From: Caldisericia bacterium
Lineage (GTDB): Bacteria; Caldisericota; Caldisericia; JAAYUI01
Direction of reading: 5' to 3'
Assembly: GCA_017999835.1 (NCBI GenBank)
Contig: JAGNLA010000013.1
Span: forward strand, 1 to 45,652
Length of the DNA stretch: 45,652 bases
Part shown: positions 1 through 45,652 of the stretch, in pieces
Position numbering within the stretch: the first letter of the stretch is position 1
Layout of the letters: each line of letters starts with the position of its first letter
Notes under the pieces: generated by a model
What the model was told of the DNA's origin: nothing
What the model saw: the letters and a program-made list of their open reading frames with translations, nothing else
Database searches by the model: none
Position numbers and translations under genes: made by a program

Positions 1-2
1 TA

Positions 3-761
3 TTGATAATTGAAGCAGCAGTTTTTGGGATAACATCCTGGCTCACCTCTGATTCAGGTGGCGGAATATTCAATCAACTCCCGGCAGTCATTTTCACCAT
101 TGCAAATTCTGTGGCTGCCTACTTTTTGTCTCTTAAGGCAATGAATACCTACGAAACCCATGATGAATCCAGAAGAGTCTGGCGATTCATCATGATAGCC
201 ATGTTCATGCTTTCTGTTGGTAACATAATCTCTTTTCTGCTTAGATATGTCTTCAGGGACATTAACCTAAAGCCACCAACGATTGCCGATTGGCTTGGTT
301 ATATCTGGGTTTTCCCATGCCTGCTTATCGCGCTTGTCAGGAAATACAACCTGGTCAAAACCGTTGGAAAACCAAACTCGATAATGGTGGCTCTGCCAGG
401 TGTGCTGGCTATTTTTGTAATGATGTGCATTCTACTGTCGCCATTTGTGTCCCAGATTTTGTTCAACATCCAACTGAGGCTGATGGCTCTTGGCATTATC
501 GCATTCACGTGCGCAATGCTCATTTACGCATTGTCAATTCTTTCTGAGATCTATACAGGTATTCTCTCTCGATCGTGGAAAACCATCATTGCCGGCATAT
601 TTGTTTTCGCCATTTATTACGTCGGGTATTATTTCATTCTGTCAAACAACTTTTTTGCTGGCACCAAGATCATAAACGACCTGATCATGCCGACACTTGC
701 TCAAACATTACCAATCATGGTCGGTTTGGCTGCCTATTTTGAAATGGATATTATCGGCTAA
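3..761 (+). CDS. Multi-pass integral membrane protein, function unknown (5' end may lie outside window)
   Basis: The readable frame begins at a TTG three bases into the window, so the true start may lie upstream and the gene is best treated as possibly 5'-truncated. The 252 visible residues are strongly hydrophobic and show about seven membrane segments (roughly residues 25-45, 62-80, 96-111, 127-148, 158-178, 194-212, 232-246). The intervening loops are short and there is no catalytic motif that I recognise. The overall look is that of 7TM histidine-kinase-type sensor or transport membrane modules, but no soluble output domain follows. The next gene starts 35 bases later with its own CCGGAGG ribosome binding site on the same strand, so the two may be co-transcribed. 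No function is assigned. Confidence 0.75.
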   Translation: MIIEAAVFGITSWLTSDSGGGIFNQLPAVIFTIANSVAAYFLSLKAMNTYETHDESRRVWRFIMIAMFMLSVGNIISFLLRYVFRDINLKPPTIADWLGYIWVFPCLLIALVRKYNLVKTVGKPNSIMVALPGVLAIFVMMCILLSPFVSQILFNIQLRLMALGIIAFTCAMLIYALSILSEIYTGILSRSWKTIIAGIFVFAIYYVGYYFILSNNFFAGTKIINDLIMPTLAQTLPIMVGLAAYFEMDIIG

Positions 762-796
762 CTACTTAAAGATATTCAACACTCCGGAGGCTTGCC

Positions 797-2836
797 ATGA
801 AAAAGCTGTTGTCGGTTGTTGTGGTGATAATTGTTTCGATATCATTTACGAGTGTTCAATCGGAAGAGCCGGTCAACAGGTTCGAAGAAAGTCTGTCTGC
901 CACAGGATTGAGCATTGCTGATTTGTATTGGCCTCCTCAAAAACTTGCCAGAATTGCTGACAACGACCCGTTTCGTCTCTCCTGGTTCAACGAACTTTGG
1001 TATGAACCGCTCATGGTTCCAAGGATTGTCAACCAGATGTCACAAAGAATCAGCATTTATGGGTCAAACAAAACCAATGAGATAACACTGTTCTTTTTCT
1101 ATGGCTGCGTAAGAACCAACGGTTACATTGCAGCATTCCTCAACGACATGCTGCCTCCGTTGCCAGTTGCCGAGAAAAACCCCTTAACCACTGCACTTCG
1201 AGACATCAACCTCAACCACAAAATCCCATGGACTTCAAAAATTGAAAAACAATATCAAGACGTTGAAAAACAGCTTGACTCCAAAACTGCATTCTTGCTG
1301 GCCAAATACCTGCTTTGCGTCGAACATCTCTACAACGAACGAAAGGTGATCTTTGAAAGCAACTGTGTCGATGCCGATCTGTTCAACAAACTCTGCAAAG
1401 CTTCAATCATGGACACCACTGATTTCTACAGAATTGGCAAGGATTTTGACCAAAAGCAGATGATGTGGGCTGTTTGTCGCGCAGTGTTTACCATTCAGGA
1501 AATAAAAAACTCGATTGTCGATGGAACCTTCAGGCTGCCAGACAAAAAACTCAATCTGGACACTCCGTTTGGCTCAATAATATTGAACGGAACAACACAA
1601 AGCGACAATTATGGAGGCTCAAATTCATGCCTTATAATCGATGCCAGTGGCAACGACAACTACACCGGAAGCCTGGGCGCCACGTCATCGGTTGATAACT
1701 GTGCTTCAGTAATCATTGACGTTACAGGTAACGACACATACCTGTCCAAAGACACCAACCTGCCAAGTTTTGGCGCTGGCGTTCTCGGTCTTGGCATGCT
1801 TGTCGACCTTGAGGGCAACGACAACTACGAAGGCGTGGACTACTCGATGGGTACAGGCATGCTTGGCGCTGGCTTGCTTTACGATTTCAAAGGCGACGAC
1901 AAATACAAGGCCATGTACATGTGCCAGGGTGCTGCTTCGTTTGGTACAGGCACAATAGCCGATTTCGAAGGAAACGACGTCTACGAATGCTACGGCTACG
2001 GTCAGGGATACGGCTACACCAGAGGTTTCGGCATCATGTACGACAAAACAGGTGACGACAACTACATCGCCAATGACACTGACATCATCAGCCCTTCAGC
2101 ACAAAACCCAAAGCACAACACCTCAATGGCTCAAGGCGTTGGCAACGGCAGGAGAGCCGACTATCTCGACGGCAAATCAATGTCCGGAGGATGCGGCATT
2201 CTTGTCGACGACCAGGGCAATGACACCTACAGCTGCGGTGTTTTTGGTCAAGGCACAGCCTATTGGTATGGCGTTGGCGTGCTAAACGACAAAGCCGGAA
2301 ACGACACATACAAAGGTCTCTGGTACGTCCAGGGTGCGACCGCTCACTACGCCATCTCCGAGTTCAAGGATGATGCTGGCGACGACCATTATTATACCTA
2401 CCAGGCAACTTCTTTAGGCACTGGACACGATTTCTCGTGTTCATGGCACATAGACACCGGCGGTAACGACATTTACGACTGCTGGCGAGAAGAAGATGGT
2501 CAGAAACTCTGGGGCGGATTGATGATTGGCTGCGGCAACGAGACCGGTTTTGGTTTCTTTGTAAATATCGGTGGCAACGACATCTACAACGCTCAAGCTG
2601 ACAACATGTTTGGTGGCGCCTATATCGCATCAGGACTGTTCCCTGATGGCATAAGAAACGAGATGCTGTGCATGGGTTATTTCATCGACATTGGCGGCAA
2701 CGACACATACCAAAAGGATTTCTGCAAACAAAACGACAAATGGATCAGGGTTAACCCGGACAGACCAAAAATGCAGGTAGGAATTGGTGTCGATGTTGAA
2801 GACGGATCGTTGTTTATTCCAGGAATTGACAGGTAA
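797..2836 (+). CDS. Exported protein with twelve GND/GDD-x-Tyr repeats (paralogue of 4588-6600)
   Basis: A 679-residue protein with a classical N-terminal signal peptide (two Lys, then a Val/Ile-rich core, ending near residue 22). Residues 25-280 are a non-repetitive N-terminal region rich in Trp, Phe and Cys. From about residue 284 to 640 there are twelve copies of a motif D-x-x-G-(N/D)-D-x-Tyr, most spaced 26-27 residues apart. They are separated by Gly-rich stretches with recurrent Gln-Gly and Gly-x-Gly-x-Leu. This predicts a beta-solenoid-like secreted structure, with the Asp/Asn turns possibly binding metal (inference). It differs from RTX nonapeptides, which recur every nine residues. 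A CCGGAGG ribosome binding site precedes the ATG. A 12-repeat paralogue lies 1.75 kb downstream with the same architecture, including a conserved insert near the seventh repeat. No enzymatic motif is recognised. Confidence 0.85.
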   Translation: MKKLLSVVVVIIVSISFTSVQSEEPVNRFEESLSATGLSIADLYWPPQKLARIADNDPFRLSWFNELWYEPLMVPRIVNQMSQRISIYGSNKTNEITLFFFYGCVRTNGYIAAFLNDMLPPLPVAEKNPLTTALRDINLNHKIPWTSKIEKQYQDVEKQLDSKTAFLLAKYLLCVEHLYNERKVIFESNCVDADLFNKLCKASIMDTTDFYRIGKDFDQKQMMWAVCRAVFTIQEIKNSIVDGTFRLPDKKLNLDTPFGSIILNGTTQSDNYGGSNSCLIIDASGNDNYTGSLGATSSVDNCASVIIDVTGNDTYLSKDTNLPSFGAGVLGLGMLVDLEGNDNYEGVDYSMGTGMLGAGLLYDFKGDDKYKAMYMCQGAASFGTGTIADFEGNDVYECYGYGQGYGYTRGFGIMYDKTGDDNYIANDTDIISPSAQNPKHNTSMAQGVGNGRRADYLDGKSMSGGCGILVDDQGNDTYSCGVFGQGTAYWYGVGVLNDKAGNDTYKGLWYVQGATAHYAISEFKDDAGDDHYYTYQATSLGTGHDFSCSWHIDTGGNDIYDCWREEDGQKLWGGLMIGCGNETGFGFFVNIGGNDIYNAQADNMFGGAYIASGLFPDGIRNEMLCMGYFIDIGGNDTYQKDFCKQNDKWIRVNPDRPKMQVGIGVDVEDGSLFIPGIDR

Positions 2837-2840
2837 AAAA

Positions 2841-3797
2841 ATGGAAATTGTCGATAGGCTGCTCTCAAGCGATGAGCCTTCTGTAGTCTGGAAAACAAAA
2901 AAATACCTACTTGGAATTGACGACCCGAGTGTTAGGTCAGAAATTCCAAAATGCAAGCGAGTGAGAAAACTGCTCTCTGAACAAAACAAAGACGGTTTGA
3001 TCCCGCATCATGTCTATTCAAAATGGTACGGCTCACACTGGGTTCTCATGCACCTTGCAGAGCTTGGCTACCCCGAGAATGACCCTGACATTTGGCCTAT
3101 GGTGGACTATACCCTTGAGAAATGGTTTCGAGCTACTGAAAACAAGGGTCATTTAACAATGATTGACGGCAGACCCAGAAGATGCGCCTCGCAGGAGGCA
3201 AACATCTGTTGGTCAGCAATGAAGCTTGGATTTATGGATGATAGGATACATGAGCTTATTAAACGATTGATTTCCTGGCAGTGGGATGATGGTGGTTGGA
3301 ACTGTGACAAGAATCCGACTGCCATAAATTCTTCGTTTCACGAATCCGCAATCCCTCTTCGGGCAATATCGTTGTACGCTGATAAAGCTGGCGACACGAA
3401 AGCCAAGGAATCAGCAAAGAGAGTAAGTGAGATATTCCTCAAAAGAAAACTCTACAAAAAACAAAACAGCGATGAGGTGATGTTCAACCGCATTGACAAG
3501 ATAGGCATACCGGCAACTTGGCACTATGATTTCTTTTTTGGGTTGAAAGTGATGGCTGAATCTGGGTTTATAACCGATCCAAGATGCAATGACGCGTTAG
3601 GCCTGCTTGAGTCAAAAAGATTACCAGATGGCGGCTTTCCAGCCGAGTATCGGTACTATTCGCTTTGGGATGGCAAAAAAGAGAAGCGTGCAAGTGGAAC
3701 GTCACTGGTAGATTGGTCGCCAGTTTCAAAAAAGGTGTTCAACCCGTTCGTAACCGTTGACGCGCTCCATGTCTTGAAAGTTGCTGGCAGGATATAG
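2841..3797 (+). CDS. Alpha/alpha-toroid protein related to the prenyltransferase / squalene-cyclase fold
   Basis: The ATG at 2841, four bases after the stop of the upstream GND-repeat gene, is preferred over one at 2784 that would lie inside that gene; this gives 318 residues. The sequence is all-helical, with regularly spaced Trp and Gly and a QW-like motif (Trp-Gln-Trp-Asp-Asp-Gly-Gly-Trp-Asn) near residue 160. A second Asp-Gly-Gly-Phe-Pro occurs near residue 270. These are hallmarks of the terpenoid cyclase/protein prenyltransferase alpha-alpha barrel. I do not see the DxDD acid motif of squalene-hopene cyclases, nor a signal peptide, so it is probably cytoplasmic, with unknown or non-cyclase function. 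It is likely co-transcribed with the repeat protein upstream. It faces the methyltransferase-like gene with a single base between the two stop codons. Confidence 0.8.
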   Translation: MEIVDRLLSSDEPSVVWKTKKYLLGIDDPSVRSEIPKCKRVRKLLSEQNKDGLIPHHVYSKWYGSHWVLMHLAELGYPENDPDIWPMVDYTLEKWFRATENKGHLTMIDGRPRRCASQEANICWSAMKLGFMDDRIHELIKRLISWQWDDGGWNCDKNPTAINSSFHESAIPLRAISLYADKAGDTKAKESAKRVSEIFLKRKLYKKQNSDEVMFNRIDKIGIPATWHYDFFFGLKVMAESGFITDPRCNDALGLLESKRLPDGGFPAEYRYYSLWDGKKEKRASGTSLVDWSPVSKKVFNPFVTVDALHVLKVAGRI

Positions 3798-3798
3798 G

Positions 3799-4473
3799 TC
3801 ACCAGACTCCAGGGATAACACGGTACTTAGTTTCTCTTGTGTACTGCTCATATCCTGGCAGTTCTTCTTTCAGTGTTTTTTCTTCGAGAACAATCCTTGT
3901 TACCAACAGCCCTGTCACAATAGCAACCGGCACATACATCCACAAAGTTGAGAGAATCAGTGGCATCAACCAGTAGGAAAACATCGCTCCGGCATAGCCA
4001 GGATGTCTGACTATCCTGTAAGGGCCTTCCTCGCAAACTGTCTGACCTCTGTCGGACTGAATCCTGACTACTGAAGAGAAAAATCGGTTTGTCTGCATTG
4101 CCCAGTTGCTAAAAAACAAAAAACCAGTGTAGAGAACGCTGGCAACTATTTGTACGACCAACGGCAGCTGTAGACTCCAGGCAAATCTCCTGTCCAAACC
4201 AGCCACAACAAGGAAAGTAAAGCTACCATAAACAATTATTTTTGAAAGGATTTTGTCAAAAGGTTTAGGTTGTTCCGCTGGTTTGACCCTTTCTCGGATA
4301 AGCTCCGGATTTTTCGCATTCAAAACAAACATCTCAGCGCCAGTTACGCCAAAGGTTAGCACGATAAACACCCAGCCCATCACCCAGTTCCATTCCCAGG
4401 GGATGCCAAGCAGCAAGAGCGTATAAATGGCCAGTCCAGTAGCTAATTTTAAAAGAAGAAGAGCTACAGGCAT
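3799..4473 (-). CDS. Isoprenylcysteine carboxyl methyltransferase (ICMT)/PEMT-family membrane protein
   Basis: A 224-residue multi-pass membrane protein. The start at 4473 is chosen because AAGGAGG sits just upstream; a longer frame reaching 4572 would add 33 charged residues without a ribosome binding site. The C-terminal third carries the family signature Arg-x-x-Arg-His-Pro-Gly-Tyr-x-Gly, followed by a membrane segment and a Glu-Glu-x-x-Leu...Tyr-x-x-Tyr-x-x-x-Thr-Lys-Tyr-Arg stretch. This is the SAM-binding region of bacterial ICMT-like and phospholipid N-methyltransferase homologues. The family methylates lipid-linked or small hydrophobic acceptors at the cytoplasmic membrane; the substrate here is unknown. 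It lies between two GND-repeat paralogues and is convergent with the toroid protein. No CaaX-terminated protein is visible nearby, so classical protein prenylation is not supported. Confidence 0.85.
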   Translation of the reverse strand: MPVALLLLKLATGLAIYTLLLLGIPWEWNWVMGWVFIVLTFGVTGAEMFVLNAKNPELIRERVKPAEQPKPFDKILSKIIVYGSFTFLVVAGLDRRFAWSLQLPLVVQIVASVLYTGFLFFSNWAMQTNRFFSSVVRIQSDRGQTVCEEGPYRIVRHPGYAGAMFSYWLMPLILSTLWMYVPVAIVTGLLVTRIVLEEKTLKEELPGYEQYTRETKYRVIPGVW

Positions 4474-4541
4474 TTTAAACCTCCTTGTCGTTTTTCTAAT
4501 TTCTTTGACACCTGAGGAGTGAAAAGATCTTTGCAAACAAA

Positions 4542-4569
4542 GTGACAAATACTGGTTTTTTGTTATCAT
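4542..4569 (+). promoter_or_regulatory. Predicted sigma70-type promoter for the second GND-repeat gene
   Basis: GTGACA (4542-4547) and TATCAT (4564-4569) are separated by 16 nt, and a TGT precedes the -10 as an extended element. A GAGGTG ribosome binding site and the ATG at 4588 follow. The same TATCAT -10 occurs upstream of tRNA-Phe in this window. Confidence 0.55.
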
Positions 4570-4587
4570 CAATTGTTGAGGTGAAAG

Positions 4588-6600
4588 ATGAAGAAGATGA
4601 TTCTCCTGGTTGTCGCTTTTCTAATGGTTTTTCCAACTTCAGTAAGCTTTGCTGAAAAAACACCTGACCGATTCATCGAGCTGCTTGCAAAAGCCGGGCT
4701 TGAACCATCTGATCTGTCGTGGAACATGTGGAATATTGGCGACTTTCAGAGAGACCCATTCAGATTTCCCTGGTTTGATGAACTCCACCAAAGACCTCTC
4801 GAAGTACCTTACGATGCCAAAATGACACTTGGCAGGTTTGAAATGATAAAAACCGTCAGGGGTGCAGTAGTGATGTGCGCAAGACGGTCAGGCAACGAGG
4901 TCTCCAGGTGGGATTTTGGTCCAAAGCCGGTCATTGCCAAGGAAAACCCATTCTATGAGAGTTTGTTGACACTTTACACTCAAAGCAACTGGAAGCTGAC
5001 CGACAAAGGCAAAGATGATCTTAAAACCAAATGTTCCGCCTTGAGTCCAAAATGGCAATCCATGATGGCTGAATTTGTCGGTTATGCCATGCAAGTTTGT
5101 AAATACCGAGACCTTGCCATGAGAAAGATCCCTTGCGAAAAATGGGATGACATTTTCAAGCGTTGTTCGATGTTGCTCGATTCTGGTTCAGATTTCCCGA
5201 TTGACACCTACGACGCTGGTCTAGCTATGGATTTTCGCTGGCTCTATTATGCTGCAGCCCAAGGATCGCTTGCTGTTGACAAGATGGTTGCGTTGCTTGG
5301 GACCGAACTCCCGACTAGTGTAGACATCCCAACTCCACTTGGACAGATAACAATTTCAGGTTCCGAGTCAACCAGTTACAACTGTATAAATCAACTCCTG
5401 CTCATCGACACTACCGGCGACGACAACTATTCTGGTTATGTCGGCTCAAACGCAAGCATTGACAATCCTTTCTCGGTTTGTATCGACGTCTCAGGCAATG
5501 ACAAGTACACCGATGACACCGGCATTCATCCTCAGTGCGGTTCAGGTAGGTTCGGCTTTGGAGTGCTGGTGGACATGGCTGGTGACGACAAGTACAAGTC
5601 GGAAACCATCAGTCAGGGTTCTGGATGTTTCGGAGTTGGAATCCTCAAGGACATGACCGGCAACGACACCTATGACGGCAAGTTTGACTGTCAAGGCGCT
5701 GGTGAGTTTGGAATCGGCGTGCTTCAGGATTTGGGTGGAAATGACTATTACCACAGCTTCTTTGGCTCACAAGGATTTGGGTTCACACAAGGGATTGGCC
5801 TTCTTCAGGACAAAGCTGGCGACGATGTTTTCGAAGCCGATGACAAGGAAATCATCAACCCCTCGGCGCAATCAGCACAGCACAACGCTTCATTTTGCCA
5901 GGGAGCAGGTTTTGGTTCCAGGGCAGAGCTTGATAACGGCCATTCCATGAGCGGTGGTGTTGGTGTTTTGCAGGACATGAAAGGCAATGACAAGTACTTA
6001 TGCGGGGTGTTCGGCCAAGGAGTTGCTTACTGGCATGCTTTCGGCATCTTGAGCGACTACGAAGGCGACGACTCCTACCTTGGCGCCTGGTACGTCCAGG
6101 GGGCTGCGGCACATTTTGGCATTGCATACTTCCAGGACAGAGCCGGAAACGACACCTATCAGGCGACCATGGCAACATCGATTGGAACAGGACACGATGT
6201 GTCCCTGGCCTTCCACATAGACCTTGGCGGCAACGACACCTACAACGCCTGGCGCACCGAAGACGGCAAAAAGGTTGATGCCGGCTTGTGTGTCGGCGCT
6301 GGCAACGCCAACGGCATGGGATTTTTCGTAAACATTGGTGGGGACGACAACTATGACGTAGGCTCAGGCAGAACGCTCGGAACCTACGGCGATCCTGCGC
6401 CATGCGGCAATGGTTTCATGCGCGAAAAAATGATAAACATCGGTGTGTTTATCGACATCGGCGGGCAGGACAACTATCGGGTTGAAGGGGTTGGCAACGA
6501 CAAAACCTGGCAGGCAAAACCGTTTGACTGCTCTACCAGAAACATCGATTTCGGGCTTGGTGGAGACTTTGCTGACGGAGTGATCGAGTCGCTGTTTTAA
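4588..6600 (+). CDS. Exported protein with twelve GND/GDD-x-Tyr repeats (paralogue of 797-2836)
   Basis: A 670-residue protein with a signal peptide (Lys-Lys, hydrophobic core, cleavage near Ser-Phe-Ala at about residue 22). Like its paralogue it has an N-terminal non-repeated region of about 270 residues that begins with the same Arg-Phe...Gly-Leu pattern. Twelve G-(N/D/Q)-D-x-(Y/F) repeats follow between about residues 277 and 630, at roughly 26-27-residue spacing. One repeat has Phe instead of Tyr and the last has Gly-Gln-Asp. The Ser-Ala-Gln...His-Asn insert and Ser-Met-Ser-Gly-Gly segment match the paralogue. It is preceded by its own promoter and a GAGGTG ribosome binding site, so it is probably regulated separately from the first copy. 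It is presumably surface-exposed or secreted and structural; no catalytic motif is seen. Confidence 0.85.
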   Translation: MKKMILLVVAFLMVFPTSVSFAEKTPDRFIELLAKAGLEPSDLSWNMWNIGDFQRDPFRFPWFDELHQRPLEVPYDAKMTLGRFEMIKTVRGAVVMCARRSGNEVSRWDFGPKPVIAKENPFYESLLTLYTQSNWKLTDKGKDDLKTKCSALSPKWQSMMAEFVGYAMQVCKYRDLAMRKIPCEKWDDIFKRCSMLLDSGSDFPIDTYDAGLAMDFRWLYYAAAQGSLAVDKMVALLGTELPTSVDIPTPLGQITISGSESTSYNCINQLLLIDTTGDDNYSGYVGSNASIDNPFSVCIDVSGNDKYTDDTGIHPQCGSGRFGFGVLVDMAGDDKYKSETISQGSGCFGVGILKDMTGNDTYDGKFDCQGAGEFGIGVLQDLGGNDYYHSFFGSQGFGFTQGIGLLQDKAGDDVFEADDKEIINPSAQSAQHNASFCQGAGFGSRAELDNGHSMSGGVGVLQDMKGNDKYLCGVFGQGVAYWHAFGILSDYEGDDSYLGAWYVQGAAAHFGIAYFQDRAGNDTYQATMATSIGTGHDVSLAFHIDLGGNDTYNAWRTEDGKKVDAGLCVGAGNANGMGFFVNIGGDDNYDVGSGRTLGTYGDPAPCGNGFMREKMINIGVFIDIGGQDNYRVEGVGNDKTWQAKPFDCSTRNIDFGLGGDFADGVIESLF

Positions 6601-6618
6601 AAAAACCATTTCTCCGAA

Positions 6619-8511
6619 TCATTCTGCCTCCTCATATATAAAAATGTCAGTACCCATCTTATCCTTGATTGGCCCTATTACCTTCATAAAATCACCTACA
6701 AGTTCAGCAAGATTAGCGCCTTTTATTGTTGTTCTCATTGGACTTGTGATGTCATCTGGGCTTACTTGTTTGGGGAATGCAACAATTTCAGCCAAAGGTG
6801 GGATATTTGGATTCATAATTGAGCTAGATGTTATCATATATTGCCAGGAAAAATCTGGATCAAGTTCTTCTTTTGTTGGCGTGGAGCCGGTTTTGAGTTT
6901 TGTTATCAATCCTGTTTTAATATCCAAAAGCATGGTTTCCAATTTGACATTATTGTAACCAAGCCTGCGTAAGCACGCAAACACAACAGTTTTTTTGCCT
7001 TTCCAGAATGAACCACCAATAATGTCGGTAATCGCATCATTATATCCCTGACCATACTGTTTTACTAATTCATCTTTTATGTTCCAAACGTTTTTACATT
7101 GGTAGTCAGAAACAAAAACACATCTGCTATCTTTGTTGATTGGGGTTGGAAATTTTGCGTCTGAACAAATGAAAGGGTCTTGTGGGGACATCCATCCAAC
7201 AACTCCAAGAGACTGGTCAGCCCAACAAACCCATGGTTTCAGAGGTGCATATTCATCAATCTGCTTTGAGGTCAAGTCTGATAAATTAATACTAACATAT
7301 TTGGCAGTAGCAATAGGTGTTTGTTTTAACTGCATCGGATGAGCGTCTTTTATCCTCGGGTAATTGCTAAAATCAGTGCTCTTCACTAGTTTGTTGTCTT
7401 TGGTAGCTTCGACAAGAATTAGCTCATTATCACGCCAATATACAGGGTAGAGGCATGTACCGATTTCTTTAATAAGTGTATCACCTTCGGAAGGTTTGGG
7501 GTCATAATAAAACGTTGTAAATAAACCAATTAGTTTATAGCTTAGCTTCTTACGTTCACATATGAAGAAATAATGGCTTTTCACTAGTTTTAATCTTCTG
7601 CCATCTTCAATAGTACTCTCTTTAGGTTTTAAACCTTTTTGAGTATAGTACACGCTATATTTCAAATCAGGTGATAAGCCAATAAGTTTTGTCCAAGTAT
7701 AATCGCGAGTATGACCATCGACCGATTCTGGCATGTATGGATCACGATATGGATCTTTGACAATTGGAAAATTGATTGTCTCATACTCTTTCAATTCGCC
7801 TGTATGAGGATTCAATCTGCAGAAACTCTCATAAGAATCTACAATTGTTGAATTCTCTGAAACTCTTTTGCTGCTTCTTATATTATGCTTGGTCTGGTAA
7901 ACGCATATTGATGGATAACCAATAGTTTGTTCAGATACCAAGCCGTTATTATCGGTTATAACTAATTTGTCATTATCTTGTACTATTTTATTGATTTCAA
8001 ACCCTTTTTGAGACTTTATCAACGTGTGCTCTTCCAGTTTACCGTCAACAAGGACTACTTTGACGATATTTGTTCCAGTAACTACAATATTTTGTTTTTG
8101 TTTCGATTTTGGGTCATAGGTTACTTTTATGTCAGGTCTCCCAACAACTTCGATAGACGCATTGAATGTTTTGGAAGGAGGATTTTTAGGTGTTGCTACA
8201 AAAATGAGGTTGTATTTCCCAGGTTTTAGTTCAGGGATGCTTATCGTGTCTTTCCACAGCGACCCTTCAGGTTTAATGGCGCTGACTTTGACTTGGTCTT
8301 TGAAGCCATACGATACAGACTGCAAGGGCTCGTTGAATTCAACAGTTGCTTCTATATCTGAGCCTGGGTAAGTTTTTGTGCTAGATAGAAAAATTGAACC
8401 TGATTGATCGGAAGCAACCTTGTTGCCTGTGATCTCTTTTTTAGTTTGTGTGGTGCCACAACCTGATGCCATAACCATAAATACAGAAATAACGGCTAGA
8501 ATCTTTTTCAT
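6619..8511 (-). CDS. Large predicted lipoprotein, function unknown
   Basis: A 630-residue protein with a type II signal peptide: Lys-Lys, a hydrophobic stretch, and a lipobox ending Met-Ala-Ser-Gly-Cys at residue 18. It is therefore predicted to be lipid-anchored outside the cytoplasmic membrane. Residues about 40-130 look like an Ig-like beta-sandwich domain (a Pro/Gly-rich segment resembling 'yPGK/ekynl' strands). The remainder is beta-rich with many Tyr, Trp and Asp and could form a propeller, but I cannot assign a family. A GGAGGG ribosome binding site precedes the ATG. The gene converges with the GND-repeat gene, with an 18-base gap. Codon use is somewhat AT-richer than in the flanking genes. 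Confidence 0.8.
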   Translation of the reverse strand: MKKILAVISVFMVMASGCGTTQTKKEITGNKVASDQSGSIFLSSTKTYPGSDIEATVEFNEPLQSVSYGFKDQVKVSAIKPEGSLWKDTISIPELKPGKYNLIFVATPKNPPSKTFNASIEVVGRPDIKVTYDPKSKQKQNIVVTGTNIVKVVLVDGKLEEHTLIKSQKGFEINKIVQDNDKLVITDNNGLVSEQTIGYPSICVYQTKHNIRSSKRVSENSTIVDSYESFCRLNPHTGELKEYETINFPIVKDPYRDPYMPESVDGHTRDYTWTKLIGLSPDLKYSVYYTQKGLKPKESTIEDGRRLKLVKSHYFFICERKKLSYKLIGLFTTFYYDPKPSEGDTLIKEIGTCLYPVYWRDNELILVEATKDNKLVKSTDFSNYPRIKDAHPMQLKQTPIATAKYVSINLSDLTSKQIDEYAPLKPWVCWADQSLGVVGWMSPQDPFICSDAKFPTPINKDSRCVFVSDYQCKNVWNIKDELVKQYGQGYNDAITDIIGGSFWKGKKTVVFACLRRLGYNNVKLETMLLDIKTGLITKLKTGSTPTKEELDPDFSWQYMITSSSIMNPNIPPLAEIVAFPKQVSPDDITSPMRTTIKGANLAELVGDFMKVIGPIKDKMGTDIFIYEEAE

Positions 8512-8589
8512 GCGCCCTCCATATTCGATATCGATAATATGATTTTAATTCAACAAGATAAATAGTAAATACCCAACATGCCAGTCAAA

Positions 8590-9111
8590 TTATCTATTCC
8601 AGAAAATTTTGAGTTCAAAATCGCAAAAAGGTGTGTAACCGGTTGCCTTGCAGGTCAGTTCGTTGCATGTGGTTTCAAGACCCTTAAAAACGAACGAGGC
8701 ATACGAAGCAAAGATGCCGGCCAAATAATCGCAACAGGGCTGGTCGTAACCGGTCAGCTTGTGGCAACATGGAGAATCCGTGACTCTGACAACCACCTTT
8801 TCTTCGCTATTGCTCTGAACTTTGACTGTGGTTTTAAAAAACAGTCTCCCAAGCATCTCAAGGCTCTCAAGAAATTCATTCCAGTTCATTTCCTGACTGA
8901 TTGAATATTCGGATTTCAAGTTAACACACAAATCCGTACCCGCAATCCTGCCAAGAGAATACATCATAACCCTGGCCTGGTCGGCACCGTAGAGTTTCCA
9001 GCTTGCGTCAATCATGTGCGAGAGCAAACGGCTCGAATTCTGTTCACCTTTTAAAATGCCAGCAAAAACGTTTGATAAATAAAAGCCGTCAGTTCTTCCG
9101 TTTCTTGTCAT
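8590..9111 (-). CDS. V4R-domain protein (possible ligand or metal sensor)
   Basis: A 173-residue protein whose C-terminal half matches the V4R (4-vinyl reductase) domain pattern. A Ser-Pro-Cys-Cys motif is followed by a Cys-Cys-Asp-Tyr-Leu-Ala-Gly stretch and a terminal Glu-x-x-Cys...Cys-x-Ala-x-Gly-x-x-x-Cys-x-Phe. V4R domains occur in bacteriochlorophyll and methanogenesis-linked proteins and in aromatic-responsive regulators such as XylR, where they bind small hydrophobic molecules. The Cys-rich pattern may bind a metal (inference). Its ATG overlaps the upstream stop (TGATG), so it is translationally coupled to the 274-residue gene at 9111-9935. No DNA-binding domain is attached, so it probably acts with that partner. 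Confidence 0.75.
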   Translation of the reverse strand: MTRNGRTDGFYLSNVFAGILKGEQNSSRLLSHMIDASWKLYGADQARVMMYSLGRIAGTDLCVNLKSEYSISQEMNWNEFLESLEMLGRLFFKTTVKVQSNSEEKVVVRVTDSPCCHKLTGYDQPCCDYLAGIFASYASFVFKGLETTCNELTCKATGYTPFCDFELKIFWNR

Positions 9112-9935
9112 CAGTTCCTCGCCAGCAGCCTTTGGTTGTAGAGAAACTCAGCCACTTTCAAAACCTCGGGTTCAGAAATCCTTAACATAGAGGCAATCTC
9201 AGAGATCATCAGTCTGCCGTCAAACACACAACCGATATCAAGACCAACTTCGCCGATCGTCATTAGTGTCAGCAAACGCTCCTTGGAATCAGGCAAGATG
9301 AGACTTGGAAATTTATCAGTGTGAACGAGTACCGACGTGGGTTTCAGTTCCAAAAACATTGGTGGTTCATACCTGAGAAAACTGAATGAACCTGCGGTTT
9401 TAACCGCTTCCTCCAAAACAGAATCAACATGAAGCGAAACAGGTGCGTCAGTATTTTTGACCAGCCATCCACCGCTTAGTTCTCCAGCTTCAAAAATTGC
9501 CCAAAGGGTTTTCTCGCTGTTTGCGATAAAACCTATTCCATACCACCCCTGTTGCTTGGCCAAAGCTGCGAATCTCCAAAACGAGAAAAACTCTGTGCTT
9601 ACGTTTGTTAAGTCAAGCCCTGATTCCAGAAACATAGCATAAAACGATGCGAGAGGTTTAGAAACCTTGCCCAGTGTGAGCACAGACTTCTCTCTTTCAA
9701 GCTCGAATGTCACCAGTTCAAGGGTCTTGCTGCCAAGGAATTCGAGTCTGCCAGAAATTTTGCAAACCCTGACGATTTTCTTTTTTTCAACAACAAAGAA
9801 GTAGGATCCACTTGTTGACAACTCGATCAGTAGAATATACATTGAATCATCAAGATCTTTTAAGACAACATCAAGCTTGATCGTGTTGGTTGTGAAAGTC
9901 TTAAACACGCAATTATCAATTGGGATTCTGATCAC
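9111..9935 (-). CDS. Unknown cytoplasmic protein with C-terminal winged-helix-like segment, coupled to a V4R protein
   Basis: A 274-residue soluble protein starting at GTG 9935. There is no Shine-Dalgarno sequence; instead a consensus promoter ends 6 nt before the GTG, so translation is likely leaderless. Residues 1-90 form a beta-rich N-terminal region. The middle contains alpha/beta segments with several Trp and Phe. The last ~65 residues (Leu-rich helices, then Ile-Ser-Glu-Ile-Ala-x-x-Leu and Val-Ala-Glu-Phe-Leu) resemble a winged helix as found in DUF4388/PATAN-type regulatory proteins. I cannot name the family. The TGATG overlap with the V4R gene suggests a two-component sensor-effector unit, possibly transcriptional. 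Confidence 0.7.
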   Translation of the reverse strand: MIRIPIDNCVFKTFTTNTIKLDVVLKDLDDSMYILLIELSTSGSYFFVVEKKKIVRVCKISGRLEFLGSKTLELVTFELEREKSVLTLGKVSKPLASFYAMFLESGLDLTNVSTEFFSFWRFAALAKQQGWYGIGFIANSEKTLWAIFEAGELSGGWLVKNTDAPVSLHVDSVLEEAVKTAGSFSFLRYEPPMFLELKPTSVLVHTDKFPSLILPDSKERLLTLMTIGEVGLDIGCVFDGRLMISEIASMLRISEPEVLKVAEFLYNQRLLARN

Positions 9936-9941
9936 GCCTAG

Positions 9942-9969
9942 ATTTTATCACAACGATAACCGTTGTCAA
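9942..9969 (-). promoter_or_regulatory. Strong promoter for the leaderless 274-aa gene / V4R operon
   Basis: On the minus strand a perfect TTGACA (9969-9964) is followed after 16 nt by TAAAAT (9947-9942), with TGA in front as an extended -10. Only six bases separate the -10 from the GTG start at 9935, so transcription should begin at or next to the start codon. Confidence 0.75.
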
Positions 9970-10004
9970 TCGGTTTTAAAATCCAGAATTCTACTTAAAA
10001 TTCG

Positions 10005-10032
10005 TTGACTAGCTGTTACAAGATATTAGAAT
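10005..10032 (+). promoter_or_regulatory. Predicted promoter of the efp-nusB-acyP operon
   Basis: TTGACT (10005-10010), a 16-nt spacer, then TAGAAT (10027-10032). A leader of about 18-20 nt with a GGAGG ribosome binding site leads to the efp ATG at 10058. Confidence 0.65.
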
Positions 10033-10057
10033 ACTGGTGCATAATAATGGAGGATCT

Positions 10058-10621
10058 ATGATTACAGCAAACGACCTGCGTTCAGGAAAGACGTTCGAGA
10101 TGGATGGCGGACTGTGGATGTGCATTGAGTTCCATCACATCAAGCCAGGAAAAGGCACAGCCCATGTCAGGGTCAAGATCAGAAATCTTGAGACACTGTC
10201 TACAATTGAACGCACGTTCAGACCAGAAGAAAAATTTGTTGCCGCATACCTCGACCACAGGAAGATGCAATATCTATACAACCAGGGCAATGAATTCTCG
10301 TTCATGGATAACGACACTTACGACCAGGTTACGCTTGACCGCGAATCACTCGGTGACACAGCCCATTTCCTCAAGGAAGGCATGGAGATTGAAGTCAGCT
10401 TCTATAAAGGCAAACAAGTCGGCATCGAGCTTCCAAACATGGTCATCCTTGAAATCGTTGAAACCGAACCAGGATTCAAGGGCGACACAGCCCAGAACAC
10501 AACAAAACCGGCAAGAGTTGAAACCGGTTACGTCGTGGATGTTCCACTGTTTGTAGAACAGGGCGAGTTCATAAAAATCGACACAAGAACAGGCGAATAT
10601 TTGGAGCGCGCCAACAAATAA
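10058..10621 (+). CDS. efp: Elongation factor P
   Basis: A 187-residue protein with the EF-P three-domain layout: an N-terminal KOW-like domain, a central OB domain and a C-terminal OB domain ending in the Gly-Glu-Phe-Ile-x-Ile-Asp-Thr-Arg-Thr-Gly-x-Tyr signature. It binds the ribosome between the P and E sites and relieves stalling at polyproline. The tip loop is Pro-Gly-Lys-Gly with Lys32 at the position modified in many bacteria; no modification enzyme is visible in this window. The start at 10058 is chosen over an upstream in-frame ATG at 10037 because GGAGG lies just before it. The stop codon abuts the nusB ATG without a gap, indicating an operon. Confidence 0.97.
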   Translation: MITANDLRSGKTFEMDGGLWMCIEFHHIKPGKGTAHVRVKIRNLETLSTIERTFRPEEKFVAAYLDHRKMQYLYNQGNEFSFMDNDTYDQVTLDRESLGDTAHFLKEGMEIEVSFYKGKQVGIELPNMVILEIVETEPGFKGDTAQNTTKPARVETGYVVDVPLFVEQGEFIKIDTRTGEYLERANK

Positions 10622-11038
10622 ATGGGCAGGAGACAGAGCAGGGAACTTGCCCTGCAAATGCTTTTTGCCGCAGAATTTGATCAAAATGACATCAGAAATG
10701 CTGGTCTGATGGTTATTCAGACCAGCGATGCAGATTCTGAATCAAAAGATTTTGCAAAAGAGCTGTTTCTCGGCGTCCTCTCGAGCTTGGACGAACTGGA
10801 CAGCATTATATCTAAATTCCTGGAAAACTGGAAACTGGACAGGCTATTTATAATCGACAGAAGCATTCTCAGGCTATCTCTCTATGAGCTTAAAAAAATC
10901 CCTGACACACCAGCATCGGTGGTCATTGATCAGGCTGTCAGGATGGCAAAAAAGTTTGGAAATGACGATTCAAGCAAGTTCATCAACGGAATTCTAGGCG
11001 CAATTTTCCGCGCTGGCAATGAAAAGAATAAGGATTAG
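10622..11038 (+). CDS. nusB: Transcription antitermination factor NusB
   Basis: A 138-residue all-helical protein with the NusB N-terminal signature (Arg-Arg-x-Ser-Arg-Glu-Leu-Ala-Leu-Gln-Met-Leu-Phe) and the C-terminal Ala-Ser-Val-Val-Ile-Asp-Gln-Ala-Val-x-x-Ala-Lys-Lys-Phe-Gly...Phe-Ile-Asn-Gly-Ile-Leu. NusB with NusE binds boxA RNA and supports antitermination, mainly in rRNA operons. It starts immediately after the efp stop codon and its 3' end overlaps the acylphosphatase gene by 20 nt, so the three genes are surely co-transcribed. The efp-nusB neighbourhood is common in bacteria. Confidence 0.97.
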   Translation: MGRRQSRELALQMLFAAEFDQNDIRNAGLMVIQTSDADSESKDFAKELFLGVLSSLDELDSIISKFLENWKLDRLFIIDRSILRLSLYELKKIPDTPASVVIDQAVRMAKKFGNDDSSKFINGILGAIFRAGNEKNKD

Positions 11039-11294
11039 AGTTGCTGGCATAGTCCAGGGTGTTGGGTTTAGGTATTTTGCCAAAAGAAACGCTCAACTAT
11101 TAGGTTTATCAGGATTTACCGAAAACATGGACGACGGATCGGTAATCATCGAAGCCCAGTCAGATAATCAAGAAATACTTTCCCAATACATTTCTCTAAT
11201 AGAGCAGGGGCCAGCACATTCAGAGGTCAGGCATACAAAAGTTGCCGAAATTCCAGTTATCGAAGGTGAGTCCTTCTTCTATGTGATTTGTTAG
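11019..11294 (+). CDS. acyP: Acylphosphatase
   Basis: A 91-residue protein of normal acylphosphatase length, which hydrolyses acyl phosphates such as acetyl-phosphate in the cytoplasm. The active-site loop Gly-Ile-Val-Gln-Gly-Val-Gly-Phe-Arg with its catalytic Arg is present, as is the later Gly-Phe-x-x-Asn-x-x-Asp-Gly-Ser-Val with the catalytic Asn. The gene overlaps nusB by 20 nt and has only a weak ribosome binding site, implying translational coupling. Its stop overlaps the end of the convergent ferredoxin-domain gene by 4 nt. Confidence 0.93.
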   Translation: MKRIRIRVAGIVQGVGFRYFAKRNAQLLGLSGFTENMDDGSVIIEAQSDNQEILSQYISLIEQGPAHSEVRHTKVAEIPVIEGESFFYVIC

Positions 11295-12226
11295 ACTAAA
11301 GCATCGAGGCTGCAACAATCCACGCATGCACCGCATCTTACACAATTTGAACTAATTGAGATAGTTTTATCTTTTTTTGTCAAAACACCATTTGGGCAGA
11401 CATCAAGACAATCCAGACAAAAAGAGCACAAATCCTTTTTCCAAATTGGCCTAACATTTACTCTTGCCTTATTGGTGGGTTTTAAGCCAATAAATCTACC
11501 TTCAACGAAACTGTATTGGAGGAGAATATCTCCAAAATCAAGTCTAACAGACTCCAGGATCAACCTGTCATTTCGCAGGTTTATGTTGGCATTTCTAAGC
11601 GCCACTGATTCAACGGCCACCATATCCTTGCCAATCACTACGCCGTTTTCGTTCCAGAGAATCGAAAGGGTTGTTTTTGGGAAAACTTTGGCAGCAATGA
11701 CCTCAGCAAGGGCACGCGTCATCATTCCCTTTGGATTTTGCATGTACGCCTGTGACAGGGAATATGTCGGAAGAATGTTTTCTACAAGCGACATTACCCC
11801 ACTGACGCCAAACCTTGACGACCGGTGAAGATGACCTATCAAAACAGCATTGCTGCATTCGACAAACTCACTTGAAAGGCCGACCTTTTCAATGATAGGT
11901 AAAACTTCATCCTGAATTGAAAAACGACCCATCAAATTTCTGCGTTTGACCTTAAAAACAGGCATGCCCTCAAAAACAAACCGCCCATTACTCCTTGTGA
12001 TGGCAGGGCATGGCCAGTTTCCAGCACCGATAACAATGACTTCCTGTCCAATCTGCTGGAGCTTGTTGATAACACTGTTTGTGTAATCGACAAACGCCTC
12101 GTTTTTGAGGAGTTTCTCTTGCTGTGGCACCAATACGAGTGTTTTTGTGCCAGATGCAAAAAAATCCCCGGAAATGCATTCCAGGGATTTTTCTTTTTGT
12201 TCGAAACACCAAATTGTGTCTGGCAT
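11291..12226 (-). CDS. DUF362-family protein with C-terminal double [4Fe-4S] ferredoxin domain
   Basis: Up to 311 residues. The N-terminal ~250 residues match the DUF362 layout (alpha/beta, with a Gly-His-Leu-His segment). The last ~50 residues carry two complete clusters: Cys-x2-Cys-x2-Cys-x3-Cys-Pro and Cys-x2-Cys-x2-Cys-x3-Cys. DUF362 proteins are thought to be Fe-S proteins in redox or radical chemistry; the substrate is unknown. The ATG at 12226 overlaps the rpsI stop (TAATG), but a terminator-like hairpin lies within the first 25 codons. An alternative is therefore that the protein really begins downstream of it, at a TTG or GTG near 12115. The start is uncertain; the 3' end is firm. 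Confidence 0.85.
   Translation of the reverse strand: MPDTIWCFEQKEKSLECISGDFFASGTKTLVLVPQQEKLLKNEAFVDYTNSVINKLQQIGQEVIVIGAGNWPCPAITRSNGRFVFEGMPVFKVKRRNLMGRFSIQDEVLPIIEKVGLSSEFVECSNAVLIGHLHRSSRFGVSGVMSLVENILPTYSLSQAYMQNPKGMMTRALAEVIAAKVFPKTTLSILWNENGVVIGKDMVAVESVALRNANINLRNDRLILESVRLDFGDILLQYSFVEGRFIGLKPTNKARVNVRPIWKKDLCSFCLDCLDVCPNGVLTKKDKTISISSNCVRCGACVDCCSLDALV
12158..12192 (-). terminator. Rho-independent terminator of rplM-rpsI inside the 5' end of the DUF362 gene
   Basis: Read on the minus strand, five A's and a TCCC-T-GGAA arm pair with TTCC-G-GGGA and five T's around a 5-nt loop, giving about 14 pairs. The run ends in seven consecutive T's. The internal T.G wobble pairs only in minus-strand RNA (it is C.A in plus RNA), which fixes the direction. 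It sits about 35 nt after the rpsI stop, where a terminator would be expected. Confidence 0.75.
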
Positions 12227-12606
12227 TAACGTTTTCTGTACTGTCTGGCCTTTCTGGCGCCTCTCATACCGGCTTTCATTCTTTCTTTCTTTCTTGCATC
12301 TCTAGAAAGGAAACCCGCTTTTTTGAGTGGCGGTCTGAGTTCTGGATCGTACTCAAGGAGAGCCTTCGCAATACCGTTACGCATTGCTTCGGCCTGTGAG
12401 TTGTATCCTGAACCTGCAACCTTGACAGTGACGTCAAACTTTGACTTCATGTTCACAAGCTCAAGTGGCTGGTAGATTGGACGAACGAACATTTCTGATG
12501 TGAAGAACTCAAGAAGTGGTTTTTCGTTGACCGTAATCTTTCCTTCGCCAGGGATGAGTGTGATCTGAGCTACTGCTGTTTTTCTGTAACCTGTTGCCCT
12601 GTACAT
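12226..12606 (-). CDS. rpsI: 30S ribosomal protein S9
   Basis: A 126-residue S9 with the N-terminal Ala-Thr-Gly-x-Arg-Lys-Thr-Ala-Val-Ala signature and the basic C-terminal tail ending Arg-Gln-Tyr-Arg-Lys-Arg, which reaches the ribosomal P site. Two adjacent ATGs exist (12609 and 12606). The second is preferred because AGGAGG then lies at 4-nt spacing, as with other genes in this window. It follows rplM with a short gap in the conserved rplM-rpsI order, and transcription likely ends at the hairpin at 12158-12192. Confidence 0.97.
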   Translation of the reverse strand: MYRATGYRKTAVAQITLIPGEGKITVNEKPLLEFFTSEMFVRPIYQPLELVNMKSKFDVTVKVAGSGYNSQAEAMRNGIAKALLEYDPELRPPLKKAGFLSRDARKKERMKAGMRGARKARQYRKR

Positions 12607-12614
12607 CATTCCTC

Positions 12615-13043
12615 CTAAGCTTCCAGCTTGGTTGGCTTCTGGGCTGCGTGCGGATGAGCTGTTCCCTTGTAGACATGAAGCTTGCGGAATAATTCTCTGC
12701 CAAGCTTTGTGTGTGGGAGCATGCCTTTAATGGCCTTCTCGATCACGCGCTCCGGAACCCTTGCAAGGAGCTTTTCGTAGGTTTCGGCACGAAGTCCACC
12801 GTTATAACCTGTATAGTGACGGTAAATCTTGTCCGTATCCTTGTGTCCTGTTACGACAATTTTTTCGGCGTTGACAACAATGACGTTATCTCCACAGTCA
12901 TAGTGCGGGCTCCATGTCGGCTTGTCCTTGCCAGACAGAAGTCTAGTAACCGTGACTGCAAGTCGGCCGAGCGTCTTGCCTTCTGCGTCGACCAGATACC
13001 AGTTTCGCTTGCTGGGGTCAACCTTCGGAAATACTGTATCCAT
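12615..13043 (-). CDS. rplM: 50S ribosomal protein L13
   Basis: A 142-residue L13, the usual family length. It has the [17 protein letters not shown] motif, Gly-Asp-Asn-Val-Ile-Val-Val-Asn, and the [10 protein letters not shown] signature. The ATG at 13043 with GGAGG upstream is preferred over a longer frame starting at 13079, which would begin inside the promoter. L13 is an early assembly protein of the large subunit. First gene of the rplM-rpsI unit. Confidence 0.97.
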
Positions 13044-13065
13044 TAGTCCTCCTGACAAAACTACA

Positions 13066-13093
13066 AGTTTAGGGAACATGCCGGAACTGTCAA
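13066..13093 (-). promoter_or_regulatory. Promoter of rplM-rpsI
   Basis: Minus strand TTGACA (13093-13088), a 16-nt spacer, and TAAACT (13071-13066). The leader to the rplM ATG is about 15 nt and contains GGAGG. Confidence 0.75.
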
Positions 13094-13119
13094 CAAAGTT
13101 TCATTTTCCTTTTTCATAA

Positions 13120-13147
13120 TTGAAGGAGCGCAAACTGCTGGTATATT
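13120..13147 (+). promoter_or_regulatory. Predicted promoter of rpmB
   Basis: TTGAAG (13120-13125), a 16-nt spacer, then TATATT (13142-13147) with TGG before it as an extended -10. Divergent from the rplM promoter. Confidence 0.5.
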
Positions 13148-13175
13148 TGTCAACCGTTAACAAGGAGGTTTTAAT

Positions 13176-13376
13176 ATGTCAAAGGTATGTGAAGTTTGCG
13201 GAAAAGGCCCAGTGGTTGGCCACACAATCAGCCATTCCCACATCAGGTCCAAGAGACGCTGGCTGCCAAACCTCCATGTCGTGAGAGCACAAGTCGGCGC
13301 ATCAGTCGTAAGGATGAAAGTTTGCGCAAAGTGTCTCAAAGCCGGCAAGGTAAAAATAGCAGTCAAATCAGCGTAA
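13176..13376 (+). CDS. rpmB: 50S ribosomal protein L28
   Basis: A 66-residue L28. It opens Ser-Lys-Val-Cys-Glu-Val-Cys-Gly-Lys-Gly-Pro and carries the family pattern Gly-His-x-Ile-Ser-His-Ser and Lys-Arg-Arg-Trp-x-Pro-Asn-Leu. Two CxxC pairs (residues 5-8 and near 50-53) make this the zinc-binding version of L28. AAGGAGG precedes the ATG. The gene stands alone between a divergent rplM operon and its own strong terminator. Confidence 0.96.
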   Translation: MSKVCEVCGKGPVVGHTISHSHIRSKRRWLPNLHVVRAQVGASVVRMKVCAKCLKAGKVKIAVKSA

Positions 13377-13395
13377 GCAAATACATAAACGCATC

Positions 13396-13430
13396 AAAAC
13401 CCTCGGATAAAACCGAGGGTTTTGTGTTTT
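13396..13430 (+). terminator. Rho-independent terminator of rpmB
   Basis: An 11-bp perfect stem (13396-13406 with 13413-13423, core CCCTCGG/CCGAGGG) with a 6-nt loop, flanked by A's on the 5' side and a T-rich tail, 19 nt after the rpmB stop. Confidence 0.9.
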
Positions 13431-13607
13431 ACGGTCAAGTTTCAACTTCAACAAATATCAGAGTCATGCGTATTGGTTCTCAATCGGGACAGTAGAATTT
13501 ATTTGCAAACAATGCTTTCATTGATAACCACACCATGATTATGTTTTTTAAAAATCAGTCTGGATAAGGTTTTTTTAGTCAAAATAACTCAAATTGAATT
13601 TGTTTTG

Positions 13608-13635
13608 TTGACAAAGAACTCACAGTAACTATCAT
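13608..13635 (+). promoter_or_regulatory. Promoter of tRNA-Phe
   Basis: Perfect TTGACA (13608-13613), a 16-nt spacer, TATCAT (13630-13635). Predicted transcription start is about 6-7 nt before the mature tRNA 5' end. Confidence 0.75.
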
Positions 13636-13648
13636 GTACAAACCAGGT

Positions 13649-13724
13649 GCCGAGGTAGCTCAGTTGGTAGAGCAGTGGATTGAAAATCCGCGTGTCGGGG
13701 GTTCAAGTCCCTTCTTCGGCACCA
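13649..13724 (+). tRNA. tRNA-Phe (anticodon GAA), CCA encoded
   Basis: A 76-nt cloverleaf. The 7-bp acceptor stem GCCGAGG pairs with CTTCGGC including one G.U. The D arm is GCTCAGTTGGTAGAGC, the anticodon loop TTGAAAA contains GAA, and the T loop is TTCAAGT. The discriminator A is followed by a genome-encoded CCA. The T stem includes two G.U pairs. A promoter lies directly upstream; no other tRNA is adjacent. Confidence 0.97.
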
Positions 13725-13973
13725 TTTTAAGTTCTGGCTTCTTTCGTTTACCCATCTTTTTTTAATAGCAAAACATATATTGTCGATTTTTTATTTTTTT
13801 GAATCCTGAATGTCCCTCAACAGCTACCGAACCGAAACACAAGAAAAGGAAGGGTTATCTAGGATATTCTAACCACACATAAAAATCTTATCTTGTGCCG
13901 CATAACAATCCCACTTTTTATTACTCATTGTTAAAATCGCACGAGAAGAAAAGAATTGTTTCAGTGATTCGGT
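13725..13973. other. Gene-free AT-rich spacer between tRNA-Phe and the convergent DUF4097-like gene
   Basis: No open frame with a ribosome binding site, no strong hairpin and no repeat was seen here. The stretch 13431-13607, between the rpmB terminator and the tRNA promoter, likewise shows nothing recognisable. A T-rich run just after the tRNA could assist termination, but it lacks a convincing stem. Confidence 0.6.
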
Positions 13974-14933
13974 TTAACCTATCTCAATTGACCCGCTGAT
14001 GGTAGTCATTTTTACCATCGCATTGCCGGTACTGGCGACAAACATTCCAGACTCCTCGCCGTCAGGAGTAGTAACCTCGCCGGTGTTGGATTTGAGGACG
14101 AATTGTGCTGAAGTGTCAGAATGGATACCTGCGGTTATATCATCGCTGACTGACCTGATATCGATTTGGCCTTCGACGATCCTGAGCATATCAATATTTA
14201 TTGAGCCTGAGACATCATTAATGACGGTGTTTGACGTATCCAGGTCACCGATTTCAATTTCAGAACTGACCGATTTGATCGACAAATTACCTTGCATAAT
14301 CCCGATTTCGATGTCACCGGAAGTGCTTTCTATTGAAGCGTTGTGACATTCTTCGATTGTAATGTTGCCGGCCAGGGTTTGTATTGAAGCATCCTCAATC
14401 AAACCAAGACTTACATCGCCTGAGATGGTGTTGATCGAACACTGGTTGGCTTCTTCAACTTCGATGTCAGAGGTTCCAGAGTCAATTGAGAGGTTTTCTG
14501 TGACTGTACCGATATTTATATCAGCATCCTGTGTCTGAATCACGATGTCTCTTGCCGTGCCGATGTCTATCGAACCAGTATCACAAACCACAGAAACTGT
14601 TTGACACTGAGAAGATTCGAATTCGATTTCGTTTGCGCATTCTATCAAAACGTCACCTGACCATGCAGAATCAATATTGACCGAGCCTTCCAGGCAAAAA
14701 ATCTTGATGTTGGTTTGCTCAGGCAAGCGAAGTCCAATCCTCAACGCGTCCTGGTCAAAGGTTGGTTCTATGGTCGTCTTCTCGTCTGATTCGGTTATTT
14801 CCAGCTCACCGTCTTCGAGATTGTCCCATTCGACGGACAGCGTACTCTGGCTTGTTATTTCAACATCAACGATTGAACCTGAACAATCCAGCTCAATCAG
14901 CTTTGGTGTTGTTGTCAGTTGTTTCTGGTTCAT
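13974..14933 (-). CDS. DUF4097-like beta-solenoid protein without signal peptide
   Basis: About 319 residues, very acidic, with short alternating strands of the type Ile-x-Ile-x-Ser-x-Ser-Gly-(D/S)-Ile-x-Ile and Gly-x-Ile-x-Ile repeated through residues 60-300. This matches the DUF4097 right-handed beta-helix pattern found in bacterial 'putative adhesin' proteins. No signal peptide or membrane segment is present, so it is either cytoplasmic or exported by another route. The ATG at 14933 is preferred over a GTG at 14942 because AAAGG lies seven bases before it. It overlaps the NfeD-like gene by 41 nt in another frame and is presumably translated after it. Confidence 0.75.
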   Translation of the reverse strand: MNQKQLTTTPKLIELDCSGSIVDVEITSQSTLSVEWDNLEDGELEITESDEKTTIEPTFDQDALRIGLRLPEQTNIKIFCLEGSVNIDSAWSGDVLIECANEIEFESSQCQTVSVVCDTGSIDIGTARDIVIQTQDADINIGTVTENLSIDSGTSDIEVEEANQCSINTISGDVSLGLIEDASIQTLAGNITIEECHNASIESTSGDIEIGIMQGNLSIKSVSSEIEIGDLDTSNTVINDVSGSINIDMLRIVEGQIDIRSVSDDITAGIHSDTSAQFVLKSNTGEVTTPDGEESGMFVASTGNAMVKMTTISGSIEIG

Positions 14934-15180
14934 TTTTTGCACCTTTCGTTTCAGCCATATAAGGTTTTATTAACTTTTCGTTTACAAGTAACGCAAGACC
15001 GGCAAGTATGGCAAACACAATTGCTTGCCATGCACCAGCTACAAGCCCGAAAATTGTTGCCAACATCGTCAAGAATGCTGCAATCGAGATGCAGAGCGTG
15101 TAAGTGTTGTACCAGAACAACTCGACAAGGCCACAAACAATTGTAATTATCAGCCATGTTTGCCATGAGAATAGCGCCAT
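14893..15180 (-). CDS. Short NfeD-like membrane protein (no OB-fold domain)
   Basis: A 95-residue protein with about three hydrophobic segments in the first 75 residues (Trp-Leu-Ile-Ile...Gly-Leu-Val-Glu-Leu-Phe-Trp, then Ala-Ala-Phe-Leu...Gly, then Ala-Ile-Val-Phe...Leu-Leu-Val) and a charged tail. This resembles the membrane module of NfeD/YuaF-type proteins, which act with flotillin/stomatin partners; the soluble OB domain is absent. The start at 15180 has GGAGG 11 nt upstream; a longer frame to 15348 has no ribosome binding site. A TATAAT lies at 15217-15222 on this strand without a clear -35. It is coupled by overlap to the DUF4097-like gene. Confidence 0.6.
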   Translation of the reverse strand: MALFSWQTWLIITIVCGLVELFWYNTYTLCISIAAFLTMLATIFGLVAGAWQAIVFAILAGLALLVNEKLIKPYMAETKGAKNEPETTDNNTKAD

Positions 15181-15332
15181 CGGATCTTCAACCTCCAACA
15201 AGACGTTTATTAATTGATTATAAGCCCTTTTGCTGCCAAATGGAAGGAATTTTGATAAAAACAAAATGACTATGCGTAAGACATAGTTTATCCCCCTTGG
15301 AGAAATGGGAGCAAAAATTGGTTCTGCCGTAA

Positions 15333-15361
15333 TTGTCAAAATCCTCAAATTCGCATAGAAT
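15333..15361 (+). promoter_or_regulatory. Predicted promoter of the nnr-mtaD-mtnP-mtnA operon
   Basis: TTGTCA (15333-15338), a 17-nt spacer, TAGAAT (15356-15361). The ATG at 15371 follows only nine bases after the -10, so the mRNA would have a leader of a few nucleotides at most. Confidence 0.55.
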
Positions 15362-15370
15362 TATAAGGAT

Positions 15371-16942
15371 ATGAAAGTGGTAACTTCAGTTCAGATGAAA
15401 GAGATAGACCTGCAGACAACTGCAAGGTTTGGCGTACCATCAATGGTTCTGATGGAAAATGCCGGCGCAACTGTTGCCGATGTGGCAATTTCCGAATTCA
15501 AAGCCACCAGGCCTGTCATTGTCTGTGGAAAAGGCGGCAATGGAGGTGATGGATTTGTTGCAGCAAGACACCTTGCCATGCGCGGCATCCCATGCAGAGT
15601 TTTCCTGCTTGGATCAATAGAAGACCTTGCTGGTGACGCAAAGACCAACTTCGGGATTCTGGCAAAGGGTTTTTCAGGATTCATAGAGTTATTTGTCGGA
15701 GCCAACGACAGAAATCTCAACGACCTTTCACATGCTCTTCAAAATTGCGATTTGATCATAGACTGTCTGCTTGGTACAGGATTGACCAACTCGCCAGACG
15801 GTTATCTTGCCCAGGCGATTGAGTTGATAAACTCTGTCTGTGCGCAAGTTTTATCATGCGATATTCCATCAGGAGTCGACGGTTCGACTGGCAAAATTCC
15901 AGGATTGGCCGTAAAGGCTGACGTAACCTGCACTTTTGGGCTACCTAAAATCGGTCATCTCCTTTTCCCAGGGGCCTTGACTGTTGGAAGGCTGATGCTT
16001 ACAAATGTAGGTTTTCCTCATGTTCTACTGACCGACCCGGAGATTCAGACAAATATTCTCACAGGCATAGAAGCCAAAGCATTGCTGCCAAAAAGACCGA
16101 TAAATGCCCACAAGGGGACATTTGGAAAAGTAGTGGTTGTCGGAGGATCATCAAACTACCCCGGTGCTGCCTTACTCTCAGGACTGGGCGCTATCAAAAC
16201 CGGTGCAGGTCTTACCGAAATAATCGTTCCAGAAACGATCTTCTCGTCTGTTGCATGTCGTTATCCGGAAATCATTGTTAGCCCTGCAAAGGCCACAGAA
16301 AACGGTATTTTCCATCCGGATTCGATTGAAAAGATTATCAGCTCTTGCTCAAGAGCCTCATGTGTCGTTTTTGGTCCTGGCATCACCAGAGACGAGAGTC
16401 TTAAATTGATTCTTTCGGAAATCCTCAGCAAAGTTGAAGTTCCGGTGCTCATAGACGCTGACGCGTTAACCATACTTGCCCAATCTCCTGAGAACATTCT
16501 CATGCGAACAGAATATGGCCTGCAAACCATCATCACCCCTCACTGGGGCGAGGCAAGCCGTTTCGGGACGGTTGCCGGAGAGTTGGCAAACGATCCAATA
16601 ACCACTGTCAGACGCTTCTCTTCAAGGTTTGGCACAATTACCGTACTCAAGTCTGCAAGGACAGTCATCGCCTCTCCAAAAGGACAGGTTTCTATTAATA
16701 TTACCGGTAACACGGCACTTTCCAAAGGTGGCTCCGGTGACGTGCTATCAGGCTGCATAGCTGCTTTGGTTGCCCAGGGGCTTGATCCTTATGACGCCTG
16801 CTGTCTGGGTTGCCACATGCTTGGCAGGGCAGGCGAGTTGGTTTCAAAAGACAACGGAGAACAGGGAGTTATCTCGACTGAAGTTGCGATGATGCTTCCA
16901 AAAACAATGATGGAGGCTCAACCAAATGAAAACATTGATTAA
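15371..16942 (+). CDS. nnr: Bifunctional NAD(P)HX epimerase / ADP-dependent NAD(P)HX dehydratase
   Basis: A 523-residue fusion that repairs hydrated NADH/NADPH. Residues 1-215 are the YjeF-N epimerase: Glu-Asn-Ala-Gly near residue 28-31, Gly-Lys-Gly-Gly-Asn-Gly-Gly-Asp-Gly (about 54-62), and Cys-Asp-Ile-Pro-Ser-Gly-Val-Asp-Gly near 170. Residues 235-515 are the ribokinase-like dehydratase: His-Lys-Gly-x-Phe-Gly-Lys-Val-x-Val-Val-Gly-Gly-Ser, Ala-Gly-Leu-Thr, and Asn-Thr-Ala-Leu-Ser-Lys-Gly-Gly-Ser-Gly-Asp-Val-Leu-Ser-Gly with the catalytic Asp. Length and order are normal for the bacterial fusion. Its 3' end overlaps mtaD by 17 nt, making it the first gene of a four-gene operon with methylthioadenosine catabolism. 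Confidence 0.96.
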   Translation: MKVVTSVQMKEIDLQTTARFGVPSMVLMENAGATVADVAISEFKATRPVIVCGKGGNGGDGFVAARHLAMRGIPCRVFLLGSIEDLAGDAKTNFGILAKGFSGFIELFVGANDRNLNDLSHALQNCDLIIDCLLGTGLTNSPDGYLAQAIELINSVCAQVLSCDIPSGVDGSTGKIPGLAVKADVTCTFGLPKIGHLLFPGALTVGRLMLTNVGFPHVLLTDPEIQTNILTGIEAKALLPKRPINAHKGTFGKVVVVGGSSNYPGAALLSGLGAIKTGAGLTEIIVPETIFSSVACRYPEIIVSPAKATENGIFHPDSIEKIISSCSRASCVVFGPGITRDESLKLILSEILSKVEVPVLIDADALTILAQSPENILMRTEYGLQTIITPHWGEASRFGTVAGELANDPITTVRRFSSRFGTITVLKSARTVIASPKGQVSINITGNTALSKGGSGDVLSGCIAALVAQGLDPYDACCLGCHMLGRAGELVSKDNGEQGVISTEVAMMLPKTMMEAQPNENID

Positions 16943-18191
16943 AGGCAGAATTGTCCCGGTAAACGACGCATTGCCGGCAGAGTTTGACGGTTATGTATCA
17001 GTCATTGACAACCTCATCGATTACGTTGGCACAGAGCGACCTTCAGGCAGCTTTGATACGGAACTCGATTTCTCTGATATGGTCGTCATGCCAGGTCTTG
17101 TTAACACACACACCCATGCTTCAATGACGCTGCTTCGCGGAGTAGCTGACGATCTGAACCTTCAGGACTGGCTCAACAAGGAAATCTTCCCAAGGGAAGC
17201 CAAGATGACCCCTGATGACATATATTGGGGCGCAAAGCTTGCCATCGCCGAGTTCCTGTTGGGTGGTACGACCTGCTTTGCCGACATGTACTTTACCGAC
17301 AGGGTAGCTCACGCCGTAACAGAAAGTGGTATCAGAGCAAACATCTCGCTTGGCATGACCATCTTTGGCGGACAAGACGGACTCAAAAACGGTGTCGAAT
17401 TTGCCAACAAATGGCAAAATGCCGAAAACGGCAGGATTCATACCTGCCTTGGTCCACACGCAATCTACACCTGTCCGGTTGATTTCATGAAAGACATTGT
17501 GAAAGCAGCAAAAGACAACAGCCTCGGCATCCACATGCACATTTCTGAAACCAAGAAGGAAAATGACGACTGCGCAACATGTAACGGAGCCTCTCCGGTC
17601 AAGGTGCTAGGAGACCTTGGGGCTTTCGACGTTCCAACCATCGCTGCCCACTGTGTCTGCCTAAGCGATGAAGATATGGACATCCTGAAAGCAAAGAATG
17701 TCAGCCCTGCACTAAACATTGGTTCAAACTTCAAGCTGGGTTCCGGCATTGCAAGAATTGCCGACATGATTGACAAAGGATTAAACGTTACCATCGGAAC
17801 TGACGGCCCAGCCAGCAACAACGACCTGGACATGTGGGAAGAGATGCGCTGGGTGTCGATGTCAGCAAAGGTCTGGGGCGAACCTCTTAAAGTTCCGGCA
17901 GCCCAGGCCCTAAAACTCGCAACATCAAACGGTGCCAAAGCTCTCGGCTGGAACAACCTCGGCTCGCTTGCCAAGGGAAATCTTGCCGACCTGATAGTTG
18001 TAGACTTCTCAAACCCAAGGCTTGTGCCCGTGTTTTCCCACGTTTCCCATCTAGTTTACGCAGTCAAGCCAAGTGACATAAAGCACGTCATGGTTGACGG
18101 CAATTTTGCTGTTTGGGACAGAGAAATTCAAACTTTTGATGTGGCAGAGACAATCTCAAAAGTGAAGGAGATCGCTCGGAGGCTTGCATGA
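16926..18191 (+). CDS. mtaD: 5-methylthioadenosine / S-adenosylhomocysteine deaminase
   Basis: A 421-residue amidohydrolase that deaminates methylthioadenosine (and usually S-adenosylhomocysteine) to the inosine form. Metal ligands are visible: Asn-Thr-His-Thr-His near residue 62-66, His-Met-His-Ile-Ser-Glu near 205, Ala-Ala-His-Cys near 240, and Gly-Thr-Asp-Gly-Pro-Ala-Ser-Asn-Asn near 297, the last typical of the MtaD/TrzN subgroup. Cytoplasmic. It overlaps nnr by 17 nt and mtnP by 4 nt (ATGA). Its position directly before the phosphorylase suggests that deamination precedes phosphorolysis in this organism. Confidence 0.93.
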   Translation: MKTLIKGRIVPVNDALPAEFDGYVSVIDNLIDYVGTERPSGSFDTELDFSDMVVMPGLVNTHTHASMTLLRGVADDLNLQDWLNKEIFPREAKMTPDDIYWGAKLAIAEFLLGGTTCFADMYFTDRVAHAVTESGIRANISLGMTIFGGQDGLKNGVEFANKWQNAENGRIHTCLGPHAIYTCPVDFMKDIVKAAKDNSLGIHMHISETKKENDDCATCNGASPVKVLGDLGAFDVPTIAAHCVCLSDEDMDILKAKNVSPALNIGSNFKLGSGIARIADMIDKGLNVTIGTDGPASNNDLDMWEEMRWVSMSAKVWGEPLKVPAAQALKLATSNGAKALGWNNLGSLAKGNLADLIVVDFSNPRLVPVFSHVSHLVYAVKPSDIKHVMVDGNFAVWDREIQTFDVAETISKVKEIARRLA

Positions 18192-18958
18192 TAGGAATCA
18201 TCGGCGGTTCTGGTGTTTATGACATCGCTTGGCTTGCCGACCCACAAGAGCAGACCTTAAAGAATCGTTTTGGTGAAGCCGTCATAAAATCAGGTTGGGT
18301 TGACAACCAGGAGGTCGCCTTCCTGACCCGTCATGGCAAAGGACACAAGGTTTCGCCATCGATGATAAACTACCGAGCAAACATCATGGCTCTGGCTGAT
18401 TTTGGTGTTACTGACATTGTGGCAACCTATGCAGTTGGCGGGATCAATCCCAAGATGGTTCCGGGTGATTTTGCAATCTGTGACCAGTTCATAGATTTTA
18501 CAAAAAACAGGATCGGTACTTTTTATGACCAGGGTGGAAAAGTCGTCCACACCGACATGTCAAAACCTTACAGCCCAAAGCTTCAGGAGTACATCGAAGA
18601 GGCACTGATTAAAGAGCACGCGGTGTTCCATCCCGATGCCGTCTACGTCTGCACCGAAGGCCCAAGATACGAAACCCCTGCTGAAATCAAGGCTTTCTCA
18701 ATAATGGGTGCGACAATCGTTGGCATGACCGGATGCCCGGAAGCTGCATTGGCAAACGAGCTGGGCATGGCTTTTGGCGGAATCGCAGTCATCACAAACC
18801 TTGCTGCTGGCGTTGCCAAACACCCACTTGGTCACAAGGAAGTTATGGACACCTTCAACATGAGAATATCCCAGCTGAGTGGAATATTAAAAACAGTGAC
18901 AAAACTGGTTTCTGACAATCCATCGCAGGTCAATCGACCGGAGTCGATGAGTGCATGA
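18188..18958 (+). CDS. mtnP: S-methyl-5'-thioadenosine/thioinosine phosphorylase
   Basis: A 256-residue PNP/MTAP family-2 phosphorylase with Gly-Gly-Ser-Gly at residues 6-9, Arg-His-Gly-x-Gly-His (48-53), Thr-Glu-Gly-Pro-Arg-Tyr-Glu-Thr-x-Ala-Glu-Ile (156-167) and a Pro-Glu-Ala segment near 185. It cleaves methylthio-nucleosides with phosphate to methylthioribose-1-phosphate plus base. At the base-recognition position the sequence has Asn204 (Ile-Thr-Asn-Leu). Asp is typical of adenine-specific MTAPs and Asn of 6-oxopurine enzymes, so methylthioinosine is the more likely substrate, in agreement with the deaminase encoded upstream. Overlaps: ATGA with mtaD, 8 nt with mtnA. Confidence 0.9.
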   Translation: MIGIIGGSGVYDIAWLADPQEQTLKNRFGEAVIKSGWVDNQEVAFLTRHGKGHKVSPSMINYRANIMALADFGVTDIVATYAVGGINPKMVPGDFAICDQFIDFTKNRIGTFYDQGGKVVHTDMSKPYSPKLQEYIEEALIKEHAVFHPDAVYVCTEGPRYETPAEIKAFSIMGATIVGMTGCPEAALANELGMAFGGIAVITNLAAGVAKHPLGHKEVMDTFNMRISQLSGILKTVTKLVSDNPSQVNRPESMSA

Positions 18959-19922
18959 TTTTTCGCAAGAGCAGATAAAAGAGCTGCTCTGGCTGTCAAA
19001 AGTCCCAAGACCACTCGTCTGGCACGGAGATGGCCTGGACATACTTGACCAACGGTTTTTGCCTCATGAAGTTACGTATATAAAAGCAAAGACGTGGCAG
19101 GATTGCCATGATGCGATAAAGTCGATGGCAACCAGGGGCGCGCCAGTCATTGGCGTCTGCGGCGCGTACGGCATGGCGCTTGCCTGGCAAAAAGGTGAAA
19201 ACCTTATTGAAATTTCTCAAAAAATGAAGTCGGCAAGGCCAACGGCTGTAAACCTCATGTGGGCTGTCGACAGAATGCTTGAACATAAAACCCATCTGGA
19301 CAAAGCTGCTCTCGAACTTGAATTTGACGACCACAGACGTTCGTTTTCGATAGCCAAAAACGGAGCGGATTTAATAAAAGACGGTATGACCATTCTGACT
19401 CATTGCAACACCGGAAGCCTGGCCGCCGGAGGTTACGGCACAGCTCTTGGAATTATCACATGGGCAAAGCTGGTTGACCGGAAAAACATAAAAGTCATCA
19501 ACACGGAGACCCGACCCTACCTTCAGGGGGCGAGGCTGACAAGCTTCGAGCTTGGTCTTAACGGCATCGATGACACACTGATTCCGGACATGGCGGTTGC
19601 CAGCGTGATGAAAAACGTTGACCTGGTGATTATTGGAGCTGATAGAATTGCTTCAAATGGCGACACAGCCAACAAAATCGGCACTCTGACAATTGCCATC
19701 ACTGCAAAACACTTCAATGTTCCTTTTTACGTTGCTGCGCCAAAATCTACATTTGACCCGGAAACCCCAACAGGCGACAAAATCAGAATTGAGGAGCGAC
19801 CGGCATCAGAGCTGACTGAGTTTGCAGGAAAACCGATTGCTGCAAAGAACCAAAAGGTTTTCAACCCTGGGTTTGATGTGACACCAAATGAATTGATCAC
19901 CGGTTATATTTCTGAGGAGTAA
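18951..19922 (+). CDS. mtnA: Methylthioribose-1-phosphate isomerase
   Basis: A 323-residue member of the MtnA/eIF2B-alpha family that converts methylthioribose-1-phosphate to methylthioribulose-1-phosphate. Diagnostic motifs are Arg-Gly-Ala-Pro-x-Ile-Gly (residues ~63-69), Thr-His-Cys-Asn-Thr-Gly-Ser-Leu-Ala with the catalytic Cys near 153, Glu-Thr-Arg-Pro-Tyr-x-Gln-Gly, and Gly-Ala-Asp-Arg-Ile with the catalytic Asp near 225. It overlaps mtnP by 8 nt and is the last gene of the operon. No mtnB, C, D, K, W or X, and no shunt-type aldolase, follows here, so the downstream route is encoded elsewhere or differs. Confidence 0.95.
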   Translation: MHDFSQEQIKELLWLSKVPRPLVWHGDGLDILDQRFLPHEVTYIKAKTWQDCHDAIKSMATRGAPVIGVCGAYGMALAWQKGENLIEISQKMKSARPTAVNLMWAVDRMLEHKTHLDKAALELEFDDHRRSFSIAKNGADLIKDGMTILTHCNTGSLAAGGYGTALGIITWAKLVDRKNIKVINTETRPYLQGARLTSFELGLNGIDDTLIPDMAVASVMKNVDLVIIGADRIASNGDTANKIGTLTIAITAKHFNVPFYVAAPKSTFDPETPTGDKIRIEERPASELTEFAGKPIAAKNQKVFNPGFDVTPNELITGYISEE

Positions 19923-20109
19923 ACAATTTTTTTTGGTTTTATGGTTTAATACTCACCATGCTTAGAGTTAATTTCGATGATTTGTGAATACAATGTGATA
20001 CTTTGAGCAAAATAAACGGGCTTGTTGCAGGAGAGAGCACAATCTAACAATTTCAACTGATCATTCTATTAAAATAATAATTTTCTTCATCTTAACATAA
20101 CCTTGCCAT

Positions 20110-20137
20110 TTGACATTTCTATGGATTATTGTATGTT
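20110..20137 (+). promoter_or_regulatory. Promoter of the HsdR-N-like gene
   Basis: Perfect TTGACA (20110-20115), a 16-nt spacer, TATGTT (20132-20137), followed by GGAGG and the ATG at 20157. The rest of the 234-nt spacer after mtnA shows nothing else recognisable. Confidence 0.65.
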
Positions 20138-20156
20138 AAAATCAAACGGAGGTCAT

Positions 20157-21290
20157 ATGGAATTTATCGACAAAGCAAGGGAACATGCAAAGAGGGTAAC
20201 AGAGCAAAAAGGGATTGTGTTTACTGAGGAAGCCGCCAAAACATCACTGATACTGCCTTTTTTACAAATGCTTGGTTATGATGTGTTCAACGCAGCACAG
20301 GTTATCCCAGAACATATCGCCGACTGGGCAGAGAAAAAAGGCGAAAAAGTGGATTACACAGTCAAAGTTGGTGACAACACAGTCATGCTCATCGAATGCA
20401 AACAGGCAGGAGACCCTTTGGATGCTTCAAAGGAAAACCAGCTTGCCAACTATTTTCATCATCTACAAGACTGCAGCGTTGGTGTGCTGACTAATGGAGT
20501 TGTATATAAATTTTACACCGATTTGAACGCTGAAAACATCATGGATGCTGATCCATTCTTTGTTTTTGATTTTTCTAGCTTCAAAGAATGGCACGTAAAA
20601 CGACTCGAGATGTTTACCAAAGAAAACATCACCAAAAAGGATGAAATAGACTCTGACATCATCAAGACCAGAAACTACGTCGCCTTGTCGAGGTTTCTCA
20701 AAAAAGAATTGTCTGAACCCAGCGAAGATTTCGTGCGATTTGCCATAAAGCAGATGCCTTTCATCAAAAAAGCCAGCGAATCGATAATCGAAGAATTCAG
20801 GGATCACATCAAGAAAGCAGCAAGTCAAAACCAGCAAGACTACTTTGATACCCAAATCTTCAAGCTGAAGGAAGCTCAACTGACAGAACAGGATCAAAAA
20901 CCTGTCGAGGCACCTCCGGCAAAACCAACTATTGTTACAACCATCGAGGAGCTCCAGGCGTTGGCAATCGTCAAGAGCATGCTCTACAACACTATCCCTT
21001 CAGAAAAGATCGTTATGCGTGACTCTGAAAATTATTGCGACATACTAACATCCAACACGCGCATCATAAGACTTTTCTTCAACGATCCAGGAGTGCTTCA
21101 AATCAGTTTCCCAACGAGCCCGGTTTATTCCAGTCTGGGCAAAATCGACATAAAATCAGTCGAAAAACTCAACGACCATTCAGAGAAAGTCATATCCACT
21201 GTTCAAAACATTCTCCAAATTAAAGAACAAGCCAAGAAAGAAACAAAAAATCTTGATTCAGAAAAGGATATAGACACGATAATTACATAA
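20157..21290 (+). CDS. Orphan type I restriction enzyme R-subunit N-terminal-like nuclease domain protein
   Basis: A 377-residue protein. The ATG at 20157 is used because GGAGG precedes it; an in-frame ATG at 20103 lies within the promoter. Residues ~20-145 match the HSDR_N fold: a conserved Thr-Glu-Glu-Ala-x-Lys-Thr-x-x-Ile-x-Pro-x-Leu start, then Val-Asp-Tyr (Asp66) and Ile-Glu-Cys-Lys (Glu80, Lys82), i.e. a complete PD-(D/E)xK nuclease triad. A Gln-Leu-x-x-Tyr segment and Gly-Val-Leu-Thr-Asn-Gly follow. The helicase domain of true HsdR is absent, and no HsdM or HsdS lies nearby. The C-terminal ~120 residues form a small alpha/beta domain of unknown role. It could act in DNA defence or repair; function is unproven. 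Confidence 0.82.
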   Translation: MEFIDKAREHAKRVTEQKGIVFTEEAAKTSLILPFLQMLGYDVFNAAQVIPEHIADWAEKKGEKVDYTVKVGDNTVMLIECKQAGDPLDASKENQLANYFHHLQDCSVGVLTNGVVYKFYTDLNAENIMDADPFFVFDFSSFKEWHVKRLEMFTKENITKKDEIDSDIIKTRNYVALSRFLKKELSEPSEDFVRFAIKQMPFIKKASESIIEEFRDHIKKAASQNQQDYFDTQIFKLKEAQLTEQDQKPVEAPPAKPTIVTTIEELQALAIVKSMLYNTIPSEKIVMRDSENYCDILTSNTRIIRLFFNDPGVLQISFPTSPVYSSLGKIDIKSVEKLNDHSEKVISTVQNILQIKEQAKKETKNLDSEKDIDTIIT

Positions 21291-21302
21291 ATAACATAAA
21301 TT

Positions 21303-21335
21303 AATAATGCCCTGGAGATAACCCAGGGCATTATT
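21303..21335. terminator. Bidirectional Rho-independent terminator between the HsdR-N-like gene and rplI
   Basis: A 13-bp stem (21303-21315 with 21323-21335, core GCCCTGG/CCAGGGC) with a 7-nt loop. A-rich on one side and T-rich on the other, it can terminate both convergent transcripts. Confidence 0.9.
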
Positions 21336-21350
21336 TTATTCTTCTAAATA

Positions 21351-21803
21351 TCAGGCGCTCTTTACTTCGATCTTGAGGCTTGCTTCCACTTCGTGATGGA
21401 GTCTAACCTTGATGGTGTGAGATCCACACGTCTTTATTGGGTTTTCGATGATGATGTCATGCCTGTCGATGACGTACTTGAGTTCGCGCTTGATTGCCTT
21501 TGAGAGGGTTTCTGCGGTAATTGATCCAAAAAGTGTGCCTGTTGGTCCGGCTTTTGCCTGGACTTCAAGTGTTTTTGTTTCAATTGTTGCCTTGGCCTCT
21601 TCAGCTTTTGCCTTTGCCTTGGCAGATTTTTTGTCAGAAATCTCAAGGTGGTAGTTCAGGTTTGCAACTGCTGAGTCGGTGGCCACATGTGCAAGTCCCC
21701 TTGGAATAAGGTAGTTCTTGCCAAAACCATCGGCTACTTCGCACACTGCACCCTTTGCTCCAACCTTTGGGACGTCTTTGAGAAGGATGACTTTCATTTT
21801 CAT
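21351..21803 (-). CDS. rplI: 50S ribosomal protein L9
   Basis: A 150-residue L9 with N-terminal Met-Lys-Val-Ile-Leu-Leu-Lys-Asp-Val, Gly-x-x-Gly-x-x-x-x-Val-x-x-Gly-x-x-x-Asn-Tyr-Leu-Ile-Pro, a long Ala/Lys-rich linker helix (residues ~40-75) and the C-terminal RNA-binding domain with Leu-Phe-Gly-Ser-Ile-Thr. Three closely spaced ATGs (21806, 21803, 21797) compete; 21803 is chosen for its spacing from a GGTG sequence and its coupling to the rpsR stop. Last gene of the rpsF-ssb-rpsR-rplI operon, followed by a strong terminator. Confidence 0.96.
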   Translation of the reverse strand: MKMKVILLKDVPKVGAKGAVCEVADGFGKNYLIPRGLAHVATDSAVANLNYHLEISDKKSAKAKAKAEEAKATIETKTLEVQAKAGPTGTLFGSITAETLSKAIKRELKYVIDRHDIIIENPIKTCGSHTIKVRLHHEVEASLKIEVKSA

Positions 21804-22060
21804 CATTTCACCACGAACGGAAGCAGGGCGATTTCTCTTGCGAGCTTGATTGCGTCCGTTACTCTTCTCTGGTGCATTGCGCATGTGCCGGTTGCTCTTC
21901 TTGGGAGAATCTTGCCTGTATCAGTGACAAATCTCTGAAGCTGTCCGACATCCTTGTAATCTACATAATCCTGATGTTCTGCGCAGAATTTGCAGATTTT
22001 TTTTCTTGGCTTGGAAAATCTCTTTCCTCTCGGTCTTTTCCTGTCCATGTCCATTGCCAT
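21803..22060 (-). CDS. rpsR: 30S ribosomal protein S18
   Basis: An 85-residue S18 with Cys-x-x-Cys near residues 23-26 and Cys-x-x-His in the Gly-Thr-Cys-Ala-Met-His segment, the zinc-type S18, and the signature Leu-x-x-Phe-Val-x-x-x-Gly-Lys-Ile-Leu-Pro-Arg-Arg. AAGGAG precedes the ATG. It lies between ssb and rplI in the conserved order, and its stop codon overlaps the rplI start region. Confidence 0.96.
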
Positions 22061-22077
22061 TTTTTACTACTCCTTTT

Positions 22078-22521
22078 TCATGAAAACGGAATGTCTTCGT
22101 CGTTGAAGTCTGGGATTGAAAAATCATCATCGTCGGCATGCGCCGCAGGTTTTCCGGAATCCGGCCTTGAACCTTGTGGCTGAGTGCCATCCGATGGTTT
22201 CCTGTCAAGCAGGATCAGCTTGCTGGCTATTACCTCGGTAATCCAGCGCTTAATGCCGTCCTTCTCGTAATCTCTAATCGAAAGTTTTCCTTCAAGATAA
22301 CAACGGCTACCTTTTTTTAAATACTGGTGTGCGACTGTCGCCTGATTGCGCCAGAGTACACAGTTAATAAAAAGCGTGTCTTCCTTGAGTTCGCCCCCAC
22401 CGGCAGACTTGTATTTTTCTGTGCATGCAAGCCTTACTGTTGCAACCGGTGTTCCCTGCGGAGTATAGCGTAACTCGGGATCTTGAGTGAGATTTCCTAT
22501 CAGAAGGACTTTGTTAAGCAT
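22078..22521 (-). CDS. ssb: Single-stranded DNA-binding protein
   Basis: A 147-residue SSB: an OB-fold over residues 1-105 with Asn-Lys-Val-x-Leu-Ile-Gly-Asn-Leu-Thr-x-Asp-Pro-Glu-Leu-Arg-Tyr and Leu-x-Lys-Gly-Ser-Arg-x-Tyr-x-Glu-Gly-Lys-Leu. A Gly/Pro/Asp-rich linker follows, and the acidic tip ends Asp-Glu-Asp-Ile-Pro-Phe-Ser. This differs from the classical Asp-Asp-Ile-Pro-Phe end by one extra Ser. It protects single-stranded DNA and recruits partners through the tail. It shares one base with the rpsF stop, so it is translationally coupled to it. Confidence 0.96.
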   Translation of the reverse strand: MLNKVLLIGNLTQDPELRYTPQGTPVATVRLACTEKYKSAGGGELKEDTLFINCVLWRNQATVAHQYLKKGSRCYLEGKLSIRDYEKDGIKRWITEVIASKLILLDRKPSDGTQPQGSRPDSGKPAAHADDDDFSIPDFNDEDIPFS

Positions 22522-22967
22522 TAGGCTTGTGCTTCCCCTGTTGTCTCTTCAGTGGCTGGTTGATTCGAAACCATTTCTTCAACCGATGCCGGTTCTTCCT
22601 TCGGAGCTGCCATGCGTCTGTTAGCTCTTCTGGTTTCCGATGCCTTTAGCCATTCTTCACGTCTCTTGGCCGCCTTTTGGGCGTAGCTGAGATCGATAAG
22701 CACATCTCTGACAAAACCTTCAGATATTCTTACCAGTCTTCTCAGCTCAGCAATGGTTGTTGGCGGAGCCTTAAAGGTGTTAACCCAGTAAATGCCTTCC
22801 TGGTTACCTTTGATCTCATAGGCGAGTCTTCTCTTGCCCCAGCGTTTGCTGTCAACAATCTCTCCGCCTTCGGCGGTGATTGTGTCAGTCAGCTTGGCAA
22901 TAAGAGTCTTTTCGCCCTCCTCGTCCACGTTTGGAGCGAGGATAAACATCTGCTCGTACAATTTCAT
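22521..22967 (-). CDS. rpsF: 30S ribosomal protein S6
   Basis: A 148-residue S6 with N-terminal Tyr-Glu-x-Met-Phe-Ile-Leu-Ala-Pro, Lys-Arg-Trp-Gly-Lys-Arg-Arg-Leu-Ala-Tyr-x-Ile and Gly-x-Tyr-Trp-Val-Asn-x-Phe. The acidic C-terminal extension (about 45 residues rich in Glu, Pro and Ala) is longer than in minimal S6 proteins, though such tails are common in S6. GGAGG precedes the ATG. First gene of the four-gene operon, driven by the promoter at 23038-23065. Confidence 0.96.
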   Translation of the reverse strand: MKLYEQMFILAPNVDEEGEKTLIAKLTDTITAEGGEIVDSKRWGKRRLAYEIKGNQEGIYWVNTFKAPPTTIAELRRLVRISEGFVRDVLIDLSYAQKAAKRREEWLKASETRRANRRMAAPKEEPASVEEMVSNQPATEETTGEAQA

Positions 22968-23037
22968 CTAGAGTTTTCCTCCTGTGGTCTCATCGGGTCA
23001 AAGATTATCTCTGACCAGAAGGTTTGACAAACATTAG

Positions 23038-23065
23038 ATTTTAGATTGAGTACATTTGTTGTCAA
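23038..23065 (-). promoter_or_regulatory. Promoter of rpsF-ssb-rpsR-rplI
   Basis: Minus strand TTGACA (23065-23060), a 16-nt spacer, TAAAAT (23043-23038). The leader to rpsF is about 65 nt. It is divergent from, and 21 nt away from, the -10 of the kinase gene. Confidence 0.75.
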
Positions 23066-23083
23066 CTATAAACTTGACTTTCT

Positions 23084-23092
23084 TGGTATAAT
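23084..23092 (+). promoter_or_regulatory. Extended -10 promoter of the kinase-AAA gene (leaderless)
   Basis: TGG-TATAAT (23084-23092) is a perfect extended -10. No -35 lies at the proper distance; TTGACT at 23074 is only 7 nt away. The GTG start at 23099 is six bases after the hexamer and there is no Shine-Dalgarno sequence. Confidence 0.65.
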
Positions 23093-23098
23093 TACCCT

Positions 23099-26000
23099 GT
23101 GAGCAGGCTGGTTTTTGGAAGATACAGGTTTGACCGACGTATTGGCGGTGGTGGCATGGGCGACGTTTTCCTTGCTACCGATATGCAACACGATGAAAAA
23201 GTTGTTGTCAAAATATCAAAAACGAGATTTGGCGGAAACAGCCGCGATCAGTACAGGCTTTTAGCAGAAGCATCCATGCTTTCAAGACTCGATCATCCAG
23301 GTATTACGAAAGTTTATGACTGCGGCGTGGATAATGACGAATATTACTATGTCATGGAATATATCGAAGGTATCGCGCTTTCTAGTTGTGTCGACTTGTC
23401 AGTCCACGACAGGCTTGAGATATTCCTTGATTGTGCAAAAATCCTCAATCACATCCATAACAACGGCATCGTCCATAGAGACATCAAACCCGAAAACATT
23501 ATCGTTTTGCCAGAAAGAAGCAACACGTCTGGGACAAGGGCAAGGATCATCGATTTTGGTCTGTCGTTTTTTTCTGGAAAATCCAGAATCACCGAGACAG
23601 GACATGTTGTTGGAACTCTAAACTATATGGCTCCTGAATTGCTTATGGGTATTGACTTCGATTACAGAGCAGACCTATTTTCTCTTGGTGTGACAATGTT
23701 CCAGTCTCTGACGGGAAAACTGCCGATGGAGACAAAGAAAGTAGCCAACATTGCGTACAACATTCTCAATTCGTTGCCAGAACCACCATCAAAATATAAT
23801 ACTGATGTCTCAAAAAAAGTTGATCAGATAGTGATTTCACTCATGCGACGTGACCCCAAGGAGAGAACACAGACCGCAAAAGAACTCATTGACCAGCTCG
23901 AAGCAGTTGTCAGCAACGATCAGCATGCATCAACTTCAAGCAATGGCATCACGGTTTCCATCCCGGATCTTTTTGGCCGTGAAAAGGAGATGGATTGTCT
24001 ATTTGACCAATTTGAGCAATCAAGACATTCGTCATGCAGTGTAATTCTTTCAGGGCCATTTGGCATTGGTAAATCCAGATTGGCAGAAGAATTTGCCATA
24101 AAAGCTCAACTTCAGGGAACAATTGTTCTCAGGGCACATGGAATAAGCTCCTCAATCCCAGAACCGCTATTTGGACTTAGACAGCTTTTCTGGCACCTTC
24201 AATATTTCTCGGCATTTGATATCGTAGACAAGAACTCCAGCGAATTCATATCACTTGCGTCCATGAGCCAGGCAATAATGAGCAAGTACAAAGTCAAAAC
24301 TATCAATGTTAAATCCGGAAACACAGACAGACTCGAGGCTTTCAAGGTTATATTGGGCATACTCTCGTCCAAGCACAGAATAGTTGTCTTGATAGACGAT
24401 TTTGACAATATCGACACGGAAACACTTGAAGTATGTTGGTGGATGGCGTCAAATATCGAAGAAAACTTTATGCTGATGCTTACTTCTGATGATCTGGAAT
24501 CGACAGAAATCGACAAGAAAACGGACAAGAAAAATCAGACGATTGAGCTTTCCCCCATTAAAGATGTTGAAGGTTTTATCAAGTCAGCGCTCGATATTGA
24601 CAACATTCCCAAATCTCTTGCTGAATCCATAACCAACAACACCGGTGGTGTGCCAATGCTCATTTTGGATCAACTGAGAACCGATGTCGTTTCCGGAAGC
24701 CTTCACCGTATTGACCATAGCGTTAACTTTGAGCCGGAAAAGGCAAAATCTATCGAGACAAACGATTATGTCTCGGGAATCATAGATACGCTATCGGTTA
24801 AAGAGCGTTTTGTGCTAGATTTTGCAGCTGTTTTCAACAACAGATTCACCTCGGGCATGCTCTGCGAAATTCTTGGCATTGAGCAAATGGAGGTTAATTC
24901 GATTGTCGATGTGCTGGTCAAAAATGGCCTGCTCTCGAGCCAGAATGAGTCTTCGATAGTTTACTACTGGCTTTCAAAACGGTTCATCAACCAGATTCCC
25001 AGGATGGTCAAGCGCGAAGACTACAAGGCATTCAATGTTCTTTTGGCCAGGCATTTCGAGAGTACTTCTCCAACAAAACCGCACTGGATTTTCAAACACT
25101 ACAACATGGCTGACCAGGAGGACAAAGCACTGCAATGGGCAGAGATCACATGTTGGCAGATACTCAACGACAGAAGCTTTGACATCACAACATATCTCGA
25201 CTACATCAAAAAAAACGGAGTTGCACTCAAGGATAAGATTCTATTTTTAAAATCCTCAATCATTGAGGCGCTGCTTGAAGCCAGAGCAGGAAATTTTTTA
25301 CACAGCCTTGAGATGATTGACGAATGCATCCACAATTCAATCCTTTCCCACAAAGACGAATTGCTGGTCAAAAGCATGAAGGTGAAATCGAGAATCCTGA
25401 AATTGGCAAAAAAGAACGCAGAAGCGATAGACGTTGAGACCAATCTGGTGTTTCACACACCCAGAATCTGCAACAACCTTGACGAATATGAATTATTCAA
25501 CTCGCTTTCCGTTCTTCTTCTTCAACAGTACAACTTTCATGGTGCGCTGAAATACGCTAGGTTGGCACAAGAAACATCGAAGAAACTTGATAAAGCCAGC
25601 TTTGAAGATTCAACTTACAAACTCACCACCAGACTCATCGAAAATCAAAGAATCTCCGAGGCTTATTCGCTTGTCAAGGAATACATTGATTCTCCGGAAT
25701 CAAAAGGACAATTCAGGTTGAACATGCTATCGCTTTATCCATCCACGTTGTGGTACAGGGGAGAAATTGATAAGGCTAGCACAGCAATTGGGCAGATCCT
25801 CTCGGAACTGCAGTTCAACCAACTCAACCCAAGAACTATCACTAACTTTGCACAGATAGCACATTCAGCAGGTCACATTCAGCTTTGTCTGGACATTCTT
25901 GAAAGATTAGTTGTGCCAGACAATCAAAAACTCAATCGCATCCTCATTGATTTGTTCAAGCTTGAGATTGATTTTGAAATGAATGGTTGGCAAAATGTCA

Positions 26001-26611
26001 TGACGAAGGTTGAAATGCTTATCAACCTGGCAAAAGATTCTGACACCCACGAGGATGTCGTTCATGGTCTGTTGTTGCTCGGGACAATTGCTTCTCACAT
26101 TCCAAACCTTGAGCTGGCAGCAAAATCTTTCAGGCAAGCCTGGAATATTGTAAAAGACAACAAATACAGCATCACAGTGCTTTATTCCGGATTTATTATC
26201 ATGACAGCAGTCAACCAGCCATTGTTAAAGAATGAACTCAAATCAATCGCTGTAAAAATCTCTGAGATCCCTGAAAAACCTGAAGACAGGATATCGGAAA
26301 TCTACAGAGCAGTGTGCATGGGGATGTCAACAATCATCGATGCAAAAACACCGATTCAGATCAAAGCAGGCTATAAAATTCTGTCTCAGGCAAAGAATGC
26401 TGCCATCTCGTGCGGTCACAAGCAGATTGTGGGATTGCTTGGAAAACTTCTTGGCAAGATGCATTCACAGGAATATAGATTCAGCGGGCTCCCTCAAGAT
26501 AAGGAATTGGCACTCCAAAATTTCTACGAATCAGAATTCATTTATCGTACGACCGGGGCAACCTGGCTTGCAGACTACATTTCAGACATAATGAATAAAA
26601 CAAATCGCTGA
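23099..26611 (+). CDS. Soluble Ser/Thr protein kinase fused to AAA ATPase and helical-repeat regions
   Basis: A 1170-residue cytoplasmic protein with no membrane segment. Residues 8-270 are a complete Hanks-type kinase: Gly-rich loop 16-21, Lys38, the HRD motif at 126-128 followed by Ile-Lys-Pro-Glu-Asn, and Asp152-Phe-Gly. Around residues 290-540 lies an AAA_16/STAND-like NTPase: Phe-Gly-Arg-Glu before Walker A (Gly319-Pro-Phe-Gly-Ile-Gly-Lys-Ser326) and a Walker B-like Val-Leu-Ile-Asp-Asp-Phe-Asp near 435. The remaining ~600 residues are helical with TPR-like pairs. Kinase-AAA-TPR fusions are thought to be large signal-integrating switches. Starting at GTG without a ribosome binding site, it appears leaderless. 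It converges with queA, 5 bases apart. Confidence 0.9.
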   Translation: MSRLVFGRYRFDRRIGGGGMGDVFLATDMQHDEKVVVKISKTRFGGNSRDQYRLLAEASMLSRLDHPGITKVYDCGVDNDEYYYVMEYIEGIALSSCVDLSVHDRLEIFLDCAKILNHIHNNGIVHRDIKPENIIVLPERSNTSGTRARIIDFGLSFFSGKSRITETGHVVGTLNYMAPELLMGIDFDYRADLFSLGVTMFQSLTGKLPMETKKVANIAYNILNSLPEPPSKYNTDVSKKVDQIVISLMRRDPKERTQTAKELIDQLEAVVSNDQHASTSSNGITVSIPDLFGREKEMDCLFDQFEQSRHSSCSVILSGPFGIGKSRLAEEFAIKAQLQGTIVLRAHGISSSIPEPLFGLRQLFWHLQYFSAFDIVDKNSSEFISLASMSQAIMSKYKVKTINVKSGNTDRLEAFKVILGILSSKHRIVVLIDDFDNIDTETLEVCWWMASNIEENFMLMLTSDDLESTEIDKKTDKKNQTIELSPIKDVEGFIKSALDIDNIPKSLAESITNNTGGVPMLILDQLRTDVVSGSLHRIDHSVNFEPEKAKSIETNDYVSGIIDTLSVKERFVLDFAAVFNNRFTSGMLCEILGIEQMEVNSIVDVLVKNGLLSSQNESSIVYYWLSKRFINQIPRMVKREDYKAFNVLLARHFESTSPTKPHWIFKHYNMADQEDKALQWAEITCWQILNDRSFDITTYLDYIKKNGVALKDKILFLKSSIIEALLEARAGNFLHSLEMIDECIHNSILSHKDELLVKSMKVKSRILKLAKKNAEAIDVETNLVFHTPRICNNLDEYELFNSLSVLLLQQYNFHGALKYARLAQETSKKLDKASFEDSTYKLTTRLIENQRISEAYSLVKEYIDSPESKGQFRLNMLSLYPSTLWYRGEIDKASTAIGQILSELQFNQLNPRTITNFAQIAHSAGHIQLCLDILERLVVPDNQKLNRILIDLFKLEIDFEMNGWQNVMTKVEMLINLAKDSDTHEDVVHGLLLLGTIASHIPNLELAAKSFRQAWNIVKDNKYSITVLYSGFIIMTAVNQPLLKNELKSIAVKISEIPEKPEDRISEIYRAVCMGMSTIIDAKTPIQIKAGYKILSQAKNAAISCGHKQIVGLLGKLLGKMHSQEYRFSGLPQDKELALQNFYESEFIYRTTGATWLADYISDIMNKTNR

Positions 26612-26616
26612 CCAGG

Positions 26617-27624
26617 TCACAAAATCAGCATGGCGTCGCCAAAGCTGAAAAACCTGATCCTGTGATCTATCGCCTGCTGATAAGCCTGGAACACAAATTC
26701 TTTGCCAGCAAATGCTGACACAAGCAAAAGCAATGTTGAACCAGGAAGATGGAAGTTGGTTATGAGCTTGTCGACAGATTTGTACTTGTAGCCTGGCTTG
26801 ATGAAAAGATCGGTTTCCCCTTCACCAGCTCTGATGAGTCCATCTGGTGTGCTTGACGATTCCAGTGTTCTGACAACCGTAGTGCCACAGGCAAACAGCC
26901 TGCCACCTGATGATTTTGCACTGTTTATCTTTGCTGCGGCATCGTCACTTATCTGGAACCACTCAAAATCCATTTTGTGCTCATCTACATCGTCAACCTT
27001 TATCGGTCTAAATGTGCCGATGCCAACATGAAGAGTGATTTTTACAACCTGCACACCAAGCGATTCAATCTGGGTCAGCAGTTCGGGGGTAAAGTGCAAA
27101 CCAGCCGTTGGGGCGGCAACAGCGCCTTTTTTGTTCGAGTAAACGGTTTGATATCTTTCAGGATCGGAAACCTGCTTATGAATATATGGTGGTAGAGGTA
27201 CATTGCCCACACCAAGCAGTTCGTTTTCGGTGCAGTCGAACCTGACAACCCTTCCGCCGTCATCGGTTCTGTCAAGCACCATCGCACAGATGTCATTGAC
27301 GTGGAATTGAGTCCCTATCTGAAGTTTTTTGCCTGGCCTGACAAGCGCTTTCCAGGTGTTGTCTTCCAGTTTTTTTAGGAGGAAAACCTCGACATGCCCA
27401 CCGGTTTTCAGAGTACCAAACAACCTTGCCGGGATGACTCTTGTGTCGTTTAGTGCCAGGACATCGCCTTTGCAAAAAAACTTCGGGATGTCAGAAAACA
27501 CCATTTCCCTTATGGAATGGTCAAACCTGTCCAAAACCATCAACCTGGATTTGTCTCTTTCAGGCGATGGTTCCTGGGCTATAAGCTCCGGTGGCAGTTC
27601 ATATTGAAATTCAGACAGTTTCAT
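26617..27624 (-). CDS. queA: tRNA preQ1(34) S-adenosylmethionine ribosyltransferase-isomerase
   Basis: A 335-residue QueA that transfers the ribosyl moiety of SAM to preQ1 in tRNA, forming epoxyqueuosine. Motifs include Tyr-Glu-Leu-Pro-Pro-Glu-Leu-Ile-Ala-Gln-Glu-Pro at the N-terminus, Asn-Asp-Thr-Arg-Val-Ile-Pro-Ala-Arg-Leu, Ala-Ala-Pro-Thr-Ala-Gly-Leu-His-Phe-Thr, His-Val-Gly-x-Gly-Thr-Phe, and Thr-Asn-Phe-His-Leu-Pro-x-Ser-Thr-Leu. The start at 27624 is set by this N-terminus; the frame stays open upstream to 27873, but that part lies in the biotin ligase gene and has no such motif. The ribosome binding site is weak. Divergent from the biotin ligase gene by 37 nt. Confidence 0.96.
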   Translation of the reverse strand: MKLSEFQYELPPELIAQEPSPERDKSRLMVLDRFDHSIREMVFSDIPKFFCKGDVLALNDTRVIPARLFGTLKTGGHVEVFLLKKLEDNTWKALVRPGKKLQIGTQFHVNDICAMVLDRTDDGGRVVRFDCTENELLGVGNVPLPPYIHKQVSDPERYQTVYSNKKGAVAAPTAGLHFTPELLTQIESLGVQVVKITLHVGIGTFRPIKVDDVDEHKMDFEWFQISDDAAAKINSAKSSGGRLFACGTTVVRTLESSSTPDGLIRAGEGETDLFIKPGYKYKSVDKLITNFHLPGSTLLLLVSAFAGKEFVFQAYQQAIDHRIRFFSFGDAMLIL

Positions 27625-27627
27625 GCG

Positions 27628-27655
27628 TTGCTCTTTTAACCTTTTCAGATAAAAT
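27628..27655 (+). promoter_or_regulatory. Predicted promoter of the biotin ligase gene (leaderless)
   Basis: TTGCTC (27628-27633), a 16-nt spacer, TAAAAT (27650-27655). The GTG start at 27662 is six bases downstream, the same geometry as at 9935 and 23099, and there is no Shine-Dalgarno sequence. Confidence 0.5.
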
Positions 27656-27661
27656 CTTATC

Positions 27662-28255
27662 GTGCAGTTCATAAGGTTCAAGGAGATAGATAGCACCCAG
27701 AGGGTGGCAAGGGAAGCAGCGCTGCAGGATGCAGCAGATCTGACAACGGTATGGGCAGATATCCAAACCAGCGGAATTGGTAGAAACAACAAACAGTGGT
27801 TCTCCAACGAAGGCGGATTGTGGATAACTGTTATCGTGCGAAGACCTTTGCCGATAAAAAACACTTCATACATGTCTCTTGCTGTTGGTTACCGCGTTCA
27901 CAAGCTACTTCTGTCTCTTGGAGTAGAAAACCAGATTAAGTATCCAAACGACATCATGGCAGTTTTTGGCGGAAACGTCAGGAAACTTGTAGGTATACTG
28001 TGTCATTCGGTTCTCAAAGGCAACACGGTTGAGTTTGCCTTGGTCGGTATCGGCATAAACGTAAACAACATCGTTCCAAACATGGGCGTGTCGTTGTGCG
28101 AGCTGACAAACTCAAAATGGAACATCGAAGATTTAGCTCCAAAAATCGTTCAGGCAATATCCGACGGGGTTGACGACCTCATAAGGATTGGTCCAAAGGC
28201 AATCGTAGCCAACCTGGTTTCATCTGGTTGTCGCGAAATGCCCCTTGACCTGTAA
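27662..28255 (+). CDS. birA: Minimal biotin-[acetyl-CoA-carboxylase] ligase, catalytic domain only
   Basis: A 197-residue protein with the biotin protein ligase core: Glu-Ile-Asp-Ser-Thr-Gln near the N-terminus, Thr-Ser-Gly-Ile-Gly-Arg...Trp (the biotinyl-AMP loop), Ile-Lys-Tyr-Pro-Asn-Asp-Ile, Lys-Leu-Val-Gly-Ile-Leu with the biotin-contacting Lys, and Val-Gly-Ile-Gly-Ile-Asn-Val-Asn. It attaches biotin to carboxyl carrier proteins. There is no N-terminal DNA-binding domain, so it is not a repressor. The usual ~50-residue C-terminal SH3-like domain is also missing, as the protein ends soon after the core. Start is GTG, with a -10 six bases upstream. Confidence 0.85.
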   Translation: MQFIRFKEIDSTQRVAREAALQDAADLTTVWADIQTSGIGRNNKQWFSNEGGLWITVIVRRPLPIKNTSYMSLAVGYRVHKLLLSLGVENQIKYPNDIMAVFGGNVRKLVGILCHSVLKGNTVEFALVGIGINVNNIVPNMGVSLCELTNSKWNIEDLAPKIVQAISDGVDDLIRIGPKAIVANLVSSGCREMPLDL

Positions 28256-28272
28256 AAAACAAACAGTATTAA
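28245..28272 (+). promoter_or_regulatory. Possible promoter of the FmdB-like gene
   Basis: TTGACC (28245-28250) inside the end of the biotin ligase gene, then a 16-nt spacer and TATTAA (28267-28272). The ATG at 28281 follows after eight bases without a Shine-Dalgarno sequence. The -10 is imperfect, hence the lower confidence. Confidence 0.4.
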
Positions 28273-28280
28273 TTATTGTC

Positions 28281-28490
28281 ATGCCAATTTACGAGTATAA
28301 ATGCAACAATTGCGGACACGAATTTGAGATTTTTTCACAAACAGTTGGTGGAACAGATAAGCCATGCTGCCCTGCTTGTGGTAAAAATGATACAAAGAAG
28401 CTCATTTCAAAGCTGGGTTATATGAAGCATCCGGATCAGTCGTCAAAACCATCTATGCCAAGCATCCCTGAAACAAAGTCAGAAAAATAA
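28281..28490 (+). CDS. FmdB-family zinc-ribbon protein
   Basis: A 69-residue protein beginning Met-Pro-Ile-Tyr-Glu-Tyr-Lys-Cys-x-x-Cys-Gly-His-x-Phe-Glu, the FmdB/regulatory zinc-ribbon signature, with a second pair Cys-Pro-Ala-Cys-Gly near residue 36. The start at 28281 is fixed by this conserved N-terminus; a further upstream ATG (28245) overlaps the biotin ligase. FmdB-like small proteins bind zinc; their role is mostly unknown and has been linked to amidase/formamidase regulation. The C-terminal tail is Ser/Pro/Lys-rich and unstructured. Convergent with the creatininase-family gene, 8 bases apart. Confidence 0.85.
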   Translation: MPIYEYKCNNCGHEFEIFSQTVGGTDKPCCPACGKNDTKKLISKLGYMKHPDQSSKPSMPSIPETKSEK

Positions 28491-28498
28491 GGCTAAAA

Positions 28499-29182
28499 CT
28501 ACAGATTATTAAGTTCCTGCCTCATGGCGTCAACAGCTGCCTGGAAGAATTCCTCCATTATAGCGTCATTTGCCTGATAATATCCACCCGTGCATCCATC
28601 CCCGAGTAGTTCACGAATTCGGGAAGGCGAGGCTGTTTTTGGCAAAACCACAAATTCTTTCGGTTTATCCGGAACTTTTGAAACTCTTGTAAAGCTGTGG
28701 TTTTCTGACCAGTTTGCATGAGATTGCTTCAAACCATGCTTTATTGCAATCGAATCAACCCTGGGGTCAAGCCACCACTGGAAAAGGCTGATTTTTACTT
28801 TATCATTTTTGGCAAGGATCTCGTCAATAACAAGTGTCAGCACTCCTGAGTTTCCACCATGCCCATTGCTGACAAGAATTCTCCTGAACCCTTGCACAAT
28901 CAGACTCTCAAGGACTTCTCTTATCAAACTGGCATAGGTCTGGATTGAAAGACTGACGTTTCCTGGATAAGCATTGAAAAAAGGGTTAAGACCGTAGGTA
29001 ACAGGAGGGGCAATTGGTATTTTCAAAATCTCACAAGCTTTCTTGGCAATCTCCCACGGTTCAAGGGTGTCGGTTGCCAAACTGAGATAGCCATGTTGCT
29101 CGCACGAACCGGTTACAAGCACGATCCGGTCATCATTTTTAAGGTATTTTTCTACGTCCATCCAGTTCATTTTCTCAAACAT
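28499..29182 (-). CDS. Creatininase-family amidohydrolase
   Basis: A 227-residue protein with the creatininase/MftE/ArfB fold. Gly-Ser-Cys-Glu-Gln-His-Gly and Ala-Thr-Asp-Thr provide Glu, His and Asp metal ligands, and Ser-Asn-Gly-His-Gly-Gly-Asn the His ligand; a later Glu lies in Trp-Ser-Glu-Asn-His. Members hydrolyse cyclic or linear amides, as in creatininase, the flavin-pathway formamide hydrolase ArfB and mycofactocin MftE; the substrate here is not determinable. The ATG at 29182, with GGAAG upstream, is preferred; a longer frame to 29296 would overlap the divergent FHA gene and adds no conserved residues. Confidence 0.82.
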   Translation of the reverse strand: MFEKMNWMDVEKYLKNDDRIVLVTGSCEQHGYLSLATDTLEPWEIAKKACEILKIPIAPPVTYGLNPFFNAYPGNVSLSIQTYASLIREVLESLIVQGFRRILVSNGHGGNSGVLTLVIDEILAKNDKVKISLFQWWLDPRVDSIAIKHGLKQSHANWSENHSFTRVSKVPDKPKEFVVLPKTASPSRIRELLGDGCTGGYYQANDAIMEEFFQAAVDAMRQELNNL

Positions 29183-29254
29183 ATTTGCCACTTCCCATGC
29201 CCAAAATCTGCTTATGTGGAAATGATAACCATATTTGCATAAAACAACAGGCTT

Positions 29255-29263
29255 TGCTATAAT
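29255..29263 (+). promoter_or_regulatory. Extended -10 promoter of the FHA-kinase operon
   Basis: TGC-TATAAT (29255-29263), with no clear -35. GGAGG (29272-29276) and the ATG at 29281 follow, with the same GGAGG-TCAT-ATG spacing as the HsdR-N-like gene. Confidence 0.55.
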
Positions 29264-29280
29264 TTCATCATGGAGGTCAT

Positions 29281-29799
29281 ATGACCGTATGTCCAAAATG
29301 TGGCAGACAGAACATCGATGGTACGATTAATTGCGAATTGTGTGGTACAAGCATGCCATTCAAGCAAGACAATCTGTTTGACAAGATAATCAAAGAATCA
29401 GGTTTGATAAGATTCCCTCACCCACCTAGCACAGTCACTTCCCCCCACCCTGTCATAAGACAACAAACAATTTTAGTTGGCAAGCTAACCCTCAATGACT
29501 CAAAAGATTTCATTTTGTCGGGCAAAGAGGAGTTCCTAATCGGCAGAGCCGACATGATGGCTGGCATAACGCCTGACATTGACCTTACCGAGGCTGACAC
29601 AGAAATGGTGACCTCCCGCAAACACGCAAGAGTGTTAAAAAAAGGCGACACTTATTCCATTGAAGATCTGGAATCCACCAACTTCACTTTTTTAAACGGA
29701 AGGATGCTGTCCCCAAGGGTACCGACAAAACTGGATGAAGGTGACGTAATAAGAATTGGCAAAATATATCTCGTATTCTCAAGAGTAAAAACTGAATAG
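29281..29799 (+). CDS. Zinc-ribbon plus FHA-domain phosphopeptide-binding protein
   Basis: A 172-residue cytoplasmic protein. Residues 1-25 form a zinc ribbon (Cys-Pro-x-Cys-Gly...Cys-x-x-Cys-Gly). A Pro/His-rich linker follows, and residues ~75-170 are an FHA domain: Phe-Leu-Ile-Gly-Arg, then Ser-Arg-Lys-His-Ala-Arg, Ser-Thr-Asn-Phe-Thr-Phe-Leu-Asn-Gly and Asp-Gly-Asp-Val-Ile-like Asp-Glu-Gly-Asp-Val-Ile-Arg-Ile-Gly. FHA domains bind phosphothreonine peptides. Since a Hanks-type kinase gene follows after 45 bases, this protein is the obvious candidate reader or substrate of that kinase. The proposed pairing is inference; the domain calls are directly visible. Confidence 0.92.
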   Translation: MTVCPKCGRQNIDGTINCELCGTSMPFKQDNLFDKIIKESGLIRFPHPPSTVTSPHPVIRQQTILVGKLTLNDSKDFILSGKEEFLIGRADMMAGITPDIDLTEADTEMVTSRKHARVLKKGDTYSIEDLESTNFTFLNGRMLSPRVPTKLDEGDVIRIGKIYLVFSRVKTE

Positions 29800-29844
29800 C
29801 AATAAGCTGTGTAATGGCTGTGAACACTATTTGAGAGGAAAGCA

Positions 29845-32316
29845 ATGGAAAACAGAGTCCTGGTGAAAAAGTACAAACTGCTGGAGCCGCTGGCTTCAGG
29901 TGGAATGGCAACGGTGTATCTGGCAAAAAATCTTGCCACCGATGAAATTGTTGTGGCAAAGATCCCAAATTTTGCCGGACTACCGAACCGGGACAAACTG
30001 GAAAAGCGATTCCTGAGGGAAGCCCAAATCCTTTCGCGAATCCACAGCAAATATGTTGTTAAAATCCACGACTTCGGTCAAGACGAAAACACTCAGGAAT
30101 ACTTCCTCATCCTGGAATACCTCCACGGCAAAACGCTTGAGGAGATATGCGCCAGGGAAAAGCTACCAATCCCAACAATCGTAGACATTGCCTCCCAGAT
30201 ATCCGAAGTTCTTGAAGACCTTTACCAACAGGGCATTGTCCATCGCGACATAAAGTCCAGCAACATCAAAATCACATCTGAAGGCAACATCAAGCTGTTC
30301 GATTTTGGCATCAGCAAGGGCGGCGATCTGCCTGCAATGACGCGTTCAACAGATTTTCTTGGCACCATCCAATACATGTCGCCTGAGCAAACCGAGGGCA
30401 GCGAAGTAGATATCCGCTCTGACATATATTCTCTTGGCATAGTCATTTACGAGATGCTCTTCCAGAAGCTTCCGTTCGACGCTCCCTCGCCTGTTGAAGT
30501 GCTGGAGATGCAAAGAAAAAAGGAACCAAAAATCCCACCGGAAGCAAGAGATCGCAATATTCCTGCATCACTGCTTGCTGTAATGTTTAGATGCCTCGAA
30601 AAGCAACCAGACAAACGTTTCCAGTCCCCTCTGGAGCTTCTGCAGGCGCTCACCCTGGTATCTGAAGAGTTTGGTATCAGCACCAGCGAAAGAGAAGAGC
30701 TCAGAAAAACAAGGCTAACCTCTGTTGCAGCTCTTGGCTCCAGTATCCCTCCTTTTGAAAGGAAACGCAGGAGAAAACTGATAACAACAATAGCTATTAC
30801 GGGTGTTCTTCTGGTAACATCGGTGGCATCGTTTTTTACTCTTCGGAGCTGCCTAAACAAGCCACCAGACCAGATTGATTTCAAGATCGCCCAGGGAGAG
30901 AGGGCGAAGTTTGAAGTTCCCATCACAAAACCTCCGGAAACTGAATCCACAAACGTCACCATCAAAGACGTTCCAACCGAAAAAGGAATTACAGTTTTCA
31001 TCGAAAAGAGTCCAAAGCCCGAAGATGACAACGCCTCGTATTGGATTTTCACCATTTACGCCGGGCTTACAACTGATCCAGGATACTACAGTTTCAAAGC
31101 AAACATTCAAACCATCAAAAAAGGTGGTGTGTCAGATGATTCGCTCAAGGATCTCATCATCGAGGTCGTCAAGGGAAATCTTGGCAGCAAGGCAATAAAA
31201 ATCGTCGCCTTTGAGGAGCTCGATCCAAACGCCAAGCTAGAAACTGCTGTGGACGTTGATGGCAAAATCATGATGCCTCTTGACCCAATAGCTGACGCCA
31301 CCCACGCTTTTGGCAACTATGACCCCAAGGAAAAGAAGTATACCTACAGCACAGCCGACAAAACTGTAGAGTTGGTGGTTGGCAAAGACACCATGAAAAA
31401 CAATGGCCAGGAGCAAAAAATTTCTGATGCGCCCGAGGAAGTCAACGGCACCATGGTTGTCACACCTGATGTTGCCGAAACAGCAACCGACACCGACATA
31501 ACAGTCAGCGACAACAAGGAATTAACTTTTGTCTATAAGGAACCTGGCCAAAAGGTAAAAAATATTGAATTCATCGCATACCAACTAGATGACCAGAACA
31601 AGAAAATTGATGGCGTCAACATTTTCATCAATGGCATCTTGAAGGGCAAAACTCCTTTCAAGATCGAGCTTCCATACGGCAGATACTTCTGCGGTTTTTC
31701 CAAGGACGGCTACAAGGAAGTTGGCAATTATCTGCTCCAGGTGACAGTCAACAGGCGTGAAAAAGAAGAGTTCTATCTGGAAAAAATTACTATTCCAGTG
31801 GAAAAGAAGCCTGAAGAAACAAACAATAACAACACTAATATTAAACCAGAGAAAACAACTGGAACATTGACTTTATCCGTGAATGTCCCGTGGGGTAATT
31901 TCACAGTCAACGGCAAAATCTATGAAAACACTCAGTCAAAGACGCTCGAGCTGCCAGAAGGCGAATACAAGATTGATTATTACTTACCGGTTATAAACCT
32001 GTCAAAATCAAAAACCGTAAAGGTTTCAAGAAACTCGACAAGCAACTGTACCTTTGAGATTGAGTCTGGTGTTCTGGTTGTTAAATCGACAATCGATCTT
32101 GTAATCTACATCAATAATGCTCCACCATCCCTAAATGCTGTTTCTTCTCCAACAAAACCCTTAAAAATAAATATCGCAGCTGGAACATACTCAATAAAAT
32201 CGCTTAAATCGGGGAATTTCTTCTTTGATAATGGTCAGCATGAACAGATCAAAACAGCAGTGGTAAAACCTGGGGAGGTCACAACAGTTGAATTTGTAGT
32301 AACGAAGAAACCATGA
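29845..32316 (+). CDS. Transmembrane Ser/Thr kinase with stalk-like and PEGA ectodomain
   Basis: An 823-residue receptor-like kinase. The cytoplasmic kinase (about residues 9-272) has Lys39, His133-Arg-Asp135, Asp153-Phe-Gly155 and Ser-Pro-Glu at 179-181. A basic stretch precedes the single membrane helix at 312-333. Outside, residues ~340-450 are beta-rich. Residues 452-540 resemble a copper-amine-oxidase-N 'stalk' domain (Lys-Ile-Met-Met-Pro-Leu...; Val-Asn-Gly-Thr-Met-Val-Val-Thr-Pro). Three PEGA-like modules start near 572, 672 and 741. Such ectodomains sense the cell envelope or ligands. The ribosome binding site is GAGAGGAAA. Its last codons overlap the next gene (ATGA), so kinase and secreted cargo are made together. 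Confidence 0.9.
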   Translation: MENRVLVKKYKLLEPLASGGMATVYLAKNLATDEIVVAKIPNFAGLPNRDKLEKRFLREAQILSRIHSKYVVKIHDFGQDENTQEYFLILEYLHGKTLEEICAREKLPIPTIVDIASQISEVLEDLYQQGIVHRDIKSSNIKITSEGNIKLFDFGISKGGDLPAMTRSTDFLGTIQYMSPEQTEGSEVDIRSDIYSLGIVIYEMLFQKLPFDAPSPVEVLEMQRKKEPKIPPEARDRNIPASLLAVMFRCLEKQPDKRFQSPLELLQALTLVSEEFGISTSEREELRKTRLTSVAALGSSIPPFERKRRRKLITTIAITGVLLVTSVASFFTLRSCLNKPPDQIDFKIAQGERAKFEVPITKPPETESTNVTIKDVPTEKGITVFIEKSPKPEDDNASYWIFTIYAGLTTDPGYYSFKANIQTIKKGGVSDDSLKDLIIEVVKGNLGSKAIKIVAFEELDPNAKLETAVDVDGKIMMPLDPIADATHAFGNYDPKEKKYTYSTADKTVELVVGKDTMKNNGQEQKISDAPEEVNGTMVVTPDVAETATDTDITVSDNKELTFVYKEPGQKVKNIEFIAYQLDDQNKKIDGVNIFINGILKGKTPFKIELPYGRYFCGFSKDGYKEVGNYLLQVTVNRREKEEFYLEKITIPVEKKPEETNNNNTNIKPEKTTGTLTLSVNVPWGNFTVNGKIYENTQSKTLELPEGEYKIDYYLPVINLSKSKTVKVSRNSTSNCTFEIESGVLVVKSTIDLVIYINNAPPSLNAVSSPTKPLKINIAAGTYSIKSLKSGNFFFDNGQHEQIKTAVVKPGEVTTVEFVVTKKP

Positions 32317-35033
32317 AGAAATACGTTCTATTGATTGCATGTTGCATGCTCGCCTGCAGCTCGGTTGCAGCACTGGGCTTTCCTTTGTCCTGGTGGCCAT
32401 CGTTTGGGTATGACCAGCAAAAGAATGCCGTCTGCCCCTGGCTTTACGCACCACCGATAATCGAGGATAAAAACTGGGATGTTCAACTCAAATCTGGTGT
32501 CTGGAGTCAGCCTATCGCCACCGATGACAAGCTGTACGTCTTGTCGGTCATCGACGCTTCAAAAAACCAGAAGAGTTCGATCCACACCCTGGGCATCAAG
32601 AACAATTATGGCAAGGAACTGCGATCTCTTGATGTAAGTATTGTCGAATCGGCAAATATTCAGAAATACGATGACGCGCCGGTGGCTACCCCGGCAATAA
32701 CGCCGGCAAGCGATGGCAAAACAATCCTTGTTTTCGGTGACAACGAAGGCAGAATGCTCGTTTACCAGAACGAAACCCTCAAGTCAAACTACACCCTTGG
32801 CATTGGAACCCCCATCTGCACTTCGCCAACAATCTCAGATAACAAAATCTACATCTCAAGTGGAAACAAGCGTACATATATCCTTGATCTTGACGACACG
32901 AGGCTCGTCTATGGCAGCATTCAGACACAAAAGATCGTCTCAACATCTGTAACCATCTGGCAGGATTATGCCATGATGGGCGATAACTCTGGAACATTCT
33001 ATATTTTCGACAAAAATGACGGCAGGGAGATCAAACAAATACCCATCAACAACATCGACACAATCCGGTCCAGTGCCTGTATAGCTACAATCAAAGGCAA
33101 GACCTACGCTGTGTTTGGGTCCAACAAAGGACGGATCCACAGAATTAGACTGGACAGCGGGAACTTTGAAACAGATTCAAAGTTTATCACTCAAGGCTCA
33201 GGCAGCGATGAATTCTGGGCAACACCAACGTTTTATAATGGCTATATCTATATAGGGAATGAAAACAATTTTCTCTATAAAATTGATCTGGAATCACTGA
33301 CCGTCGCTAGCAAAATCAACCTTAACAACTCAATTTTTTCTCAATGTGTCATAAATAACGGTTTTCTCTACATTACAACTGCGAATAGAATAAACAGCAC
33401 CGAAGACTTCAGGGGGTCATTGTTTATTCTCGGCCTCGACAATTTCAAGGTTTTTGGTAGAGAATACACCATTGAAGGTGGAGCCTATGCTCCGCCAATT
33501 TTTGCAGCAAACAGGCTTTTTGTTGCATCAAGAACCGGCAAGGTCTACTGCTTTAAAGGAATGCAGCCAAATGTCACGGTAACGCCTGAGAAGCTCACAT
33601 TTCCGATGATCGCTTACGACGCAAACTCGGTTGACCCAATCAACATCAAGATAACCAATAATACAGATTATACCTACATTACAGGCTCAATAAGGACTGA
33701 GCCGAAAGATACATGGCTTAAGGTTTCAAAACAAACTTTTGATGGGAATTCCACAACATTAAAGGCATGGGTAGACCCTTCTGAAGTCTCAAACCGATTG
33801 GGAACACTTGAGAGCACCATTTACGTTGACTATATTTTTGGCCTAGAGCAAAAAACCATGAATGTCCCGGTCAAGGTTACCTTCGAGCCAAAACCTCCAG
33901 TCTTTACCCTCAGCAGATCAGAGATCAGCATCAAAGGCAAAAATGAAGACGTTATTGAGTCCGTAGGTGTCAACCTCAAGGAATACGATTCAGACCAAGA
34001 GGTCACGTTTATCGCAAAACCAGGCGCTTCATCGGACTGGTTCCGAGTCGAGAATCCAACTTTCGTCCTCAACAAAACAAAATCCACGGCAAGCGTGACA
34101 ATTTCAGTTAAACCCTCCGAATTGATCAAAAAGAACCCCAATGTTTACCAGTACAAGGGTTCGATGGAGATATCCTGTATTTACCGAAACAAACCCACAG
34201 GCACCAAGACTATCATTGTTTCGATGCAGATTGAAAAGGATTTCATAATCGCAGTACCATACATAGAAGAAAAAACCATTACAAAAACTCTGTCTTTTGA
34301 TGAACTTTCGAGGGGGCTGACCGATAAACACACTTTCCATATCATAAACAGAGCCAAGTCAAAAAGCATGTCTATACCAAAACCGCCTGCAATCGACTAC
34401 TGCTCAAGTCCCATAAAAGACTGGATCGTTTTTGAAAAACCGTTTCCACTTGAACAGGATGGAAACTTCAGCATTGACCTAGGAATTGCCGTTGACACAA
34501 AACTGTTCATGCCATGCCAGAATTATTCTGCAACAATAAAGGTTCAGTTCGATACAGGCGAGCCCATTGAGCTGACAGTAAAATATTCAACATCAACAAT
34601 AGACAGGGTAACCATCAAATTTATCATCAATTCAATAACATACTGGGTCGACAATTTGGCTCAATCCAAAAAAATGACTGCTCCACCATATATCTCTGCA
34701 AAAGGCAATACCATGGTTCCAATTCGACCGATTGCTGACACCCTTGGGTACTACTACAACGCTAAAATTACATGGATGGCTGAAATCAAGACAATTACTC
34801 TTGAAATGGGCGACAAAACCCTAAGACTGGTTGTCGGACATAACAAAGCATACATCGACAATCCTGATGGCTCCATCACGGAAACAGTTTTGTCCTCTCC
34901 TCCTGAAATCAAGAATGGTTCAACATTTATTCCCCCAAAAATCATCACCGACACCTTCGGAGGAAAAGCCGGCTGGGAACAAACAACAAAAACCGTAACA
35001 TTTGAGTTTGTCAATCCGAGGTTGAAACAATGA
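32313..35033 (+). CDS. Secreted PQQ-like beta-propeller protein with BACON-like modules and C-terminal stalk domain
   Basis: A 906-residue exported protein. The signal peptide (Lys-Lys, hydrophobic core) ends near residue 20; a Met-Leu-Ala-Cys could act as a weak lipobox. Residues ~30-420 contain WD/PQQ-propeller blades (repeated Ile-Tyr-Ile-Ser-x-Gly-Asn-type strands and a Gly-x-Val-Tyr-Cys motif). Two BACON-like modules follow (Trp-Leu-Lys-Val-Ser near 470; Trp-Phe-Arg-Val near 575). Residues ~770-900 are the stalk domain (Asn-Thr-Met-Val-Pro-Ile-Arg-Pro-Ile-Ala-Asp; Lys-Thr-Ile-Thr-Leu; Ser-Thr-Phe-Ile-Pro-Pro). It overlaps both neighbouring genes by 4 nt. It resembles the protein at 39161-41434. 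Possible surface or ligand-binding partner of the kinase (inference). Confidence 0.85.
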   Translation: MKKYVLLIACCMLACSSVAALGFPLSWWPSFGYDQQKNAVCPWLYAPPIIEDKNWDVQLKSGVWSQPIATDDKLYVLSVIDASKNQKSSIHTLGIKNNYGKELRSLDVSIVESANIQKYDDAPVATPAITPASDGKTILVFGDNEGRMLVYQNETLKSNYTLGIGTPICTSPTISDNKIYISSGNKRTYILDLDDTRLVYGSIQTQKIVSTSVTIWQDYAMMGDNSGTFYIFDKNDGREIKQIPINNIDTIRSSACIATIKGKTYAVFGSNKGRIHRIRLDSGNFETDSKFITQGSGSDEFWATPTFYNGYIYIGNENNFLYKIDLESLTVASKINLNNSIFSQCVINNGFLYITTANRINSTEDFRGSLFILGLDNFKVFGREYTIEGGAYAPPIFAANRLFVASRTGKVYCFKGMQPNVTVTPEKLTFPMIAYDANSVDPINIKITNNTDYTYITGSIRTEPKDTWLKVSKQTFDGNSTTLKAWVDPSEVSNRLGTLESTIYVDYIFGLEQKTMNVPVKVTFEPKPPVFTLSRSEISIKGKNEDVIESVGVNLKEYDSDQEVTFIAKPGASSDWFRVENPTFVLNKTKSTASVTISVKPSELIKKNPNVYQYKGSMEISCIYRNKPTGTKTIIVSMQIEKDFIIAVPYIEEKTITKTLSFDELSRGLTDKHTFHIINRAKSKSMSIPKPPAIDYCSSPIKDWIVFEKPFPLEQDGNFSIDLGIAVDTKLFMPCQNYSATIKVQFDTGEPIELTVKYSTSTIDRVTIKFIINSITYWVDNLAQSKKMTAPPYISAKGNTMVPIRPIADTLGYYYNAKITWMAEIKTITLEMGDKTLRLVVGHNKAYIDNPDGSITETVLSSPPEIKNGSTFIPPKIITDTFGGKAGWEQTTKTVTFEFVNPRLKQ

Positions 35034-37900
35034 AAAAGATGGCGTTTTTATGTGCGTTCATGCTAATGGCCGTCAGCGCACCAGTGACGGTTCCAGAAAA
35101 AGTTGTTGTAGCCTTGGGCACTTGGACACAGGCAAATGGATCACCGATACCCAACTATGACGAATTCAACAGAACCGACGACACAAACGGAACAGTCTGC
35201 GCCACAACAAATTCAGGGAAACCGTACATTTGCTGGAGCGAAAACAAATTTGGAGATTATAAAATTTGCGTTTCAACATCTGATGGAGAAAACTGGCTTC
35301 CCCCTTCAGGTGACACAACTTTCTCAAACTTTGAAGTAATCAATGTTGCCGGAAAATGCACCAACCCATCAATGATCGTCATCGATTATGACGATGGCAC
35401 CACAGCCCAAGACATCCCCATCATTTTTTTTGACCGCAATGACGGAACCCACTATAAATCATGCTGTGCATATTTGAAAGATGGTACCTGGTTTACAAAA
35501 GACTTCACCCGTACAAGCAACCAGGAAGCCAGGCCTTTTGTGACAATTGGGGATGATGACAGGATATACGCCACATGGTGCCAAGGATACTATGGGTACG
35601 ACAGTTTGCCTGTCATTATTGCGGCCGAAATGGATTTTCCCCTGGTATGGAAACATATTGACGGTTCACCGGCAATAAATTCAGCCAATCCAATCTTTAG
35701 CAGCCCTGAATACTTCTATCACAGCCGTGTTGCAATTTTCGATGGCAAACCGATTTTATGTGCTGAATATAAAGAGACAATGTACTCTGATTTTGACATA
35801 GCCATCGCAAAATGGGACGGCGCAAACTGGACAGGATTGACAACACCAGATTTTACAATTATCGGTGACTCTACCTATAGTGACAATTCACCCAGAATTG
35901 CGGTATCGGCCTCTGGTTCACCCATACTTTGCTGGGTGACCGATTACAACGGCGCAAAGAAAACATTCTTTACATATTGGACTGGATTAGGTTGGGCATA
36001 TCCCGGAGGTACAAGCGGTTATCAGAATATTTCCGACTCTTTGTTGTCAGGAGAATCTACTTTCAACGCCGACATGATAATGGGTCAATACAACATTTGC
36101 CACCTTGCCTTCAACATCAGAAACAATAACGTGATATACCTCCAAACCGACCTTGAAGAATGGTTTACGGTTGACAAACAACCAGGAATCACCCTGCTAC
36201 CTTATGGCATTTCAAACCCAAGTCTTGCTTCGTGGATGAGCAATTACCCAATGATTGCCGGAGACCGACTCCTCCCTGCTGACAATCCTGCATTCACAAT
36301 GTATTGGGTCAACCAGAGTTTCTTCGTGGAATGGGGCATCGAAATAAGTCAACCTCCGCACACCATTCTCAGATTTGATGATGACGGCAAAACAATACCG
36401 GCCATTGATAGTCTCACCTACAAACTAAGGGCAATGATCAACATCCCTCAAAGCTACCAGGCAAGCAACATTATTGCAACATACAATGTTCCCACGGACG
36501 GAAAATTCATACCCAATCCATCACTTAACAGTCTACTTTTCTTGGACAAATGGGTATGGCTGCGTAACGGTAAAAACTGGATACAGTTGTCGGTTTTTCC
36601 TCCTCTAAATTCACCTTTATGGGATGAAGTCACCAAAGTGAGGCTACTGATCAATCCAATCGTATTCAAACCAATCATCAGGTTTGACATTGGCTTCAAG
36701 GGTTCGGCACAAAAAGGGAAATGGATGAAAAATCTGTTGGATGTTTCCTTAACTGCGTCAACAAACACCATTTCAAGTTCATTCAACTCCTCCACCCATT
36801 TGCAAGACACAACACAATATTTCTCCAGTACCAATATTGTGTCCAATCCAGTAGGTCAATACATGCCTCCAACCTTCTACCTAAATGTTGACCCTAATTC
36901 CGGAACGATATCTACTGACGGGGGAAAGACGGCATATTTTACCGTATACATCATCCCTGTTGGATTATTCCTTGATGATGTACTGTTAAGCATGCCACAG
37001 CAGGGCGTTTATGGTCTTGCACCCAATTTTGGCAACACACAGGTGCCAGGCAGGCCAGGCATCAGATCAACAACCCTCGCAATAAAAGGTACAAAAAAAA
37101 CACCAAGAGGGCCACTGGATGTAAAAATTCAAGGCGACAAGGTAGACTCTTCGTCCTATGGCGGAATAAATTTGCATTCAACAGCTTCAATATCCGAATC
37201 CGATGCATCTGCATACACAAATGTAAGGCTAGATGTCGAAAGAGCACAGTTGCTCCTTTCAAAGAAAGCCGACAGGGTGAACGTCCAGCCAAACTCTGTG
37301 ATCACATACACAATCACCATCAGAAACGTGGGTGGGGCAACAGCCTACAGCGTGTTCCTCAAAGACATCCTTCCAGAAGATGTCGACTACCTGAGCTCAT
37401 TCCCGACATCAGCAGTCTCAGGCAAAACTGCCTCATGGGACGTTGGCGACATCCCCCAAAACAAATCAGTAATTTATACCATAAAAGTCAGGGTTAAGGA
37501 CATATTTTTCTCATCCGGTTCGACAATTTCCAATGTTGCTACGGCTGAATACGACGGTTGGCTCACCTCTTCGACAACAGTATTCGTAACTGTCAGACCG
37601 GCAGAAACGCCATGCCCTGCACCTCAAGCAGAGATAAGGTTCGAAACCGACGGAAAAGACCCCCAGGCTGGCATAGAAATAAAAGGCAAACTTCGAATCT
37701 GGGATGGCTGCAGCCCATACAAATTCCAGCTATTTTGGGGCGATGACACGGATGAAGATTTTGGGCATCTCGACCAAGAAGGTTACTATTCGCTTCCTCC
37801 TCACACCTACGCAACAAGCGGCACCTATTTCCTTGTATGCTACATTACAGACAAATATGGAAAACAAAACGTTATCAGAAAGCAGATGGTCGTTCACTGA
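35030..37900 (+). CDS. Secreted beta-propeller-like protein with DUF11 and PKD-type C-terminal domains
   Basis: A 956-residue exported protein with a signal peptide ending near Val-Ser-Ala at residue ~20. Residues ~30-430 look like a sialidase-type (Asp-box-like) six-bladed propeller, with recurrent Ile-Cys-Trp-Ser-Glu and Tyr-Ala-Thr-Trp patterns. A long beta-rich linker follows. Residues ~733-860 are a DUF11/'conserved repeat' module (Ile-Thr-Tyr-Thr-Ile-Thr-Ile-Arg-Asn-Val-Gly; Leu-Pro-Glu-Asp-Val). The end is a PKD-like domain (Trp-Gly-Asp-Asp-Thr; Thr-Tyr-Ala-Thr-Ser-Gly-Thr-Tyr). No stalk domain or cell-wall anchor is visible, so it may be released or bound non-covalently. Coupled to the previous gene by ATGA; its end overlaps the convergent exonuclease gene by 7 nt. 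Confidence 0.85.
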   Translation: MKKMAFLCAFMLMAVSAPVTVPEKVVVALGTWTQANGSPIPNYDEFNRTDDTNGTVCATTNSGKPYICWSENKFGDYKICVSTSDGENWLPPSGDTTFSNFEVINVAGKCTNPSMIVIDYDDGTTAQDIPIIFFDRNDGTHYKSCCAYLKDGTWFTKDFTRTSNQEARPFVTIGDDDRIYATWCQGYYGYDSLPVIIAAEMDFPLVWKHIDGSPAINSANPIFSSPEYFYHSRVAIFDGKPILCAEYKETMYSDFDIAIAKWDGANWTGLTTPDFTIIGDSTYSDNSPRIAVSASGSPILCWVTDYNGAKKTFFTYWTGLGWAYPGGTSGYQNISDSLLSGESTFNADMIMGQYNICHLAFNIRNNNVIYLQTDLEEWFTVDKQPGITLLPYGISNPSLASWMSNYPMIAGDRLLPADNPAFTMYWVNQSFFVEWGIEISQPPHTILRFDDDGKTIPAIDSLTYKLRAMINIPQSYQASNIIATYNVPTDGKFIPNPSLNSLLFLDKWVWLRNGKNWIQLSVFPPLNSPLWDEVTKVRLLINPIVFKPIIRFDIGFKGSAQKGKWMKNLLDVSLTASTNTISSSFNSSTHLQDTTQYFSSTNIVSNPVGQYMPPTFYLNVDPNSGTISTDGGKTAYFTVYIIPVGLFLDDVLLSMPQQGVYGLAPNFGNTQVPGRPGIRSTTLAIKGTKKTPRGPLDVKIQGDKVDSSSYGGINLHSTASISESDASAYTNVRLDVERAQLLLSKKADRVNVQPNSVITYTITIRNVGGATAYSVFLKDILPEDVDYLSSFPTSAVSGKTASWDVGDIPQNKSVIYTIKVRVKDIFFSSGSTISNVATAEYDGWLTSSTTVFVTVRPAETPCPAPQAEIRFETDGKDPQAGIEIKGKLRIWDGCSPYKFQLFWGDDTDEDFGHLDQEGYYSLPPHTYATSGTYFLVCYITDKYGKQNVIRKQMVVH

Positions 37901-39096
37901 TCATCGGAATTAACTGTTTTTTCTGAGAATTTGAGTTTCTTTCGAGTCAATCTCTCTGCTCGTTTTGCGAGATTATCTGTTTCATCGGATTTGCCAGTCA
38001 GAATGTACATGTTCCTATTGACGGATATCGCTTTATTCGTAACATCGAGCGCTTTCTGATAGTCCTTTTCGGTGTGCTCGTAGTGTTTGGCCAACTCACA
38101 CAGGGCTTTCACTGAATGTTGTGAGTTGAGTGAGACGTTGGAGAAGCATTGTGCCGCTTCAACAAACTCGCCTTTCTTTTTGTGAAGCATCCCCAGTTGC
38201 GTCCAGGCTTCGTCTTTCATGGCACATTCTCGTGAATCTGCTGCCTTTTGAAGCAGCGGCGAAGCCAGATCCTGATGCCCTTTTCTGTCAAAATACCTGG
38301 CCAGTCCAAGCATTTCAACAGGACTATCGAAGTGACAGCTTTCCGGGTTTTCATACATTGAACCAAGAACTTCCAAAAGCCTGTACATGCTGGAGACATC
38401 AAGCTGATTGTGCCTGATAACATCTGGCAGGTGATCGGGGTTGCCGGTTCTCATCCAATCGAAATAAACCTCTGGAATCAATGCACCATCAATATCATTC
38501 TCTCGTTCAATTCCAAGAATGTTGGTTTCGAGGCTCTTGAGCGAACAGGACTCCAGTTTCCTTTTCCATACCGGCCTTGAGAGGTGAAGAAGGTCGAGGT
38601 GAGGCTTGCCCACCATGGTGTTTTCAATTCTCGAAAGCGCAAAACGCGTGGTCAAAAGAGGGAGGTCGAACATTTTTCCATTGAAAGAAGCAATATGGGT
38701 GAAGGGTTTTGCAAAATCAGAAAGCATTTCCAGCAAAGCCGGCTCGTCACCAAACCCAGGCATAAACAACTGGATAACAAGAAACCTTGATCCTGAAACA
38801 AATCCTAATCCGACCAAGAATGCAAATACACCTGTGCCACCAGCAAGACCAGTCGTCTCTGTGTCAAAAAACAATATTTTGTCAGGCTCCGGAACATCGG
38901 CTACACTGCAAAGTTTCTTAATCTGAAGCTTCGACGCATCGATCCTGTGACTGGATTCTACCTGAAAAACTCTCATCGATCCAATGGTTTCCCAGTCACC
39001 TTTGACAAGCTCTTCGATACCCCTGGTGGTCTGTTGGGATTTAGCAATCGGTTCTGGATGGCCAATGATTCTGGAAAGCTTGTCCGAAAGACTCAT
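37894..39096 (-). CDS. YprB-type RNase H-like exonuclease with C-terminal TPR-like repeats
   Basis: A 400-residue cytoplasmic protein. Residues ~70-255 are the RNase_H_2 (YprB) fold: Phe-Phe-Asp-Thr-Glu-Thr-Thr-Gly (Asp78, Glu80), Ser-Phe-Asn-Gly-Lys-x-Phe-Asp-Leu-Pro-Leu-Leu near 140, and a His-Asn-Gln-Leu-Asp-Val segment near 230 supplying the last Asp. In better-known YprB relatives that segment has Tyr where His stands here. The C-terminal ~130 residues are paired helices with Leu/Ala spacing like TPRs (Glu-x-Ala-x-x-Phe-x-x-Val motifs). Bacillus YprB has this nuclease-plus-TPR layout. Likely a DNA or RNA 3'-5' exonuclease; substrate unknown. It follows the propeller/stalk gene by 64 nt on the same strand. 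Confidence 0.85.
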   Translation of the reverse strand: MSLSDKLSRIIGHPEPIAKSQQTTRGIEELVKGDWETIGSMRVFQVESSHRIDASKLQIKKLCSVADVPEPDKILFFDTETTGLAGGTGVFAFLVGLGFVSGSRFLVIQLFMPGFGDEPALLEMLSDFAKPFTHIASFNGKMFDLPLLTTRFALSRIENTMVGKPHLDLLHLSRPVWKRKLESCSLKSLETNILGIERENDIDGALIPEVYFDWMRTGNPDHLPDVIRHNQLDVSSMYRLLEVLGSMYENPESCHFDSPVEMLGLARYFDRKGHQDLASPLLQKAADSRECAMKDEAWTQLGMLHKKKGEFVEAAQCFSNVSLNSQHSVKALCELAKHYEHTEKDYQKALDVTNKAISVNRNMYILTGKSDETDNLAKRAERLTRKKLKFSEKTVNSDDQ

Positions 39097-39160
39097 GCCT
39101 TGTTTGCCTCAAACCAAATATTCCTGCCGGCATCTACCGACAGGGAAAACATCAGCGCAA

Positions 39161-41434
39161 TCAGGGGCAGCCTGCAATAGAGATCTTAACGGTTTTTGTT
39201 TGGGCAGCATAGTCGACGCTCGCACCAAAAGAAACGCTTATGAATCTGACCGGGACGAGCGTTCTCCCACTTACCACCAACGGTGGGGGAGATATCTTCA
39301 CCTCTTTGCCATTGATGTATGCCTTTTCGTTGTTCAACTGAAGAACCACCACATCGCCTTTACCGGTTTTGTAGGTGATTTTCTTTGTTTTTGCATCATA
39401 CTCCATCTTTACGCCAAAGGCATCGCCAACAAACCTAAGCGGGACAAATGTTGAACCCTTGATTATCGCAGGCGGAGGATCGACTGTAAGCTCCTGATCG
39501 TTTATATATGCTTTCTTGTTGTTAATCTGCATTGAGATGTTGAGCGCCTGGGTTACACCGGTCACAGTCACTTCGAAAACCTTTATGTAGAGATTCGAGG
39601 TAATCGTGACTTTGCCAGTGTAAACACTGGTGTTGTGAAGCGCTTGCGCATTAATTGTGATTCGAACACCAGGGTCTGTGTCATGAAATGCTGCCGGTGA
39701 AACCATTATCCATGGAACACTCACCGAAACAATCCCGTGATTGAAACCTTTCAAGGTTATATCCTTTGCCCATGTTGCAGCATCGGAACAGGATATCGAA
39801 GCGCTTTCCTTGGAATTTGTCGGCTGTGCGGCTCCACCAAACGAAGCTTTGACCGTAACAGTCGCCTTGCCACCAGAAGAGGTTATTGTGATTACGCCCT
39901 GATTTTCACCAATCTTCATGTCTTCTGGCTTAACAATGACTATGACTGAATTGTTATTTCCCTGAAACCGTGATGAACCAAAAGAAATCCAGGGGACGTC
40001 CGAGGACAAAGAACCTTGAAGTTCGCCAGCGCCTGAGTTTTTGATTTTAAGTATCTTTGTTATGTTTTCTTTGGAATTGACGTATCCAATGTCAAACTCA
40101 TCATTGTCAACTTCTACTTTGGGTTTGGGCACACCCTTGTTTGTGTAACAAACATAACCATAAATACCTTTTCCATGAGTGTCCACGGTTTCAAACCCCA
40201 TTACAAGATACTCTGAGTTTACAGCAAGCTCTGATGGATTCGACAATCCCGAGACGACATCAGACCAGAGCAATGCTCCGGTGGATGGGTCAAAAGCCCT
40301 AAGTTTTGTTGATCTGCCTGATGCATCTTCAGTCATTGTAAACATTGCATTGGCCGTTACTGTGCAAGTGTAGCCTATATCGCTGTGTTCAAACTTTGAT
40401 GTATCTTGAATTTGTGTCTCCCAGATAGTTCTTCCTGTTGCAAGATCAAGGCAGAGAGCTTTCTTCAACTCGGCGAGCGCAAACGAACCTCTTGAGATCA
40501 CATACACTTTGCCCGACATTACCGCAGGAGTACTGCCGGAACTCTGACAATTTTCATCCTCGGACACATAGCCGGAAATTTTCTTTGTCCAGATGACCGA
40601 ACCGTCTTCTTGATTTACCAGTCTGAGGTTGTCATTGATTGAGTTGCACAAGACTCCCTTGTCGGTACCGACTATATACGTTCCTCCTGCAATCTTGTCA
40701 GACAGATCAGTGTGCCATTTTTCTGAACCAGTCTTTTTGTCAATTGCATAAAGAGTTTTGTAAATTGCACTGTAAATATTGCCATCCCTTACACAAAACC
40801 AAGGAGGATAGTAGGCTTTTGGATACGAATAGCTTTTGCGCCATAAAAGTCTGCCGTTTTCAGCAGAGTTTGCCTGATAGAAGAATATTCTCTCGTCAAT
40901 TTCAGTCTTCTTCTCATCTTCCTTCCAATCAGTGTAGGAGAGAGAATACACAATATCATCCTCTATTACAGCATGTGAAGTATATCTTGGCCACTCGATA
41001 TCCCAAACAACAGTTTTGTCCATGGAATTGATTCTTCGTATCCATGACCTTCCCTGCTTTGTGTCGTATCCCTGAACAATCAGATCCGAGCTGTACATGC
41101 CCCAGATCCACCAGCCACCTTCCATTTTCCACGCTATATCACCAGTATCGAGATTCCTCTTTTGAATCTCCAGTTCCCATGAGTTGCCTGCCGGCATTTT
41201 GGCCATTCCAAGATAACAAGCACTTCCCGAAAGAAGTGGCGGAACAGCATAGACAGATCCTTCCATGTTTGTATCCCAGAGGTATTTGAGTGGTGGCGTC
41301 AATCCGGCGCTGCTGTAATGCCTGCGATCTGCAGTGCCACCAGCAACTGGCCAGGAACCTGTTGCTGCCTGAGTATACCCAAACTGACTCAGCAACACGA
41401 CCATCGAAACGACTAACATGGCAAATTTCTTCAT
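39161..41434 (-). CDS. Secreted PQQ-like beta-propeller protein with BACON-like modules and C-terminal stalk domain
   Basis: A 757-residue exported protein, signal peptide cleaved near residue 24 (Thr-Gln-Ala-Ala). A PQQ-type propeller covers residues ~30-440, with blade motifs such as Leu-Tyr-Ala-Ile-Asp-Lys-Lys-Thr-Gly-Ser-Glu-Lys-Trp and Leu-Cys-Leu-Asp-Leu-Ala-Thr-Gly-Arg-Thr-Ile-Trp-Glu. Two BACON-like modules follow (Pro-Trp-Ile-Ser-Phe-Gly near 470; Pro-Trp-Ile-Met-Val near 570). The stalk domain, from ~630 to the end, has two halves, each with Asn-x-Lys-Ala-Tyr-Ile-Asn, then Pro-Pro-x-x-Ile/Val and Val-Pro-Leu/Val-Arg-Phe. It is a closer match to the consensus than the 906-residue relative. 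Promoter at 41452-41481. Confidence 0.9.
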   Translation of the reverse strand: MKKFAMLVVSMVVLLSQFGYTQAATGSWPVAGGTADRRHYSSAGLTPPLKYLWDTNMEGSVYAVPPLLSGSACYLGMAKMPAGNSWELEIQKRNLDTGDIAWKMEGGWWIWGMYSSDLIVQGYDTKQGRSWIRRINSMDKTVVWDIEWPRYTSHAVIEDDIVYSLSYTDWKEDEKKTEIDERIFFYQANSAENGRLLWRKSYSYPKAYYPPWFCVRDGNIYSAIYKTLYAIDKKTGSEKWHTDLSDKIAGGTYIVGTDKGVLCNSINDNLRLVNQEDGSVIWTKKISGYVSEDENCQSSGSTPAVMSGKVYVISRGSFALAELKKALCLDLATGRTIWETQIQDTSKFEHSDIGYTCTVTANAMFTMTEDASGRSTKLRAFDPSTGALLWSDVVSGLSNPSELAVNSEYLVMGFETVDTHGKGIYGYVCYTNKGVPKPKVEVDNDEFDIGYVNSKENITKILKIKNSGAGELQGSLSSDVPWISFGSSRFQGNNNSVIVIVKPEDMKIGENQGVITITSSGGKATVTVKASFGGAAQPTNSKESASISCSDAATWAKDITLKGFNHGIVSVSVPWIMVSPAAFHDTDPGVRITINAQALHNTSVYTGKVTITSNLYIKVFEVTVTGVTQALNISMQINNKKAYINDQELTVDPPPAIIKGSTFVPLRFVGDAFGVKMEYDAKTKKITYKTGKGDVVVLQLNNEKAYINGKEVKISPPPLVVSGRTLVPVRFISVSFGASVDYAAQTKTVKISIAGCP

Positions 41435-41451
41435 ATGACTCCTTTTATATG

Positions 41452-41481
41452 ATTATACCTACCCACTACCCAAAATATCAA
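41452..41481 (-). promoter_or_regulatory. Promoter of the 757-residue propeller/stalk protein gene
   Basis: Minus strand TTGATA (41481-41476), an 18-nt spacer, TATAAT (41457-41452), then an AAGGAG ribosome binding site before the ATG at 41434. A TATAAT for the divergent transaldolase gene lies at 41489-41494 without a clear -35. Confidence 0.6.
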
Positions 41482-41514
41482 CTCTCCATATAATTGAATG
41501 CCTGGAGGTCGATA

Positions 41515-42189
41515 ATGAAGATATTTTTAGATACAGCAAACATTGATGAGATAAAGCAGGCAATGCAGCTTGGTGTGATTGCTGGCGTAACCACGAACCC
41601 ATCACTGATGGCCAAAACATCTGGTGCCACATTCAAAGATATAATCCTTAGCATTGCAAAAATGGTTCCAGGACCAGTATCAGCCGAAGTAACTGCTCCA
41701 GATGCCGAAGGCATGATCAAGCAAGCCCTGGAAATTGTTGATTGGTCTAATGACCCAGATTTTCGTGAAAGAATAACCATAAAAGTACCGATGAACATGC
41801 CTGGAACAAAAGTTGTCAACGAGCTTTCAAAAAAAGGCATCGCCACCAACTGCACTCTCATTTTCTCGGTCAACCAGGCATTGCTTGCCTGCGAAGCCGG
41901 AGCAACCTTCATTTCGCCGTTTGTTGGCAGACTCGATGACGCTGGCCACGAAGGCATCGACTCGCTTACCGACATCATCGACATGGTGAGGGTCAACAAC
42001 TACAATTCAAAGATCATTGCTGCCTCAGTGAGACATCCTGTGCATGTAATGAAAGCTGCCCTTGCAGGCTGCGACATTGCAACCATTCCGTTTGGCGTGC
42101 TCAAACAGCTCTACAACCATCCAATGACAGAAGCTGGAATCAAGAAGTTCGAAGAAGATTGGAAGAAATTCCAGGATTCTCTAAAGTAA
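41515..42189 (+). CDS. tal: Transaldolase (TalC/fructose-6-phosphate aldolase type)
   Basis: A 224-residue small-type transaldolase of the pentose phosphate pathway. Motifs are Lys-Ile-Phe-Leu-Asp-Thr-Ala-Asn at the N-terminus, Gly-Val-Thr-Thr-Asn-Pro-Ser-Leu-Met/Ile-Ala-Lys, and Ile-Lys-Val-Pro-Met with the Schiff-base Lys near residue 88, then Asn-Cys-Thr-Leu-Ile-Phe-Ser and Ala-Ala-Ser-Val-Arg-His-Pro. Whether it is a true transaldolase or a fructose-6-phosphate aldolase cannot be decided by eye. The ATG at 41515 follows GGAGG with 6-nt spacing. The 3' 50 bases overlap the end of ogt on the other strand. Confidence 0.94.
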   Translation: MKIFLDTANIDEIKQAMQLGVIAGVTTNPSLMAKTSGATFKDIILSIAKMVPGPVSAEVTAPDAEGMIKQALEIVDWSNDPDFRERITIKVPMNMPGTKVVNELSKKGIATNCTLIFSVNQALLACEAGATFISPFVGRLDDAGHEGIDSLTDIIDMVRVNNYNSKIIAASVRHPVHVMKAALAGCDIATIPFGVLKQLYNHPMTEAGIKKFEEDWKKFQDSLK

Positions 42190-42622
42190 GAAGCATTTTT
42201 TTGATGTCTGGCCTGCCACCATATCCGCCAAGGCTGGACGCACCTGTTACACGATGGCACGGGATAAGTATTAATATCGGATTTTTCTTCATTGCCTGGC
42301 CACAAGCCCTGTTAGCTCCAGGATAACCGGCCAGCGCAGCAGTCTGTCCGTAAGAAAGGGTTTTACCGTACGGAATTTCTGATGCGACCCTCCAGATATC
42401 TTTCTGGAACTGGGTTCCCTGGGGGTCGAGATTGAAACCCTCAAATGTTTTTCTCTTCATACAAAAAAACTCCTCAAGCTGAATCTTGAGGAGTTTTCCT
42501 ATCTTTGTGGTTATTCTCTCTGACTGGTCGTCAATGATTGAAAGCTGAGAAATCCTGTCACCGACCGCTATCAGCTGGAGAGTAAAAAATTTTGTAGAAA
42601 TCAGTTCTTGGGTTCTGTCCAA
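42140..42622 (-). CDS. ogt: Methylated-DNA-protein-cysteine methyltransferase
   Basis: A 160-residue suicide DNA-repair protein that removes methyl groups from O6-methylguanine. The C-terminal domain has Gly-Thr-x-Phe-Gln-x-x-Ile-Trp, Ile-Pro-Tyr-Gly-x-Thr-x-Ser-Tyr-Gly, an arginine-finger region (Asn-Arg-Ala-Cys-Gly-Gln-Ala) and the acceptor motif Ile-Pro-Cys-His-Arg-Val near residue 120. Two changes deserve note. The usual Gly-Gly-Tyr-Gly-Gly substrate segment is intact, but the residue preceding the Asn-Pro is Lys rather than Gly. A 12-residue tail extends past the normal end and is encoded opposite tal. It overlaps the upstream lipoprotein gene by 22 nt. Confidence 0.93.
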   Translation of the reverse strand: MDRTQELISTKFFTLQLIAVGDRISQLSIIDDQSERITTKIGKLLKIQLEEFFCMKRKTFEGFNLDPQGTQFQKDIWRVASEIPYGKTLSYGQTAALAGYPGANRACGQAMKKNPILILIPCHRVTGASSLGGYGGRPDIKKMLLTLENPGISSNLLRTS

Positions 42623-43404
42623 GTGTCAAGCACCTCAACATATTTTGTTTCTGGGGGCTCGTAGTCTTCGGGGATGTCTTTTGGATTTCCGGAATAACCC
42701 ATAAAGCCCTCTGTTTGCATGTATTCAATTAGTCTTCCATTATCTGAATCAAACCAGAGGTTTTGATTGTACTCATTAAGTCTTGCCGAGGCAGCAAACG
42801 CCATATACTGCTTGTTTGAAGCTTCAAGATTTTTCTTGCTTCCTGTCCAGATCAACCCCTGAACCGGCTGACCCGAACGATTTGCGAAAGCCGTGAAATA
42901 GATACGATTGTCTTCCTTGTAGCCAAGCAATGGAACAATCCAGGCCATTTCGTCTTCATCATAGAAGGTCTCTGTGAACTTGATATCCTTTGAGGCTGAT
43001 CCCGCTGGAGTCTTGTTGTTCCACTTGGCCATCATGTCACCATACTCGGTTTCGGTTTCATGCCAACCTTCGGTTTTGCCTTTCCATTCCATCCTGGTGT
43101 TGTTGTAGAGGGGTTTGTAGGTTTTGGCATCAATATAGACAACTGAAGTCGCCACAACATTGTCATTGACGATCTCAGTGATCTTGTTGACTGTTTCTGA
43201 ATAACGAGCAATCTTGAGAGCATCAACGTTTTTGTACTTTTCATAGGTAAAGGTATAGGTTGCCCATCCAATATACGAATCATTCTGGAAAACGTTGTAT
43301 TTTGCAACGGTTCCATGTTTGTAAACATTCTCATATTTCTGCAGGTCTGAGCCACATCCGCAAAGAATAATAGCAACAGCTGCAAGGGTAATGATTTTCT
43401 TCAT
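42601..43404 (-). CDS. Predicted lipoprotein, function unknown
   Basis: A 267-residue protein with Lys-Lys, a hydrophobic stretch and a lipobox ending Leu-Cys-Gly-Cys at about residue 17, so membrane-anchored outside the cytoplasm. The mature part is beta-rich with many Tyr, Trp and Lys, and a periodic Thr/Tyr pattern (for example Tyr-Thr-Phe-Thr-Tyr-Glu) like DUF3108- or LolA-type beta-barrels, though I cannot assign a family. Two adjacent ATGs exist; the second (43404) is used because GGAGG then lies 4 nt upstream. Its end overlaps ogt by 22 nt in another frame, implying co-expression. Confidence 0.8.
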   Translation of the reverse strand: MKKIITLAAVAIILCGCGSDLQKYENVYKHGTVAKYNVFQNDSYIGWATYTFTYEKYKNVDALKIARYSETVNKITEIVNDNVVATSVVYIDAKTYKPLYNNTRMEWKGKTEGWHETETEYGDMMAKWNNKTPAGSASKDIKFTETFYDEDEMAWIVPLLGYKEDNRIYFTAFANRSGQPVQGLIWTGSKKNLEASNKQYMAFAASARLNEYNQNLWFDSDNGRLIEYMQTEGFMGYSGNPKDIPEDYEPPETKYVEVLDTWTEPKN

Positions 43405-43453
43405 CATGCCTCCGCTAAAAGGTTAAGCGACAGTTTGGTTTTTTCAAGGATGA

Positions 43454-43482
43454 TTGAAACTTTTGAGTGCAAGTGGTAGTAT
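43454..43482 (+). promoter_or_regulatory. Promoter of the thioredoxin-fold/stalk protein gene
   Basis: TTGAAA (43454-43459), a 17-nt spacer, TAGTAT (43477-43482) with TGG before it as an extended -10. The ATG at 43491 follows after eight bases without a ribosome binding site, so the mRNA is probably leaderless or nearly so. Confidence 0.55.
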
Positions 43483-43490
43483 TTATTGTA

Positions 43491-45566
43491 ATGAAACTAC
43501 TTCTTTCAATAGTAATGATTTTTGGTTTGGTGTTTCAACCGTCTGCACCGGCAGATTCTTCAAACATCTGGCCTTTCTCCAAAAAATGTCTTGTTGAGCT
43601 TGAAACCGCAACCTGGTGTGGTTACTGTCCGGTTGCCGAAAAAGCGCTCTCGGAGCTTGAGAATGTTTACGATCCGGCCGAACTGACCATCTATGCTCTT
43701 CATTACAAAGATGGGTTCAGCAACTCTTACGCCAACAAAAGAATGAATGAATATGGCTCAATCGCTACTCCTACAGCCATCTTCAATGGTCAAACCTATC
43801 ACATCGGTGGGGATCCAAAATGCAAGCAAACATACATTTCAAAAATCGACCAGCAACTGACTCAGGCTTCACCATTCTCAATCAGGCTTTCAGGCAAGGT
43901 TGAAAAAGGTTTTCTCCAGCTTACTGCCACCGTCACTGTCTGGAACAACCTTCCGGATGTTGATTTCAAATACACTTTTTTAATCGGAGAAAAGGAAGCC
44001 AAAGGCTCTGGAGACCGTGGATACTGGGTTCTTAGGGAAGCAAAACCAGATGCAATTGGCACGCCTCTGAAGGTTGGTCAGATGTCGGTTTCAGAGTACA
44101 CAACAACCTATCAGGTCGGCAGCTCCAGCGCTGACAACTTTTTTGCCTCATTTCTTATTGAATCGTTTTACAAACACAACATCTACCAGTATGGAACCTG
44201 GAGGAGCAAAGGGATTGAAACAACTTCAATCAATCCAAAACCAGGGTCATTGCTGGACAACCCGCCGGAGAGTATCTCGTTTACCTTTGACAGCAAAATT
44301 ACAGATGCCTCCAACTGGACATTTATTGACGGACAGATGAATGAAATTGAAGCTAGCACAAAAATTGACAACAACACCGTGACCGTAACACCAAAAAAGA
44401 AGCTTGAAAATGGCAAGAGCTACTATTTTGCTTTCAAAGATGGAAATTCGGGCATCAAAGCTGGTTCATCAAGGTCATATTCGCCAATCTCAACATTCTT
44501 CGACGTCAAAGCTTCAGCAACGACCCCACCTGATCCTCCAACTCCAGACCCTCCTGATCCTGAAACTCCAAAACCAGCAAAACTCTCTGTTGAGCCACTC
44601 GGATTCAATCTAGGCAAAATAGACAGAGATAACCCTCCCCAATTTCAGTTCACCATAGCCAATGAAGGCGACGAAGCACTTTCTGGGACAATCAAATCGT
44701 CTGACGAGTTCATAAAAATCGACCCTGCCCAGTTTGACAAGGTTCCTGCAACAATAAAATGTACCATAGACACAAAGGCGCTTGAGCCAGGCAAGGATTA
44801 TAGATGCACAATTCTCGTTGATTCAAATGCTGGCAAGGCTAACATTGGCGTGAACTTTATCATTCCAATGAAACCCCCAGTTCTGGCTTTTTCACCGGAA
44901 TCGCTGGATTTTGGCAAGGAACCTTCAAAATTCCTGAGCATATCAATTGCCAATCAGGGTGAGGTTGCCATGGTCACCAAAGCCATCCCATCAGAAAGTT
45001 GGATAATAGTTGCGCCAGACACCATCGAAAACAACGGCGAGATAATCGTTGCCATCGACTCCACACAACTGGAGCCAGGCATTCACAAAGGTTTTGTCAA
45101 GCTTAATTCTTCAGGTGTCAGAGCAAGTGTCGAAATCCCAGTTACAGTTGAGATAGAAAAACCAAAGGAACCAACAATTATTGAGATGGTTGTGGGTAAC
45201 AGACTGGCCATTGTCAACGGAAACGTGGTAGAGCTCAAGGTTCCACCGCAAATAATTGGTGGAGCTGCCCTTGTGCCATTCAGGTTTGTTGCTGAATCCT
45301 TCAACGCAACAGTTGACTGGGATGCAAAAACAAAAACCGTGACTATGACCTTCCCGTCAAAAGGGATGAGCATCAGCATCCAGGAAAACAAGCCAGAGGT
45401 TATCGTGCTGGACAATGGCGTGTCAAAAACTGAGGTTTTGACTGTTCCAGCAAAGAACCTTCAAGGAACCCTATGCGTGCCTATAAGATTTTTTGCCCAA
45501 GTGCTAGGCGCAAAAACAGACTGGAACAAAACAACCAGGAAAATAACAATTACCTGGACGCCCTAG
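43491..45566 (+). CDS. Secreted thioredoxin-fold (Omp28-like) protein with Ig-like, BACON-like and stalk domains
   Basis: A 691-residue exported protein; the ATG at 43491 directly precedes the signal peptide, and a start 24 bases earlier (43467) is less likely. Residues ~33-130 are a thioredoxin-like fold with Trp-Cys43-Gly-Tyr-Cys46-Pro and a cis-Pro-type Ala-Thr-Pro-Thr. This Omp28-related pattern suggests disulfide exchange or a sensor role. A linker and an SbsA-type Ig-like domain (~220-335) follow, then a Pro/Asp repeat linker (~345-361). Two BACON-like modules come next, and finally a stalk domain from ~565 with two halves (Val-Pro-Phe-Arg-Phe-Val-Ala-Glu-Ser-Phe; Val-Pro-Ile-Arg-Phe-Phe-Ala-Gln). 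Its stop lies at the stop of a convergent partial gene. Confidence 0.88.
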   Translation: MKLLLSIVMIFGLVFQPSAPADSSNIWPFSKKCLVELETATWCGYCPVAEKALSELENVYDPAELTIYALHYKDGFSNSYANKRMNEYGSIATPTAIFNGQTYHIGGDPKCKQTYISKIDQQLTQASPFSIRLSGKVEKGFLQLTATVTVWNNLPDVDFKYTFLIGEKEAKGSGDRGYWVLREAKPDAIGTPLKVGQMSVSEYTTTYQVGSSSADNFFASFLIESFYKHNIYQYGTWRSKGIETTSINPKPGSLLDNPPESISFTFDSKITDASNWTFIDGQMNEIEASTKIDNNTVTVTPKKKLENGKSYYFAFKDGNSGIKAGSSRSYSPISTFFDVKASATTPPDPPTPDPPDPETPKPAKLSVEPLGFNLGKIDRDNPPQFQFTIANEGDEALSGTIKSSDEFIKIDPAQFDKVPATIKCTIDTKALEPGKDYRCTILVDSNAGKANIGVNFIIPMKPPVLAFSPESLDFGKEPSKFLSISIANQGEVAMVTKAIPSESWIIVAPDTIENNGEIIVAIDSTQLEPGIHKGFVKLNSSGVRASVEIPVTVEIEKPKEPTIIEMVVGNRLAIVNGNVVELKVPPQIIGGAALVPFRFVAESFNATVDWDAKTKTVTMTFPSKGMSISIQENKPEVIVLDNGVSKTEVLTVPAKNLQGTLCVPIRFFAQVLGAKTDWNKTTRKITITWTP

Positions 45567-45652
45567 CTCCACAGCGACAGCATGGATCCGGATTTTACGA
45601 GCACACCCTGCTCATCTTCCATGATGACGCCTGTTATTGAGTAGTCGTCAAT
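45563..45652 (-). CDS. Partial C-terminus of an unidentified gene, continues beyond the window
   Basis: On the minus strand a frame is open from the window edge to a TAG at 45563-45565, giving 29 residues that end Ser-Leu-Trp-Ser and are rich in Asp/Glu and Gly. It is convergent with the thioredoxin-fold gene, with stop codons overlapping. The length is too short to name a family, and chance cannot be excluded. Confidence 0.4.
   Translation of the reverse strand: MDDYSITGVIMEDEQGVLVKSGSMLSLWS

Follow-up and report, generated by a model that had tools for sequence, protein, structure and literature searches.

The window analyzed here, by which we mean the whole 45,652-nucleotide stretch of the contig, comes from a genome of 1.89 Mb in 28 contigs (G000) and was taken to belong to the class Caldisericia. 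Four genes lie in one run on its forward strand, with a layout that follows exactly from the open reading frames and the DNA and that agrees with the description given in an earlier note: a 45-nt gap separates the gene of an FHA protein from that of a receptor kinase, and ATGA stop/start overlaps read directly in the DNA join the kinase gene to gene 3 and gene 3 to gene 4. The features of the locus are the following.

29234..29263, +, promoter-like site TTTGCA-18-TATAAT with TG before the -10 element, directly 5' of the FHA start codon (consensus match only)
29281..29799, +, gene 1, soluble zinc-ribbon and FHA protein of 172 aa (ORF and Pfam)
29404..29457, +, linker motif LIRFPHPPSTVTSxHPxI, FHA protein residues 42-59, invariant (orthologue alignment)
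29533..29784, +, FHA domain with invariant G88, R89, S112, H115 and N134 (Pfam E 3e-14; orthologue alignment)
29845..32316, +, gene 2, Hanks-type receptor Ser/Thr kinase of 823 aa (ORF and Pfam)
29845..30654, +, cytoplasmic kinase domain with invariant K39, E59, HRD 133-135, DFG 153-155 and T166/T174 (Pkinase E 5.4e-47)
30781..30849, +, single transmembrane helix, with RKRRRK just before it (sequence and hydropathy)
30856..31179, +, Ig-like N-terminal part of the ectodomain, residues 338-445 (predicted fold, moderate confidence, Z about 8)
31249..31518, +, stalk domain (PF07833, Cu_amine_oxidN1) in the kinase ectodomain (Pfam 7e-11)
31612..31779, +, PEGA domain, residues 590-645 (Pfam 4e-6)
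31855..32313, +, two more PEGA/CnaB-like beta domains, residues 671-823 (model pLDDT mostly 70-90; CnaB-type matches)
32313..32316, +, ATGA overlap between the kinase gene and gene 3 (read in the DNA; a 4-nt overlap in four relatives)
32313..35033, +, gene 3, secreted protein of 906 aa with PQQ propeller, Ig-like domains and C-terminal stalk (ORF and Pfam)
32379..33566, +, beta-propeller region of gene 3, PQQ_2/ACSF4/BamB-like (profile matches)
34665..35000, +, C-terminal stalk domain of gene 3 (Pfam PF07833 1e-23, over the cut-off)
35030..37900, +, gene 4, exported protein of 956 aa in which DUF11 and a PKD-like tail accompany degenerate repeats of propeller type (no counterpart at the locus in relatives)

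A GGAGG Shine-Dalgarno sequence follows the promoter-like site ahead of the FHA gene, and the gaps between the four genes contain no terminator-like site among those listed, all of which are consensus matches and not evidence of function. Upstream, the neighbor of the FHA gene is a gene of the creatininase family that runs divergently (28499-29296); the sister genus has in this place a tyrosine-recombinase gene (L041:15443-16744), co-oriented with the FHA gene and 55-56 nt away from it. Elsewhere in the window, a tRNA-Phe (GAA) at 13649-13724 is the sole Rfam or ARAGORN match, and a second Hanks kinase (23099-26611), soluble and fused to an AAA_16/STAND-type ATPase, has a homologue of 29% identity on the contig that bears the first three genes in G001 and G004.

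Products of the four genes

The five phosphothreonine-binding residues of the FHA protein are invariant across its orthologues, and so is its zinc ribbon (CxxC-x10-CxxC), even though the latter scores below the Pfam cut-off. The linker motif LIRFPHPPSTVTSxHPxI reaches 89% identity, versus 12-25% in the linker just N-terminal to it, and is absent from all other open reading frames of the loci scanned; it is a candidate phosphosite or docking motif, the former by analogy with proteins of the GarA type. The product of gene 1 resembles GarA, OdhI and FhaB in being small and soluble and in having, ahead of its FHA domain, a conserved segment that contains Thr; it differs from them in its zinc ribbon and in the segment itself, which reads PPSTVTS, where GarA has an ETTS motif. 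Scores of gene 1 against the equivalog models of the GarA/OdhI/FhaB type fall far under their cut-offs.

In the kinase, the catalytic K and E, the HRD and DFG motifs, the activation-loop Thr and the P+1 loop are all intact and invariant in five orthologues. Hydropathy reveals a single peak, at residue 311, and the extracytoplasmic part beyond it carries Pfam matches; the Pkinase, stalk and PEGA matches, together with the one transmembrane helix, bear out the kinase with a stalk/PEGA ectodomain described in the earlier note. The stalk scores over the Pfam cut-off for PF07833 and its predicted fold is D1-like: in an AlphaFold model of the ectodomain, which was built on a five-sequence alignment and is of moderate quality (mean pLDDT 58), model residues 135-211 match domain D1 of the E. 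coli amine oxidase (Z 8.4, rmsd 2.3 over 69 residues) and model residues 334-485 match CnaB-like domains. Pfam recognizes PEGA at residues 590-645 only, and two PEGA stretches in an orthologue. The NCBIfam model with which the kinase domain scores best is that of the PASTA kinases PknB/PrkC/Stk1, at 255 bits against a cut-off of 450 for NF033483 and over the kinase part only; Pfam finds neither PASTA repeats nor a propeller domain in gene 2, and the propeller sits in the next gene.

The kinase tree joins the window kinase to tandem kinase-kinase-TM proteins, at their second kinase domain (support 96/87), in a part where long branches are flagged and may join falsely. These tandem receptor kinases (L082:8271-11273, L089, L092, L051 and L091) combine two kinase domains, one transmembrane helix and a stalk ectodomain, the stalk being matched by HMM in four of five complete proteins and in L091, which a contig end cuts, and confirmed with Pfam in L082. 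Because the tandem kinases that group with the window kinase carry stalks, this group may have had its ectodomain stalk from early on. Downstream of the tandem kinases lies a conserved gene set.

For gene 3, profile searches support an exported propeller protein made up of a PQQ-type propeller, Ig-like domains and a stalk. The propeller match of the PQQ/ACSF4 type (E 4e-24) lies under the cut-off of that model, and PQQ_2 is over its own. Gene 3 is not BamB by the equivalog model, which it matches with 40 bits against a cut-off of 423 and over a partial propeller only. Gene 4 is likewise exported, and its DUF11 domain scores over the Pfam cut-off, whereas PKD is matched weakly. Against an HMM of blade repeats built from related proteins, including the repeats of an 865-aa protein of relatives, the N-terminal half of gene 4 reaches 21.7 bits, and the maximum in 1000 shuffles is 8.8; the AlphaFold model of the N-terminal 480 residues has a pLDDT of 30, and a PDB sequence search with the N-terminal alignment gave no match. 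Hence, of the two secreted propeller proteins announced in the earlier note, gene 3 stands, and gene 4 is an exported protein with blade-like repeats for which a propeller fold, suggested by these repeats, is less certain and unconfirmed.

Conservation of the locus within the family

Conserved co-occurrence is found for three of the four genes. The FHA, kinase and gene 3 trio keeps its order, its strand and the 4-nt overlap between kinase gene and gene 3 in all four same-family genomes (G001-G004), and is thus not scattered among relatives, whereas gene 4 is absent from the locus there and its homologues are dispersed. Other genes of the wider region are also syntenic between the window genus and the sister genus, so that the order of the trio within the family is only modest evidence. 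Identity to the window proteins in the four genomes amounts to 63-67% for the FHA protein, 51-52% for the kinase and 33% for gene 3; by domain, the kinase and FHA domains are 76-81% identical (kinase 80%, FHA 76-79%), against 24-49% in the exported parts, of which the stalk is the best conserved (in gene 3, stalk 49%, propeller 36% and Ig-like region 24%). Conserved intracellular and divergent exported parts make up a pattern that suggests, at the level of sequence, a constant output with a changing input.

No orthologue of gene 4 is found at the locus in the four same-family genomes, none of which belongs to the window's own genus. Its matches elsewhere, in the DUF11/PKD tail and weakly in the repeats, are to dispersed exported DUF11/PKD proteins. 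The 865-aa DUF11/PKD protein that relatives (e.g., G001) carry some 7 kb away from the trio was considered as an orthologue and rejected, because it has a close homologue in G000 on contig C11 (48% over 822 aa). Judged by this gene content, gene 4 is a local addition outside the conserved module; it would be an exported passenger specific to the lineage, co-expressed by virtue of its place in the operon.

Kinase and stalk genes across the class

Beyond the family, several lineages of kinases again place the gene of a secreted stalk protein after that of a membrane kinase. In five genomes, of the families here termed f3 (G006, G010 and G018) and f5 (G008 and G016), the operon reads FHA, PP2C, PEGA kinase and secreted stalk protein; the f3 stalk partners carry NHL propellers, and those of f5, of about 270 aa, have no detected propeller. 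The window genome itself harbors a second locus, on contig C17, in which a kinase/AAA ATPase protein is followed by a PEGA kinase and then by an NHL-propeller/stalk protein, an arrangement shared by G002, G003 and G004, and in G020 and G024 FHA genes, PP2C and kinase precede a stalk protein with an SBBP or PQQ propeller. In the f4 genomes (G007 and G037), FHA, PP2C and kinase genes lack a downstream stalk gene. Since f4 lacks this gene and the f5 partners lack a detected propeller, the propeller is not obligatory. No strong kinase match was obtained in five genomes from other classes of the phylum.

The linkage was counted over co-directional neighbors within 100 bp, the gene after the kinase being scored for a stalk domain. 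A stalk gene follows a membrane kinase in 16 of 25 pairs, usually with a propeller, and a soluble kinase in none of eight; the corresponding background is 3/280 for other pairs in kinase regions and 8/190 in random regions (20 sampled 20-kb regions of three genomes). The 25 pairs, one of which (L079) was counted negative though cut by a contig end, are not independent, because many are orthologues. At the level of lineages, four of eight have a linked stalk gene (binomial P 1.9e-4 at a background of 4.2%), with the reservation that the eight were grouped by hand after seeing the data, guided by the kinase tree, and may not be fully independent. The linked lineages are the window trio and the C17, f3/f5 and G020/G024 types; those without a linked stalk are the tandem kinases, the f2 kinases, G023 and L103 of G002.

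These counts bear on the question of what the secreted protein does beside the kinase. Stalk domains are abundant, with at least 117 PF07833 matches in G000 and 106 in G008, versus 28-31 in G006 and G019, and the pairing of kinase and stalk therefore needs no specific partner. The stalk/propeller protein might thus be an output or client of the kinase, that is, an envelope structural protein without any part in sensing, whose dose would follow that of the kinase because the two are co-transcribed and translationally coupled. Many stalk proteins are found in the genome, several of them with propellers and away from kinases, including that at 39161-41434 of the window, and kinases have neighbors with different kinds of propeller (PQQ, NHL, SBBP or none detected), which would suit envelope proteins that can replace one another. 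On the other side, only membrane kinases show the linkage, and some kinase ectodomains themselves contain a stalk domain; we regard an output role as rather unlikely, if the strongest of the alternatives.

Less probable still is that happenstance accounts for most of the arrangement of the four genes, with members of an abundant exported family often landing in operons and being carried along by regional synteny. Stalk domains are present in about 5% of sampled genes (17/321), synteny is general across the region between the two genera and gene 4 is clearly a local addition; nevertheless, both the pair and the lineage counts exceed chance at that background, and the order FHA, PP2C, kinase and stalk is common to f3 and f5. 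The class-wide linkage largely contradicts happenstance in the case of gene 3; in that of gene 4, happenstance holds. Finally, the secreted proteins are very unlikely to be decoys that bind envelope ligands (e.g., glycans) in competition with the PEGA/stalk ectodomain of the kinase: both the kinase and gene 3 have a stalk domain and hence could share a ligand, but the two stalks are only about 30% identical.

Signaling model and known systems

Set against these alternatives, the reading that we tentatively prefer, at somewhat under even chances as a whole, is that the trio constitutes a transmembrane Ser/Thr-kinase signaling module with a separate propeller as its sensor, the FHA protein as its readout and gene 4 as a passenger. 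That the trio is one functional signaling module is probable. In such a module, the secreted propeller would be the variable sensing part, gene 3 would attach to the ectodomain of the kinase by way of its conserved terminal stalk, and this association would alter the dimerization or activity of the kinase. The kinase would then autophosphorylate on threonine, in the T166/T174 region, and recruit the FHA protein, with the invariant PPSTVTS linker as a possible phosphosite that switches the latter. The step from kinase to FHA protein is plausible because the catalytic, activation-loop and phosphothreonine-binding residues are invariant and because of the known biology of both families, and we consider it somewhat likelier than the contrary that the FHA protein binds the phosphorylated kinase or is a substrate of it. 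Action of the secreted propeller through the kinase ectodomain is a possibility that we would hold at less than even odds, and action through the stalk domains specifically is unlikely. The most elaborate version, in which Caldisericia possess split receptor kinases whose exchangeable secreted propeller docks via paired amine-oxidase-type stalks and whose state is read by an FHA protein with a phospho-switch linker, appears improbable in full. If the linked propeller is indeed the sensing half, the locus would provide a clear case of a Hanks kinase with a separate secreted extracellular sensor, and would give a role to the stalk domain PF07833, of which this genome holds more than 100 copies.

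The earlier note knew of no described system with this gene set; to say that none exists would be too strong, given that FHA/PP2C/kinase clusters, PknD and AfsK-type kinases are known (PMC1262709, PMC6213207). By 2005, both gene clusters that combine FHA, kinase and phosphatase and kinases bearing PQQ or WD propellers had been described (PMC1262709), and the same work cites such clusters in M. tuberculosis. As in those clusters, the FHA gene of the window adjoins a membrane kinase gene and its phosphothreonine-binding residues are intact; in contrast to them, the trio has no PP2C and a secreted stalk/propeller gene follows the kinase. The single PP2C_2 match in the genome (G000:C28:16831-17340) lies beside other kinases, and an operon PP2C is present in G006, G007, G008, G010, G016, G018 and G037. 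Because the f3 and f5 operons read FHA, PP2C, PEGA kinase and stalk protein, the window gene set seems to be a version of the FHA/PP2C/kinase cluster already known, its propeller being carried by a secreted polypeptide of its own.

M. tuberculosis PknD, a receptor kinase with an extracellular six-bladed propeller (PMC6213207, PMC3601408), resembles the window system in having a Hanks kinase domain, one transmembrane helix and a propeller-based extracytoplasmic region, and FHA proteins serve as phospho-readers of such kinases in M. tuberculosis. The propeller of PknD is, however, fused to the kinase, whereas the window encodes it as a secreted protein of its own, and Ig-like, stalk and PEGA parts form the ectodomain of the kinase. 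In a similar manner, Streptomyces AfsK, a PQQ-repeat kinase (PMC1262709), the model of which matches gene 3 weakly, associates a PQQ-type propeller with a Hanks kinase, but again as a fusion; the receptor kinase of the window has a single TM helix and a different ectodomain, and its propeller is unfused. In the open-access PMC literature, no paper was found to contain 'Caldiserica' together with 'serine threonine kinase', and PEGA-domain kinases were the subject of no title. FHA proteins of other architectures also occur in the class: that of G007, beside a PP2C-kinase pair (L045:9818-11482), is fused to a trypsin-like protease domain, and one of G020 (L081:2783-4858) has a VWA domain.
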